64,000 nucleotides of DNA, taken from Acidobacteria bacterium Mor1 (lineage in GTDB: Bacteria; Acidobacteriota; Polarisedimenticolia; Polarisedimenticolales; Polarisedimenticolaceae). Made by a program: the position numbers and the translations under genes. Positions 1 through 64,000 of the stretch are shown piece after piece; the stretch's first letter is position 1, and each line of letters starts with the position of its first letter. Below the pieces are notes generated by a model, which saw nothing but the letters and a program-made list of their open reading frames with translations, was not told the DNA's origin and made no database searches. The stretch lies in the NCBI GenBank assembly GCA_001664505.1, contig CP011806.1:2456904-2520903 (forward strand), given 5' to 3'.

Positions 1-1739
1 GTCATCGGACCCTTCTGCGGGTCGAAGCCGGTCTTCGACGCACAGCGATCGTCGATCCCCGGTTCACAGGGCACCATGCCGTTGACGCTGTCCTCGACGA
101 AGCGGACGTTGTCGGTCGGATCGGAATAGAGCGCCAGGTCCCCCGCGGGGTTCCCCAGGTCCCAGGCCAGGCCGTCCATATCCCCCGAGATGTGGCAGGT
201 GGAACAGGCGGCGTCGCCGTGGGCCGAACTGATCACCCCGTCGTAAAGCAAGTGCCGGCCATCCTTGATGATGTCGGAACTGGGGTCGTGAAGCGCCACC
301 TCGTCGACCTTGCTCAGCGACGTGGTGTCGACGATCGCCACGGCGTTGTCGAAGCGGTTGAGCACGTAGAGACGATTCTGGCTCTCGAGCAGCGCCACCC
401 CGGTGGGGCCGCCGCCGACCTCGACCGAGGCGGGCGTGGCTCGACTGCCCCCGACGATGCATGCGGGGGTGGTGCAGGACCCGTCGACGCGGAACACCTT
501 GCGGGAACCGATGGCGGTCAGCCAGGCGTGGGAGCCATCGGCCTCCCAGACCATCATTCCGGGCTGGGAGATACTCGCCTCCCGCTCGGCCAGATTGGTC
601 GCCGGATCGCTGGCGCGGTTGATGTGTCCGTTGAGATCGATCACCTCCAGCGACCCGTCGGTGGTGTCGATGCGGGTCAGCTGGTTTTCCACGATGTGGC
701 CCTGGAGGCCGAGGGGATGCTCGAAGCGCACGAAGTTACGTGCGTCGGTGTTCGGCACCCAGATGTGGTCGGTGGTCGGCTGGAAGCTGACCTCGAACAA
801 GGTCGTGCCGACATGCTCGTACTCGTCGATGACGGCTGATGTGGCCGTGTCGATGACGAACACATCCTGATCGGGAAGCCGCACCGGCAGACAGTGGGAC
901 CAGTCCTGGCCCGCGTCGTCCTCCCAGCGGCCGGCGGCTTCGTTCCACTTCACGATCAACCCGATGCGCGGCTCGCCGTCAGGTGGATCGGTCAACGCCG
1001 GGTTGCGGGTGATGCCCGCAGGCAGCGGCGGATAGGGGTTGGCGTTGCCGTCGCAATTGATCGTGTTCACCCCGAGCGCCGCGAGCATGTCGGTGCGCAG
1101 GATGTTGGTGATGTTCTCGATCACGTTGGCGCCGATGACCGTGGTCTGGTTTCCCGAATTCTGGACCACGGCGTAGACCCGCGTCCCTGCGGGGTTGACC
1201 GTCAGCGCCCGGGTGTCCACACCGAACAGATCGATCCGGGTCGGCGCCGCGCTCAGGTCGGCCAGGTCGTAGACGTCGACCGCGTCTTCTTGGGAGACCG
1301 CGACGAAGGCCTTGCCCGCGGCGAAAGCGACATCGGTCGGCTCATCGCCGGTCGCCAGGGTCGACCCGACCTCGGGCACCGTCAGATCGACGATGCTGAT
1401 CGTGTCGGACAGGTGGTTGACGACCCACGCCTCCTGGTCGGACCGCGGCACCACACTCACCGGCTCCAGACCCACGGGAACCGAGGCCGCGAGGGTCAAT
1501 TCACCCGATGGGCCGACGTCGAAGATCTCCAGCACCGCGTCGGGCGTGTTGACCACGAGCAGCCGGGTCTCGTCCGGCGTCAGCGCAATCGGATGGACCT
1601 GGGACGATTCGAAGTTCGTATAAGTGCCGGCTTCCGCCGGGGGCGCGATCGAGGTGGAGACGATTGCGCATGCCACGAGCACGGACAGTGCGAGATTTCG
1701 CGACAACTGACGGAACGCCCGGCGCATGGAATCCAGCAT
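1..1739 (-). CDS. Secreted YVTN beta-propeller / cytochrome c-like protein (3' end outside window)
   Basis: The frame opens at ATG 1739 behind an AGGAGG ribosome site and stays open to the window edge, so the C-terminus is missing (about 579 residues visible). A signal peptide is clear at the N-terminus, with likely cleavage after AEA. The body carries YVTN-type blades such as LLVVNTPDAVLEIFD, AWVVNHLSDTISIVD and LYVLNRFDNAVAIVD, which form a beta-propeller. A heme c attachment motif C512-S-T-C-H516 follows, and the visible part ends in DPQKGPMT, a stretch familiar from cytochrome c peroxidase-like proteins fused to such propellers. I infer a periplasmic redox protein with one or more hemes. 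The substrate is unknown. Confidence 0.85.
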   Translation of the reverse strand, partial: MLDSMRRAFRQLSRNLALSVLVACAIVSTSIAPPAEAGTYTNFESSQVHPIALTPDETRLLVVNTPDAVLEIFDVGPSGELTLAASVPVGLEPVSVVPRSDQEAWVVNHLSDTISIVDLTVPEVGSTLATGDEPTDVAFAAGKAFVAVSQEDAVDVYDLADLSAAPTRIDLFGVDTRALTVNPAGTRVYAVVQNSGNQTTVIGANVIENITNILRTDMLAALGVNTINCDGNANPYPPLPAGITRNPALTDPPDGEPRIGLIVKWNEAAGRWEDDAGQDWSHCLPVRLPDQDVFVIDTATSAVIDEYEHVGTTLFEVSFQPTTDHIWVPNTDARNFVRFEHPLGLQGHIVENQLTRIDTTDGSLEVIDLNGHINRASDPATNLAEREASISQPGMMVWEADGSHAWLTAIGSRKVFRVDGSCTTPACIVGGSRATPASVEVGGGPTGVALLESQNRLYVLNRFDNAVAIVDTTSLSKVDEVALHDPSSDIIKDGRHLLYDGVISSAHGDAACSTCHISGDMDGLAWDLGNPAGDLALYSDPTDNVRFVEDSVNGMVPCEPGIDDRCASKTGFDPQKGPM

Positions 1740-1970
1740 GGTGGACCTCCTGCGACGTTTCTACGTTCTTACCCCCTGATCCCCCGAGCATACGGGGAGA
1801 CTCGGAGAGAGTCCAGCAGTTCAGACCGCTGGAACCGGAGCCCCGGGCCTCCGAGAGCCGCCGCCAAAGAGTTCGTCCTGAACTAACAATTCGCCAAATA
1901 ATTCCTCATGGACGAACAATTATCCGGTTTCTAGGATGCTGGTGTGACCCCATTCAAGGAGGATTCACCG

Positions 1971-2648
1971 ATGAGAAGCACCGCCGTAACCATCCTTTCC
2001 GGACTGTTGGCTCTCTGGACCACCCTGGCCCTCGGCTACGAGGTCGACGAATCCAAGATCAAGACGCCGCAAGCCGCGCTGGAAGCGCTGAAGGCAGGTA
2101 ACGAACGCTTCGTCAGCGGGAAGCCGCTGAATCAGGACTACGCCCGCCAGATAGAGAAAACCAAGGGCGGGCAGCAGCCCTACGCCACGATCCTCTCCTG
2201 CCTCGATTCCCGGGTGCCGCCGGAGATCCTGTTCGATCAGGGCATCGGCGACCTGTTCGTCGGCCGCGTGGCGGGCAACATCGAGGACATTCACATGCTG
2301 GGCAGCTTCGAGTTCGCCAAGGAGGTCGTGGGCACGCGGCTGTTGGTCGTGCTCGGGCACACCTCCTGCGGCGCCGTGAAGGGCGCCTGCCAGAACGTCA
2401 AGCTGGACAACCTGACCCATCTACTTTCGGAGATCCGCCCGGCGGTGGCGGCGGCCGAGGCGGCGAACCCTGGAAAGGACGTCTGCGAGGGCGCGCTGGT
2501 CGACCAGGTCGCCGCGGAGAACGTCCTGCGCACCGTGCATGACATCCGCGAGAAGAGCCAGATCATCGTCGAGCTCGAACGCAAGGGCAAACTCAAAGTC
2601 GTCGGGGCGATGTACGACATCTCCACCGGCCGGGTGACCTTCCTATGA
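1971..2648 (+). CDS. Periplasmic beta-class carbonic anhydrase
   Basis: Interconverts CO2 and bicarbonate. The 225-residue product has the full beta-class signature: zinc ligands C77 (CLDSRVPPE), H130 and C133 (GHTSCGAVKGAC), and the Asp79-Arg81 dyad. A signal peptide of about 22 residues (MRSTAVTILSGLLALW...) precedes the domain, so the enzyme is probably exported. I chose ATG 1971 because AAGGAGG lies just upstream; an in-frame ATG at 1944 would give an unsuitable extension. The stop overlaps the start of the next gene by 4 bases (ATGA), which indicates translational coupling to the phosphatase. The pairing with a phosphatase is not one I can explain. Confidence 0.93.
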   Translation: MRSTAVTILSGLLALWTTLALGYEVDESKIKTPQAALEALKAGNERFVSGKPLNQDYARQIEKTKGGQQPYATILSCLDSRVPPEILFDQGIGDLFVGRVAGNIEDIHMLGSFEFAKEVVGTRLLVVLGHTSCGAVKGACQNVKLDNLTHLLSEIRPAVAAAEAANPGKDVCEGALVDQVAAENVLRTVHDIREKSQIIVELERKGKLKVVGAMYDISTGRVTFL

Positions 2649-3727
2649 GCCATGCATCTCCAGTCCGGGAGCGCGAGGCCGTGCTCCCGGGCCTCCGGCA
2701 CTCGTTCAGCATGAACCAGGTCGCGGGACCGGGGCCCGAGGGCATCCTCCCGACGCCGCGGAAGATGATACGGTTTGCCGCGATGCAGCCTCTGCTCAAC
2801 GAACTGGCCTTGATGTTCGACCTGGACCACGAGATTCGCGGAGTACGTCTCGGCGAGCTGGTGGAGAAAGCCTTTGCCCGGGTCGACGAGGACACCCTGG
2901 AGGACTGGGGCACTCCCGGCAGTTCCCGGGAATTCAAGGTCACCCGCCAGGGCAACCTCGACTTCTACTACGCGCCGCACCTGTTCCCCGACATGGATGC
3001 GGTGCTCAAGCTCGGTCACAAGCTCCAGTTTCATCTGCTGCCCCGGGAGATCCCGGCCGAAGCCCCGCTGTCGGTCTCGGCGGTCCTCGAGTCCTACTGC
3101 CACCTGAGCGGCGATCTGTTCGGCTGGCAGGTTCTGGCCGACGGGCGCCTGCTGGTCTGGATCGTCGACATTTCCGGACACGGCGTGCGCGCCGGGCTCG
3201 CTTCGGCAGTGCTCAGAGTGTTGGTCGACAACCTGCGGCAACGCGGCAAGGTCGCGTCGCTGACCCGGGAACTCAACGAGACCTTCAACGGCTGCCTGCG
3301 CGAGGACCGCAACAACATGTACGCCACCGGCTTCTTCATGGCCGTCGAGCAGGATGGCACGGCGGCCTACACGCTGGCGGGGCATCCTCCCGTGCTGCTG
3401 CGCCGGGCCGACGGTACCGTCGACGAGCTGAGCGGCGGCGGCTTGCCCATCGGGATGTTCCCGGACAGCGAGTACGACGTGCGCAAGCTGCAGCTCGCCC
3501 CGGGGGACACCCTGCTGCTCTACACCGACGGCGTGCTGGAATCAACGAACAAGGAGGGCCGCGCCTTCGGCCTCGAACGCCTCCGCGACGTGCTGGCGTC
3601 GTCGGGAGCCACTCCCGCCGATGTCTCCGGGTCCCTGTTCCGTGAGATCTCCCGCCACCAGAACATGGATGAGCTGGAGGACGATCTCACCTTCGTCTGC
3701 CTGCGCATGGAGCCGCAGCGAACGTAG
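2645..3727 (+). CDS. SpoIIE/RsbU-type PP2C serine phosphatase
   Basis: A 360-residue protein whose last 220 residues form a SpoIIE-type PPM phosphatase domain. The metal-binding aspartates are visible at D157 (SGDLFGW) and D175 (WIVDISGHG), and the later motifs LAGHPPVLLRR and LLLYTDGVLE are intact. Such enzymes dephosphorylate anti-sigma-factor antagonists or act in other partner-switching pathways. The first 125 residues match no domain I recognise, and I see no signal peptide or membrane segment, so it is probably cytoplasmic. It overlaps the carbonic anhydrase stop by 4 bases. No anti-sigma kinase or STAS-domain partner is adjacent, so its target is unknown. Confidence 0.88.
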   Translation: MSHASPVREREAVLPGLRHSFSMNQVAGPGPEGILPTPRKMIRFAAMQPLLNELALMFDLDHEIRGVRLGELVEKAFARVDEDTLEDWGTPGSSREFKVTRQGNLDFYYAPHLFPDMDAVLKLGHKLQFHLLPREIPAEAPLSVSAVLESYCHLSGDLFGWQVLADGRLLVWIVDISGHGVRAGLASAVLRVLVDNLRQRGKVASLTRELNETFNGCLREDRNNMYATGFFMAVEQDGTAAYTLAGHPPVLLRRADGTVDELSGGGLPIGMFPDSEYDVRKLQLAPGDTLLLYTDGVLESTNKEGRAFGLERLRDVLASSGATPADVSGSLFREISRHQNMDELEDDLTFVCLRMEPQRT

Positions 3728-3761
3728 CCGCCCGATCCGCCTAAAGAACGCTCCGCGGTGG

Positions 3762-3820
3762 CCGAAACGAGACCAGCGAGCCATTTCGGCTCGTTTCGGG
3801 CTCTTTTCGGCCCGTCGGGC
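3762..3820 (+). other. Nested, mutually exclusive hairpins upstream of sthA
   Basis: The 127-base gap between the phosphatase and the transhydrogenase contains a perfect 10-bp inverted repeat (CCGAAACGAG 3762-3771 with CTCGTTTCGG 3790-3799). An alternative hairpin shares one arm (CGAGCC 3777-3782 with GGCTCG 3788-3793). A third stem GCCCG-T-CGGGC spans 3810-3820. The first two cannot form together, which resembles an attenuator or terminator/antiterminator, but there is no U-run. The function is inferred only. Confidence 0.4.
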
Positions 3821-3854
3821 CCCATCGGCCCGGCTTCTGGGGAGTGTGCGCAGC

Positions 3855-5297
3855 ATGAGCCACGGCTACGACTACGATCTGCTCTGCATCGGAAGCGGCC
3901 CTGCCGGCCAGAGGGGCGCCGTCGCGGCGGCCAAGATGGGCAAGCGGGTCGCGGTGATCGAGAACCGCCGGATCGTCGGCGGCGTCGCCGTCACCACCGG
4001 CACGATTCCGAGCAAGACCTTCCGCGAGGCGGTGCTGCATCTCAAGAAGTCGGCGATCCAGAACCGGGAACGGTTCCAGCGCAAGACCCGCCCCCAGATC
4101 CAGGATCTGCTGGGCCGGGTGAGCGAGGTGGTCCAGCGCGAGTCCGACGTGATGGAGCGCCAGCTCGAACGCAACGACATCGACCTGCTGTGGGGCAACG
4201 CCTCGTTCCGCAACCCTCACGTGGTGGCCATCGACGATCCCGAAAAGGGTGAGCGCATCGTCACCGCGGACAAGATCCTGCTGGCAGTGGGCACCCGCCC
4301 GGCGGCTCCTCCAGGCATCGAGCCGGATGGGCAGCGAGTGATCACCAGCGACATGCTGCTGCAGCTCGCCCGGCTCCCACGCAAGATGATCGTCGTCGGC
4401 GCCGGCGTGATCGGGATCGAGTACGCGGCGATGTTCGCCGAGCTCGGCGTCGACGTCACCGTGGTGGACGGCCGCGAGCGGCCGCTGGAGTTCCTCGACC
4501 GGGAGATGGTCGACGAGCTGATCCATCAGATGCGCAACGTGCGGGTCAGCTTCCGACTGGGCGAGCGGGTCGCATCGGTCAACGCCGCCGACAAGTCCAA
4601 GGTGCTGGTGCAGCTCGAATCGGGGAAGCGGCTGGTCGGCGACCTGATGCTGTTCTCGGTAGGACGGGTCGGCGCCACCGACACGCTGAACCTGGCCGCC
4701 GCCGGGCTCGGCTGCGACGAGCGCGGCCGCATCGCGGTCAACGACCGTTTCCAGACCGAGGTAGCTCACATCTATGCCGCCGGCGACGTGATCGGCTACC
4801 CCGCCCTGGCCTCGACCTCCAGCGCCCAGGGACGCCGCGCCGCCTGCTACGCCTTCGGCGGTGAACCCGGCGACATCAATCAACTGTTCCCCTTCGGCAT
4901 CTACGCCATCCCCGAGATCTCGATGGTCGGCCAGACCGAACAGGAGTTGACCAAGGAGCGGGTGCCCTACGAAGTCGGCATCGCCCGCTACCGGGAGATC
5001 GCCCGGGGCCAGATCCTCGGCGACGACAGCGGGCTGTTCAAGATGCTGTTCCACCGCCACACCCGGAAGCTGCTGGGAGTGCACATCATCGGCACCGGGG
5101 CCACCGAACTGCTCCATATCGGGCAGGCGGTAATGACCCTGGATGGCGGTCTGGACTACTTCCTCGGCAGCGTCTTCAACTACCCGACCCTGGCCGAGTG
5201 TTACAAGGTCGCCGCCTTCGACGCCCAGAACAAGCTGGCCTACTCGGCGGAGACCGAAGCGCCGCAGCTCTCCGAGGTCAAGGCCGAGGGGGTTTGA
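3855..5297 (+). CDS. sthA: Soluble NAD(P) transhydrogenase (SthA-like flavoprotein)
   Basis: A 480-residue FAD-dependent pyridine nucleotide-disulfide oxidoreductase fold, expected to move reducing equivalents between NADPH and NAD in the cytosol. The FAD dinucleotide motif GSGPAG is at residues 13-18, the NAD motif VVGAGVIGIEYAAMF near 180, and the C-terminal dimer domain carries HIGQAVM and FNYPTLAECYKVAA, typical of SthA. The segment that holds the CxxxxC redox disulfide in lipoamide dehydrogenases reads GGVAVTTGTIPSK, so both cysteines are absent. SthA enzymes normally lack at least one. The start is ATG 3855; the frame is open further upstream but without homology. Confidence 0.88.
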   Translation: MSHGYDYDLLCIGSGPAGQRGAVAAAKMGKRVAVIENRRIVGGVAVTTGTIPSKTFREAVLHLKKSAIQNRERFQRKTRPQIQDLLGRVSEVVQRESDVMERQLERNDIDLLWGNASFRNPHVVAIDDPEKGERIVTADKILLAVGTRPAAPPGIEPDGQRVITSDMLLQLARLPRKMIVVGAGVIGIEYAAMFAELGVDVTVVDGRERPLEFLDREMVDELIHQMRNVRVSFRLGERVASVNAADKSKVLVQLESGKRLVGDLMLFSVGRVGATDTLNLAAAGLGCDERGRIAVNDRFQTEVAHIYAAGDVIGYPALASTSSAQGRRAACYAFGGEPGDINQLFPFGIYAIPEISMVGQTEQELTKERVPYEVGIARYREIARGQILGDDSGLFKMLFHRHTRKLLGVHIIGTGATELLHIGQAVMTLDGGLDYFLGSVFNYPTLAECYKVAAFDAQNKLAYSAETEAPQLSEVKAEGV

Positions 5298-5354
5298 CGG
5301 GCCCGCAGCGAACGCGCACTATAGTCGTCGACCCACCCCCGGTTCGGAGACTCG

Positions 5355-6191
5355 ATGCACTGTTCGCTGCTCCTTGCCACCCGCCCGGTGCGGACCGCCC
5401 TGCCGGCGGTGCTGGCCCTCGCCCTGCTGCTGCTCACCGGTGCCCCCGCCGTCGCCGCCGACGGAACCGGCATCCCCTGGATCAAGGACCTGGACCGCGG
5501 CCTCGACGAAGCGCGTAAGAGCGGCAAGCCGATCTTCGTCGATGCCTGGGCTCGCTGGTGCCACGCCTGCTACCAGATGGACGACATGACCTACGCCGCG
5601 GAGCCGGTCATCGCCGCCATGCAGGACTTCGTCCCGGTCAAACTGGACATGGACCTCTACGAGAACTTCTCCCGCAAGCACCAGGTCTCGGCGCTACCCA
5701 CAGCGCTGTTTCTCGACGCCGAGGGCCGGGAGCTGACCCGGATGCGCGGGCTCATCGGACCAGATCAACTCCGCCAGGGGATGGGCGCGGTGCTCGAGGA
5801 GTACGCGGCCTACCGCAGTGCGCGGAACCAGAAGGGAGATCCCGAGGCGCTGCACTCGATCGCCAAGCAGTTGCTCAGAATGGGGAACGTCCAGGGTGCG
5901 ATCGACAGCCTCGAGGAAGCGCTGGCCGGGATGGACGAAGCACCGGCGAAACGGCGGGACCCGATCGCGATCATGCTAGCGGATCTGGAGCTTGCAACGG
6001 GACTGGTGCGGATCTCCGAAGCGCGTTATGCCGGCTTGAGCACTTCCCCGGACTCTGAGATCAAGGGCCGAGCCCTTGCGGGCCTCTTCTTCAGCCGTCG
6101 GGCACAGGGCAAGTCGAAAGAAGCCGAGGAAGCGCTCGAAGCACTGCGTCAGGAGTTTCCCGAGATCGCCCAGGAGATCGGCGGCTCCTGA
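5355..6191 (+). CDS. Exported thioredoxin-fold protein with C-terminal TPR-like helices
   Basis: A 278-residue protein with an N-terminal signal or membrane segment (residues 13-35) followed by a thioredoxin fold. The active site W68-C-H-A-C72 and the cis-proline segment VSALPTALFLDAEG are intact. The last 130 residues are helical and TPR-like (LLRMGNVQGAIDSLEEALAG). WCHAC is typical of DsbD-gamma or thioredoxin_7 proteins that act on periplasmic thiols. It lies 57 bases after sthA, and the next small gene follows within 15 bases, so the two are probably cotranscribed. The partner protein is unknown. Confidence 0.85.
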   Translation: MHCSLLLATRPVRTALPAVLALALLLLTGAPAVAADGTGIPWIKDLDRGLDEARKSGKPIFVDAWARWCHACYQMDDMTYAAEPVIAAMQDFVPVKLDMDLYENFSRKHQVSALPTALFLDAEGRELTRMRGLIGPDQLRQGMGAVLEEYAAYRSARNQKGDPEALHSIAKQLLRMGNVQGAIDSLEEALAGMDEAPAKRRDPIAIMLADLELATGLVRISEARYAGLSTSPDSEIKGRALAGLFFSRRAQGKSKEAEEALEALRQEFPEIAQEIGGS

Positions 6192-6205
6192 CGCGGCACC
6201 ACGCG

Positions 6206-6616
6206 ATGAGCTTTGAGGTCTATCTCCAGTCCCACCACGACGGAGCCTTCGCCGGCCTCCCTGAGACGTCGGTGCGCGAGGCCTTCGGCTCGCATCTGTC
6301 CGAGGAAAGCGACCGCATCTGGCGCTTGCGGTACGACGCCGAGAACGAATCCGTGATCTACGTCGGCCGGGAACCCGATCGAACGATCAGCTCCCTGATG
6401 GTCGAAAGGCCGTGCGGCGATGGCCGGTTGTGGGATGCCCTTTTTCGCGTGATGGAGTTGGGCAACGTGGTGTTCTTCTTCCCGGGGGGCACCGCGCCGG
6501 CGGTCGCCCACGGCGATGCCGGCAGCCATCTGCCAAGGGACATGGTCGACGCTCTCGGCGCGCCGCAAGTCGTCGCCTCCGGGTCCGACCTCTATCGCCT
6601 CATTCAGGAAGGCTGA
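6206..6616 (+). CDS. Small conserved hypothetical protein
   Basis: A 136-residue soluble protein that begins MSFEVYLQSHHDGAFAGL. It contains an aromatic-rich segment GNVVFFFPGG, and the sequence looks like a family of small cytoplasmic proteins found as isolated genes in many bacteria. I cannot assign a function. It starts 15 bases after the thioredoxin stop with no strong ribosome site, so translation may depend on the upstream gene. There is no signal peptide or membrane segment. Confidence 0.7.
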   Translation: MSFEVYLQSHHDGAFAGLPETSVREAFGSHLSEESDRIWRLRYDAENESVIYVGREPDRTISSLMVERPCGDGRLWDALFRVMELGNVVFFFPGGTAPAVAHGDAGSHLPRDMVDALGAPQVVASGSDLYRLIQEG

Positions 6617-6662
6617 GCGGCTGCGCACGGCTACCTCGTCGAGAGGTGGGCCGGACACGGCA

Positions 6663-7529
6663 TCAGAGGTAGCGCGACACTCCGTCGTTGTTGAACGCGT
6701 CGACCAACCCCTCATTCGCCACCTGCCGCAGCGCCGTAGGCGTCATCCCGGTGAAGCTGCGCACCTCGCGGATCAGATGCGATTGATCCGCGTAGCCGCA
6801 GTCGCCGGCGACCTGCCATTCGGGCTCGCCGCTTCGTAGCCGCCCGATCACCCGGTGCACCCGCGCCAGGGACGCCAGCTTCTTGGGCGGGATACCGATG
6901 GCCTGGGTCACGCGGCGCTGGAGATGACGCCGGGACATGCCGAGATGAGCGGCAACCTCTTTGACTCGAGCGCGTCCCCCGGCACGGTGAATCGCCACCG
7001 CAGTCGCGGCGCTGAGCCGGTCGGTCTCCCGGTCCTCCAGCCACTGGAGCAGCATCTGCTGCACCAGGGCGACTCGCTGTTCGCTCCCGGCGCAGTCGAG
7101 CAGGGCCCGCTCCCGGGCATCGCCGTAGACGTCGCCGATGGAGAGCAACCCTCCCGCCGAGGCGGTGAGGTCCGCACCCAGTAGCGGCCCGCCGGCCCAG
7201 GGATGGAAGCAGACGATGATCAACCCGCAGCTGCCGGTGCCTCGCACTTCCCAGCGTTCGGTACGGGGCCCGATGATGGCGGCCCGGGGAATCGGGATCT
7301 CCCCTTCGAGGCGCAGCTCGACGAACGGGTCGCCCCAGTTGAGCACCAGATCGGCACGCGCCGCCGGGAGAATCGCGGTGGAGCCCATTTCAGCGGGGCT
7401 CGCTTCGGGATCGACCTCCCCCTCCTGAACCCAGATCTCTTCGATCAGGTGGGCCAGGGGCGGAATCGGCGCAAAGGCGTGATAGCGCGGGTTGGGTTCC
7501 ACACTCCATGCTAGGCCGGAATGTCCCAT
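6663..7529 (-). CDS. AraC-family transcriptional regulator
   Basis: A 288-residue regulator with a C-terminal AraC double helix-turn-helix domain (about residues 175-270), including AAHLGMSRRHLQRRV and CGYADQSHLIREVRSFTGMTP. The N-terminal half (PIPPLAHLIEEIWVQEG, then LVLNWGDPF and GPRTERWEV) resembles the sensor domain named DUF6597. It is transcribed divergently from the propeller-esterase gene across a 41-base gap, so it may control that gene. I see no obvious ribosome site before ATG 7529, so the exact start is uncertain. Confidence 0.9.
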   Translation of the reverse strand: MGHSGLAWSVEPNPRYHAFAPIPPLAHLIEEIWVQEGEVDPEASPAEMGSTAILPAARADLVLNWGDPFVELRLEGEIPIPRAAIIGPRTERWEVRGTGSCGLIIVCFHPWAGGPLLGADLTASAGGLLSIGDVYGDARERALLDCAGSEQRVALVQQMLLQWLEDRETDRLSAATAVAIHRAGGRARVKEVAAHLGMSRRHLQRRVTQAIGIPPKKLASLARVHRVIGRLRSGEPEWQVAGDCGYADQSHLIREVRSFTGMTPTALRQVANEGLVDAFNNDGVSRYL

Positions 7530-7570
7530 TTATCCAAGACATGGCGGCCTAGCCGGGCGAGGATTCCCGC

Positions 7571-9973
7571 ATGAGACAAACCCAGCGATTCGTCGTCCTC
7601 CCTGCCCTTCTTCTGCTGATCGCGGCCGGCTTCCTGCCGGGTGGGGGTGGTGCTTCCCTCCTCGCTGCCGCCGAGGAAGAGCAGGTCTGGCCCCGCTGGC
7701 GGGGGGCCGCTTCCGACGGTACCGCCCAATCCGGCGACGTTTTCCCCGAGCGTTTCGGATTGCGGCTGCGCTGGAAACGGGAGCTGGGCAGCGGCTACTC
7801 GGCCATCGCCGTGGCCGAAGGGCATGCGGTGACCCTGTTCTCCGACGGCGTGCTGGACTACGTCGGCGCCCTCGACGCCCACACCGGTGAAGAGCGCTGG
7901 CGCACCACCATCGGCCCGACCTTTCCCGGCCGCGAGGGTGCCGTCGACGGTGGCTGTTCGACGCCGGCGATCGACGGCGGCCGGGTCTACGCCCTCGGCC
8001 CGCGCGGCGACCTGATGGCGCTGAGTCTCCAGGACGGCAGCATCGTGTGGCGCGTGAATCTTGCCGACGAGCTCGGCGCCCCGGTGCCCCACTGGGGCTT
8101 CACCTCGTCTCCGCTGGTGACCGCCGGCCGGGTGATCGTGGTCAGCGGCGGCGACGACCAGCGGATCGTGACCGCCTTCGATAGCAATAGCGGCAAGGAG
8201 GTCTGGGCGGCGGGACGAGACGAAACAGGCGTCAACTATCAATCCGCCGCCCTGCTGGAACTCGACGGGCGCTCTCAGGTAGTGGCCGCCTCGGACACCT
8301 GGCTGCTCGGCCTCGACGCCCAAAGCGGCAGCGTGCTTTGGGAGCGGGCCCACGGCGGGCAAGGCTTCTACGCCCGGATCGTCAACCCGGTGCAGGTGGA
8401 TCGCAACACTCTGTTCTTCAACCACCGTCCGACCGAGGGTACGCTGCTGCGCCTCGACGAAGAAGAAGCTGCCTGGACGACCCCGCACCTCAACCGCAAC
8501 TACGCCACGCCGCTGCATCGCGACGGAACGGTGTTCGGCTACGCCGGCCACATCCTGACCGCCGTCGATGCACGGGACGGATCGTTGCGCTGGCAGTCCC
8601 GCCGACCGGGGAACGGCTGGCCGATCCTGGCCGACGGACACCTGCTGGTGCTGACCAAGGAAGGCACGCTCCACGTGGCACCGGCGAGCCCCGACGGCTG
8701 GGTCGAGAGCGCCTCGATCCAGATGCTGGAGCGGCTGGTCTGGACACCCCCCTCCTTCGCCTACGGCATGGTCTACGGCCGGGACTCCTTCGGTGAAATC
8801 GCGGCGGTCGAGGTGGTGGCCGGCGGGAGTGACGCCGTCGCGCAGACAGCGTCGCCCGGCGCCGCCGATTCCCGGTTCCAACGCTGGCTTGCCGAGCTGG
8901 AACAGGCTGAGAACCGCGGCGCGGCGGCCGATCGCTTCCTCGAAGAGAACCCGCAGACGCCGATCATCGAAGGGAATCACGCCCATATCGTCTACGTCGG
9001 CGAAGAAGAAGATGTCGCCGCCCGTGCGGACATGCTGCTGGTGCGCGAGGAGCGGCCGCTCACCCGGGTCGATCTCGGAGACGGCCGCGGCCTGTTTCAC
9101 ACCAGCTTCGAGCTGCACCCCGAAGCCCGAGTCAGCTACCAGCTCGTCCGCGACTATGCGCGGCCAGGCCCCGATCCCCGCAACCCGGACAAGGGGCGAT
9201 CCTTCGCCATGTTCGGTGAGGTGTCGAGGATCCTGATGCCCGAGGCGCCGCCGGTCCCCCCGACCTCGCTCCCCGAAGGCGCGCGGATCGAGTCCTTCAC
9301 CCTCGAGACCGAACCGCTGCGGGTCGGCGGACAACAGTGGGGCGGCGAGCGGGAGATCCGGGTCTACCTGCCGCCGGGGTACGACGACTCCGAGCGCCGC
9401 TACGAAGCGATCTACGTGCACTATGGCCGCAGCCTGGCGGAACTGACCGACTTCGAGAACGGCCTGGGCGACCGTATCGGCGTGTTGATGCAGGTCACCA
9501 GCTCCTACGAGTACGCCCGCACCCAGCGAGGGGTCCACGGGCGAATGGTGGCGACCCAACTCGTGCCGGAGATCGATCGCCGCTACCGCACGATCCGGGA
9601 GCCGCAAGGCCGCATCATCGCCGGCGCCGATGAAGGGGCCTACTCCTCCATGGAGATCGGCCTGCGCTACCCCCACCTGTTCGGCACGGTGATCTCTCAG
9701 TCGTTGAAGGCCATCGGCAAGGGGGACCGCCAACTGCTGGACACCGTCGAGCTGCTCCCCGGGTTGCCTCTGACCGTGCACCTCGACTGGGGCATCTACG
9801 ATCCCGTCGATCCGCGCAACGGTGCCGACGGCGCGGCGTTCAACCGTCGGCTGGCCGCCACCCTCGAACAGAACGGCTACACCGTCACCTCGCGGGAGTG
9901 GAACGACGGCCTCAATGCCGACGCGCTATCCCACCGGCTGCATCGCATCCTCGCCGAGGAGGTCGACGACTAG
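7571..9973 (+). CDS. Secreted PQQ-type beta-propeller fused to a degenerate esterase domain
   Basis: An 800-residue exported protein (signal peptide about residues 1-33). Residues 40-430 carry PQQ-like propeller blades (WPRWRGAASDGTA, ALDAHTGEERWR, LQDGSIVWRVN, GLDAQSGSVLWE). Residues 560-800 are a Fes/esterase-D-like alpha/beta hydrolase domain (VYLPPGYDDSERRYEAIYVHYG). The expected GxSxG nucleophile elbow reads G685-A-D687-E-G689, with Asp in place of Ser, and the usual C-terminal catalytic His region reads NDGLNADALSHRL without the expected His. I infer a non-catalytic binding domain or a diverged enzyme. The neighbouring AraC regulator is divergent. Confidence 0.85.
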   Translation: MRQTQRFVVLPALLLLIAAGFLPGGGGASLLAAAEEEQVWPRWRGAASDGTAQSGDVFPERFGLRLRWKRELGSGYSAIAVAEGHAVTLFSDGVLDYVGALDAHTGEERWRTTIGPTFPGREGAVDGGCSTPAIDGGRVYALGPRGDLMALSLQDGSIVWRVNLADELGAPVPHWGFTSSPLVTAGRVIVVSGGDDQRIVTAFDSNSGKEVWAAGRDETGVNYQSAALLELDGRSQVVAASDTWLLGLDAQSGSVLWERAHGGQGFYARIVNPVQVDRNTLFFNHRPTEGTLLRLDEEEAAWTTPHLNRNYATPLHRDGTVFGYAGHILTAVDARDGSLRWQSRRPGNGWPILADGHLLVLTKEGTLHVAPASPDGWVESASIQMLERLVWTPPSFAYGMVYGRDSFGEIAAVEVVAGGSDAVAQTASPGAADSRFQRWLAELEQAENRGAAADRFLEENPQTPIIEGNHAHIVYVGEEEDVAARADMLLVREERPLTRVDLGDGRGLFHTSFELHPEARVSYQLVRDYARPGPDPRNPDKGRSFAMFGEVSRILMPEAPPVPPTSLPEGARIESFTLETEPLRVGGQQWGGEREIRVYLPPGYDDSERRYEAIYVHYGRSLAELTDFENGLGDRIGVLMQVTSSYEYARTQRGVHGRMVATQLVPEIDRRYRTIREPQGRIIAGADEGAYSSMEIGLRYPHLFGTVISQSLKAIGKGDRQLLDTVELLPGLPLTVHLDWGIYDPVDPRNGADGAAFNRRLAATLEQNGYTVTSREWNDGLNADALSHRLHRILAEEVDD

Positions 9974-10005
9974 GCCGGCAGGATTGCCGAAGGCCGAGGT
10001 CTGGC

Positions 10006-11061
10006 TCACCAGAGGCGGATCAGCCAGCCACGGGATTCGCCGTCGAAAGTGCCCCAGCCGACGATGGTCGACCCGTCGTCGCTGATCGCCGTGGCCTCGA
10101 CCAGTTCCCAGCCGTCGGGGACACGAACGCCGGCCCGGTTCAGGGGAGCCGCGACCCGCTCGAAGCCGAACTCCTCGGTCCAGACGACGGCGTAGTAGGC
10201 AACCCGCAGGTCGGTGGAGCCCCGCATGAAACCGACGTAGCCGACCATGGTCTTGCCGGCGGAGTCGGTGTCCTGAGGAATGGTCTCGAGGGCGAAGAAA
10301 CCGCCGTCCTTCTTGTCGTGGCCGGTCAACCCGAGGCGCGCGAACCCTTCGGCCTCGAACCAACGCCAGGCGAATCCGCCACCCTCTTCCGCACGCAGAT
10401 CCCAACCGCGGCCGAACACTACCGTGCCGTCGTCGTTGACCGCTCGTCCTGCGCCGAGACGTACTCCGCCGGAAACGAGTTCGACCGCCTGGCCGTCTTG
10501 CCAGACGAGGCCGACCCGTCCGCCTGGCGGCGTCTCGTAGCCGACCAGCACGCTGCCATCTGCCGAGACCGCGTTGACCCGGCTCAGCCCGTTACCGGGG
10601 AAGAGCTGCTGTTCCCCGCTTTGCAGGTCCCAGGCGCTGGCCTGGAAGGTGCCGACCTGCTGGCCGACCACCACGGAACCGAGGGCATCAACATCCAGCA
10701 GGTAGGCCGGCTCGTCGCTGACCACCTCCCATTCGGCGCCGCCGAGCCAGCGGCCTATGTGGGAGCGGCGATCGACGTAGGTGCAGCCGAAGATCCGAGT
10801 TCCGTCGGCCGAGATCGCCGGACGACCGGCGACGGGAAACTGCACTAGAGGACAGCCGCCTCCCAGATTGCGAAACCCCTCCCCGGCGTTCCAGAGAAAG
10901 GTCTCACGCTCCTCGAACCAACCGACCACCTGGGTGCCGTCGGCGGAGACATCGGTCGGGATCGTGTCCGCCGGAAGCTCCACGAAGGCCGGCTGCGCCG
11001 CCAGGCCCGTTGCCGCGGCACAGAGGAGCAGAAACACGGACATCGTGCGCTTCAAGCTCAT
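10006..11061 (-). CDS. Secreted HAF-repeat beta-propeller-like protein
   Basis: A 351-residue protein with a signal peptide (MSLKRTMSVFLLLCAAATGLAAQ). It carries repeated motifs of the HAF type, in which a serine/aspartate-glycine turn is followed by a hydrophobic strand: DVSADGTQVVGWF, ISADGTRIFGCTY, VNAVSADGSVLVGYE, AVNDDGTVVFGRG and AISDDGSTIVGWG. These are found in extracellular proteins predicted to form propellers. No catalytic motif is visible, so the role is unknown. It converges on the propeller-esterase gene with a 32-base gap. Confidence 0.8.
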   Translation of the reverse strand: MSLKRTMSVFLLLCAAATGLAAQPAFVELPADTIPTDVSADGTQVVGWFEERETFLWNAGEGFRNLGGGCPLVQFPVAGRPAISADGTRIFGCTYVDRRSHIGRWLGGAEWEVVSDEPAYLLDVDALGSVVVGQQVGTFQASAWDLQSGEQQLFPGNGLSRVNAVSADGSVLVGYETPPGGRVGLVWQDGQAVELVSGGVRLGAGRAVNDDGTVVFGRGWDLRAEEGGGFAWRWFEAEGFARLGLTGHDKKDGGFFALETIPQDTDSAGKTMVGYVGFMRGSTDLRVAYYAVVWTEEFGFERVAAPLNRAGVRVPDGWELVEATAISDDGSTIVGWGTFDGESRGWLIRLW

Positions 11062-11201
11062 GGTTCCCCCTTCCCCCTCGATCGCGAATTGCCCGACGAT
11101 ACCTCAGTGACGCAAGCTACGCCTACGACATCTTGGTCGTAGCCTGGCGGTCCAGGTTCAATCAAACCGCCGATCAGGGCCCAGTATCGAACGCGGGATT
11201 C

Positions 11202-11696
11202 CTACTGCGTCCCCTCGGGCCACTGGATGAACTGGCCGTTGGCCATGATGATGGCCGCATCGAAGCTGACCGTGGGGCCACCCTCTCCCTCGACGAACAG
11301 CTTCCCCTCGCCGTCTTTGCCGCCGGACCCGATCGCGTAGCCCTGGCCGTAGGCCTGGACCGCGAAGGACTGCCCCCAGCCGTCGATCTTGGGAAGGGAT
11401 CCCTCCGAGTATTTCGGCTCCAACATCCCGCACAACTCGTCGAAGTCCTCGGTCAACGGATAGACGTTGTTGTCGATGGCGTAGGTTTCGATCGCGATGG
11501 AGATCTGGCGCAGGTCGGCCATGGTGCGTTTCTGCTTACCCCGATCGACTGCATTGAGGAAATTCGGGATGGCGATCGCCGCAACGATCGAGCCGATCAG
11601 AACCAGACCGACGACGGCTCCCAGGATCAAGATCACGAGCAAGCTCCGATCCTTCTTCGGTCGATCCGCAGACACATTCACTTGCTCGGAACTCAT
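11202..11696 (-). CDS. Membrane-anchored pilin-like protein without a prepilin leader
   Basis: A 164-residue protein with a short cytoplasmic N-terminus, one membrane helix (about residues 17-42) and a pseudopilin-like segment. AAIAIPNFLNAVDRGKQK followed by ETYAIDNNVYP closely resembles type IV pilins and GspG. The G-[FY]-T-L-[IV]-E prepilin peptidase site that normally precedes such a helix is missing; the residues before it are basic (PKKDRSLLV). It is therefore probably a static membrane protein rather than a processed pilin. ATG 11696 is chosen because AGGAG lies 8 bases upstream. Confidence 0.75.
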   Translation of the reverse strand: MSSEQVNVSADRPKKDRSLLVILILGAVVGLVLIGSIVAAIAIPNFLNAVDRGKQKRTMADLRQISIAIETYAIDNNVYPLTEDFDELCGMLEPKYSEGSLPKIDGWGQSFAVQAYGQGYAIGSGGKDGEGKLFVEGEGGPTVSFDAAIIMANGQFIQWPEGTQ

Positions 11697-11780
11697 CGAT
11701 CTTCTCCTGGCTCTGAATGGGATTTGTTGGCGCTGCCGAGAGCCTATCCCGGAAGCCCCCAAAAGGAAACCCGGCCGGGA

Positions 11781-12212
11781 CTATTCCCGGGGCCGGCGCG
11801 TCCCGGTTCGCCACATGAGCGTCATGCCGACCCAGGTGTCGAATCCGATACACACTCCCGGGTACCAGCTCGGAACGAACCCGGGGCTGCCGAAGGGGTG
11901 GAGACACAGATCCCACATCCCGTGGGCCAACCAACCGGCGCCGACCAGGAGCGGCCAGCGCAGCCAACCCACCAGAGCCAGGCCGCCGTAGACGGCCAGT
12001 CCAACGAGTTCGATGCCGAGCCAGCCCTCGGGAGCTCCGTTCCAGATCGCGAAGCCGACGTAGATCAACGCCGCCGCGACCAGAAAAAGCGCCCAGCGGC
12101 GCAGTTCGCCGCGACCCAGGCCGGGCCGGCTGCCGCCCCGTCGGGGACGGTTGAACCGAATCGCCAGGGCGCCGCCGAGGGCGCCCAGAGCCAGCTGCAC
12201 GAGGAGCTCCAC
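11781..12212 (-). CDS. Small integral membrane protein (DUF6010-like)
   Basis: A 143-residue protein with about four hydrophobic helices. The segment GWLAHGMWDLCLHPF followed by a tryptophan/tyrosine-rich loop (PSWYPGVC) resembles small membrane proteins classed as DUF6010. Function is unknown. It is on the same strand as the pilin-like gene, 84 bases upstream of that gene's start, so cotranscription is possible but not shown. Confidence 0.65.
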   Translation of the reverse strand: MELLVQLALGALGGALAIRFNRPRRGGSRPGLGRGELRRWALFLVAAALIYVGFAIWNGAPEGWLGIELVGLAVYGGLALVGWLRWPLLVGAGWLAHGMWDLCLHPFGSPGFVPSWYPGVCIGFDTWVGMTLMWRTGTRRPRE

Positions 12213-12333
12213 CAGCGGAGCTTACACGAGCCGTGGCAACCGAGACCGCTTGCCACGGCCTCGCGAAGGCAGGTCATCCTTTCCTTGTCTCGGGTTCGGC
12301 GCTGTGATGAACTGGTCACAGGAGGGGGTCCCC

Positions 12334-13311
12334 ATGCGCACCATCGTCGGCTTGATGCTTGTATTGCTCGTTCACGGTTCCGTCCTCGGAATGCCTCTCG
12401 AGATCGACCCGGACCTTCCCCAGGGGGGCGACTGCCCACTAATCGGGAGCTGGGATGGCAGTCGACCGGCATGCGTGGTCACCGACTACACCATCGCCGA
12501 CGGGGAGATCGTCCGCGTGCTCGGCGGAACGCTGGATATCGTCGGAACGCTGACCAACCACGGCCGGTTGGAGACCCGCGGGACGCTCTTGATCCAGGGG
12601 TTCCTCAACAACATCAACGACGTCGTGACCTTCAGCGACGGACACACGGTCAATCGCGGCCAGTACTTCTCGCATTTCATGTACAGCTTCGGCCCGCTGA
12701 CCAACGAGCCGGGCGCCAGCATCGAGTTCGAGTTCTTCGTCGAGAACAGCGCGACGATGCTCAACTTCGGCCACATCGATATCGGCGGGACCTACAACAA
12801 CATTCCGTGGAACACCTTCGAGAATCACGGATCGGTGACGATCCATCCGGGGGGCCGCATCGACAGCGAGGCGCTCCTGCTCAACACGGGCACGCTGGAC
12901 AACCAGGGACTGCTCGAAAACGACGACGTGGTCATCGATCAGTGCGGGGGTTCGATCAGTGGGAATCCGTTGGTAGGAAACCCGGCGGTGCCGGCAGCCA
13001 CGCTGACGCTGAGTACGACGACCGCCGAATGGTGCGTGGTCGAGGGCGCTGCGCACTACGACCTGGTGCAAGGTTCCCTGGATCTTCTGCGGAGCAGCGG
13101 AGGCGATTTCGCCGCGGCCACCGACATCTGCGTGGTGAACGACACCACCGACACCTCGGCGCCCCTCGGTGCGCCCCAGGCGCCGGGCTCCGGTCAGTGG
13201 TTCCTGCTGCGCTCCAACGGCATCGGAACGCCGACCTTCGATTCCATGGCCGCCTCCCAGGCGGCGCCGCGGGACCCGGGAATCATCGCCTCGGGATTGG
13301 CCTGCCCCTAG
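12334..13311 (+). CDS. Secreted beta-repeat hypothetical protein
   Basis: A 325-residue exported protein. I chose ATG 12334, which follows AGGAGGGGG, and the product starts with a signal peptide (MRTIVGLMLVLLVHGSVLG). The middle has short repeating strands with asparagine-glycine turns (LTNHGRLETRGTL, FENHGSVTIHPGG, LLNTGTLDNQGLLEN), as in right-handed beta-helix or adhesin-like surface proteins. The C-terminal 80 residues resemble those of other secreted proteins of this group. No enzyme motif is visible. Confidence 0.7.
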   Translation: MRTIVGLMLVLLVHGSVLGMPLEIDPDLPQGGDCPLIGSWDGSRPACVVTDYTIADGEIVRVLGGTLDIVGTLTNHGRLETRGTLLIQGFLNNINDVVTFSDGHTVNRGQYFSHFMYSFGPLTNEPGASIEFEFFVENSATMLNFGHIDIGGTYNNIPWNTFENHGSVTIHPGGRIDSEALLLNTGTLDNQGLLENDDVVIDQCGGSISGNPLVGNPAVPAATLTLSTTTAEWCVVEGAAHYDLVQGSLDLLRSSGGDFAAATDICVVNDTTDTSAPLGAPQAPGSGQWFLLRSNGIGTPTFDSMAASQAAPRDPGIIASGLACP

Positions 13312-13438
13312 AACCGGCTCTCTGTACCGCTTCCGCTGTTGCTTGCCGGGCGAGTCACGGGTAAGCTTGCCTCCAGCAGATACATCGACAGATATCTATG
13401 TTTATTGACCGCGACAAGGCGGAGCCCTGGAGGTGCCT

Positions 13439-13888
13439 GTGGCTGGCTACCATCTCGCCCAGATGAACATCGCGCGCATGGTCGCTCCCCAGGAGGACCC
13501 GGTGATGGAAGGGTTCTTCTCCCAGCTCGAGACGATCAACGCCCTGGCCGAACGAAGCCCCGGCTTCGTCTGGCGGCTGGTCGGCGACGGTGGTGACGCC
13601 ACCGACGTGCGGGTCTACGAGGACGAGCGCATCCTGGTCAACATGTCGGTCTGGGAAAGCCTCGAAGCGCTCCACGATTACACCTACCGCAGCGCCCACG
13701 CCGGCGTGTTCAAGGACCGCAAGAAGTGGTTCGAGATGCCGAAGAGCGCCCACATGGTGCTCTGGTGGGTCCCGGCGGGGTATCGCCCCACCGCCGCCGA
13801 AGGGCGGGCCAAGCTGGAGCATCTGGATGCCCACGGCCCCACCGCCGAGGCCTTCACCTTCAAACAGGCGTTTCCGATGCCCGGCTAG
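13439..13888 (+). CDS. DUF3291 domain protein
   Basis: A 149-residue protein (start GTG 13439) that matches the DUF3291 family, a dimeric ferredoxin-like fold related to antibiotic-biosynthesis monooxygenases. Recognisable stretches are YHLAQMNIARM, PGFVWRLVGD, LVNMSVWESLEALHDYTY and HMVLWWVPAGY. The function of the family is not established. I prefer GTG 13439 because GGAGG ends 5 bases upstream; GTG 13433 is the alternative. Its stop overlaps the stop of the convergent VWFA-related gene by 4 bases. Confidence 0.85.
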   Translation: MAGYHLAQMNIARMVAPQEDPVMEGFFSQLETINALAERSPGFVWRLVGDGGDATDVRVYEDERILVNMSVWESLEALHDYTYRSAHAGVFKDRKKWFEMPKSAHMVLWWVPAGYRPTAAEGRAKLEHLDAHGPTAEAFTFKQAFPMPG

Positions 13889-15888
13889 GGGGCAGGCGTG
13901 GCGGCACCTTCCGCATCGAGGTCGGTGATCGAGAAGCGCAGGCGGGTTTGATCCTCCGCCTCGCGGTCCCGTTCTCCCAGCGAAGCCTCGAAGACGTACT
14001 CCCCCTTGCGTAGCGCACTTGCGGGCAGCACGTCGACCAACGGCTGGCAGTGCAGCTTGCCCTTGCCGGCGAAACGGAGAGGTACCGGCAGCAGGCGCCC
14101 GACCTCATCCCCTTCGCCTCCCATCAGCCGCCGCTCGACCTTGCGGGGGTCGTTCTTGCGGCCGCGGCCGAGCAGGCAGACCTGGCTCAGCGCCACCAGG
14201 TCGTCGCCGGCGGGAAGCTGAGTCACCAGCAGCGGCTCGAAGCTGTTGGCGCTACCGATCTTCGACTCCGCTGCCGAACCGTCGGCATCGGTTCCACCCT
14301 CAATCACCACGTTGCCGCCGGCGGGGCGCCCCAGAATCGGTTCGACCAGGAACGGTTCCCCGCGGCGAATCTTCGGCACCGTCAGGTTGACCCGGGTCGC
14401 CTCGGGCCGGGTCTCCTTCGGGTCAGCCAGCACGGTGGTCAGGGTGTAGTCGCCGGGGCCGAGCTCGACGCGCTCGACGAAGGTGACCGTGGGCACGGCG
14501 TCGGAATCCTCTCCCACCGGCTCCAACGACACCATACGATTGAATTCCCGGGCGATGTCCGAACCCTCGTTGAGCACCGCACCGAAACGCCGCTCGACTG
14601 CCTGACCGTCGTTTCCGCCCAGCGGCATGGGGAAGCTGATCGCCAGCAGCGCGTCCCACTTCTTGCGGGAGACCGGCTGCAGCGGATAGACGTGGGCCCG
14701 CACGATGCCCCGGTCGTACATGCTCGGCGCGATCCAGGCCGCCTGGAGCCGCAGTTCCCGTTTGCGGCTGTCGGAGCGGAAGACCTGCTTCGAGGGATGG
14801 AGCACTCGCAGCTCGGGCCGGGTGACGTTGACCGCGATGGAGCGGACCTTGTCCTCAACCCCCTCTTCCACGTAGACACCGAGGGTGTAAACGCAGGAAG
14901 CGTCCCGCTGGGCCCGGGCGTAGGCCAGGGTCAGATCGTTGGTGCTCTCGGAGAAGCGTCCGCCGGAGTCGATGGCCAGCTGGGCCAGAGAAGCGTTCCG
15001 TGACTGAATGCGTGCGTCGGTAACTCCGACGGGAATGAGGGGCATTCAGCCTCAGCCTTCGGCCTCCGCCATGTTCTCGAAGGTCTCGATCTCGTCGAAA
15101 AAACCTTCCTCGGCGAACATGCCGCGGGTATCGATCGGGTAGATCGAGCACCGGGAGTTCGCCGCAAGAGCTGCGATCTCGGAAAACTGGTTATCCAGCG
15201 GGACGTCCTGCATCCCGGAGAACATCACCAGGGACTTGCGTCCCGGCACCTCCTCGAGGACGGTCATCAGCCCCTTCATCCCACCGACGAAGCCGAGTTC
15301 GTTCAGATGGGCGAAGTTGCCGTTCCAGAGCGAGATATCGTGACGCATGCGATCGACGGTTGAGAGCAGCGAATCCCGGTCCGAGGAGAACCCGTGCTCG
15401 ATCCGCAGGCCACCGGTGAGCGCGGCGATCATGATCTCGTCCTGCCGGCCGCTCATCTCGCCGATCAGTTTCTCGGCGTGGACCAGCGCTCGCTCCCGGG
15501 ATCCGGTCGCCAGGTGCATGTAGTCGAACAGCAGCACCGAGCGGCGCACCGATTCCGACGCCGGAATCGGCGCACGCTTGCCCTTCGGTCCCACCGCGAC
15601 CGGATCGGGCAAGGCACCGGCCCGGCAATCCACATCCAGGGTGTCGATGCGCGCCGGATTCCCCCGGTAGACCGCCTCGAAGTCCTCCATGCCGAGGCCG
15701 GAGACCGTGGCTCCCTTGCCGTCGACGACCACCACGTCCATCAACACGAGGCGGACGGCGGCCTGCTCGGTGGTGCCGAGGTCGAGGGGCTCGGTGCCGG
15801 TCTCGACAGCCGCAACCACTCCCCAACCGAGGAGCAGGGCCGACAGAGCGACCCCGACGTAGGTTCGTTGCATCGCCGGAAGCCTCAT
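13885..15888 (-). CDS. VWFA-related acidobacterial protein, copy B, with two in-frame TGA codons (candidate selenoprotein)
   Basis: Read through two TGA codons (15054-15052 and 15048-15046), this frame encodes 667 residues. A signal peptide is followed by an acidobacterial VWFA-related domain (VRLVLMDVVVVDGKG, RRSVLLFDYMHL, GRKSLVMFSGMQ, CSIYPIDTRGMF). The two TGA codons lie at positions 279 and 281 (EG-*-G-*-MP). The same frame continues with DARIQSRNASLAQLA, GGRFSESTNDLTLAY, where this domain family normally ends, and then 300 conserved residues. A conventional caller would split it into 15052-15888 and 13885-15045. The second TGA is followed directly by ATG, so reinitiation is possible here. 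The start overlaps the stop of copy A by 4 bases (ATGA). The paralogue has the same TGA pair, so I treat it as one gene with Sec insertion. Confidence 0.7.
15004..15049 (-). promoter_or_regulatory. SECIS-like RNA structure, copy B
   Basis: On the mRNA strand the second UGA is part of a perfect lower stem CUGAAUGC (15049-15042) with GCAUUCAG (15011-15004). Above it sits a 5-bp apical hairpin GUCGG (15030-15026), loop AGUUA, CCGAC (15020-15016). The apical loop begins 20 bases after the second UGA. Bacterial SECIS elements lie immediately 3' of the UGA inside the coding region and have an apical loop with an exposed G/GU, as here. The assignment is by structure and position only. Confidence 0.6.
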
Positions 15889-24577: not shown

Positions 24578-24887
24578 GGCGAAAAGAGAGCGTCTAGAAC
24601 AGAAAGGCTGGCGAGTCGGCACAACCGATGAATTCCTCGACCTCACGCCTGAGGAATCCGCGTACATTGAACTCAAGCTCCGGCTAAGCACCGGACTCAA
24701 GAAACGCCGACAACGTCGAAAGGTAACCCAGGTTCAACTCGCGGAACTCATCAAGTCGAGCCAGTCTCGTGTCGCCAAGATGGAGTCCGGCGATCCCTCT
24801 GTGTCGATGGACCTACTGATTCGGTCTCTCCTCGCGCTGGGTGCGAGTGATCGAGATCTGGCCAGGGTGATTGCCCCGACTCGCTAG
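24570..24887 (+). CDS. XRE-family antitoxin (HigA-like)
   Basis: A 105-residue antitoxin with a C-terminal helix-turn-helix (RKVTQVQLAELIKSSQSRVA followed by KMESGDPSVSMDLLIRSLLALG). It should bind and neutralise the adjacent toxin and, together with it, the palindrome at 24212-24239. The toxin-first order is typical of HigBA. Like the toxin gene, its composition is more AT-rich than its surroundings. Confidence 0.88.
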   Translation: MRKAKRERLEQKGWRVGTTDEFLDLTPEESAYIELKLRLSTGLKKRRQRRKVTQVQLAELIKSSQSRVAKMESGDPSVSMDLLIRSLLALGASDRDLARVIAPTR

Positions 24888-24923
24888 TTTCCTCGACGCC
24901 CTCCTCCCAGGCCATTCGCGCAG

Positions 24924-24955
24924 AAAGCCCGGCGATTGCTATGACGCCGGGCTTT
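24924..24955. terminator. Bidirectional transcription terminator
   Basis: A perfect 11-bp stem AAAGCCCGGCG (24924-24934) with CGCCGGGCTTT (24945-24955) around a 10-base loop lies between two convergent genes, with A/T tracts on both sides. It can end both the HigBA transcript and the BNR-propeller transcript. Confidence 0.8.
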
Positions 24956-25073
24956 CCCCTGTCTCGTACTCATATGGGGGAGGCAGACACGCCCCCCTCG
25001 GATAAACACTCAAGTTCTTGGTCACACACGTGGTGCCCGGAAGGGCCCTCGCACCGGACCGCGCACGGCAAAC

Positions 25074-27275
25074 CTACGGGCAAGCCACTACGTTCTGCGT
25101 CGCGCAAGCAGCTCCCGAAACCGGACGCTCACTGTCATCGCTCCGCAGCCCGTACGACCCTTCAGCCCCACCAGTCAGCGGCGTCACCAGCAAGAACCGG
25201 TCTCCCGCCCCTGGCGTGATCGTCGCCGAAGTCGACCCGCCGGTCGAACACTGCACCGGGTTGTACACGCCGAAGTTGCCGACGGCGCCCTCGTAGATGG
25301 CGTAGTCGTCAGCCGCGTTGCAGGCACCCGCCCAGGTCAAAACCAGATCGTTGCCGCTGCGGTTGACCAGGAGCGGCGTCCCGGGCACGCCGCGACCGCC
25401 GAGAACGCTACCGGAACCACTTGCCGCACAACCTGTGCAGGACGACGTATCGACCCCGCTGCAATCCGACGGACAGGTCAGGTTGCCGCCGCTGCAACCG
25501 AAGTCGGCGCAGGTCAGGCCGCCGAAGTCGACGCCGTCGCAGGCCTCCCCCGCCTCCTGGGTGTTGTTGCCGCAGAACGCGCCGCCGGGGGTGATCCCCG
25601 CGGCGTAGACGTCGATGGAGTCGCCGCCGCTGCCGTCTTCGCTGCGGTTGTCGGTGAAGATGGCGATCAGGTCGTCCATCACCATGTCCATGCCCAGGTA
25701 GTCGCCGTACTCGAAACCGTCGTTGATGTTGGGGGACATCTCGGTGGTGACCCGCTGGGGGGCCGACCAGGTCACGGCGCCGTCGGTGGAGAAGGCGTAG
25801 AACAGGTCGACGGCGGTGCGGTCCGCCGAACGCCGGGTGTCGTAGAACACCACGTGGACGGTGCCGTCCTGGCCAACCATCAGGAACGGCTGCCAGCGAT
25901 CGACGGTCAACACGTCGGCGGTCTCATGAGGGATCGACGTGTTCCAGGTATCTCCGCCGTCCCGGGAGTAGGCGACGAACACCTGGGCGTGGTTGTTGTT
26001 GGCGCCGGCATCCGGCGCGGTGATGTCCGGCCAGGCCATGTAGACGCTGTTGGCGAAAGGGCCGTCGCTGCGGTCCACGTCCATGGCGGTGTAGAGCGCG
26101 ACCTCCCGGGCTTCCATCGAGGGCAGAGGGAAGTTGAACGAGGCGTTGGTATTGGCGATCGAGCGGATCGTATCGAAGGTCACGCCGCCGTTGGATGAAC
26201 GGGTCAGGCGGATGGTGCGGCTGTTGAACGCCGGGTAGGCGTAGTAGATCACGCCATCCTTGTCGGTGGTGATGTCGCCGGCGATCCCGCGGTTGTCCGA
26301 CGCACCGTCAAACGCCTGGTTGGTGAAGGTGTTGCCGAAGTCGGTGGAGACCGCAAACTGCAGCACGTTCCCGTTGTGCCAGGTCAGGTAGATGTTGTCG
26401 GTAAAGGGAGAGCCGCCGAACTTGTCGACGTGCATGTACTCCCGGTCGGCGCCGTTGGCGACCTCGCGACGGGGATCTCCCGGGGTGACGTCCTCGAGGT
26501 CGGTCCAGGTCTGGCCTCCGTCGTCGGAGCGGTAGAACCAGAGGCCGCAGCCGCCGAAGAAGCTGCAGCTTCCCAGGGTCACGGTGTAGGCGAACTGGCC
26601 GTCGGAGGACCATTCCACCGCGGGGTCGCAGCAGGTGCTGCCCAGCGGGAGATCCACCTGGGTCCAGGTGGCGCCGCCGTCGTCGGACCAGTGCATGCGC
26701 TGGCCCCCAGAGGGACCGTTGGTGCCGGCGATGACCTGGTCGGTGTTGGCCGGGTTGATCGCGATGGCGGACTCGGATGCGCCGTTGGGCGAGGTGATGC
26801 GGGATTCCCCGGTGATCACGTCGTCGGTCGTCGGCTCACCGGGGTCGGTGACCGGTTCGAGGATCACGTAGTAGCGGTCGTTGTCCCGGGTCAGCTTGCG
26901 GTAGTAGTCGCCGTTGATCTTGTAGCCGCCGAACTGCTGGCGAAAGATGTTGAAGGCGGTCAACGGGTAGCGGGTGGTGCCGTCGCGGGTCAGCTCGGGA
27001 CGAGCCTGACGCAGCTTGACCCGGAACCAGGCCGGGATCGGCTGATGAATCTTGGCCTCATCGGCGGCCAGCACCCCGAGGTCTTCGAGGGTCAGCCGGT
27101 AGTTGCGGTCATCCCAGGGACCGAAGGCGACCAGCGCCTCGTAGTCCACCCGGGGATCGACGCCCCGTTCAGGGTCGATGGCGACGGTCTCTGCCCGGTC
27201 GAGGTAAGTGGTGCCTGCCCACAGCGAGGTGGAAAGCAGGAGTACGGCCACGAGCGTCCATGCGCGTGAGATCAC
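25074..27275 (-). CDS. Secreted BNR/sialidase-like propeller protein with Cys-rich C-terminal module
   Basis: A 733-residue exported protein; start GTG 27275 follows GGAGGGG and the signal peptide is MISRAWTLVAVLLLSTSLWA. Asp-box (BNR) motifs such as HWSDDGGATWTQ, YRSDDGGQTWTD, RSSNGGVTF and AYSRDGGDTWNT define a six-blade sialidase-like propeller at residues 150-560. A short cysteine-rich segment (CGNNTQEAGEACDG and repeats, DUF4215-like) and a C-terminal beta domain follow. Sialidase activity is not implied, because the Arg triad cannot be verified. Confidence 0.83.
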   Translation of the reverse strand: MISRAWTLVAVLLLSTSLWAGTTYLDRAETVAIDPERGVDPRVDYEALVAFGPWDDRNYRLTLEDLGVLAADEAKIHQPIPAWFRVKLRQARPELTRDGTTRYPLTAFNIFRQQFGGYKINGDYYRKLTRDNDRYYVILEPVTDPGEPTTDDVITGESRITSPNGASESAIAINPANTDQVIAGTNGPSGGQRMHWSDDGGATWTQVDLPLGSTCCDPAVEWSSDGQFAYTVTLGSCSFFGGCGLWFYRSDDGGQTWTDLEDVTPGDPRREVANGADREYMHVDKFGGSPFTDNIYLTWHNGNVLQFAVSTDFGNTFTNQAFDGASDNRGIAGDITTDKDGVIYYAYPAFNSRTIRLTRSSNGGVTFDTIRSIANTNASFNFPLPSMEAREVALYTAMDVDRSDGPFANSVYMAWPDITAPDAGANNNHAQVFVAYSRDGGDTWNTSIPHETADVLTVDRWQPFLMVGQDGTVHVVFYDTRRSADRTAVDLFYAFSTDGAVTWSAPQRVTTEMSPNINDGFEYGDYLGMDMVMDDLIAIFTDNRSEDGSGGDSIDVYAAGITPGGAFCGNNTQEAGEACDGVDFGGLTCADFGCSGGNLTCPSDCSGVDTSSCTGCAASGSGSVLGGRGVPGTPLLVNRSGNDLVLTWAGACNAADDYAIYEGAVGNFGVYNPVQCSTGGSTSATITPGAGDRFLLVTPLTGGAEGSYGLRSDDSERPVSGAACATQNVVACP

Positions 27276-27293
27276 GTGTTTGCCCCTCCATTC

Positions 27294-27310
27294 GAGTCGA
27301 TCGTCGACTC
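27294..27310. other. Perfect 7-bp palindrome upstream of the BNR gene
   Basis: GAGTCGA (27294-27300), TCG, TCGACTC (27304-27310) lies 19 bases upstream of the GTG start of the BNR-propeller gene. It could be an operator or an mRNA hairpin close to the ribosome site. The function is unproven. Confidence 0.35.
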
Positions 27311-27477
27311 AAACTGTCATATTAGCGACCTATGGTGTACCGCCATATTCCGGGTTCAACAATCGAAGAGAGGCCGGCGCCGCGATGAACTTGCGGACGG
27401 AGCGTCGCTAGGGCGAAAGGGTTGTTGCGGGAGTGGGAGATCAGGCCGTCAGCAGGGTACCTCTCGTAGTCTCATCA

Positions 27478-27870
27478 CTAGTCGACGCAGATACCACGCT
27501 GGGCCTTGCCGCCGAGTACTTCCATGTAGCAGCCGAAGGTTCTGTCGTCGGCTTCGCAGCGGCCTTCCACGTCCCCCCCGATCTCGGGCTCCACCTCTGC
27601 ACCACCCAGCAGCACCATGCACAGCCCGACGCACTCTGCGCTGTCCCGGCAAACTGTGCCGGCATCGGGGTACGGCGTGACGCACATCGGAGCACCGAAC
27701 ATGCCACGATATTCGATGGCGCCGCCTCCGGCCTCGCAGCCCTCGACATCTAGCTGCGCTAACTGCTGCTTGCGATGCTCCTCCAGACTTCGAGCGAACC
27801 GCTCCCATCTCGACGAGCATGAAGCGCAGAGGCCCATCAAAAGAAACAAACAGATAAGTCGTCTGAACAC
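27478..27870 (-). CDS. Small Cys-rich lipoprotein
   Basis: A 130-residue protein with a lipoprotein signal (MFRRLICLFLLMGLCASC). The mature part holds about ten cysteines, with motifs PYPDAGTVCRDSAECVGLC and GRCEADDRTFGCY, a pattern seen in small secreted proteins of unknown function. GTG 27870 overlaps the stop of the preceding gene by one base (TAGTG), so the two are coupled. The role is unknown. Confidence 0.7.
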   Translation of the reverse strand: MFRRLICLFLLMGLCASCSSRWERFARSLEEHRKQQLAQLDVEGCEAGGGAIEYRGMFGAPMCVTPYPDAGTVCRDSAECVGLCMVLLGGAEVEPEIGGDVEGRCEADDRTFGCYMEVLGGKAQRGICVD

Positions 27871-28829
27871 TATTCGGGCGGACCATAGGAAATGCGGTTG
27901 AGGTCGCCCTGCTGCGCATCCCCATGGGCTGGTGCGGCCGAGTAGACGGAGTACACCAGACCGGAGCCATCCGAGTGATCATCCCACGCGGCGTCCGCGG
28001 CTCGCACCCGCTCCTTGCTGAACGCCCGAGGGAAGATCTGCCCTCGAAACGAGACCTGTCGCTTGGGTACGAAATCGATCGACAACAACCGATCAAAGAG
28101 CTCGGCCGGGTAGCGCCGGCGGGCGGCGTAGTCACTCCGGACGAAGTAGACCAAAATGTCATAGTCGTCGTCGACGAAGTAGGTGAACACCGGTGATTGC
28201 GCCGCACCGTCACCCGGATAGGGCTTGGAGTACTGCCGTAGATCAACGGCCCTTTCCGGCGGACCCAGCACTCGCCTCACGTCGTCAAGCGTCGACACCA
28301 GCGGCTGGAGATCACGCCATGCGCCGGTCTCCCAGAGCACGAAGCCCTGAAGTTCGTTTGGATAGCGAGAGTTTCCTAGGCCCGCTTCGCGACTCCAACA
28401 TGGGCACCAGTCCTCGGTTCTCTCGACTCGCCAGAGCTGCCAGCTCAGGTACAACGGCTCTAGAAACAGACAAAGGTCCGGCTTGCCCCGGTTCTTGAAG
28501 GTGTAGTCCGAGAAGCGGAAGGACCATGATTCCAGAGGAACACCGTCGGCGTAGATCACGACGTCGTGTTTCGGCTGGAGGTCAAGGCCTTCGACCCAGT
28601 GAACCGATTCGTAGTCGAGCTCGATGGGCTCTCGCCGGCCGATGCGCACCGAGTAGGTGTGCCTTGGGTTTCCGCCGGACGGATTGGCCAGCGACTTGCG
28701 CTGATCGTTCGGTTTCGGTACGGGCGCCATGCAGACTCGACCCAGTGGTTGTCCATCGGAGGCGTGAACGTCCCCAACCGACGAGCCGACGGTGAAGAGC
28801 GACAAGATGACAGCTAGAACGAACCTCAC
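27870..28829 (-). CDS. Exported hypothetical protein
   Basis: A 319-residue protein with a signal peptide (MRFVLAVILSLFTVGSSVGD, from GTG 28829). It is rich in aromatic residues (WRVERTEDWCPCW, SPVFTYFVDDDYDILVYFV). I recognise no family. The frame is open further upstream, but that part lies across the divergent promoter region and YajQ, so GTG 28829 at the signal peptide is the sensible start. It is followed by the Cys-rich lipoprotein with a one-base overlap, so both proteins are likely envelope-located and may work together. Confidence 0.7.
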   Translation of the reverse strand: MRFVLAVILSLFTVGSSVGDVHASDGQPLGRVCMAPVPKPNDQRKSLANPSGGNPRHTYSVRIGRREPIELDYESVHWVEGLDLQPKHDVVIYADGVPLESWSFRFSDYTFKNRGKPDLCLFLEPLYLSWQLWRVERTEDWCPCWSREAGLGNSRYPNELQGFVLWETGAWRDLQPLVSTLDDVRRVLGPPERAVDLRQYSKPYPGDGAAQSPVFTYFVDDDYDILVYFVRSDYAARRRYPAELFDRLLSIDFVPKRQVSFRGQIFPRAFSKERVRAADAAWDDHSDGSGLVYSVYSAAPAHGDAQQGDLNRISYGPPE

Positions 28830-28900
28830 GGTCTGCACCTGGTGTCGGAGCCCGGCCTTCCAACGGCAGGGCGCTGCACCAAGCCTACTCTCAAACCCCG

Positions 28901-28991
28901 GGAGTCTGCGAACGCAGACTCCAGCGCCGGGTTGCGCGTCTCGCGCGGCCCGGCCTTTGCCGCCCCTCCCGGAGTCTGCATCCGCAGACTC
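28901..28991. repeat. Pair of near-identical palindromes in a divergent promoter region
   Basis: GGAGTCTGC-GAAC-GCAGACTCC (28901-28922) and GAGTCTGC-ATCC-GCAGACTC (28972-28991) are 70 bases apart. The first lies 71 bases before the GTG of the 28829 gene and the second 81 bases before yajQ, so each faces one of two divergent genes. They may be operators for a common regulator or REP-like elements. Confidence 0.6.
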
Positions 28992-29072
28992 GTGTAAACT
29001 GGGTATCGGTACCGGGACGCCCCGGGTACCCCAACCTCGAGCCCTACCCCAGCGGAAGACCCAGGAGAAATC

Positions 29073-29576
29073 ATGGCCAACCCATCCTTCGACATCACCA
29101 CCGGCTGCGACCTCCAGGAGGTCGATAACGCCGTCAACCAGGCGATCAAGGAGATCCGCCAGCGCTACGACTTCAAGGGGCTGACCGTCGCCATCGAGTT
29201 CAAGCGGGACGACGCCAAGGTGGTGCTGAGCGGGCCCGAGGACTTCAAGGTCCAGGCGATGACCGAGGTGCTGAACCAGAAGATGGCCCGGCGCGGCGTT
29301 CCGCTGAAAAACCTGCACTACGGCGAGATCCAGCAGGCCGGCGGCAACACGGTCAAACAGGAGATCGACCTGCAGCAGGGCATCTCGATGGACACGGCCA
29401 AGGCGATCGTCAAGTACATCAAGGATCAGAAGATCAAGAAGGTCCAGGCGGCGATCCAGGGAGAGCAGGTCCGGGTGACCTCGCCCAAGCGAGACGACCT
29501 GCAGACCGCGATCGCGGTGCTGAAGAAGAAGGACTTCGGCGTCGAGCTACGCTTCGGCAACTACCGCGGCGACTGA
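29073..29576 (+). CDS. yajQ: YajQ family nucleotide-binding protein
   Basis: A 167-residue protein that matches YajQ end to end: PSFDITTGCDLQEVDNAVNQ at the start, then RYDFKGLTVAIEFKRDD, KQEIDLQQGISMDTAKAIVK and IKKVQAAIQGEQVRVTSPKR. YajQ proteins have a double ferredoxin-like fold; some members bind cyclic di-GMP or nucleic acid. A good ribosome site (AGGAGA) precedes ATG 29073. It is monocistronic as far as can be seen. Confidence 0.94.
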   Translation: MANPSFDITTGCDLQEVDNAVNQAIKEIRQRYDFKGLTVAIEFKRDDAKVVLSGPEDFKVQAMTEVLNQKMARRGVPLKNLHYGEIQQAGGNTVKQEIDLQQGISMDTAKAIVKYIKDQKIKKVQAAIQGEQVRVTSPKRDDLQTAIAVLKKKDFGVELRFGNYRGD

Positions 29577-29622
29577 TCCACCGCGGGTTGGCCGGACCGA
29601 AGGCGCGGCATACAATGCGCCG

Positions 29623-31509
29623 ATGATCAGACAGCCAGTCAGGTTCAAGCTCCCGGCATGGGTGGCCATCGCGGCGCTCTGCTTCGCCATTCCCTGCCCC
29701 GGGCTTCACGCGCAGGCCGACGAGATCCCTCGCGAGTTCCTCACCCTCGCCGAGACCAGCGGGTTCAAGCAGACGCCGGACTACGCCGAAACGCTGGAGT
29801 TCGTGCGCCGGCTGATGCCGCCGATCGCCGAGCCGCCGAGGCCCGGCTGGAACAACCGCTACACCTTGCGCATGGACCGGTTCGGCCGCTCGGCCCAGGG
29901 CCGGGCGATGCCGCTGGTGGTCGCCTCGACCCGCGACGCCTCGACTCCCGATCGCGCCCGGCGCAGCGGCAAGCCGATCCTGCTGGTGTTCAACGGCATC
30001 CACGCCGGAGAGATCGACGGCAAGGACGCGTCGCTGATGCTGCTGCGGGACATCGCCCGGGGCAAGCACGACGCCCTGCTGGACAAGGTCACTCTGCTGC
30101 TGGTGCCGATCTATAACGTCGACGGCCACGAGCGGCGCTCCCGCTACAACCGCCCCAACCAGAACGGCCCCGAGGAGATGGGCTTCCGCACCACGACCAA
30201 GGGCAACGACCTGAACCGGGACCACACCAAGCTGCGCACTCCCGAGGCGCGGGCGCTGATCGAGCTCTACAACCGTTGGAAGCCGCACATGGTGATCGAC
30301 AACCACGTGACCAACGGCTCGGACCACGAGTGGGTGCTGACCTACATCCGCACCGAGGCGCCGCAGCTCGCCACCGGTGTCAGCGCCTGGCTCGACGGAC
30401 ACCTGGAGCGGGTGCTGGCCGCCACAGAAGAGCGGGGGCACCGCACCGGGCCCTACATCAGCGTGATCGACCGCAACGATCCCTCCAAGGGCTTCCGCAC
30501 CGCGGCGGGTGAGGCGCGCTTCTCGTCGGGCTACTTCGCCTTGCGCCACCGGCCGGCGATCACCGTCGAGAACCATGTCTACAAAACCTACGAGCAGCGG
30601 GTCCGGGCCAACCACGCCTACATGGTCGAAACCCTCGAGGATCTGGCGGCTCGCGGCAACGAACTGGTCGCCGCCGTTGCGGCCGCCGAAGCTCAGACGG
30701 TGTCCCACGGCGGAGCCGGCGCGGCGCCGTCCACGCTGAACCTCAGCTTCAAAGAGACCGCCGAGCAGGACCGGGTCCTCTGGCCGGTCTACGACTGGAA
30801 GATCGAGGAGTCCCCTTCCCTGGGCGTGCCGGTGCTGCGCTATCAGCGAGGCAAGCTGCGGGAGACCGACGTCCCCTGGCATCACCGGGTCGAACCGGAC
30901 GCGGTGATCACCCGCCCCCGGGGCTATCTGGTGCCCCCGGGCTGGCCGGTGATCGAGGAGACTTTGCTGGCCCACGGACTGCGGGTGGAGATGCTGACCA
31001 GGGAGGTGACCCTCCCGGTCGAGACCCGGCGCATGACCGATCCGGAGTTTGCCGGCTTCCCCTACCAGGGGCTGCACCGGGTCAACAGCGTCACCGTGGA
31101 AACCCGAACCGAGACGCGTACGCTGCCCTCGCGCACTCTGTGGGTGCCGGCGGACCAGCCGGATTTCCAGGTGGCCGCACAGCTACTGGAGCCGGAAGCG
31201 CCTGATTCGCTATTGCGCTGGGGGCTGCTCTCCGCCGTGTTCGAGCGCAAGGAGTGGATCGGCCCCGGTAAGCTGGACGAACTGCTCCCTGACCTGCTGA
31301 AGGATCCGGCCATCCGCAAGGAGTGGGAAGCGGCGCTGGAAGACGAGGCCTTCGCCGGCAACCCAAGGGCGCGACTGACCTGGTGGCATCGACGCACGCC
31401 GTACTGGGATGAGACCATCGGCCTGATGCCGGCCTATCGTTTGATGGAATCCCGCACGCTGCCGACGGAACCGGTCGGTGGGAAGGGCAAAGGAAAGGGC
31501 ACGCGATGA
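29623..31509 (+). CDS. Secreted M14-family zinc carboxypeptidase
   Basis: A 628-residue exported metallopeptidase with a signal peptide (about residues 1-31). Zinc ligands are visible at H127-A-G-E130 and H228 (DNHVTNG); the catalytic Glu is probably E316 (ITVENHVY) or E324. The C-terminal 270 residues form an additional beta-rich domain common to large M14 enzymes from Acidobacteriota and Bacteroidota. The stop overlaps the start of the TlpA-like gene by 4 bases, so this is the first gene of a three-gene operon. It probably trims peptides in the periplasm or outside the cell. Confidence 0.88.
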   Translation: MIRQPVRFKLPAWVAIAALCFAIPCPGLHAQADEIPREFLTLAETSGFKQTPDYAETLEFVRRLMPPIAEPPRPGWNNRYTLRMDRFGRSAQGRAMPLVVASTRDASTPDRARRSGKPILLVFNGIHAGEIDGKDASLMLLRDIARGKHDALLDKVTLLLVPIYNVDGHERRSRYNRPNQNGPEEMGFRTTTKGNDLNRDHTKLRTPEARALIELYNRWKPHMVIDNHVTNGSDHEWVLTYIRTEAPQLATGVSAWLDGHLERVLAATEERGHRTGPYISVIDRNDPSKGFRTAAGEARFSSGYFALRHRPAITVENHVYKTYEQRVRANHAYMVETLEDLAARGNELVAAVAAAEAQTVSHGGAGAAPSTLNLSFKETAEQDRVLWPVYDWKIEESPSLGVPVLRYQRGKLRETDVPWHHRVEPDAVITRPRGYLVPPGWPVIEETLLAHGLRVEMLTREVTLPVETRRMTDPEFAGFPYQGLHRVNSVTVETRTETRTLPSRTLWVPADQPDFQVAAQLLEPEAPDSLLRWGLLSAVFERKEWIGPGKLDELLPDLLKDPAIRKEWEAALEDEAFAGNPRARLTWWHRRTPYWDETIGLMPAYRLMESRTLPTEPVGGKGKGKGTR

Positions 31510-32804
31510 AGACGTGGAACGGGCGCGGCCAGGCCGGCCAGACGATGGGGACGATTCAACGAACAGGGGCGTTGCTGCTGGCGCTCGCCCTGCTGATGCT
31601 CAGCGGCTGCGGCGATGACGAGGGCCAGTTCGTGCCCGACACCCATCCCACCGCGGGTCTGTGGCGGGCCTGGCTGGACAGCCCCGGCGGCGAACTTCCC
31701 TTCGGCCTGATCCTGATCCAAAAGCAGGGGCTCTGGAACGCCACCCTGATCAACGGCGAGGAACGGATCCCGGTGCCCCGGGTCACGCTCATGGGCGACC
31801 AGTTGAGGTTGTCGGCGCCCCACTACGATTCGTCGATCGTGGCCACGGTGTCCGAGGACCGCAAGCGCCTCGACGGTCGCTGGCAGAAGACCGCCGGCGG
31901 CGGCGAGACCTCGGAGCTTCCGTTCCACGCGGTCCACGGAGCGGACCCGCGCTTCCCGCTCCCCACCGGCACCGTCAACGATGCCGACGCGGTCGCCGGG
32001 CGCTGGCGGGTCGATTTCGAAACCGACGAGCACCCGGCGGTCGCCGAACTACGCACCGGCTCCGACGGCGCGCTGCTGGGCACCTTCCTCACCGCCGTCG
32101 GCGACTATCGCTACCTGGCGGGCAGCTTCGCCGGCAACAAGCTGCGGCTTTCCTGCTTCGACTTCGCCCACGCCTTCCTGTTTCATGCCGACCTGACCGA
32201 CGACGGCATGCGCGGGGATTTCTGGTCTCGAGATAGCTGGCACGAGACCTGGGAAGCGGTGCGCGACGACGCGGCGACCCTGCCCGACGGCTTCGGCATG
32301 ACCGTCTGGAACGAGCAGGTCGCTCTGGGCGATCTGACCTACCCGAATCTCGATCTGGAGCCCACCGCGATCTCGTCGCTGACCGGCAAGGTCACCGTGC
32401 TTGAGGTGTTCGGGTCCTGGTGCCCCAACTGCAACGACGCGATCCGCCACATGATCGACCTGGAGCAGGCCTACGGCGACCGCGGCCTGGAGGTGGTCGG
32501 TCTGGCGTTCGAACTGACCGGCGACGCCGAACGGGACGCCGCCCAGGTGCGCCGCTTCAACGACTATCACGGAGTCGAGTTCCCGGTACTGCTTGCGGGT
32601 ACCTACGACAAGGCCGAGGCCTCGGAGCAGTTCCCGTTGATCGACAAGGTGCGGGCCTACCCGACCACGATCTTCCTCGACGCAAACGGCAAGATCCGCC
32701 ACATCTACACCGGCTACGTCGGCCCGGCGACGGGACACTCCCACGCGGCGCTGCGGGACAAGTTCGATCAGATCGTCCTGGATCTTCTGGCCGAAGCTTC
32801 GTGA
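31506..32804 (+). CDS. TlpA-like thioredoxin lipoprotein
   Basis: A 432-residue protein with lipobox LMLSGC. The first 240 mature residues are a beta-rich domain of the type fused to TlpA proteins (GLWRAWLDSPGGELPFGLIL). A TlpA/ResA thioredoxin fold follows with W305-C306-P-N-C309 and the cis-proline segment AYPTTIFLDANGK. It is a membrane-bound thiol oxidoreductase, probably for reduction of extracytoplasmic disulfides. ATG 31506 overlaps the M14 stop; ATG 31548 would give a cleaner signal peptide. Coupled at the 3' end to the GDPD gene by GTGA. Confidence 0.86.
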   Translation: MKTWNGRGQAGQTMGTIQRTGALLLALALLMLSGCGDDEGQFVPDTHPTAGLWRAWLDSPGGELPFGLILIQKQGLWNATLINGEERIPVPRVTLMGDQLRLSAPHYDSSIVATVSEDRKRLDGRWQKTAGGGETSELPFHAVHGADPRFPLPTGTVNDADAVAGRWRVDFETDEHPAVAELRTGSDGALLGTFLTAVGDYRYLAGSFAGNKLRLSCFDFAHAFLFHADLTDDGMRGDFWSRDSWHETWEAVRDDAATLPDGFGMTVWNEQVALGDLTYPNLDLEPTAISSLTGKVTVLEVFGSWCPNCNDAIRHMIDLEQAYGDRGLEVVGLAFELTGDAERDAAQVRRFNDYHGVEFPVLLAGTYDKAEASEQFPLIDKVRAYPTTIFLDANGKIRHIYTGYVGPATGHSHAALRDKFDQIVLDLLAEAS

Positions 32805-33577
32805 GCCGTGCACCGCTGACGCGGATGAAGCCGGGGCAGAAGCTGCCCTGGGTCATTGCCCACCGGGGACACTCGGCGGGCTATCCCGAGAACACCCTGC
32901 CCGCCTTCAGGGCGGCGCTGGCCGCCGACTGCGACGGCATCGAGACCGACGTCCAGCTCACCGCAGACGGCGAGCCGGTGCTGTTTCATGACTGGGTCCT
33001 GAACAAGGCGGGCCGCCGGGGACGCCGGGTCGAGTCGATGGAGCTGGCCGATTTGCGAAAACTCGATGCAGGGAGCTGGTTCGACCGGCGCCATCGCCGG
33101 GTGCGCGTCGCGACCCTCGACGAGGCACTGAAGCGCCACGGCAAGGCCTGTCTGTGGATGTTCGAGGTCAAGTCCCACCCGAAGCGTCGGGTGGACGGCC
33201 GCTACGCCCGGCTCGGGGCCATTGTGGCTCGGCGGCTCAAGGCCGCCCGGCTCCTGCGCCATGGGGTACTGCTCAGCTTCGACCCCGAAGTGCTGGAGGC
33301 GGGCCGCGAGGCGGTGCCCCAGGTGCGCACCGTGCTCAACGTCAAGAAGATGCGCCGGGTCGGCGCCCGCGAACGCAAGCTGTTGGAGCCGCTGGACGGC
33401 GTGTCCTTCGACATCCGCACCGTCACTCCCGCCCTGGTCCGCGACGTGCAGGAGATGGGCAAGCCGGTCTACACCTGGACCTGCAACTCCCGTCGCCGGG
33501 TGCAGAAGGCGCTGGATGCCAGGGTCGACGCCATCATGAGCGACGACCCCAAGTGGCTGGCCTCCCTCCTTCGCTGA
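32801..33577 (+). CDS. Glycerophosphodiester phosphodiesterase
   Basis: A 258-residue GDPD enzyme that cleaves glycerophosphodiesters to glycerol-3-phosphate and an alcohol. The active-site residues are in place: H21-R-G (AHRGHSAGYPENT), E48-T-D50, H63-D (LFHDWVL) and E at MFEVKSH. No signal peptide is visible, so it is probably cytoplasmic. The GTG 32801 start overlaps the TlpA-like stop (GTGA). The frame is open for 127 codons further upstream only because of overlap with the previous gene. Confidence 0.92.
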   Translation: MSRAPLTRMKPGQKLPWVIAHRGHSAGYPENTLPAFRAALAADCDGIETDVQLTADGEPVLFHDWVLNKAGRRGRRVESMELADLRKLDAGSWFDRRHRRVRVATLDEALKRHGKACLWMFEVKSHPKRRVDGRYARLGAIVARRLKAARLLRHGVLLSFDPEVLEAGREAVPQVRTVLNVKKMRRVGARERKLLEPLDGVSFDIRTVTPALVRDVQEMGKPVYTWTCNSRRRVQKALDARVDAIMSDDPKWLASLLR

Positions 33578-33596
33578 GGCTTCGGAGGGGAGGCCT

Positions 33597-36500
33597 CTAG
33601 GGCACCGTCAGCTGATAGGTGTTCTCACCGCCTTCGGTGACTACCACGCTTCCGATGGGCTCGGCGTTGTCGTCGACGAAGACCCGGTAGTTGCCGGGCA
33701 ACAGGTTGGGCAGCAGCGCGATGCCGTCGTTGGAGGTCGCGGCGCCGCCGCCCATCATCTGCAACAGCATCTCGATCCCACGGGGCAACGAGTCCCCCTG
33801 AAGCCGCACTCGCCTGCCCGCTACGGGAGCTCCCGACGCGTCGGTCAACTGGAGCTGCAGGGTCGCCCCTTCCTGCAGGGTGACCTGCACGTAGGGTTCT
33901 TCGTCCCCCTGGGGCACCACCGACTCGAAGTTGCCGGGAGCCCAGCCCTGGGCCACGACGTAGAGATCGAATGGTTGGCCTTCGGGCAGATCGACCATGG
34001 CGATCCCCCGATGGTTGGTGAAACCGTCGCCCAGCACCGAGGTCACATCCCCGGGCATGGTCAGCGAGAGCATCGCCATGGAGACGGGATTGCCACCGCC
34101 GCCCCGGACCTCGACGCGCACCGGGCGCCCGCTGTCCAGCGCGAAGTCGACCCCGGAGGTTTCCCCCGCGCCGTCGACCCGGATGCCGATCCTGGTCTCG
34201 AATACGTAGCCCTCGGCACCTGCGATCACCCGGTACTCACCCTCGTCGAGGCCGGTCAGGCGATAGGCTCCCGACGCATCGGTACTGGCATTGGAGGCAA
34301 GCTGGGTCATCTGGGTATCCGACGCCGGGAAGGCGGAGACCCGGGCCTCGGCCAGGGGGTTGCCGTCGGCGTCGGTCACCGTGCCGGCGATGCCCCCTCC
34401 TTCTTCCAGCTCGATGTCCCGGGTCATGGCGTCGACCCCGTCGGGCACCTCGAGACGCAAGCCGACTCCTGCCCCCATGAACTGCTGGCCGCCGGCCTGA
34501 ACCATGATGCGGTAGGTCCCGGGTGAATCGACCATCAGCTTGTAGTTGCCGTTCTCATCGGCCTGGCCATAGCGGAACGAGGACATGTCCATGTTCGAGG
34601 CGCCCTCGGGCATCAGCACGACCACGGCGCTCCCCAGCGGTTCACCCTGCCGCGTGACGACGCCGGTAACTTCGATACCCTCGGCGTCGGAGAAGTCGAC
34701 GACGACATCCTCCCCTTCCACCACCACCGCTCGCTTGGTGCGAGGCGCGACGGCGCCGTCGTTCTGGGAAACCTTGGTCACGGTGTAGACGCCGGCGGTC
34801 ACCTTGTCCATCACGTAGCGGCCGGAAGCATCGGTCTCGACCGGGCCGATCATCGATTGCCCCATGCCCATCATCGCCATCACGTTGACGTTGGCCAGTG
34901 GCTGCCCCTGGGCATCGGTCACGGTGCCGACGATGCGACCGCCCTGTTCGAGGATCAGTTCGAGTTCGGTGATGCCGCTATCCTCGGACAGCCGCAGGTT
35001 CTTGCGAGTCGGCGCGTAGTCCGGGTGCTGCCCGGTGACGACGATGGCGCCGGGACCGAGGCCCCGATAGGTGAAGCGGCCGTCGACACCGGTGGGAACG
35101 CCCTGCTGGGCACCGCCGAAGTTGAAGCTGAACATCCCCTGCTGGGAGAAGGTCACCGTGGCGCCGCCCAGCGGTTGGCCGTCCCGTTTGGACAGAACGA
35201 TCCCTCGCACCTCGAGCCCCGGCTCCAACTCCAGCTTGCCGGCGTCGTGGCGATCACCGGCCGCAATCTCGATGCCCGGCCTGCGCAACGGCGCGTAGTC
35301 CGAACTGCGCACTTCGAGGCTGTAGTTGCCGGGATCGACCTTGCGCATCCGGAAGCTGCCGTCCTCCTCCGACGTCGCCCGAGCGATGCTGCGCCCGGCG
35401 ATCACCGGCGCGCCGGAGGCGTAGATCTGGGCCGTGGCCCCGGATACGGCGGCTCCGTCGGGGTCGACGACAGTGCCGACGATCTCGGCCGCCCGGTCCA
35501 GCTTGATCTTCAGCGGAAGATCCTCGGCGGTGATGCCGGTCTGCCTGTAGTCGCTGCAGTCCTTCGTGACCACGTTGACGGTGATCTTCGACTCCGGGTC
35601 GACGCCCCAGGCGTGGAAACCTCCGTCCTCGTTGATCGTCGCGTCCCGGCGATAGAGCCGACCGTCGGCGCTCCAGCGGACGTTGACGGCGCCCTCGCCG
35701 ACCGGCTCGCCGTCATTGACGGTCACCGTGCCGTGAACCTCGAGACCCGGCTCCAGGGTGACCTTACCCAGGTCGCGCACCTCGCCGGGCGCCAGGTTGA
35801 CCCCCTTGCGAATCTTCGAAAGGTAGCGGGTGGCACCGAGCCAGACGTCGTAGCTCCCGGTGGGTAGGTCGGTCGCCTCGTAGCTGCCGTCCCCCAGAGC
35901 CTCGATCTTGTCCTTGACGACCGTAACGGTGTCCTTCCAGTTGAGCCGGGCCACCGGCCCGGCATCTTCGCGGGCGACCGAGAGGAAAACATCCGGCTCC
36001 TCGATAGCCACATCGTCACCATCGACCAGCCGGAATCGCACCAGAGCGCCGGCCGCGAGGACCGCTCTGAAGTCCCGCTCGACCTCCCCCTCTTCAAAGG
36101 CGGGAATCGCGGCTTCGAACTTGCCGTAGCCCTTCTTGCGAACGTAGAGGGTGTAGTCGAGGCCGCGGGTCAAACCGCGCTGCCGGGAGATGCCGTCGGC
36201 GTTGCTCCGCGGTTGATCGACATAGTGGTTCTGGCGCGAGCCCTCGAGGCGCACGCGGCGGTTGAAGTCGTTGGTCGTCACCGAGACCCAGGCATCCTCG
36301 ACCGGAGCCCCTCCTGCGTCGACGACCGTGACCTCCAGGTCGGCCCCGGGAGCCAGCAGGAACTCCACCGGAGCGGCGTCTTCCGGCTGGGGCACGGCGA
36401 TTTTGAGCCGCTGCATGCCCTCGTGGCCGGTCGCCAGCAGAATCAGATCGTGGGCGCTCTCGGCCAGATCCTCGAATCGAAACCGGCCCTCGCCGTCGCT

Positions 36501-37043
36501 CTCGGTGAAATGGCAGAACTCCGTACCGAAGAGGTGGCTGTTCTTGTCGCAGGCCCTGATCGACGCGCCGGCGATGGCTGAGCCTTCGCCGTTGTCCCGG
36601 ATCACGCCGCTGAGGGAATGCCCGGGAGCCATCCGCACTTCGAGAGCCTCGGCTCCATCGATCTCGTTGTCGGTCCAGAGCGCGAAACCCTCGGCCTCTA
36701 CGCGCACCACGTAGGGCCCGGCATTCAGCCCACCGATCTCGAAGCTGCCGTCCTCGCCGGTGGTCGCCGAGAGCGGCTCGAACGGCGGCACCTTGCGCTT
36801 TGCCGGCTTGGTGCCGCTCGCCTTGCCGCGCTGCTTGTCGGCCTTGTTCCGAGCTCGGATGTCGATCCCGGCGTGGACCGTCGCACCCACCACCGGCTCA
36901 CCCTCGGCATCGAGGACCTGACCGCTCAGCGAATGCTCCCCGGCGCCCTCTTCGACGGCGGCGGCATCGGTGTCGTCGGCAAACGCCGGGAACGACAGGC
37001 AAACCAGCAGAGCGAACGCAAAGATGATCAGGCGGCGATCCAC
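33597..37043 (-). CDS. Secreted protein with about ten carboxypeptidase-regulatory-like repeats
   Basis: An 1148-residue exported protein; GTG 37043 follows GGAGGGG and gives a clean signal peptide (residues 1-22). Repeated units of the CarboxypepD_reg/SdrD-B type fill the whole length, each starting with a motif such as SGQVLDAEGEPVVGATV, GTVVDPDGAAVSGATAQI, GTVTDAQGQPLANVNVMA and GTVTDADGNPLAEARVSA, followed by a (D/E)GxF/Y strand. This is a string of transthyretin-like beta-sandwiches, usual for adhesive or structural surface proteins. There is no catalytic domain or sorting signal. Confidence 0.87.
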   Translation of the reverse strand: MDRRLIIFAFALLVCLSFPAFADDTDAAAVEEGAGEHSLSGQVLDAEGEPVVGATVHAGIDIRARNKADKQRGKASGTKPAKRKVPPFEPLSATTGEDGSFEIGGLNAGPYVVRVEAEGFALWTDNEIDGAEALEVRMAPGHSLSGVIRDNGEGSAIAGASIRACDKNSHLFGTEFCHFTESDGEGRFRFEDLAESAHDLILLATGHEGMQRLKIAVPQPEDAAPVEFLLAPGADLEVTVVDAGGAPVEDAWVSVTTNDFNRRVRLEGSRQNHYVDQPRSNADGISRQRGLTRGLDYTLYVRKKGYGKFEAAIPAFEEGEVERDFRAVLAAGALVRFRLVDGDDVAIEEPDVFLSVAREDAGPVARLNWKDTVTVVKDKIEALGDGSYEATDLPTGSYDVWLGATRYLSKIRKGVNLAPGEVRDLGKVTLEPGLEVHGTVTVNDGEPVGEGAVNVRWSADGRLYRRDATINEDGGFHAWGVDPESKITVNVVTKDCSDYRQTGITAEDLPLKIKLDRAAEIVGTVVDPDGAAVSGATAQIYASGAPVIAGRSIARATSEEDGSFRMRKVDPGNYSLEVRSSDYAPLRRPGIEIAAGDRHDAGKLELEPGLEVRGIVLSKRDGQPLGGATVTFSQQGMFSFNFGGAQQGVPTGVDGRFTYRGLGPGAIVVTGQHPDYAPTRKNLRLSEDSGITELELILEQGGRIVGTVTDAQGQPLANVNVMAMMGMGQSMIGPVETDASGRYVMDKVTAGVYTVTKVSQNDGAVAPRTKRAVVVEGEDVVVDFSDAEGIEVTGVVTRQGEPLGSAVVVLMPEGASNMDMSSFRYGQADENGNYKLMVDSPGTYRIMVQAGGQQFMGAGVGLRLEVPDGVDAMTRDIELEEGGGIAGTVTDADGNPLAEARVSAFPASDTQMTQLASNASTDASGAYRLTGLDEGEYRVIAGAEGYVFETRIGIRVDGAGETSGVDFALDSGRPVRVEVRGGGGNPVSMAMLSLTMPGDVTSVLGDGFTNHRGIAMVDLPEGQPFDLYVVAQGWAPGNFESVVPQGDEEPYVQVTLQEGATLQLQLTDASGAPVAGRRVRLQGDSLPRGIEMLLQMMGGGAATSNDGIALLPNLLPGNYRVFVDDNAEPIGSVVVTEGGENTYQLTVP

Positions 37044-37214
37044 GATATCCCCTCCGAGCTCGACACAGATACGGGGCCGGTCCGATTCGATTCTAGCCTG
37101 CGGATTCTGATCAGGGATACGACGGTTTGGGCGCACGGGTTCCGTTTCGGAAACAAGTCCGACAAACGAAACCCTGCGGTCACCCGGATATGGGAGTGGA
37201 TCAGGCCGGATCGA

Positions 37215-38591
37215 TCAGGCCAGGCGGGGGTTCTGCATCGTCGCGTACTCTTCCTCGAAGAAGAATCGCGACTCACCGAAGGCCGGCTTCAGGTGATCGA
37301 GCCAGGTCGCCTTCGGATCGTACTTGGCGTAGAACGGCCGATGGACCCAGTCGGCGTTGCGTCCCTGGAGGAAGCGCAGGGCGAAGACTTTCTCGCCGGC
37401 GATCTCGGTGACACCCTGGACCTCGACCTTGCCGGGGCCGGCGCTCATCGAGGGACCGCGCACGGTGCGCGCCAGGCCGGAGACCTGTTGGATCGCGTCC
37501 CGGTAGATGTGCCAGGCCCGCTCCAGCGGCACCTCGAAGTAGTGGCGGGCACCGGTGTCCCGCTCGACGAACATGTAGTAGGGCACCACGCCGAGCTTGA
37601 CCTGGGTTTCCCACATGCGGGCCCAGACCGAAGCGTCGTCGTTGATGTGGGCCAGGAGCGGCCCCTGAGCACGGATCTGCGCACCGGTGTCGCGGATGCG
37701 GCGGATCGCCTCGCGGGTCACCGGGGATTCCAGCTCACGCCAGTGGTTGAAGTGAGCCATCACCGAAACGTGCTTACCCTCTTCGACCAGGGTGTCGAAC
37801 AGCCGCAGCATGTCGTCGGCATCGTCGTCGAAGACGAAGCGGTGCGGCCAGTAGGTCAGCGCCTTGGTGCCGATGCGAATGGTCTGGACATGCTCGAAAC
37901 GCTCGGAGAGCAGCGGCTCGAGATAGCCGGCCAGCTTGGCGGTCTTCATCACCATCGGATCGCCGCCGGTAACCAGCAAATCGCTGACTTCCTTGCGGCT
38001 CTCGAGATAGCCGTGCAGCGCGCCGGCCTCGGTGGAGGCCATGCGCAGCTCCTGCTGGCCGACGAACTGGGCCCAGCGGAAGCAGAAGGTGCAGAAGGCG
38101 TGGCAGGTCTGCCCCTGGCTGGGGAAGAACAGCACGGTCTCGTTGTATTTGTGCTGCATGCCGTCGAGAACGTCGCCGTCCTCGTCCCGGGGCATGTTCA
38201 GCTCCATCTGGCCGGCGGGATGCGGGTTCAGATCGGCCCGCAGTTCCTGGGCCAGACGTTGGATCTCGTCGCGGGGGGCGTCGGCGCGGTGCAGCGCCGC
38301 CATGCGCTCGAAGGCTTCCTCGGAGAGCATGCCGCGTTGGGGGAAGGTGAGCTGGTAGATCGGATCGTTCGGAACGGCGTCCCAGTCGATCAGGTGGTTG
38401 ATGACGTATTCGTTGACCCGGAACGGCAGCACGCTGGCCACGACCTTCATCTCGAACACGGTCTCTTCGGGGAGACGCTTCAACACGTCCAGCCCGTCGA
38501 GGTGACGCGCCATGAAGACCTTGAAACGCGGAGGCGTCTTGTCACCGGTCAGGGAAGCGGAGGTTCGGTTGAGATGATCCAGCTGCGACAT
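37215..38591 (-). CDS. KamA-family radical SAM aminomutase-like enzyme
   Basis: A 458-residue radical SAM enzyme of the lysine 2,3-aminomutase family. The cluster motif is C163-H-A-F-C167-T-F-C170; VTGGDPM and the SAM/PLP-binding segments downstream fit the family. It is distinct from canonical KamA in length and in the N-terminal 100 residues, so it may act on another amino acid or on a protein-bound lysine. ATG 38591 is preceded by GGAGGAAG. A 7-bp hairpin (38614-38630) and a leader of about 250 bases lie upstream. Confidence 0.85.
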   Translation of the reverse strand: MSQLDHLNRTSASLTGDKTPPRFKVFMARHLDGLDVLKRLPEETVFEMKVVASVLPFRVNEYVINHLIDWDAVPNDPIYQLTFPQRGMLSEEAFERMAALHRADAPRDEIQRLAQELRADLNPHPAGQMELNMPRDEDGDVLDGMQHKYNETVLFFPSQGQTCHAFCTFCFRWAQFVGQQELRMASTEAGALHGYLESRKEVSDLLVTGGDPMVMKTAKLAGYLEPLLSERFEHVQTIRIGTKALTYWPHRFVFDDDADDMLRLFDTLVEEGKHVSVMAHFNHWRELESPVTREAIRRIRDTGAQIRAQGPLLAHINDDASVWARMWETQVKLGVVPYYMFVERDTGARHYFEVPLERAWHIYRDAIQQVSGLARTVRGPSMSAGPGKVEVQGVTEIAGEKVFALRFLQGRNADWVHRPFYAKYDPKATWLDHLKPAFGESRFFFEEEYATMQNPRLA

Positions 38592-38850
38592 TCTTCCTCC
38601 AGAGCTATCCGTTTCGCCGCCTTGCGGCGACACTCACACACTCCCGCCTGAGCAGGACCGAATTGTCTTTGCCATGGCCGAATCGAGCGCCCACGGGCGT
38701 GTAACCGTGTTGCTGCAGATCGGAGGTGCAGGCGACGGTCAGGACGTCATGCCCAGACTGGGACCGTCAGGTGAGCGCCAGAGGCGAGTACGCGCACGAA
38801 GCGCGCCGTCTCCGATGTATTTGCAGTTCAGTCTTAAAAGGTTACATACC
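38592..38850 (-). promoter_or_regulatory. Long structured 5' leader of the KamA-like gene
   Basis: About 250 bases separate the putative promoter from the start codon. Just before the ribosome site is a perfect hairpin TCGCCGC-AAG-GCGGCGA on the mRNA strand (38630-38614). I searched by eye for lysine, glycine and cobalamin riboswitch cores and found none. Together with the promoter region this fills the 308-base gap to the esterase gene. The leader may control expression, but the type is unknown. Confidence 0.45.
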
Positions 38851-38881
38851 ATTATTGCCCCAAAAGGGGCCATTCTGTCAA
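38851..38881 (-). promoter_or_regulatory. Sigma-70-like promoter with palindromic spacer for the KamA-like gene
   Basis: On the minus strand TTGACA (38881-38876) and AATAAT (38856-38851) are separated by 19 bases. Within the spacer lies GCCCC-TTTT-GGGGC (38870-38857), a perfect 5-bp inverted repeat that might be an operator or shorten the effective spacing. It could also act as a weak terminator for the esterase transcript. Confidence 0.4.
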
Positions 38882-38899
38882 GTTGACGCCTGCGCCGAA

Positions 38900-39928
38900 C
38901 TATGAGTCGATCGCGGCGCTGAGGAACGGGAGCGATACGTCCAGGCGGTATGCGGTACCCAGATGATCGTCGTCGAATTCCTCGTAACGATGCTCGATTC
39001 CCGCCGTGCTGAGCCTGCGCACCAAGGCGCGAGTACCGAAATGTAAGTGGAACTGATCCCGCGAACCGCAGTCGATGAACAGCCCCTGCAGGCCGGACAG
39101 CTTCTCGCGGCATTCGGGTCGGTCGGCGAGGCGCAACGGGTCGTGGGACAGCCACTGCTCCCAGCGTTCGGGGTCGAGCCGGCAGGTCTCAGGATCGAAA
39201 GGCAGGCGCACACCGAAGGGCGCGTCGACGTCGGGATCGTAGGTCGCCGCCATGGCCAGGATCGACAGCACGTGCATCTCCGGCCACGAGGTCTTCCGCG
39301 CCTCGGTGAAGTACTTGACGAAGCCGGCGATGTCCCCGCCCTGCCGGGCCAGCGCCGTGGCGATCTTGGGGAAGTCGCTGCGGTAGACCAGGTCGAAATC
39401 GACGTCGCCCGAGTGTGAAGCGATGGCGCCCCAGTGTTCGCCGTGCTTCATCCCCTGGATCAGCGACCCGTAACCGCCGCTGGACTTGCCCAGCACCGCA
39501 CGACAGGCCGCCCCTGGGCGAACTCTGTAACTCCGCTCCAGCGCGGGGATCAGCTCGTCGAGCAGATAGTCTTCCCAGTTACCGAACACCGGGGAGTTGA
39601 TGTACTGGTTGCCGCCCAGGGAGGTGAAGGCGTCGGGCATCGCCACGACCGCCGGCCCCATCCGGCCGTCGGCGATCAGACGTTCGACTCGCTGAGGCAG
39701 GCTCTCGCCGAACCCCTTCCAGGCAGTCTGTCCCAGGCCGCTTCCCCCGTAGCCGGACAGATAGACGATCAACGGAAAGTCCCGTCCGGCTTCGTCGTGG
39801 CCTTCGGGCAGGTAGACGGCGGTGCGCCGCGATGCGGGGTCGCCCAGCAGATTGCCGGCCAAGGCCTCGGACTCGACGGTCAGCTCATCGAGCCGTCCGC
39901 GCAGGGGGGAGAAGACATGTTCGGGCAT
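38900..39928 (-). CDS. Alpha/beta hydrolase (esterase-D-like)
   Basis: A 342-residue intracellular hydrolase of the esterase D/S-formylglutathione hydrolase superfamily. The nucleophile elbow is G147-K-S149-S-G, acid and base candidates are D in FIDCGSRDQF and H in FDDDHLGT near the C-terminus, and the oxyanion region YLSGYGGSG is present. No signal peptide. It differs from the propeller-fused esterase elsewhere in the window in keeping its catalytic residues. It lies upstream of the KamA-like gene on the same strand; the substrate is unknown. Confidence 0.83.
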   Translation of the reverse strand: MPEHVFSPLRGRLDELTVESEALAGNLLGDPASRRTAVYLPEGHDEAGRDFPLIVYLSGYGGSGLGQTAWKGFGESLPQRVERLIADGRMGPAVVAMPDAFTSLGGNQYINSPVFGNWEDYLLDELIPALERSYRVRPGAACRAVLGKSSGGYGSLIQGMKHGEHWGAIASHSGDVDFDLVYRSDFPKIATALARQGGDIAGFVKYFTEARKTSWPEMHVLSILAMAATYDPDVDAPFGVRLPFDPETCRLDPERWEQWLSHDPLRLADRPECREKLSGLQGLFIDCGSRDQFHLHFGTRALVRRLSTAGIEHRYEEFDDDHLGTAYRLDVSLPFLSAAIDS

Positions 39929-39979
39929 CGGGACTCCAGGCGGCCGTCGGCCGGCGCGTGCCTCAGGGGCCCCGACGGA

Positions 39980-41905
39980 TCAGGCGTCGGAGCGCATCAG
40001 GCGTACGGGAGTCTCATAGTAGCGCGCGCCGCCGCCGGCATCGGTCTCCGCCGCCTCGATCAGCGCGTTGGCGCAGCGGCCGCGCCCGAGCCAGCCCCCC
40101 TTGTCCAGCAGCACCACATCCCGGCGCTGGGCGGCATCGAACCGCAGGCGCACCTGCATGCTGCCGACCGCCGACTCGAGAGTCGCCTCGTCGCCGTCGG
40201 CGAACCCCTGGGCCGAGTCCGGATGCAGGGTCGCCGGGGCCGGCCCTTCCTGGAGCGACGGCGGCCACTGGGACGACTGGGACTTGCGCGCGGCCAACGG
40301 CATCAACAGGAGCGGCCGTTCGGTACTGACCGGGCTCGGCTCGACCTCCGCGTCGGTCAGCAGGTTGACCTTGCCGCTGGGCGTAGGGAAGCGTCGATCG
40401 GCGAACAGGACCTCCGCCGCCAGCGGGTTGCGCACCGCTCCCTCGCGAAGTTGATCGAGAGTGACCCCCTTGGCGTTGAGCTTGCTCATCATCCGCTGCT
40501 TCCATGCCGAAGGGGGCTCGTGGAACGCGTCGTCGTGGCCGAGCCGGGTCGCGAGAGCGCAGACGATGGCGTAGTCACTCATCGCCTCCCCCGGCGGCGC
40601 GACCACCGGCTGCACGTCGGACAACCAGTGATTGCCGTAGGCGCCGAGCAGGTCGTCCTCTTCCAGCATCGTCGTCGTGGGCAGCACCACGTCGGCACAC
40701 TCGGTGGTGTCGGTGGGGAACGCGTCGACCACGACGGTCAGCTCACGGGTCTGTAGCGCCCGGGCCACCGTGTGGGATTCGGGCAGCATCGCCACCGGGT
40801 TGCCGGCGGTGACCCAGACCATCCGCACCGCGGGGTCCGACGCCTCGAGCAACCCGGGCCCGAGCAAGGGTTCGGGAATCGTGCGCGGCGCGATCGACTT
40901 GCCCGCGGAGAAGCTGGTATCGAAGGCGGTGCGCCGGCCGAAGTAGAAGGAAACGCCGCCGCCGGGCACGCCGAGATTGCCGCTGATCGCGCCCAGGGCG
41001 TCGAGGGCCCGGACGATGGTCGCGCCGTTGGCGCGGCGCTGCATCCCCCAGCCGACCTGGATCGCCGCGGGGCCGTCGGCGTAGAGGGTCGCGATGCGGT
41101 CGAAGTCCGCGCGGCTCACGCCGGCGATAGCGCACCAGTCGTCGACCTCCCGGGAGAACACAAGCTCGCGATAGCTGTCGAAGTGATCGCAGTATTCCGC
41201 CGCCGAGGGATCGGCGGCGTCGAGTTCGAACATGCGGCGCCCGAGCCCCAGCGCCAGCGCTGCGTCGCCGCCGGGCCGAGGTTGGACGTACAGCTCGCAA
41301 AGGTCGCCGCCGCGATGGCGCACCGGGTCGATCTGGATCAGGCGCGCGCCCTTGGCCCTGGCTTCCTTCAACACCGGCTGCAGATGCACGTTGCTGACGT
41401 AGGGGTTCTTGCCCCAGAGGATGATCGTGCGGCTGTTCAACAGGTCGAACAGATCGTTGCTCTCGGCGATACCGAAGTCGGTTTCCTGGGCCGCCTCGCC
41501 GGCGCCGGAACAGATATCCCCCGACTTGACCGACACCGGACCGAAGCGCTCGAAGAAATGGTCGACGACGTGCTTCATCAGGCCGAGGCTTCCGCCGGAG
41601 CGGTAGTGGAAGATCGCGGCCGGGCCGGACTCGGTCTTGATCCGCAGCATCTTCTCGGCGATCAGGTCCAGCGCGTCATCCCAACTGACCGGCACCAGCC
41701 CCCGGGAGCGGCGCACCTGCGGCCGGGTCAGCCGCCGCGGGTCGTACTGCCGGTCGAGAAAGCGGTTGGTGCGGTAGCAGAGAAAGCCGCGGGTGACCGG
41801 ATGATCCGGGTCCCCTTCCAGGCGCACGACCCGGTCGTTCTCGACGGTCGCGATCATCGAACAGGCGTCGGGGCAGTCGCGATTGCAGGCGGTGCGGACT
41901 TTCAT
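39980..41905 (-). CDS. Molybdopterin-dependent oxidoreductase, single-subunit type
   Basis: A 641-residue DMSO-reductase-family enzyme. The N-terminal [4Fe-4S] site is C7-x3-C11-x3-C15...C43 (CNRDCPDAC, GFLCY). The molybdenum ligand is probably C132 in SGDICSGAGEAA, encoded by TGT and so not selenocysteine. ADVVLPTTTMLEEDD and the C-terminal cofactor domain are intact. No twin-arginine signal is present, so it is cytoplasmic. There are no partner subunits nearby. Members of this subgroup are annotated as formate-dehydrogenase-like or thiosulfate-reductase-like; the substrate is unknown. Confidence 0.87.
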   Translation of the reverse strand: MKVRTACNRDCPDACSMIATVENDRVVRLEGDPDHPVTRGFLCYRTNRFLDRQYDPRRLTRPQVRRSRGLVPVSWDDALDLIAEKMLRIKTESGPAAIFHYRSGGSLGLMKHVVDHFFERFGPVSVKSGDICSGAGEAAQETDFGIAESNDLFDLLNSRTIILWGKNPYVSNVHLQPVLKEARAKGARLIQIDPVRHRGGDLCELYVQPRPGGDAALALGLGRRMFELDAADPSAAEYCDHFDSYRELVFSREVDDWCAIAGVSRADFDRIATLYADGPAAIQVGWGMQRRANGATIVRALDALGAISGNLGVPGGGVSFYFGRRTAFDTSFSAGKSIAPRTIPEPLLGPGLLEASDPAVRMVWVTAGNPVAMLPESHTVARALQTRELTVVVDAFPTDTTECADVVLPTTTMLEEDDLLGAYGNHWLSDVQPVVAPPGEAMSDYAIVCALATRLGHDDAFHEPPSAWKQRMMSKLNAKGVTLDQLREGAVRNPLAAEVLFADRRFPTPSGKVNLLTDAEVEPSPVSTERPLLLMPLAARKSQSSQWPPSLQEGPAPATLHPDSAQGFADGDEATLESAVGSMQVRLRFDAAQRRDVVLLDKGGWLGRGRCANALIEAAETDAGGGARYYETPVRLMRSDA

Positions 41906-41997
41906 GATTCGAGGATACACCGGCGCCGAAGCCCCCGCGGACTGTGGGGAAGCGAATGCAGGCGACTGTTTCGGCTATGCTTCCGCCCGGAGGTTCC

Positions 41998-43308
41998 ATG
42001 AGCGGGTTGAACGCAGTTTCTGCCATCGGCTTCTGCGCCCTGGCGGCGCTGGCCTGGCTTGCCGGCGGCTGCCGCCGGCCGGTGCCCTGGCGCACGGTGC
42101 TGGGCTCGGCGGGCTTGATGGCGGCGCTGGGCGTCCTGATCTTTCTTCTGCCGGCAACCCGGGGCCTCTTGCTCTGGCTCAACGGCGTGGTGGTCGCCCT
42201 GCTCGACGCCAGCCGGGAGGGGGCGATCTTTCTGTTCGGGCCCCTTGCCGTCGGCCCGGGGCAACAAACCCCTGCGGGCGAGGCCTCGGTAGGCTTCGTC
42301 CTCGGCACCCAGGTGCTGCCCGCCGTGGTGTTCTTCGCCGCGCTGATGGCGGCGCTCTATCACCTGGGTGTGATCCAGCCGATCGTGCGCTTTGCCGCCT
42401 GGGTGTTCAAGAACAGCCTGCGGCTGTCCGGCGCCGAGGCGCTGGCCGGTGCGTCGAACATCTTCGTCGGCATCGAATCGTCGACCACCGTACGCCCCTA
42501 TCTCGACGGCATGACCCGCTCGGAGCTCCTGACGCTTCTGACCTGCATGATGTCGACCATCGCGTCGACCACCCTGGCGCTCTACGTGTTGTTTCTCGGC
42601 GAGACCTTTCCCGGCATCGCCGGGCACCTGATCTCCGCCTCGGTGCTGTCGATCCCGGCGGCGGTGATCACGTCCAAACTGATGCTGCCGGAGACCGGCG
42701 TGCCGGAGACCCTGGGCACCCTGCCCCCGGCGGGCGAAGGGGAGCGCCACGGCAACACCATGTCGGCGCTGGCCGCCGGCGGCTGGGACGGGCTCAAACT
42801 CGCCGCGGGAATCGCGACCCTGTTGATCGCGGTGCTCGGCCTGCTCGGCGTACTCAACCGGGTACTTGCCTTTGCGGGAGCGCCGCTCGAAGCAAGCCTC
42901 GGCGGTCCGCTGTCGCTGGATCGCATGCTGGGTTGGGTCTTCACGCCGGTGGCCTGGTTGCTGGGCATCGAAGCCGGAGACACCGCTCAAGCGGCGCGGC
43001 TACTCGGGCTGCGCTCGGTGGCCACGGAGATCCCCGCCTACCAGCAGCTCGCCGGACTCGCCGCCGAGGAGTCGATCTCCCGGCGCAGCCTGGTTGTCAT
43101 GTCCTACGCTCTTTGCGGCTTTGCCCACCTGGCGTCGATGGGGATCTTCGTCGGCGGCGTCGCGGCCCTGGCGCCGGCACGCCGGGACGATCTGACCTCC
43201 CTGGCGTTTCGCGCGTTGATCGCCGCGACCCTGGCGACGCTGATGACCGGCGCCCTGGCCGGCGTGCTGTACTACGGCCAACCGGGAGTGCTCGGCCTGG
43301 GGAACTAG
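41998..43308 (+). CDS. Concentrative nucleoside transporter-family permease (CNT/NupC)
   Basis: A 436-residue permease with about ten membrane helices. The C-terminal stretch SYALCGFAHLASMGIFVGG followed by VAALAPARRDDL and the central GAEALAGASNIFVG and MTRSEL motifs are those of the CNT family, which imports nucleosides with H+ or Na+. The substrate-site motif that is usually QTEAPLL reads IESSTT here, so this belongs to a divergent subgroup and its substrate may differ. ATG 41998 follows GGAGG. Divergent from the molybdoenzyme gene across 92 bases. Confidence 0.87.
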   Translation: MSGLNAVSAIGFCALAALAWLAGGCRRPVPWRTVLGSAGLMAALGVLIFLLPATRGLLLWLNGVVVALLDASREGAIFLFGPLAVGPGQQTPAGEASVGFVLGTQVLPAVVFFAALMAALYHLGVIQPIVRFAAWVFKNSLRLSGAEALAGASNIFVGIESSTTVRPYLDGMTRSELLTLLTCMMSTIASTTLALYVLFLGETFPGIAGHLISASVLSIPAAVITSKLMLPETGVPETLGTLPPAGEGERHGNTMSALAAGGWDGLKLAAGIATLLIAVLGLLGVLNRVLAFAGAPLEASLGGPLSLDRMLGWVFTPVAWLLGIEAGDTAQAARLLGLRSVATEIPAYQQLAGLAAEESISRRSLVVMSYALCGFAHLASMGIFVGGVAALAPARRDDLTSLAFRALIAATLATLMTGALAGVLYYGQPGVLGLGN

Positions 43309-44006
43309 CCGGCGAGGCTGCCGTAGAGGGCCAGGGTTTGTTCGCCGACCACCGGGCCGGCCCAGGCCATCAGTTCCTTGATCGCGGGATCGTGGCGCAG
43401 CTCGTCCCGGGCCGCGATCAGCGGCGCCGCCATGGTCGCGAGGGACACATCGGCCACGGTCAAGCGGTCGCCCAGAAGGAACGGACGGCCTCCCAGCCGC
43501 TCCAGGGCCAGGGCCGCCGCCTTCTTCGCCTCGGCCTCGTCCCGCTTGTTGCGTCCTGCCGAAAGGCGGAAACGCCGGGTCACCGCTCGCTTGCCGACCC
43601 GCACTCCGATGAAACGTTTGAGCGCCGAGGCGTCGGAAAACCAGAGCTGCTCCAGCGCCCCGGGGGTCACCAGCACGTTCCAGTAGGCGATGCGCCGGGT
43701 CAGCGCCATGAACGCTCGATCCGCCCAGTCCTCCAAGAGCCAGCACTCGGCATGCAGCGCCGGATCGTCGGGCAACAGCGACGGCTCGGGATAGGCCCGC
43801 TCCAGGTGCCGCAGGATCGCCGTCGAGTCGGCGATGCCAGCGCCGCCATCCTCGAGCACGGGCACCAGCGCCTGCCCCGACGAACGGGATACGGCGCTGC
43901 GGTCCATCGGAGCGATGTCGTGGGTTTCGTAGGCCAGGCCCTTGAGTTCCAGGGCGCGGCGAACCTTGACGCAGTTGTGGCTGAACGGGATCTGGATCAG
44001 ACGCAT
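43305..44006 (-). CDS. Glutathione S-transferase-family protein
   Basis: A 233-residue GST fold. The N-terminal thioredoxin-like domain begins MRLIQIPFSHNCVKVRRAL with the S-x-x-C active-site region, contains LVPVLEDGG and ADSTAILRHLE, and the all-helical domain ends with FLLGDRLTVADVSLATM. ATG 44006 is chosen; GTG 44024 is a weaker alternative. The gene starts 23 bases after the glgC stop on the same strand, so they may be cotranscribed. Its stop overlaps the convergent transporter gene by 4 bases. Confidence 0.85.
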   Translation of the reverse strand: MRLIQIPFSHNCVKVRRALELKGLAYETHDIAPMDRSAVSRSSGQALVPVLEDGGAGIADSTAILRHLERAYPEPSLLPDDPALHAECWLLEDWADRAFMALTRRIAYWNVLVTPGALEQLWFSDASALKRFIGVRVGKRAVTRRFRLSAGRNKRDEAEAKKAAALALERLGGRPFLLGDRLTVADVSLATMAAPLIAARDELRHDPAIKELMAWAGPVVGEQTLALYGSLAG

Positions 44007-44029
44007 CCGATTCCCGTCCGGCACCTGGG

Positions 44030-45310
44030 CTAGATCGTGGTGCCGTCGGGGATGATCGCGTTCTTCTCGACCACGACGATCCCCTCCCGAATGGCCCAGC
44101 CGTCGCCCGAGGCGTCTTCGAGCCCTTCCTTGTTGACGATGCGTACGTTCTTTCCGATGCGGGCGTTCTTGTCGATGATCGCCTGCTGGATCAACGTGCC
44201 GTCGCCGATCCCGATCGGCGGTGCATCGGCGGGGCCGTCGGGCGGGAACGGATCGGCGCCCATCAGCAGCGACCGGCGCACGGTGGCCCGGCGCATGGTG
44301 GTGCGCATCCCGACCACCGAATGTTCGATGGTCGACTCGTCGATGGTCGAACCGTCGGCGATGATCGAATGGTTGCAGCGCACCCCGTTCATCCGCGACG
44401 GCGGTGGGAAGTGCGGGTTGGTGAAGATACGCCAGTTGGAATCGTTGAAGTTGAACGGAGGCGCCGGCTGCACCAGATCGAGGTGCGCGTCGTAGAACGC
44501 CTTGATCGTTCCGATATCCCGCCAGTAGTCGTCGAAGAAGTAGGCCTGGATCTTGCGGTTCTCCAGGGCCGACGGGATCACGTCGTGACCGAAGTCGTGT
44601 CGCTCGTTGTCGAGAATCTCGGCCAGCACGTGCTTCTTGAACAGGTAGATGCCCATCGACGCGAGATAGGGCCGGGTCGAGGACAGACCGTAGGTCTGCA
44701 TCAGGTCCGGCGAGATCTCCATGCCCTCCCGGGCCTCGGCATCCTTGGGCTTCTCGCGGAACTCGATCACCCGGCCGGAACTGTCGACCCGCACGGCGCC
44801 GAAGCCGCTGATCTCCTCGGTGGAGCAGGGCAACACCGCCAGTGTGATGTCGGCGTCATGCTCATCGTGCATGCGCAGCATCTCGCGGTAGTCCATCCGG
44901 TACATGTGGTCGCCCGAGAGCACCAGGGTCAGATCACCCCGGGCCTCGGTGAAGATATCCAGGTTCTGGCGCACGGCATCGGCGGTGCCCTGGAACCACT
45001 GCTCGCTCTTGGGCGTCTGCTGGGCCGCCAGGATCTGCACGTAGCCCCGGGAGAAGACGTCGAACTTGTAGGTCGCCGAGATGTGGCGGTGCAGCGAGAA
45101 GGAGTTGAACTGGGTCAGCACGAACATCCGGTTGATGCCGGAGTGAACACAGTTGCTGACCGGCAGGTCGATCAGCCGGAACTTGCCGGCGATCGGGACC
45201 GCGGGTTTGCTGCGCAGCCGGGTGAGTGGATCGAGCCGGGTACCCCGGCCCCCGCCGAGGATCACGGCGCAGATGTCTCGGACCCTTTGGTTCCAGATAC
45301 TCACGCGCAC
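44030..45310 (-). CDS. glgC: Glucose-1-phosphate adenylyltransferase
   Basis: Makes ADP-glucose from glucose-1-phosphate and ATP, the first committed step of bacterial glycogen synthesis. The 426-residue product has [20 protein letters not shown] (nucleotide binding), the regulatory and catalytic segments [29 protein letters not shown] and DYWRDIGTI, and a C-terminal left-handed beta-helix ([20 protein letters not shown]). Start GTG 45310 or GTG 45304; both have a partial ribosome site. No other glycogen genes are in the window. Confidence 0.95.
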
Positions 45311-45346
45311 CTCTGTCCTATGACATGGGAGGGACGCACGAGTGTA

Positions 45347-45949
45347 CTAGATTCGCGAGACCCCGGTCGACATTCTTGTCCAGCAAGGCTGACAGTAGCG
45401 CTCTTCCTTGGAATCCACGTCCGGAAGCACCTTGCTCGGGGAGATCGGGCAGGCGGGGTTGGCGCACTTGGGCATGCCGGAGACCCGGGCGATGACCCGC
45501 AGCATCTCCTTCATCAGCCGGGTCCGCTGCTTGGAGGGGTCCGCCTTGCGCCGGTGGAACGCTTCCTTGAGCCGCCGCACCGAGACCACCCCCACCTTGA
45601 ACTTGGGGCTGAGATAGGCGAAGACGCCGTCGCTCTTCTCGGTGTAGAGGTCCAGGTCGGTGACGAACACCGTGGCGTTCATCGAACTCATCGGCACGTT
45701 GGCAGCGCTGTCATCGCCGCCGATCACCTTGGTTACCCGCAAGGGGGCCATCTTGCCCCTGAGGTCGGCGAGGAAGCCGCTGGCGTCATGCTGGCGCCGC
45801 TCGAAGTTCTCGGTGCCCCGGGGCACCGGCGCCGCCTCGCGCAGCAGGATCGGGGAACCGAGCACCCGGGCGACCCGGTTGGCCGCCTCCTCGACCTCCT
45901 CGACATCCATCCGGGCGACGGGGATCACGGAAACACGCATCTCGGACAT
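45347..45949 (-). CDS. Archaemetzincin-like protein lacking the catalytic histidines
   Basis: A 200-residue protein that aligns with archaemetzincins along its length: FVTDLDLY, VGVVSVRRLKEAF, and the C-terminal zinc site C162-x4-C167...C186-x2-C189 (KCANPACPIS, RYCQPCW). The catalytic signature HExxHxxGxxH is replaced gap-free: the three His positions are R151, R155 and K161, and the catalytic Glu is V152 (MLRVIARVSGMPKC). The structural zinc site is retained. I infer a non-proteolytic member. ATG 45949 follows GGGAGA. Confidence 0.78.
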   Translation of the reverse strand: MSEMRVSVIPVARMDVEEVEEAANRVARVLGSPILLREAAPVPRGTENFERRQHDASGFLADLRGKMAPLRVTKVIGGDDSAANVPMSSMNATVFVTDLDLYTEKSDGVFAYLSPKFKVGVVSVRRLKEAFHRRKADPSKQRTRLMKEMLRVIARVSGMPKCANPACPISPSKVLPDVDSKEERYCQPCWTRMSTGVSRI

Positions 45950-46082
45950 GGTCTCTCCCGGCATCGTCCGCCGGCCCGTGCTGCGGGCCGCCCGGTCGAA
46001 TGCGCCGTCGGCACTATAATCCTTCCCGCCAAACGGCGAAACACGGGCGCCACCTGCCCGGGGCGCCGGGCGCGGAGGCTAG

Positions 46083-49000
46083 ATGGCGACGGCGGATACG
46101 CTGCGCGACGCCGCGTCGCGGGAGGCCGGCGAAAACCGGACCCGGATCGCGGCGGCACTTGAGACCCCGGACCCCGAAACCGACCGCGCGATCGTGGCGG
46201 CCCTACGCTCGGGGCCGGACCCCGACCAGGTGCTGGGCTCCCTGGATCTGGAGGCCCTGGCGGGCCTGGCCGACCGCTTCGCCGAGGCCCTGGGAGACGC
46301 CCCGACCCTCGAGCAGCGGCGGGAGGCCTGGGACCTGCTGGACCAGCTCCGCAGCCCGGAGATCCTGCGGCGGATCCCCGCCGCCGAGGTTCCGGCTTGG
46401 TCTGACCGACTGCTGCGGTTGATCGAGCGCTCTCACCTGACGGTCGGACCGCTGTTCAGGCACCGGGTCGAACGCTACGGCTCCAAGACCCTGTTCGAGA
46501 TCCCGGTGCGCAACCGGCTGCAGAGCCTCTCCTGGCGCCAGACCGCCGGCCGGGTGGAGCTGCTGGCCCGGGGGCTGCTGGCCCTGGATCCCGACGGCGA
46601 GCCGGGACCGGTCGCGATCCTCTCGGAGAACCGGCTGGAGATGATCCTGGCCGACCTGGCCTGCCTGACCTCGGGGATCGTCAACGTGATGATCCCGGCC
46701 AACTCCACCGCCGAGGACGTACAGTTCATGCTGCGCCACGCCGGCGCCCGCACCCTGATCGTCTCCACCAGGGAGCAGCTGGACAAGATCCGCGAGTGCC
46801 GCGAAGAGCTACCCGAGCTGCGGCACCTGATCGCCATGGACGCCCGGGTCGGCCGGCGCAAGGACGTGCTGCACCTGGAAGCGGTGGCGGCTCGCTCCGA
46901 GGAGACTCCGCGCTCGGTTCTGTTCGAACGCTCGGAGGCGGTGCGCATCGAAGAGCTGGCGACGCTGATGTACACGTCGGGCACCACCGGGCACCCCAAG
47001 GGCATCCAGTTTTCCCAGCGCAACCTGGTGTTCAAGCGCTTCGCCCGGGCGCTGGCGATCCCCGAGATCGGCGAAGAGGACGTGTTCCTCTGCTACCTGC
47101 CGCTGTTCCACACCTTCGGCCGCTACCTGGAGATGCTGGCCAGCATCTTTTGGGGGGCCCGCTACTGCATGCTGCCCAACCCGTCGGTGGACGCGTTGCG
47201 CCGGGGCATGCAGCGGCACCGGCCCAGCGTGTTCATCAGCGTTCCCAAGAAATGGATGGAGCTCTACGAGACGATCACCGCCCAGGCCGACCCGATGGAG
47301 GCCAGCGACGATCAGTTGCTCGAGGCGACCCGGCGGGTCGTGGGCGACCGCCTGCGCTGGGGCCTGTCCGCCGCCGGCCACCTGGATAGCGAAATCTTCC
47401 GCTTCTTCCAGGCCCAGGGGGTCGAGCTGATGAGCGGCTTCGGCATGACCGAAGGCACCGGTGGCATCACCATGACCCCGCCGGGGGCCTACCGGGAAGA
47501 CTCCCTCGGCGTGGCGCTTCCGGGCATCGAACTGCGGCTGGCGGAAGACGGCGAACTGCTGGTGCGGGGCCCCTACGTGATGATGGGCTACCTCGATCCG
47601 GTCGAAGGGGAGGAGGGACTCGACGCCGACGGCTGGCTGCCCACCGGCGACCTGATGGAAAAGGACGCCGACGGCTTCCTGCGGCTGGTCGACCGCAAGA
47701 AGGAGATCTACAAGAACATCAAGGGGGAGACCATCGCCCCCCAGCGGATCGAGAACAAGTTCCGCGACTTCCCCTCGATCGCCCGGGTGTTCCTGGTCGG
47801 CGACCACCGGCCCTACAACTCGGTGTTGATCTATCCCAACCCGGAGTTCGCCGAGATCGACTTCGCCCATGCGGCGCCCGAGGAAGTGCGGGAGCACTTC
47901 CGTTCGATCGTGGCCTCGGTCAACAAGTTCCTCGCACCCTTCGAGCGGATCGTCGACTTCGCCCTGATCGACCGGGACCTCGATCCCGAGCGCCAGGAGT
48001 TGACCCCCAAGGGCACGCCGCGGCGCATGACCGTCGAGCGCAACTTCCGCGAAGTGGTGCAGGGGCTCTACCAGCGCACCAGCATGCGGCTGGGCCTGCT
48101 GGAGCTGGCCTTCCCCAACTGGCTGTTCCAGGCGATGGGCCTGACCGCCGGCGACGTGCGGGTCGACGACGACCGCATCGTGATTCCCAGCCGCAAGGCG
48201 GAGCTGTCGGTGCAGCTCGCCGGCGACGGCCTGGTACAGGTCGGCTCCTGCCTCTACCGGCACAAGGGCGGGACCTTCAACCTCGGGGCGCTGCTGACCG
48301 CGCCGCACCTGTGGTTGGGCAACGAGGCGCTTTGCGCCTTCGTCGGCCTGGATCTGGCGACCCTTGAGCGGCCCGCCCGGCTCGACCCGACCCTGGCCTG
48401 GCACGGCCGCCCGGAACCTGCCGAGACCGCCGCCCTCGAGGGATCGCTACAGGACATTGCCGAACGGCCCGAGCTGGACCTGTCGGACCTGCACGTGCTG
48501 GCGCTGGCGTTGGCTGGCGACCATGAGGCCACGGCGCTCTGCGCGTTGGAGCTGATCGAGGACTCGGTCAGCGACGATGCCACCCGACTGGCCGAACCCG
48601 CGCGGCGCCTGCTGGGCCGGGCCGCGGCCTGCGGTGCGGACAGCATCCGCCGCCGCGCCTTCCGCATCCTGGTGCCCTTCGAGAAGGACGGCCGCTTCCG
48701 CGCGACCCTGGATCGCTTCCTGGCGGCGCCGGGAGAGTTGCTCGACGACGACACCCGCGGGGCGCTGGTGGACACCGACATCAGCGAGAACCGGCTCCAG
48801 GCGTTCATCGATTCCGCCCGGGTGTTCATGCGCAAGCCGGACCTTTCCGCACACGAGAGTGCGGTCGCCGTCAGCCTGCTGCAGTTCCTGGCCGAGTACG
48901 GCGCCGTGCATCCGACCCGCTACCGGCCCTTGCGCGCGTTCCTCGTGCGCTCGATGCGTTTTGCCCAGCGGCCGGAACTGCGCGAGGCGGCAGGCGCCGC

Positions 49001-50798
49001 GGTGGAGAAGCTGACCGGCGGCTTCCGCGAATGGCTGCGCCCCAGCTCTCGAGTCGCGGTCGATCCCGAAACCGGCAGGGAATACCGCTGGGAAGACGTG
49101 CTGGCCTTCGACGAGGAGGTCTCGGCCCCTCACCGCAAACGGCTGCTGGCCGCGTTCAAGTCCACCAGCCTGCTGCGTGAGGCGATCTTCCTGTTCGCCG
49201 GCAACACCACCATTCGACTGAGCGACATCCCGCCCCGCGGCGTCTGGGTTCGCGTGCTGGGGCAGGAGCGGGCGAGCAAGACGGTCTACCGCGCAACGGT
49301 TCAGACCCGGCTACACGGCTCCTACGACCTGGCGATCAACGTCGCCGACGAGATTCCCCACGAGGACATCCGCGAGGAGATCCACTCGCTGATCCTCTGC
49401 GCCGACGCACCCGGCCGCCCGCCGCTGGTCGAGGACTTCGGCGGCTACTGGAAAGACGCCAACCTGTGGAGCGAGGAGTTCATAAGCGGCGAAACCCTCG
49501 ACCGCGCCCTGCGCCGCCACGCGCGGCCCAGCGACGACAAGCGGCGCTTCTCTCAACTGTGGCCGTTCCTGGCCTGGTCGAGCCTGGCGGCCTACGTCGA
49601 CTTCTGGAATCGCACCGGACGGCGCTACGAGATCGCTCCCGGGAAACTGGGCAACGTGATCGTGCCCAGCGACGACTACCACACCGGCGCGCGTCTGGTC
49701 TCCCTGGCGGGACGGCGACGATTCAAGGGGCTCGTGCCCATGCTGTTCTCGATGCGCGACGAGTTCGTGCGGCCGATCGAGGAGCAGTACCAACAGCTCG
49801 CGGGCCTGGTGCGCTGGAACATCATCCTCTCGGCGGTGCTCGAGGTGGTCGGTCAACAGGAGGGCCTGGAGCTGCTGCGCGAAGCGACCCGCGACGCCGA
49901 CGACGAACAGGGGCGCCGCCTGCGGGGCACCGTCGAACGCTTCGCCAACCATGTCGAAGGCCGGGGCTTCATGCCCATGCGGCTCTACTTCGCGATCAAG
50001 CGATTCCGCCGCTGGTTGCGCCTCGCCGACTCACCCACACCCCAGGCCCGGGCCCGCACCTTGCGAGAGCTCTACGAGACCTACGGACTTGAAAAGCTGG
50101 GCAACGACTACCCGGCGATGCGGGTGCGGCTGTTCCGCCAGACCGTTTTGCGCGACGCCTCCCCCGCCCTGGCCGAGGGACTGGAAGAAGTCATCGGCGA
50201 ACTGCGGCAGCGCCGCATGGCGGTGGACGATCTGGTCTCCTCGGTCACCGACCTGCGGGCGCGCCTGCGGCTCAGCGAGGACGAGGACTACTTCCTCACG
50301 CGGCTGTCGTTCCCCTACCTCCAGCCCGAGGACACCGCCGAGTTCGTGTTGGGCGAAGGCTCCGGACACGCCAGCGAAATGGTGGTCACCCGGGAAGACC
50401 GCGACGGCAACATCTTCCGCATCCGCCACGCCATGAACCCCAAGGAGGTCGGCAAGCTGCACCAGCTGTTCCTCCAGGCCAAGCTGGACGTACGCTTCCG
50501 CCCCGAGCACCAGTACCTGGTCGCGCTCAACCCGCGGCACCAGATCATCGGCGGCATCTACTACGACGTGGAGCCCGAAGGGGAAACCGCGCACCTGGAG
50601 AAGATCGTCGTCGCCGACCCGTTCCGTAAGGCGGGCGTGGCGGACTCGTTGATGAACGAGCTGGTCAACCGGGCGCGAGCCCAGGGGATCAAGGCGATCA
50701 CCACCGGCTTCTTCCGGCCGGAGTACTTCTACGCCCACGGCTTCAAGATCGAGAGCCGATATGCCGGGCTGGTGCGGCCGCTGACCGACGAGGGCTAG
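46083..50798 (+). CDS. Giant fusion: acyl-CoA synthetase, central unknown region, C-terminal GNAT acetyltransferase
   Basis: A single open frame of 1571 residues. Residues 110-670 are an AMP-forming long-chain acyl-CoA synthetase (296-MYTSGTTGHPKG, GFGMTEGTGG, GWLPTGDLMEKD, DRKKEIYKNIKGE). Residues 670-1400 are of no family I can name; part of it (about 1085-1240, EEFISGETLDRAL and PGKLGNVIVPSDDY) has a phosphotransferase-like look. Residues 1440-1571 are a GNAT domain (KIVVADPFRKAGVADSLMNE, GFFRPEYFYAHGFK). No signal peptide. It may activate an acyl group and transfer it to an amine within one polypeptide. A TATAAT hexamer is at 46015-46020. Confidence 0.85.
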   Translation: MATADTLRDAASREAGENRTRIAAALETPDPETDRAIVAALRSGPDPDQVLGSLDLEALAGLADRFAEALGDAPTLEQRREAWDLLDQLRSPEILRRIPAAEVPAWSDRLLRLIERSHLTVGPLFRHRVERYGSKTLFEIPVRNRLQSLSWRQTAGRVELLARGLLALDPDGEPGPVAILSENRLEMILADLACLTSGIVNVMIPANSTAEDVQFMLRHAGARTLIVSTREQLDKIRECREELPELRHLIAMDARVGRRKDVLHLEAVAARSEETPRSVLFERSEAVRIEELATLMYTSGTTGHPKGIQFSQRNLVFKRFARALAIPEIGEEDVFLCYLPLFHTFGRYLEMLASIFWGARYCMLPNPSVDALRRGMQRHRPSVFISVPKKWMELYETITAQADPMEASDDQLLEATRRVVGDRLRWGLSAAGHLDSEIFRFFQAQGVELMSGFGMTEGTGGITMTPPGAYREDSLGVALPGIELRLAEDGELLVRGPYVMMGYLDPVEGEEGLDADGWLPTGDLMEKDADGFLRLVDRKKEIYKNIKGETIAPQRIENKFRDFPSIARVFLVGDHRPYNSVLIYPNPEFAEIDFAHAAPEEVREHFRSIVASVNKFLAPFERIVDFALIDRDLDPERQELTPKGTPRRMTVERNFREVVQGLYQRTSMRLGLLELAFPNWLFQAMGLTAGDVRVDDDRIVIPSRKAELSVQLAGDGLVQVGSCLYRHKGGTFNLGALLTAPHLWLGNEALCAFVGLDLATLERPARLDPTLAWHGRPEPAETAALEGSLQDIAERPELDLSDLHVLALALAGDHEATALCALELIEDSVSDDATRLAEPARRLLGRAAACGADSIRRRAFRILVPFEKDGRFRATLDRFLAAPGELLDDDTRGALVDTDISENRLQAFIDSARVFMRKPDLSAHESAVAVSLLQFLAEYGAVHPTRYRPLRAFLVRSMRFAQRPELREAAGAAVEKLTGGFREWLRPSSRVAVDPETGREYRWEDVLAFDEEVSAPHRKRLLAAFKSTSLLREAIFLFAGNTTIRLSDIPPRGVWVRVLGQERASKTVYRATVQTRLHGSYDLAINVADEIPHEDIREEIHSLILCADAPGRPPLVEDFGGYWKDANLWSEEFISGETLDRALRRHARPSDDKRRFSQLWPFLAWSSLAAYVDFWNRTGRRYEIAPGKLGNVIVPSDDYHTGARLVSLAGRRRFKGLVPMLFSMRDEFVRPIEEQYQQLAGLVRWNIILSAVLEVVGQQEGLELLREATRDADDEQGRRLRGTVERFANHVEGRGFMPMRLYFAIKRFRRWLRLADSPTPQARARTLRELYETYGLEKLGNDYPAMRVRLFRQTVLRDASPALAEGLEEVIGELRQRRMAVDDLVSSVTDLRARLRLSEDEDYFLTRLSFPYLQPEDTAEFVLGEGSGHASEMVVTREDRDGNIFRIRHAMNPKEVGKLHQLFLQAKLDVRFRPEHQYLVALNPRHQIIGGIYYDVEPEGETAHLEKIVVADPFRKAGVADSLMNELVNRARAQGIKAITTGFFRPEYFYAHGFKIESRYAGLVRPLTDEG

Positions 50799-51054
50799 AA
50801 GCGGGGCGGTGCTTGGGGGAGGGGTTCGCCGCATTCGGCGTCTCGAGTGTCAAGTCGCTTGCTGGTTGCGGATTCATGACGCCGCGAGAGCGTGAACGAT
50901 ATTCACGGCACGCATATCCCTGCGATATTCGAGCGTCCTCCGCCTCGGACGTCATCGCTATGGATCAGGATCTTGAGACCCCGTGGGGGCTTGGAAGCGG
51001 GTTCGTTGTCCGCCGCGCGAATCCGGCGTACTCTTTGGGCAGGAGCGATACGGC

Positions 51055-51606
51055 ATGGCACATCTCAAGAGAAAGCTCGAATACTCGGATCTGGAGGCGA
51101 CGCCGGACGACGGAAAGCGCTACGAGTTGGTCCGCGGGGATCTCCTCGTGACGCCCTCGCCGCGAACGCTCCATCAACGCGTGTCCATGCGCCTCACCCA
51201 GCTCCTACACGCCTACTGCGAGGAGCATGGAACCGGGGAGCTCTTTGTGGCTCCTACGGACGTAATCCTCACTCCCCAAGACGTGTTTGTGCCCGACTTG
51301 CTAGTCACCGCAGCTACGGCAGATGTCACCGAACGCGGAATCGAGGGAGCGCCGCGCCTCGTCGTCGAGATTCTCTCGCCGTCCACTCAGAAGAATGACC
51401 GGAACATCAAAGCCGTGCGCTATGCGGAGCTCGGTGTGGAGCACTTCTGGCTGGTCGACCCGGCCGACCAAACCTTCGAGTGCTACCGCAGAGTGGACGA
51501 TGCCTTCGAACTGGCTACCGAAGCCAAGGGCGACGCGCACTTCGAACCTCCGGACTGGCCCGGCCTGATCATCGACCTGAGCCCACTCTTCCGAAATGCA
51601 CCCTAG
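51055..51606 (+). CDS. Uma2-family (DUF820) putative restriction-fold protein
   Basis: A 183-residue protein of the Uma2 family with a PD-(D/E)xK nuclease fold. The core PDLLV (D81), RLVVEILSPST (E105) and the following KAVRYAELGVEHFWLVDP are all present, so the active site may be intact. The family is abundant in cyanobacteria and some other groups and its biological role is not settled. ATG 51055 follows GGAG with suitable spacing. Isolated gene with 256 bases of unassigned DNA upstream. Confidence 0.86.
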   Translation: MAHLKRKLEYSDLEATPDDGKRYELVRGDLLVTPSPRTLHQRVSMRLTQLLHAYCEEHGTGELFVAPTDVILTPQDVFVPDLLVTAATADVTERGIEGAPRLVVEILSPSTQKNDRNIKAVRYAELGVEHFWLVDPADQTFECYRRVDDAFELATEAKGDAHFEPPDWPGLIIDLSPLFRNAP

Positions 51607-51692
51607 CGCCGGTGACCGCTTCGACGCGCCCACGAGGCCCTGAGCCAGCCAGCCGACGAGCCCCAACCCCCTGCCCCGGGCATAGCTCCGAG

Positions 51693-51980
51693 TCAAGGGA
51701 TGTGATCTTCGTCCAGCGGCCGGTCGACGAAATCCGGTTCGTGGTTCACCTGCCGCTCCTCGGCGGCGGTCTCCGCGGCGGTGACCTCCTCCGGTGAGAG
51801 CAGGTTGCAGCTCTCCGCCTCGGCGTCGAAGACCAGCACCAGCTCGCCCACTTCCAGCGCCCGGCGCACCTGCTCAGACTTGATCTCCGCGTCGGTGTGT
51901 TCGGTGCCGTCCCGGGAGACGTACTCCTCGATCACGGCGGCGAGTGCCTCGGGGCTGAGACGCTGGTAGGGAACGATCAT
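51693..51980 (-). CDS. YheU family protein (UPF0270)
   Basis: A 95-residue protein that matches UPF0270/YheU: MIVPYQRLSPEALAAVIEEY, then EQVRRALEVGELVLVFD and ESCNLLS. The fold is small and helical and the function unknown. ATG 51980 is preferred; an upstream in-frame ATG at 52004 would add eight residues without homology. The C-terminal 25 residues are acidic and extend beyond the usual family length. Confidence 0.82.
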   Translation of the reverse strand: MIVPYQRLSPEALAAVIEEYVSRDGTEHTDAEIKSEQVRRALEVGELVLVFDAEAESCNLLSPEEVTAAETAAEERQVNHEPDFVDRPLDEDHIP

Positions 51981-52027
51981 CGGCGGCACCTCGAGTGGAA
52001 GCACCGCCGATCTTAGCCGCGGCGTGA

Positions 52028-52052
52028 CGGCCCGTCGAGAGGGTACGGGCCG
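52028..52052 (-). terminator. Hairpin downstream of the secreted hydrolase gene
   Basis: CGGCCCGT (52028-52035) and ACGGGCCG (52045-52052) form a perfect 8-bp stem with a 9-base loop, about 58 bases after the stop of the hydrolase gene. There is no U-run, so termination is only a guess. Confidence 0.35.
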
Positions 52053-52109
52053 CCACGCTGTATCGCTAATCAGAGTCGCATGGATCGGTCGTTCCAGCGA
52101 AGCAACGGG

Positions 52110-54035
52110 CTACGGCGTCCCGCAGCGATCGTTCAGGTTGCGCAGCAGGTCCGTCCGCGCGTCGTGATAGACCTTCTCGCCGTTGCAGGTATCGCTGTAA
52201 CACCACCAGGCCTTGTCGCCGGTCAGGTTGTCGAACAGGCGGTCCCCCATGCCCGAAGTGGCGTTGATGCTGCCCTGGGAGCAGAAGTACATGTCAGCCC
52301 ACGCGCCCCAATTCCAGTCCGCGTTCGCGGACTCGATGCTGATGTTTTCCAGGCACTCGAGGTCCTGGGTCGTCGGGTTGCTCTGGGAGCAGCTACAGGG
52401 CTGGACCCAGGGATCCAGCCGGGGCGGCTGGAGCTGGTACTTGGCGTCCACTCCCGCGGAGCAGAGATCGGTCTCGAGCTCCGCGGCGGGAATGGTCTCC
52501 GGGTAACAGCCGTAGTCGAGGCGGGTGAAGGGCGGCCCCGACAGCAGGCTCAGGTGATCGAACTGATCGTCCAGGCCGTAGTGCGCCATCGCGTAGGAGG
52601 TGGCGCCCACACCGCCGCTGATGCCGATGATGCACTGGGCGCCGCTGTAGGCCGCCTTGTTGTGAGCCCCGTCGACGTGGTCGACGAACTCCTTGAACAC
52701 CGTTGACGGCCGGCAGGCCGAGGCCATCAGGCCGTCGAGGCTCTCCTGCCAATCGGAGTCCCAGCGAATGAGGATCGCCCGATAGCCTTCGGCCACCACG
52801 TCGTCGTCGATGTTGTTGCCGTCGTTGTCCTGGATCCGCAAATACGAGGTGCCGCCACCGCCCTTGTGCATCAGCACGTTGCCCTCGACGGCGCCGGCCG
52901 GCTCCTTGATCTCGATGGAGCCGCCCAGGGTCGCGATGCCGCAACCACTGACCTCAAAGGAATAGCAGTGGGCGGCGTCGTTGCTGCAGTTGCCGTTGCC
53001 CAGCGATCCACCCGGCCCGGCGTCGCCGGTGATGGTCAGCACACCGGTGGGAAGGCCGTCGCCACCGCTGCCGGCGCAGACACCGTCGACGCAGGTCTCA
53101 CCCACGGCGCAGTCGCCGTCGCCGGTGCACAGGCACTGGTCCGCCGGTTCGTCGCAGGTCGCCGACGGTTCACAAGGGGATCCGCTGGATTGACAGGTCC
53201 CGTCGTTGCCGCAGGTGTCAGCGCCGTCGCAGTAGTCCCCGTTGTCGCAGCTCGTCCCGGGGTCGGCATGGTTCGTCTCGCAAATCCCCGCTCCGTCGCA
53301 GCTGTCCGGGGCGTCGCAGGATCCCGAGCCAGGATCGCCACAGGCTGTGCCGGCATCCTCGGTGCCGCAGGCGCCCGCACCGTTGCAGCTGCCGGTCATG
53401 CATTCCGACGGGGGGCACTCCTCCAGGAGATCCTCCCCTTCCGCCTGGTTGACGCATGTGCCGTTGTCGCAGGTCTGGCAGAGTCCGCAGTCTTCCGGGC
53501 CGGCGCAACCACCGCCGCCCCCTTCGGGAACATCAAGCTCCGGGCGTAGGCCGGCGGAGCCGTTCTCCTCGCTGCCGACGGCCAGCGCTCCCCCGGCGGC
53601 CCTGAGTGCCAGCGCGATGTAGTCGCCGCCGAGATGCTGGAGTTCGATGCTCAGGGTGCAGTCCCCCGCCCCGCTGCACTCGCCGGTGTCGCCCAATAGC
53701 TGCCCCGGGTCCTCGTCGCCGATGGTGGCCCAGGTCTCGCTGCCCTCGTCGATCTGGCGGCCGAACAGGTAGACGCTGACCGGCCCGCTCCCCTGGACCC
53801 CGCGCAGGATCAGGGTTCCGTCGCCGCTAGGCGCGACCTGGGTCAGGTCGAACTGGACGAAGCTGCGAAAGGCGTTGCTGCCCTCTCGCACGCGCAGGGA
53901 GGCGTCTCCGCCGCCGTTGTAGCCGGTGTCCTGTTGCCGCACCCATGTGTCGTGGTCCGCGGGCAGCAGGGCTGCCTGGGCGGTACCCGCCGCCGCCAGC
54001 AACAACAAGAGAATGATCGCGCTTCGGAGTCGCAT
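52110..54035 (-). CDS. Secreted alpha/beta hydrolase with DNRLRE-like and Cys-rich modules
   Basis: A 641-residue exported protein. A signal peptide is followed by a DNRLRE-type beta-sandwich (residues 24-170, RQQDTGYNGGGDASLRV), then a cysteine-rich region of short repeats (residues 175-330, CDAPDSCDGAGIC, CDGADTCGNDGTC), then an alpha/beta-hydrolase-like domain with an elbow G-I-S-G-G (CIIGISGGVGATSYAMAHYG) and a cysteine-containing lid. The last domain resembles pectin-acetylesterase-like or PHB-depolymerase-like enzymes. The substrate is unknown. GAGGGGG precedes ATG 54035. Confidence 0.78.
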   Translation of the reverse strand: MRLRSAIILLLLLAAAGTAQAALLPADHDTWVRQQDTGYNGGGDASLRVREGSNAFRSFVQFDLTQVAPSGDGTLILRGVQGSGPVSVYLFGRQIDEGSETWATIGDEDPGQLLGDTGECSGAGDCTLSIELQHLGGDYIALALRAAGGALAVGSEENGSAGLRPELDVPEGGGGGCAGPEDCGLCQTCDNGTCVNQAEGEDLLEECPPSECMTGSCNGAGACGTEDAGTACGDPGSGSCDAPDSCDGAGICETNHADPGTSCDNGDYCDGADTCGNDGTCQSSGSPCEPSATCDEPADQCLCTGDGDCAVGETCVDGVCAGSGGDGLPTGVLTITGDAGPGGSLGNGNCSNDAAHCYSFEVSGCGIATLGGSIEIKEPAGAVEGNVLMHKGGGGTSYLRIQDNDGNNIDDDVVAEGYRAILIRWDSDWQESLDGLMASACRPSTVFKEFVDHVDGAHNKAAYSGAQCIIGISGGVGATSYAMAHYGLDDQFDHLSLLSGPPFTRLDYGCYPETIPAAELETDLCSAGVDAKYQLQPPRLDPWVQPCSCSQSNPTTQDLECLENISIESANADWNWGAWADMYFCSQGSINATSGMGDRLFDNLTGDKAWWCYSDTCNGEKVYHDARTDLLRNLNDRCGTP

Positions 54036-54133
54036 GAAGTCCCCCTCTGGGTTTGCGAGGCCGGACCCGGACCGGGCCTCGGAAGGGGACGCGCTATCGG
54101 GCGGAAAAAAGTGTCACCGGCAACCGCGTCGAA

Positions 54134-54718
54134 CTAGTCGGCGCCGAGCAACTCGGCGACCCGCGCCCGTAGCGGGGGCAGCAGCTCCGCCTCGAACCAG
54201 GGGTTGCGCTTGAGCCAGATGTTGTTGCGGGGACTCGGATGGGGTAGCGGCAGCACCTCGGGCCAGTGCTCCCGCCAGTTCTTGACCGCTTCGGTGACGG
54301 TCCCCCTGGCGCCCGGCAGGTGATAGTCGGCGGCCCAGCGGCCGAGCACCACGGTCAGCTCGATGCGCGGCAGCTGCCCGAGCAGCGCCTCACGCCACGC
54401 AGGAGCACACTCGGGCCGGGGCGGCAGGTCCCCGGACTTCCCGGTGCCCGGGTAGCAAAACCCCATGGGCAGGATCGCGATCTGCTTCGGGTCGTAGAAC
54501 TGCTCGCGTGTCACACCGAGCCAATCCCGCAGCCGCTGGCCGCTGGGATCGTCGAAGGGCACCCCCGACTCGTGAACCCTGCGCCCGGGAGCCTGGCCCG
54601 CGATCAGCACGCGAGCCTCCCGGGCCGCCTGGAGTACCGGACGTGGCCCGTGAGGCAGGTCGGCGCAGATCGCGCAGCCCCGGACCTCCTTCAACAGCGC
54701 CGCGAGTTTGCGGCTCAC
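54134..54718 (-). CDS. Uracil-DNA glycosylase-superfamily protein
   Basis: A 194-residue UDG-fold protein. The motifs GQAPGRRVHESGVPFDDPSG (motif 1, with the water-activating region), LPMGFCYPG and PLPHPSPRN (motif 3) identify the subgroup often called 'uracil-DNA glycosylase family protein'. It should excise deaminated bases, though several members of this subgroup are uncharacterised. The start overlaps the stop of the PQQ-propeller gene by 4 bases (ATGA). Confidence 0.87.
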   Translation of the reverse strand: MSRKLAALLKEVRGCAICADLPHGPRPVLQAAREARVLIAGQAPGRRVHESGVPFDDPSGQRLRDWLGVTREQFYDPKQIAILPMGFCYPGTGKSGDLPPRPECAPAWREALLGQLPRIELTVVLGRWAADYHLPGARGTVTEAVKNWREHWPEVLPLPHPSPRNNIWLKRNPWFEAELLPPLRARVAELLGAD

Positions 54719-56058
54719 TCCTCGCCGGTCCAGGGAATCAGTTCGTAGGCCGCCAGCCGATCCTTGCCCCGCACGTAGACGATGCCGTAGGACAACACCG
54801 GCGGCGCCCAGGCCGGCGACTTGATCAGCATCGAGTCCCCTTCACCGGTCAGCCGCATGGAGCCCTTGAGCTTGAACGCCTCGGGGGTCGCCTCGACCAG
54901 CATCAGGGTGCCGTCCTCGGCCAGCACCACCAGGTGGCCGTCGGCGTAGATCATGGTGGTGCGAGTCAGTCCCGGCTTCTCCCAGGCGAGCTCGCCGGTC
55001 TCGAAGTTGACCGCCACCAGCTTGGCGTCACCGGCGGAGGAACCGCTACAGCCGTAGAGATAGCCCTCGTGGTAGATCGGGGTGGCCCAGTGCGTCCGCA
55101 GGTTGCCCCGGCGCCCCTTGTCCTTGCGCGCCGGAATCAGCTTGCCCGGCGACACCGACAGCACCACGCCCCCGGGCCCGTAGGACTCCGAAAGGAACAC
55201 CTTGTCGTCGACCACCACCGGGTTCATCGCGTTGACGCTCTCCAGCTTGGCGGCGCGCCAGGGGAAAAAGGCCAGCTCCTTCCCGGTCTCGGGCTTGAAG
55301 GTCACCAGTCCCCGGCGACCGAAATAGAAGCCGACCCGCTGGTCGCCGACGTCGCGGATGACCGGCGAGCTGTAGCTGGCCAGTTCATCGGTGGAGCGCC
55401 ACTTCTCCTTGCCGGTCTTCTTGTCGAAGGCGACGATGCCGCTTCCGGAACCCTTGACCCGTCCGGAACTGACCGCAGGCGAATCCTTGGGGCTGCCGCC
55501 GACCGGCACGATCAGCAGATCTCCTTCGATCACCGGCGTGCTGCCCACGCCGAAGAAGTTCTGGACGACACCGTAGGTCTTGGTGGTGTCGATCTCCCAC
55601 ATCCGGCCACCGTCGGTGACCCGCGATGCGCGCAGCATGCCTTCGACGCCGAAGGTATAGACCAGGTCTCCGTCGACAACCGGGGTCGCCCGCGGCCCGT
55701 TGCTGAACTGGTAGAGATCCTCGTAGCGGGTCTTGTAGGTCGAGGTCCAGAGCAACTCGCCGGTGACCGCATCGAAGGCTCGCAGCCGGGCCTGATCCTC
55801 GACCCGGTCGAAGAAGAACAGCCGGCCGTCGGCCAGGGAAGGTCCGCCGTAGCCCTCACCCGCCTCGACATCCCACAGCTTGGGCAACCCCTCTTCGGGC
55901 CAGGTCACCCCGGTCTCGGGCGAATGACCGTCGCCGGCGGGGCCCATGAATCCGGGCCAATCGATCCCCGATGGGTCGGGAGCTTCTTCGGCGAGGATCG
56001 GCGCCGTCGCCAGAGCGAGGGTTGCGGCCAGGGGAATCAGGAAAGCTCGAGATTTCAT
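54715..56058 (-). CDS. Secreted PQQ-like beta-propeller protein
   Basis: A 447-residue exported protein with a signal peptide (MKSRAFLIPLAATLALATAP). Propeller blades include WPGFMGPAGDGHSPETG, AFDAVTGELLWTSTY, AFDKKTGKEKWRSTDE and VNFETGELAWEKPG. The fold is that of PQQ dehydrogenases and BamB, but no PQQ-site or catalytic residues can be assigned. Most likely a binding or scaffold protein. It precedes and is coupled to the uracil-DNA glycosylase gene, an unexpected pairing of a secreted and a DNA-repair protein. Confidence 0.86.
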   Translation of the reverse strand: MKSRAFLIPLAATLALATAPILAEEAPDPSGIDWPGFMGPAGDGHSPETGVTWPEEGLPKLWDVEAGEGYGGPSLADGRLFFFDRVEDQARLRAFDAVTGELLWTSTYKTRYEDLYQFSNGPRATPVVDGDLVYTFGVEGMLRASRVTDGGRMWEIDTTKTYGVVQNFFGVGSTPVIEGDLLIVPVGGSPKDSPAVSSGRVKGSGSGIVAFDKKTGKEKWRSTDELASYSSPVIRDVGDQRVGFYFGRRGLVTFKPETGKELAFFPWRAAKLESVNAMNPVVVDDKVFLSESYGPGGVVLSVSPGKLIPARKDKGRRGNLRTHWATPIYHEGYLYGCSGSSAGDAKLVAVNFETGELAWEKPGLTRTTMIYADGHLVVLAEDGTLMLVEATPEAFKLKGSMRLTGEGDSMLIKSPAWAPPVLSYGIVYVRGKDRLAAYELIPWTGEE

Positions 56059-56156
56059 GCAACGGATCTCCGGACAGGTGCGTATCACAGGCATAACAGC
56101 GTGCCACTGTCCGGCGTCGGAGTCGACCCCGGAGCGCGCCCTCGCCTGGAGGACCC

Positions 56157-56882
56157 ATGCGCACCCTAGGATTCATCCTGTGCCTGTTGGTCTGGATCGG
56201 CCCCGCCCGGGCCGAAACCGATCCCCGTATCGAACTGGCCGAAGAGATTCTCGCCCAGCTGGGAGTCACCTTGGAACCCTGTGGCGATCTCCCGCTGCCC
56301 CTGGGAGACGACCTGGCCGGAGTCTGCGGCACCACCCGTTTCTCCAAGGTCAAGAGCGCCGTGGCCAAGGCGCTGGCACCGATCGGGCTGAAGCACGCCA
56401 TCGAAGTCAGGCCCTGGGTCAAGGACAAGGATGGCTACTCCCGCTGCTCCTTCTGGCTGGGAGCCGCCACCCTCGACGTGGTCGTGCATCGAAAGACCGG
56501 CCGCATCGCCGTCCTCGTCTCGAGACCCTATCCGCCGTGCGGCGACGATCGTCCGTTTCTGCCGGCGCTGTCCGGGCCTCCGGAGTTGGTGGAGCATCTG
56601 GAGCCGCGCTTCTATCCCCTCTCCGCGGCCCGGGATAAGATAGACGGCACCGCGGCTCTCGCCGTGGCCATGCGGCCCGGGAAGGATCCGCGGGTGATCT
56701 GTGTGCATCACGGGTCGCCCAGGGGGTTCGGCTTCGAACTGCCGGCCATCGAGGCGGTTCGCGGCTGGTCGGACAACATCGTGTCGGTCTCGCAAGATTC
56801 CGACAGCCGGGACATCACCGTCGTGGTCAAATACTCGATGGCCGACAAACGCAAGAGGCTCGGGGCGGTCAACTACCACTGA
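56157..56882 (+). CDS. Exported protein with TonB C-terminal-like domain
   Basis: A 241-residue protein with a signal peptide (MRTLGFILCLLVWIGPARA). The last 75 residues (GTAALAVAMRPGKDPRVICV, then GFELPAIEAVRGWS) resemble the C-terminal domain of TonB-type energy transducers, which also occurs alone. The central region has a few cysteines and is unassigned. GGAGG precedes ATG 56157. It is divergent from the PQQ-propeller gene. Confidence 0.68.
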   Translation: MRTLGFILCLLVWIGPARAETDPRIELAEEILAQLGVTLEPCGDLPLPLGDDLAGVCGTTRFSKVKSAVAKALAPIGLKHAIEVRPWVKDKDGYSRCSFWLGAATLDVVVHRKTGRIAVLVSRPYPPCGDDRPFLPALSGPPELVEHLEPRFYPLSAARDKIDGTAALAVAMRPGKDPRVICVHHGSPRGFGFELPAIEAVRGWSDNIVSVSQDSDSRDITVVVKYSMADKRKRLGAVNYH

Positions 56883-56931
56883 TCCGGCAGCCCCGACGGT
56901 CCGCGGCAATCGCGCCGCCGGAGGATGTGCC

Positions 56932-57474
56932 GTGAAGACTGCTCAAACCACGCTGGGTCGACGACTCTCGCTGCTATTTCTGTCCATCGCCCTGGGAGCA
57001 TTCTGCGCCGGCTTCGCCCAGGCCCAGCAAGGTGACGGCACGCCTCCCTGCAGCGGGGAGAAGTACCGCCTGTTCGACTTCTGGGTCGGTGACTGGGACG
57101 TGTTCGACACCGAAGGCACCAGCGTCGGCCGCAACCGGATCGAATCGATCCTCGGCGGCTGCGCGATCCAGGAGAACTGGACCGGCGGCGGCGGCTCGAT
57201 CGGCCACAGCTTCAACATCTACGACGCGGCCAACGATAAGTGGCATCAAACCTGGGTCGACAACCGCGGCCTCCTGCTCGAACTGGACGGCGGCTTCCGC
57301 GACGGCAAGATGGTGCTCGAGGGCAAGCGCCCCGGTCCCGACGGAAAGCTGGTGCATCACCGCATCACCTGGCAGGCGACCGGGGAAGGCCACGTCAAAC
57401 AGCGCTGGGAAACGACGACCGACGGCTCCAACTGGAACGCAATCTTCGAGGGCGTCTACAAGAAGCGCTCGTAG
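56932..57474 (+). CDS. Exported DUF1579-like protein
   Basis: A 180-residue protein with a signal peptide (residues 1-29). The stretch YRLFDFWVGDWDVFDTEG, then GGCAIQENWTGG and KWHQTWVDNRG, matches small secreted proteins related to DUF1579, with a lipocalin-like beta-barrel. Function unknown. GTG 56932 follows GGAGGATGTGCC; the frame runs further upstream but without homology. The stop lies one base from the stop of the convergent TPR gene. Confidence 0.8.
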   Translation: MKTAQTTLGRRLSLLFLSIALGAFCAGFAQAQQGDGTPPCSGEKYRLFDFWVGDWDVFDTEGTSVGRNRIESILGGCAIQENWTGGGGSIGHSFNIYDAANDKWHQTWVDNRGLLLELDGGFRDGKMVLEGKRPGPDGKLVHHRITWQATGEGHVKQRWETTTDGSNWNAIFEGVYKKRS

Positions 57475-57475
57475 G

Positions 57476-58279
57476 CTACTCGGCGTCGCGCAGGCTCCGG
57501 GCCAGCTCCGCAGCCTGCTCGGCGTAGGCCCCGCCGGAAGCCTCTGCGCGATCCAGCAGTTCCAGCGCACCGTCGGGGTCATCCCCCTGGAGCACCGCGA
57601 GCGCCTCGAACCACAGGGGCGCGCTGAGGGGATCGTCCAGCTCTTCTTTCAGCGACCGCGAGCGGGTCAGCGCTTCGCGGGCCTCGTCTGCGCGGCCCGC
57701 CATCAGAAGCGCGATCCCGCGGTAGAGTGGCGCGTCGGAGTCCTCGGGGTCGAGGGCCTCGACCTCGGCCAGCGCCGCCGCCGCATCGCCGTACTCTTCC
57801 GCGTCGTAGGCGGCACGCGCTTGCTGCCACTGCTCCTGCAGGTCCAACTGCCCACGCAGGGTCGGCGGCGCGTCGAAGGGCATCGCCACCACGCTCACCC
57901 GGCCGCCGCCGGGAAGCTCGATGACCGGCCCCGCTCCACCCTGGCGCAGCAACACCCCGAGTCCGATCGCGACTACCAGCAGGGCCGCGACCGCCATCCA
58001 TCGATACCCGCCACCGCGCCGCATCTCGGCGGACGGCGCCGGCGCGGTGGACTCGACCGGCATGCCCGCCCGGGACTCAAGGGACGCGAATTCCTCCTGC
58101 TCCTGCCGGGTCGGACCATGTTCGAACAGGTCCTGCATGACGTCGACGTCGGCGGCCAGCAGCGCGGAGTCGTCGGACTCGGCGGCGTCCGCCTTGAACG
58201 CTTCCAGCCGTTCGCCGTCGAGCCGCCCCTCGATCAGGGCATTCAGTTCGTCGTCGTTCAGGAACTTGCGTTCGCTCAT
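57476..58279 (-). CDS. Membrane protein with anti-sigma-like N-terminus and TPR domain
   Basis: A 267-residue protein. The cytoplasmic N-terminus (LNDDELNALIEGRLDGERL) resembles a short anti-sigma binding segment. One membrane helix (about residues 93-110, WMAVAALLVVAIGLGVLL) is followed by an extracytoplasmic TPR domain (WQQARAAYDAEEYGDAAAAL, LYRGIALLMAGRADEAREAL). It starts inside the sigma-factor stop (4-base overlap). I infer that it anchors or restrains the sigma factor, with the TPR domain as sensor. Confidence 0.78.
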   Translation of the reverse strand: MSERKFLNDDELNALIEGRLDGERLEAFKADAAESDDSALLAADVDVMQDLFEHGPTRQEQEEFASLESRAGMPVESTAPAPSAEMRRGGGYRWMAVAALLVVAIGLGVLLRQGGAGPVIELPGGGRVSVVAMPFDAPPTLRGQLDLQEQWQQARAAYDAEEYGDAAAALAEVEALDPEDSDAPLYRGIALLMAGRADEAREALTRSRSLKEELDDPLSAPLWFEALAVLQGDDPDGALELLDRAEASGGAYAEQAAELARSLRDAE

Positions 58280-58887
58280 GACGACTCCCCCGAGGTGATG
58301 CCGGCAGCCTCGAGGCAGCGCTTGAGCTTGCGCTGCCCGGCGATCAACGCCGCCCGGGCGCCGCTGGGGTTGTCGAGCCGGAGCTCCTTGGTCAGCTCCC
58401 GCAGCTTGAGCTCCTGGTAGTACTGCCCGATCACCACCGCACGCTGCACCGCGGGAAGCGCGGCCAGGCAGCGGCGCAGCGCACGGGTGCGCCGGTCGCG
58501 GCCGAGTTCGTCGTCGGGGGTATCGTCCTCCCCTTCGATCTGCTCCCAGACGTGGTCAGGTAACTCTTCAGGATGCTCGTCGAGATGCACTCGCCAGCGG
58601 CGGCGCAGGTGGGAGAGCTGGTTGTGGGCCAGGCGAAAAAGCCAGGTCTTGAACGCGCTGTCGCCGCGGAAGGCGCCGAGATGCTCGACCACCCGCACGT
58701 ACAGCTCCTGGTTCTGCTCGGCAGCGATATCCTGGCTACCGATCCGCCTACGAAAGAAGGCATAGGTCATGGGTCGGTACCTCCTGTAGAGCTCGTCCAG
58801 GGCGGCGTCGGGCTGCTCCCCCCGCTGGAAGCGACCCACGAGCTCTCCGTCGGAAAGCCCTGCCCAGTCTTCGCTCGTAACCGACAC
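58276..58887 (-). CDS. ECF-type RNA polymerase sigma factor
   Basis: A 203-residue sigma-70-family factor. Region 2 is LDELYRRYRPMTYAFFRRRI plus FKTWLFRLAHNQLSHLRRRW; region 4 includes LAALPAVQRAVVIGQYYQEL and LRELTKELRL, with a recognisable helix-turn-helix. It lies 27 bases after the CHAT gene and overlaps the anti-sigma-like TPR gene by 4 bases, so all are one operon. Regulation is probably by the TPR membrane protein and possibly the CHAT protease. Confidence 0.88.
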   Translation of the reverse strand: MSVTSEDWAGLSDGELVGRFQRGEQPDAALDELYRRYRPMTYAFFRRRIGSQDIAAEQNQELYVRVVEHLGAFRGDSAFKTWLFRLAHNQLSHLRRRWRVHLDEHPEELPDHVWEQIEGEDDTPDDELGRDRRTRALRRCLAALPAVQRAVVIGQYYQELKLRELTKELRLDNPSGARAALIAGQRKLKRCLEAAGITSGESS

Positions 58888-58914
58888 CCTGATAGACCCC
58901 CGGCAAACCGGTTT

Positions 58915-61413
58915 TCACATCTCGGCTGAAACTATAGCCGAGGGCCGGAGCCAGAGGACGTAGGGCGCCCAGAAGGCGGGATGGGGGTTCCGGGCCCGGG
59001 CCTCTCGGCGGGCGGCCGCCAGGGCGGCCACGGTGTCGTCGCCGGCGGCCAGGCGGCGGTGAAGTGCGGTGGAAAGCGCCTCGGCGGCGCCATCATCGAC
59101 CTTCCACAGGGTTGCGGCCACCCCGGAGGCACCGGCGCGAAGGAAGGCCCAGCCCAGGCCGATCACCCCTTCCCCGGGCACCACCTCCCCTTCGCCGGTG
59201 CGGCAGGCCGAGAGCACCACGGTGGAGCCGGGAAGCCGAACCTCCCTCAGGTCATCGATGCCCAGACGCTCGGACTCGCTCAGGAAGATGGCACACTCCC
59301 GGGGATCCGAGGTCGATGCGTTGGCGTGGGCCGCCAGATGCACCAGCCCCGGCTCCTCGCCGAGGGACTCGATCAGCGCATCCCGCAACAACCCCTCGCG
59401 CTCCAGCCGCCGCACCTCCGCCGAGTCCCAGATCCCGGCCAGTGCCTTGAGTTCGTCCGCCGCCCGCGGCAAACGCCCGAGCCCCTCCCGGGACGCGACC
59501 GGATCCCCGCCCAGCAGGATCCGCCGGGGCGGTCCGGCGTAGCGGGGCAAACCGGTCATCGGCAACAGGCCGGTCTCGAAGCGATCGCCGAGATAGCTGC
59601 CCTCCTCGCCGGGGAGCGCGGCGAAGGGAATCGTCGCCAGCTCCCGGTCGGGCACGATCAACAGCCGCCGGCGGCCGGCGAGCAGTGAGGAGACCGGATC
59701 GATCAACTCCCGGGTGAGCACCCGGCCGTGCTCCAGGGAACGGGCCAGGTCCGCCATGGGGTCGAGCCGCGCCTCGGCCGAGCGCAGCGGCCGCCACAAC
59801 GCAGCCCGGTAGCGACGCAGCGGTCGGCGAAGCTGCCGCCAGCCGGCCAGGGGGACAGCGGCCACTTCTTCTCGGGAAATCGCCAGCACCACACCCCGTT
59901 CCTCGCCGATCAGATAGTCGAGGATCAGGGTGTCTTGCGGCAGACGCGCCTGAAGGGCGGACAGCTCCAGGGAGGTCTCGCCGTCGGCCCCACCCTGGGA
60001 GCGCAACGCCCGGGCGTGGGTTCGTTCGGTGACCCGCAGGATCTCTGCCAGGGGTGGATCGCGGGTCTCGGCCAGGGCTGCCGCCAGATCGGCGTAGGGC
60101 TCGACCCGGTCTCGCAGATAGCGCAGCCCGTTGTCCAACGGGTCGAGACCGTCGCCCAGTTCTTCGATCAGCCGGACCGCTTCCCGCAGGGCGTCGATGC
60201 CGCCACCGTCATCGCCGGCTGCCCGGGCGGCGCGGCCGGCGATCCAGCGGGCACGCCATCGGGTGCTGGCCACGCCGGCGGAATCGGCCCGCCGGGTCAC
60301 GTCATCCAGCAAACTCCGGGCGGTGTCCCACTCTCCGAGACCGACCGCCGCTTCGGCGCGATAGATGTCGATCAGCAGGTGATCCACCGGCTGCGACGCC
60401 CGTTCCCGGGCGGCATCCAGCGCCGTGGTCGCCTCGGCCCACCGCGCCTGCTGGAGATGAGCATGGCCGACCCCCACGTGAACCAACACCGCCAGGGCGT
60501 CGTCGTCGGGTTGAACCCGGCCGTACCAATCGAGGGCGGTATCCGCCTGGCGCAGGCGCAGGAACAGCGTGCCCAGGGCCAGGGCGGCCCGGGAAGAGAC
60601 GTAGCCATCCTCGGCCTCGATGCTTTCGTCGAAGGCTTGCTCGAGAATCCGCCGGGCCTCGGCGGCGTCTCCGAGAGAGATGTTCAGCGATGCGCGATTG
60701 ATCCGCAGCCGCCTGGCCTGTCCGGACATGCCCGCCATCCGCAGGGCGCTTTCGCTGCGGGACAGCAACCCCTCGGCGCCTGCCAGATCGCCCGACTGCA
60801 TCGCCCCACGGGCCAGTCCGTTGAGCACCGGAGCCGCCAGATCGTGACGGCCGACCCCCTCGGCCGCAGCCAGGGCTTCTTCGTAAAGCCGGACCCCGTC
60901 CTCGCCGCGGCCTTCGCGCATGGCCTGCCAGCCGAGCCGGTAGCCGCTCCAGGCGACGCCGACCCGGTCTCCGGATTTGCGGGCGAGCTCCAACGCGCGG
61001 CTCCAGGGCTCCGCCGCTTCCTCGACCCGGCCGGTGCGCCGCCGCACCTCGCCGAGTAGCCAGTGGGGATGCCACGCGTCGACGCAGGCGGCGGTCAGCG
61101 CCTCGGTCTCGACGGCCAGCGCCTCGAGCGCCTCCCGGCGGCGCTCCCGGTCCCGTTCACGAAGGCGATCCCGCAGCGCGTTGCGCCAGGGCCCGTCTTC
61201 CTGGGGGCAGGTAGAGAGGTCGGGAGCGGGAGGGGCCGTGGCGGCGTCATCCGCCGGCGCGGCAGCCTCTTCGACCGGCCCGTCCGCCGGTCCCCCGGCC
61301 GGGGACTCCGCTGGCTCCGGCGCGGCGCACCCGGTGAACAAAGCCGCGGCAAACAACGCCGAGGCGAACAGCACCCAGGGACAAGCCTCGCGTAGAAACC
61401 GGCTACTTGTCAT
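58915..61413 (-). CDS. CHAT-domain protease-like lipoprotein with TPR repeats
   Basis: An 832-residue lipoprotein (lipobox LFTGC) with a proline/alanine-rich linker, TPR-like helices at residues 90-450 (WSGYRLGWQAMREGRGEDG) and a C-terminal CHAT caspase-like domain. The catalytic dyad is H696 (LVHLAAHANAS) and C737 (VLSACRTGEGE), and the substrate-pocket region GWAFLRAGASGVAATLWKVD is intact. It is a predicted cysteine endopeptidase outside the cytoplasm. ATG 61413 overlaps the upstream gene by 11 bases, and the sigma-factor gene follows 27 bases on. Substrate unknown; the neighbouring secreted protein is a candidate. Confidence 0.86.
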   Translation of the reverse strand: MTSSRFLREACPWVLFASALFAAALFTGCAAPEPAESPAGGPADGPVEEAAAPADDAATAPPAPDLSTCPQEDGPWRNALRDRLRERDRERRREALEALAVETEALTAACVDAWHPHWLLGEVRRRTGRVEEAAEPWSRALELARKSGDRVGVAWSGYRLGWQAMREGRGEDGVRLYEEALAAAEGVGRHDLAAPVLNGLARGAMQSGDLAGAEGLLSRSESALRMAGMSGQARRLRINRASLNISLGDAAEARRILEQAFDESIEAEDGYVSSRAALALGTLFLRLRQADTALDWYGRVQPDDDALAVLVHVGVGHAHLQQARWAEATTALDAARERASQPVDHLLIDIYRAEAAVGLGEWDTARSLLDDVTRRADSAGVASTRWRARWIAGRAARAAGDDGGGIDALREAVRLIEELGDGLDPLDNGLRYLRDRVEPYADLAAALAETRDPPLAEILRVTERTHARALRSQGGADGETSLELSALQARLPQDTLILDYLIGEERGVVLAISREEVAAVPLAGWRQLRRPLRRYRAALWRPLRSAEARLDPMADLARSLEHGRVLTRELIDPVSSLLAGRRRLLIVPDRELATIPFAALPGEEGSYLGDRFETGLLPMTGLPRYAGPPRRILLGGDPVASREGLGRLPRAADELKALAGIWDSAEVRRLEREGLLRDALIESLGEEPGLVHLAAHANASTSDPRECAIFLSESERLGIDDLREVRLPGSTVVLSACRTGEGEVVPGEGVIGLGWAFLRAGASGVAATLWKVDDGAAEALSTALHRRLAAGDDTVAALAAARREARARNPHPAFWAPYVLWLRPSAIVSAEM

Positions 61414-62962
61414 TCGGCGCGATCTTGCGCTCTTCCTTGCCTGTCGAACCGCCCTCGCTGGTGGTGTACTCATTGTCGTTGTCCACCGAGTCGATCTCGC
61501 ACCAGGGCAGCACGTCCGCCTCCTGCGGCGGGCAGTTGGCCACGCAATCGGGCGAGCAATCGTTGAAGTTGGATTCGAGGCAGCGGCACCAGATCGTGTA
61601 CCCCACGGTGTTCCCGCAACCGAGCCCGTCCCAGGTGTGGCGCAGATCGGCGCCACCGTTGATCAGGCTCATCTGGTGGTTCACCGCCCGGCAGATGGTC
61701 TCGGGTCGCTCGCGCACCGCGATGGAGCGCGGACAGCGGACACAGACACCGCCGCCGCCCCCACCGGGAAGCGGCAACGTCGTCGCCGTCGGCGGATTCC
61801 CGTCCTGGACCACTGTAACCGAGTCCGAGGCGCGATTGGCAATGTAGAGCTCCTGCCAGTCGACCCGGCTGCGGCTGTCGATGTCTATCGGGTTGAGGCC
61901 CACCGCGATCCGCGGTTCCGCCGAACAGTCGTCCCAGGCGACTCGCCGGAGCCAGTCGTTGGCACCGCCGGCCAGATCCCGTTCCAGCACCCAGATGTCG
62001 TAGGAACCGAAGCCGGGACCGGTAACCACCAACGCTCGCGGAATGTCGCCGACGGGACAGGTCGTCCCGGTATCGAGATCGGTCAGATGTCCTCCCGGGG
62101 TCCCGGCAGAGTCGCGGGACGGGAGCAGCGGCAGGTCCCGCTCGTGAGGCGCGCCGACCCGCACGCTGTTGGGCAGCACCGTGCCCGACGGGTACGTCTC
62201 GACGAAGCGTTGATCCACCGTCCACGGATCGCTCAGGGCCTCGCCGCCGACTACCCGGGCCGCGACCAGCTCCGGGGCCGTACCGGGGCGGGCGTAGGTG
62301 TACCAGGCTCGCTGTCCGCGCACGATGCGCGGCCCCGCCGGCTGCACCACCTCGAAGGCCACGCCCATGACGTGCACTTCCATCGCCTCGTAGCCGGCGG
62401 TCGACGACGGCAGCAGCGGGCCGTCATCCACGACGAGCTGGGCCGGCGGGATCAATCCGAGCAGGGCCCTTTGATCGAGCACGATGAACCAGGGCTCCCC
62501 GAAGCCTCCCGGATCCCGGCGAACCTGAGCCGTCACGTGCAGCAGTCCGACCGGAGCCGGCGGCCCGACGAAGGGATCGGGCAAGGAGGTCTCGATTCCC
62601 CGCAGCTCCATGGCGTCTACCGGGATGCTCAGACTGGAGAACAGGTCGAACACCACCGGCGGCATGCCCGGCATGTCGGCGTCGAAGACCTTGATCCCGG
62701 TGCCCTGGCTGATGAAGGCGTGGGTCCCGGGAAAGGCCGGCAGCGTCGAGAAGGCCACCCCGTAGGGCGCCGGGTCGCCGGGGCCGCCCAGGCTGACCGT
62801 GGTGCTCATCGGGGGCGCCAGCATGCGGATCACCTCGACGTCCTTGGACTGATCGTTGACCACCCAGACATCGGGCGGGATGGCCCAGGACGGAACGGCG
62901 GCGCACAGCAAGAACAGCGCACCCGCCAGGGCGGTCATCGAACGTTTCGCGACGGCGATCAT
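61403..62962 (-). CDS. Secreted propeller-like protein upstream of the CHAT gene
   Basis: A 519-residue exported protein (signal peptide residues 1-27). YVTN-like segments (PPDVWVVNDQSKDVEVIRML, LYIANRASDSVTVVQDG) suggest a propeller. A glycine run and a cysteine-rich tail (CVRCPRS, CRCLESNFNDCSPDC, CPPQ) follow, then a short charged end. The 3' end overlaps the CHAT gene by 11 bases, so the two are tightly coupled. It may be substrate, ligand or partner of the CHAT protease. No family is recognised for the whole protein. Confidence 0.7.
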   Translation of the reverse strand: MIAVAKRSMTALAGALFLLCAAVPSWAIPPDVWVVNDQSKDVEVIRMLAPPMSTTVSLGGPGDPAPYGVAFSTLPAFPGTHAFISQGTGIKVFDADMPGMPPVVFDLFSSLSIPVDAMELRGIETSLPDPFVGPPAPVGLLHVTAQVRRDPGGFGEPWFIVLDQRALLGLIPPAQLVVDDGPLLPSSTAGYEAMEVHVMGVAFEVVQPAGPRIVRGQRAWYTYARPGTAPELVAARVVGGEALSDPWTVDQRFVETYPSGTVLPNSVRVGAPHERDLPLLPSRDSAGTPGGHLTDLDTGTTCPVGDIPRALVVTGPGFGSYDIWVLERDLAGGANDWLRRVAWDDCSAEPRIAVGLNPIDIDSRSRVDWQELYIANRASDSVTVVQDGNPPTATTLPLPGGGGGGVCVRCPRSIAVRERPETICRAVNHQMSLINGGADLRHTWDGLGCGNTVGYTIWCRCLESNFNDCSPDCVANCPPQEADVLPWCEIDSVDNDNEYTTSEGGSTGKEERKIAPNDK

Positions 62963-63073
62963 GGGAACCTCGTCGGTTAGCTACCGTCCACCTGCAGTGG
63001 TGTCAAGGTGCTTTCCCGGCCTGCGCGGACGGACCTCCGCCCTCCGGGGTAGACAGAACCCCGGGTTGCTCCC

Positions 63074-63134
63074 TTTCACAGACGAAATCCCCTCCCTCGC
63101 GACTTCATGTTTTTTTTCGAACCGCCCTGTGAAA
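63074..63134. promoter_or_regulatory. Inverted TTTCACAG/CTGTGAAA pair in a divergent promoter region
   Basis: TTTCACAG (63074-63081) and CTGTGAAA (63127-63134) are a perfect 8-bp inverted pair, 45 bases apart, in the 243 bases between the CHAT operon and the gene to the right. A T-run (63110-63117) lies between them. They could be half-sites for a regulator of both divergent transcripts. No clear promoter hexamers were seen. Confidence 0.3.
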
Positions 63135-63205
63135 TCCCGGCCGCCTGGTCTCTGCACCTGCCACAGCGCCGGACACCCCTTCCCCCCGGCCTGGAGGACA
63201 AGACC

Positions 63206-64000
63206 GTGAGTATCACCGTAACGACCCACCGTTCGACCCGCCGGAACACCGGCCGCAGCTCCTCCCTGCTCGGCCGCACACTACTGGCACTCACCCTGCT
63301 GGGCTTCTTCGGAGCCGAGGCGGCGGCGACCTGCTGGGACCCTTTCTCCAACAACAACCGCACCATCGTCGGGCGGCTCGTCTATGGCAATATCGACCGG
63401 ATCACCGATCCGGATACAGGCTCGACGCTCAACGACGACGGCAACCTCATCGAGCTGGTCGACGGCAACGACTACCTGAGTCAGGGCGATCCGCTCGGCC
63501 ACGTCGAGGTCGAGCTCGACGACGGCTGGACGATCCAGTGCGGCACCGACATCACCGACGCAGACGGAAACTTCCGCATCCAGATCACCGGAACACCCAA
63601 CCTGACCATGAAGGTCAAGGCCCGGAACGACTACGTGCGGGTCAAGAAGTTCAAGGGCGTCGGCCAGAACCTGGGCACCGACAAGGTGCTCAAGACCAAG
63701 ATCGACGTCAGTGACCTGATCGACTGGAGCGCCTGCCCGGTAGACAGCGTCTGCGACCTCGGCGACATCGAGGCGGTCAACGACAACGACCACACCTTCA
63801 ACACCATGAACGGCAACCAGGAAAACATGAAGTCCCGGGCGTTCTACATCACCACCATGGCCCACATCCTCGGCCAGTACATCGAGGATCTCAATGACTC
63901 CAACATCCCGGGAGAAAGCGTGGTGGTGCGCCTTGGAATGAACAACAACAAGACCGCCTGGTACGAGCGGGTGATGAACACGATCTACCTGCCCGGCGCC
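63206..64000 (+). CDS. Secreted protein of unknown function (3' end outside window)
   Basis: An open frame from GTG 63206 (GGAGG upstream) to the window end, 265 residues visible. A long signal peptide (LLALTLLGFFGAEAAA) is followed by a beta-rich domain resembling a carboxypeptidase-regulatory or calcium-binding insertion (VEVELDDGWTIQCGTDITDA, DGNFRIQITG) and then a helical segment (KSRAFYITTMAHILGQYIED). No catalytic motif is visible in this part. It is divergent from the CHAT/sigma operon and may be regulated with it. Confidence 0.75.
   Translation, partial: MSITVTTHRSTRRNTGRSSSLLGRTLLALTLLGFFGAEAAATCWDPFSNNNRTIVGRLVYGNIDRITDPDTGSTLNDDGNLIELVDGNDYLSQGDPLGHVEVELDDGWTIQCGTDITDADGNFRIQITGTPNLTMKVKARNDYVRVKKFKGVGQNLGTDKVLKTKIDVSDLIDWSACPVDSVCDLGDIEAVNDNDHTFNTMNGNQENMKSRAFYITTMAHILGQYIEDLNDSNIPGESVVVRLGMNNNKTAWYERVMNTIYLPGA

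Follow-up and report, generated by a model that had tools for sequence, protein, structure and literature searches.

Candidate selenoproteins with paired in-frame TGA codons in a VWA domain of Acidobacteria

A tandem gene pair with internal TGA codons

The window analyzed here is a stretch of 64,000 nt from Acidobacteria bacterium Mor1 (GCA_001664505.1, contig CP011806.1, 2,456,904-2,520,903, forward strand), and coordinates refer to this window unless a genome position is given. Its minus strand carries two tandem paralogs, copy A and copy B (65% identity), with the following features:

13885..15888, minus strand: copy B, VWA-domain protein, 667 residues with both TGAs taken as selenocysteine (Sec; U279, U281)
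14803..15765, minus strand: copy B residues 42-362, VWA domain as matched by TIGR03436, with the TGA pair inside it
15052..15054, minus strand: first TGA of copy B, candidate Sec codon U1, replaced by Cys in the homolog from G007
15046..15048, minus strand: second TGA of copy B, candidate Sec codon U2, the invariant TGA position in the subfamily
15015..15031, minus strand: copy B hairpin CGTCGG-AGTTA-CCGACG, loop 20 nt past the second TGA
15885..17843, minus strand: copy A, tandem paralog, U-G-U motif as in copy B
17019..17027, minus strand: copy A TGA-GGC-TGA (U273, U275), TGAs at 17027-17025 and 17021-17019
16991..17007, minus strand: copy A hairpin CGTCGGA-GGT-TCCGACG, loop 18 nt past the second TGA

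Read directly with TGA as U, the copy B frame extends from the ATG at 15888 to a TAG at 13887-13885, and is interrupted by two internal TGAs and no other stop. Direct reading confirms the original prediction that copy B has GGC-TGA-GGC-TGA in frame (15057-15046, minus strand) with an ATG next (at 15045), and that the paralog carries the same pair (17027-17019). The terminator of copy A is itself a TGA (15887-15885), so that UGA is both terminator and internal codon within one gene; genome-wide reassignment of UGA is ruled out by this terminator and by other family members that have no internal TGA. The copy A terminator shares bases with the copy B start codon (ATGA, 15885-15888), which suggests translational coupling of the two copies.

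Selenocysteine machinery and homologous TGA sites

The Mor1 genome (a single contig of 5.985 Mb, 99.98% complete) encodes SelA (516 bits) and SelD (358 bits), both over their curated cut-offs, as well as SelB (330 bits; cut-off 242) and a tRNA-Sec (72.7 bits; gathering score 47), which ARAGORN types as tRNA-SeC with anticodon TCA. The SelD gene (L048, genome C1:2910488-2911429) has an in-frame TGA at the catalytic position (SCAG-U-ASK); SelD is therefore likely to be a selenoprotein itself, and Sec is evidently used in another protein of this genome.

Among 396 genomes of the phylum, an in-frame TGA at the homologous site (site one) was found in seven genes of the subfamily, from six genera and three families, with five of the seven in genera other than that of the window genome. 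The motifs at this site are:

Copy A: GGG-U-G-U
Copy B: EG-U-G-U
G002: PG-U-G-U
G005: PG-U-GL, a single Sec with no partner close by
G004: GG-U-Q-C
G010: Y-C-PG-U
G007: GG-C-G-U

UGU thus occurs three times, and CGU, UQC, CPGU, and GU once each. The second TGA is constant (the codon column is TGA in 6/6 aligned full-length members), and its partner is U or C at -2, C at -3, C at +2, or none (G005); the first TGA is replaced by Cys in one relative (G007) and is missing in others. Exchange of Sec and Cys among homologs is one of the standard signs of a selenoprotein (PMC13188914). Such exchange was found at the first site (UGU vs. CGU), in the partners of the UQC and CPGU forms, and in a second loop (UGC vs. 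CTRC). This second loop was identified in a distant TIGR03436 homolog from another family (L122, G024:C51, TGA 1315-1317), which reads SGG-U-G-C in a different loop of the VWA domain, and a relative of this protein (L069; clade support 1.0 in the tree) has C-TR-C in the corresponding loop. Cys forms around the G024-type loop (CTRC, CGC, and CEQC) are present in L069, L070, L038, and L040.

In close relatives that lack the TGA, the loop has either been lost or contains no Cys pair. Among the TIGR03436 matches listed from 41 genomes of the class, internal stops are confined to this subfamily and are all TGA, and in-frame stops are thus unusual for TIGR03436. The site-one members group in a single clade (support 0.99) in which they are intermixed with loop-less members, with weak inner nodes; this arrangement fits a Sec loop that may have been ancestral and then repeatedly lost. 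All site-one carriers and G024 encode tRNA-Sec and SelA, and the sole member of the same order without a detected tRNA-Sec (G008) has a TGA-free homolog, but because the Sec trait is common in the class, this co-occurrence is weakly diagnostic. Mor1 also encodes a TGA-free relative with no Gly-rich loop (L089, genome C1:2571884-2573311), ~98 kb away. A TGA-free relative of copies A and B is also found in G003, ~0.7 kb or less from the gene for tRNA-Sec (L128, G003:C60, 4450-6613).

SECIS-like hairpins, protein fold, and selection

In the bSECIS model (PMC13188914), the loop lies 16-37 nt downstream of the UGA and has a G within its first two positions. A hairpin that fits this model was found in 8/8 TGA-bearing genes, with the loop starting 18-21 nt past the last UGA and with loops of GGU, AGUUA, GUC (three genes), GUU, AGUUC, and UGGAUU. 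Both window copies also have an outer stem, which takes in the second UGA and pairs downstream (15051-15042 with 15011-15002 in copy B), with bases that differ between the copies. Against protein-preserving synonymous shuffles, a position-free test (energy alone) gave individually weak P values of 0.02-0.49. A position-aware test against synonymous shuffles gave 0.008-0.12 per gene and 6.5e-6 combined, for a positional range that was chosen post hoc and a gene set that includes the related copies A and B; for the two genes added after the first six, P was 0.023 and 0.042. The hairpins support Sec insertion, short of proof.

Copy B (126.7 bits) and copy A (146.7 bits) match the NCBIfam profile TIGR03436 (acidobact_VWFA; curated cut-off 81.25), and all eight TGA-bearing homologs exceed the cut-off with a match that covers the TGA site. 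Neither copy A nor copy B has a match in Pfam; in NCBIfam (June 2026), TIGR03436 is the sole matching model, and no selenoprotein model matches either copy or the homologs. With a pLDDT of 58, the structure model of the full-length protein was poor, and an AlphaFold model of the VWA domain only (residues 30-390, from 45 homologs; mean pLDDT 88) was used in its place. Over model residues 82-303 (protein residues 111-332), the best matches among solved VWA domains reach Z 16.9; VWF A1 scores Z 16.8 (rmsd 2.7, 174 aligned), tied with many other structures. The TGA pair corresponds to model residues 250 and 252, in a low-confidence loop between a strand (218-224) and a helix (270-278). VWA topology presumably places the UxU loop on the face where canonical VWA domains have their metal site. 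The canonical MIDAS motif (DxSxS), which would follow the first core strand, is absent from both copies, which have FDYMHL there, a degenerate metal-site segment in which D, Y, and H are invariant and there are no serines. By eye, both copies have a signal-peptide-like hydrophobic N-terminal stretch, and the proteins are probably exported.

Substitution rates between copy A and copy B were calculated by NG86. Relaxed selection downstream of the TGA pair, which had been flagged beforehand as a point to check, is not seen in this comparison: dN is 0.282 before the pair (272 codons) and 0.283 after it (377 codons), and dN/dS is 0.21 before and 0.32 after, with dS near saturation.

Selenocysteine as the meaning of the TGA pair, and relation to known systems

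The original prediction took the TGA pair of the two copies to be conserved rather than a product of decay, which the equal dN on both sides and a TGA at this site in five further genes bear out; it named no mechanism, and the evidence points to selenocysteine. Judged from sequence, both UGAs in copies A and B are very probably Sec codons, and the copies selenoproteins with a Gly-U-Gly-U motif, a reading that draws on the homologous TGA sites, Sec/Cys exchange, the Sec machinery, the SECIS-like hairpins, constraint on both sides, and a VWA domain that runs across the pair.

The alternative that survives best, though it is improbable, is that the pair causes termination and coupled reinitiation, which would yield two polypeptides from each gene. 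The suggestion that copy B alone could work in this manner holds up mechanically, in that TGAATG is preceded by GAGG and the downstream ORF starts at that ATG, but the two products would part the strands and helices of one VWA domain, and the second of them would lack a signal peptide. In copy A, no start codon accompanies the TGA pair, the next one (16802) being within the conserved domain, and what the relatives conserve is the pattern of the redox motif, not a start codon. The possibility raised beforehand that the halves are separate polypeptides by design is thus disfavored, the VWA domain spanning the pair and copy A having no nearby start. Slightly less probable again is programmed readthrough, in which a near-cognate tRNA (e.g., for Trp) would read UGA without selenium; conservation of both halves in a single frame is in keeping with it, but the partner positions in the CGU, UQC, CPGU, and UGC relatives hold Cys, never Trp, and the full Sec machinery and SECIS-like hairpins are present. 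In-frame stops usually mark pseudogenes, but we attach very little weight to gene decay or sequencing errors as the source of the TGAs, given a site common to independent genomes, internal stops there that are all TGA, frames that are otherwise intact, and the dN/dS values on the two sides.

In the Sec reading, SelA, SelB, SelD, and tRNA-Sec, encoded elsewhere in the genome, would decode both UGAs, directed by one SECIS-like hairpin just downstream. Gly-U-Gly-U would then sit in a flexible insert that follows strand beta5 of the VWA domain. In the probably exported protein, UxU (in relatives CxU, UxC, or CxxU) would alternate between the selenol and a diselenide or selenenylsulfide in thiol or peroxide redox chemistry, or else would bind soft metals. 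The gene neighborhoods of the carriers have no partner gene in common. Two carriers only, the window genome (18598-20985) and G010 (L126:7517-9784), encode FG-GAP repeat proteins upstream of the candidate Sec-VWA gene.

We consider it likely that these genes represent an undescribed family of exported selenoproteins on a VWA scaffold, with Sec/Cys pairs in flexible, Gly-rich loops of the ligand-binding face, gained in two distinct loops, and with a diselenide-capable UxU motif that is unlisted in prokaryotic selenoproteins. The prokaryotic selenoproteome would thereby gain a family in a fold not listed there, and the widespread TIGR03436 family would have a redox-active branch, if the proposed redox role is correct. 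Two Sec codons one codon apart, seemingly served by one hairpin, would constitute a natural test of processive Sec insertion in bacteria. Such genes are carried by MAG contigs of several Acidobacteria, and public annotations therefore probably show them truncated or split.

VWA, TIGR03436, and UxU are all absent from a 2026 list that covers 119 families and subfamilies of prokaryotic selenoproteins (PMC13188914, Table 1), and VWA is mentioned neither in the deep-Sep paper (PMC12013277) nor in a 2022 review (PMC9312934). A search of open-access published papers for selenoproteins with a VWA domain returned off-topic titles only, and no mention of TIGR03436 was found in them. The decoding would be that of the known bacterial Sec pathway, and it is the host family and the motif that appear to be new.

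Copies A and B and all TGA-bearing homologs belong with TIGR03436 by score and by a match that spans the TGA site, but the other members found have no internal TGA and mostly lack the Gly-rich loop. The arrangement of Sec and Cys one residue apart in G007 (CGU), G004 (UQC), and G024 (UGC) is similar to that of the UGC DUF1573, UGC TlpA-like, CxU rhodanese form 3, and UxC thioredoxin-like Sec.2 selenoproteins (PMC13188914); however, these have different domains, none of which is VWA, and none has UxU. Two neighboring Sec residues, potentially able to bind metal or to join in a diselenide, are also a feature of the UxxU Prx-like thiol:disulfide oxidoreductase and the metal-binding protein NF041115 (PMC13188914), but those UxxU proteins differ in Sec spacing and have other folds, whereas in the Acidobacteria genes the pair is UxU and is situated in a loop of a VWA domain.
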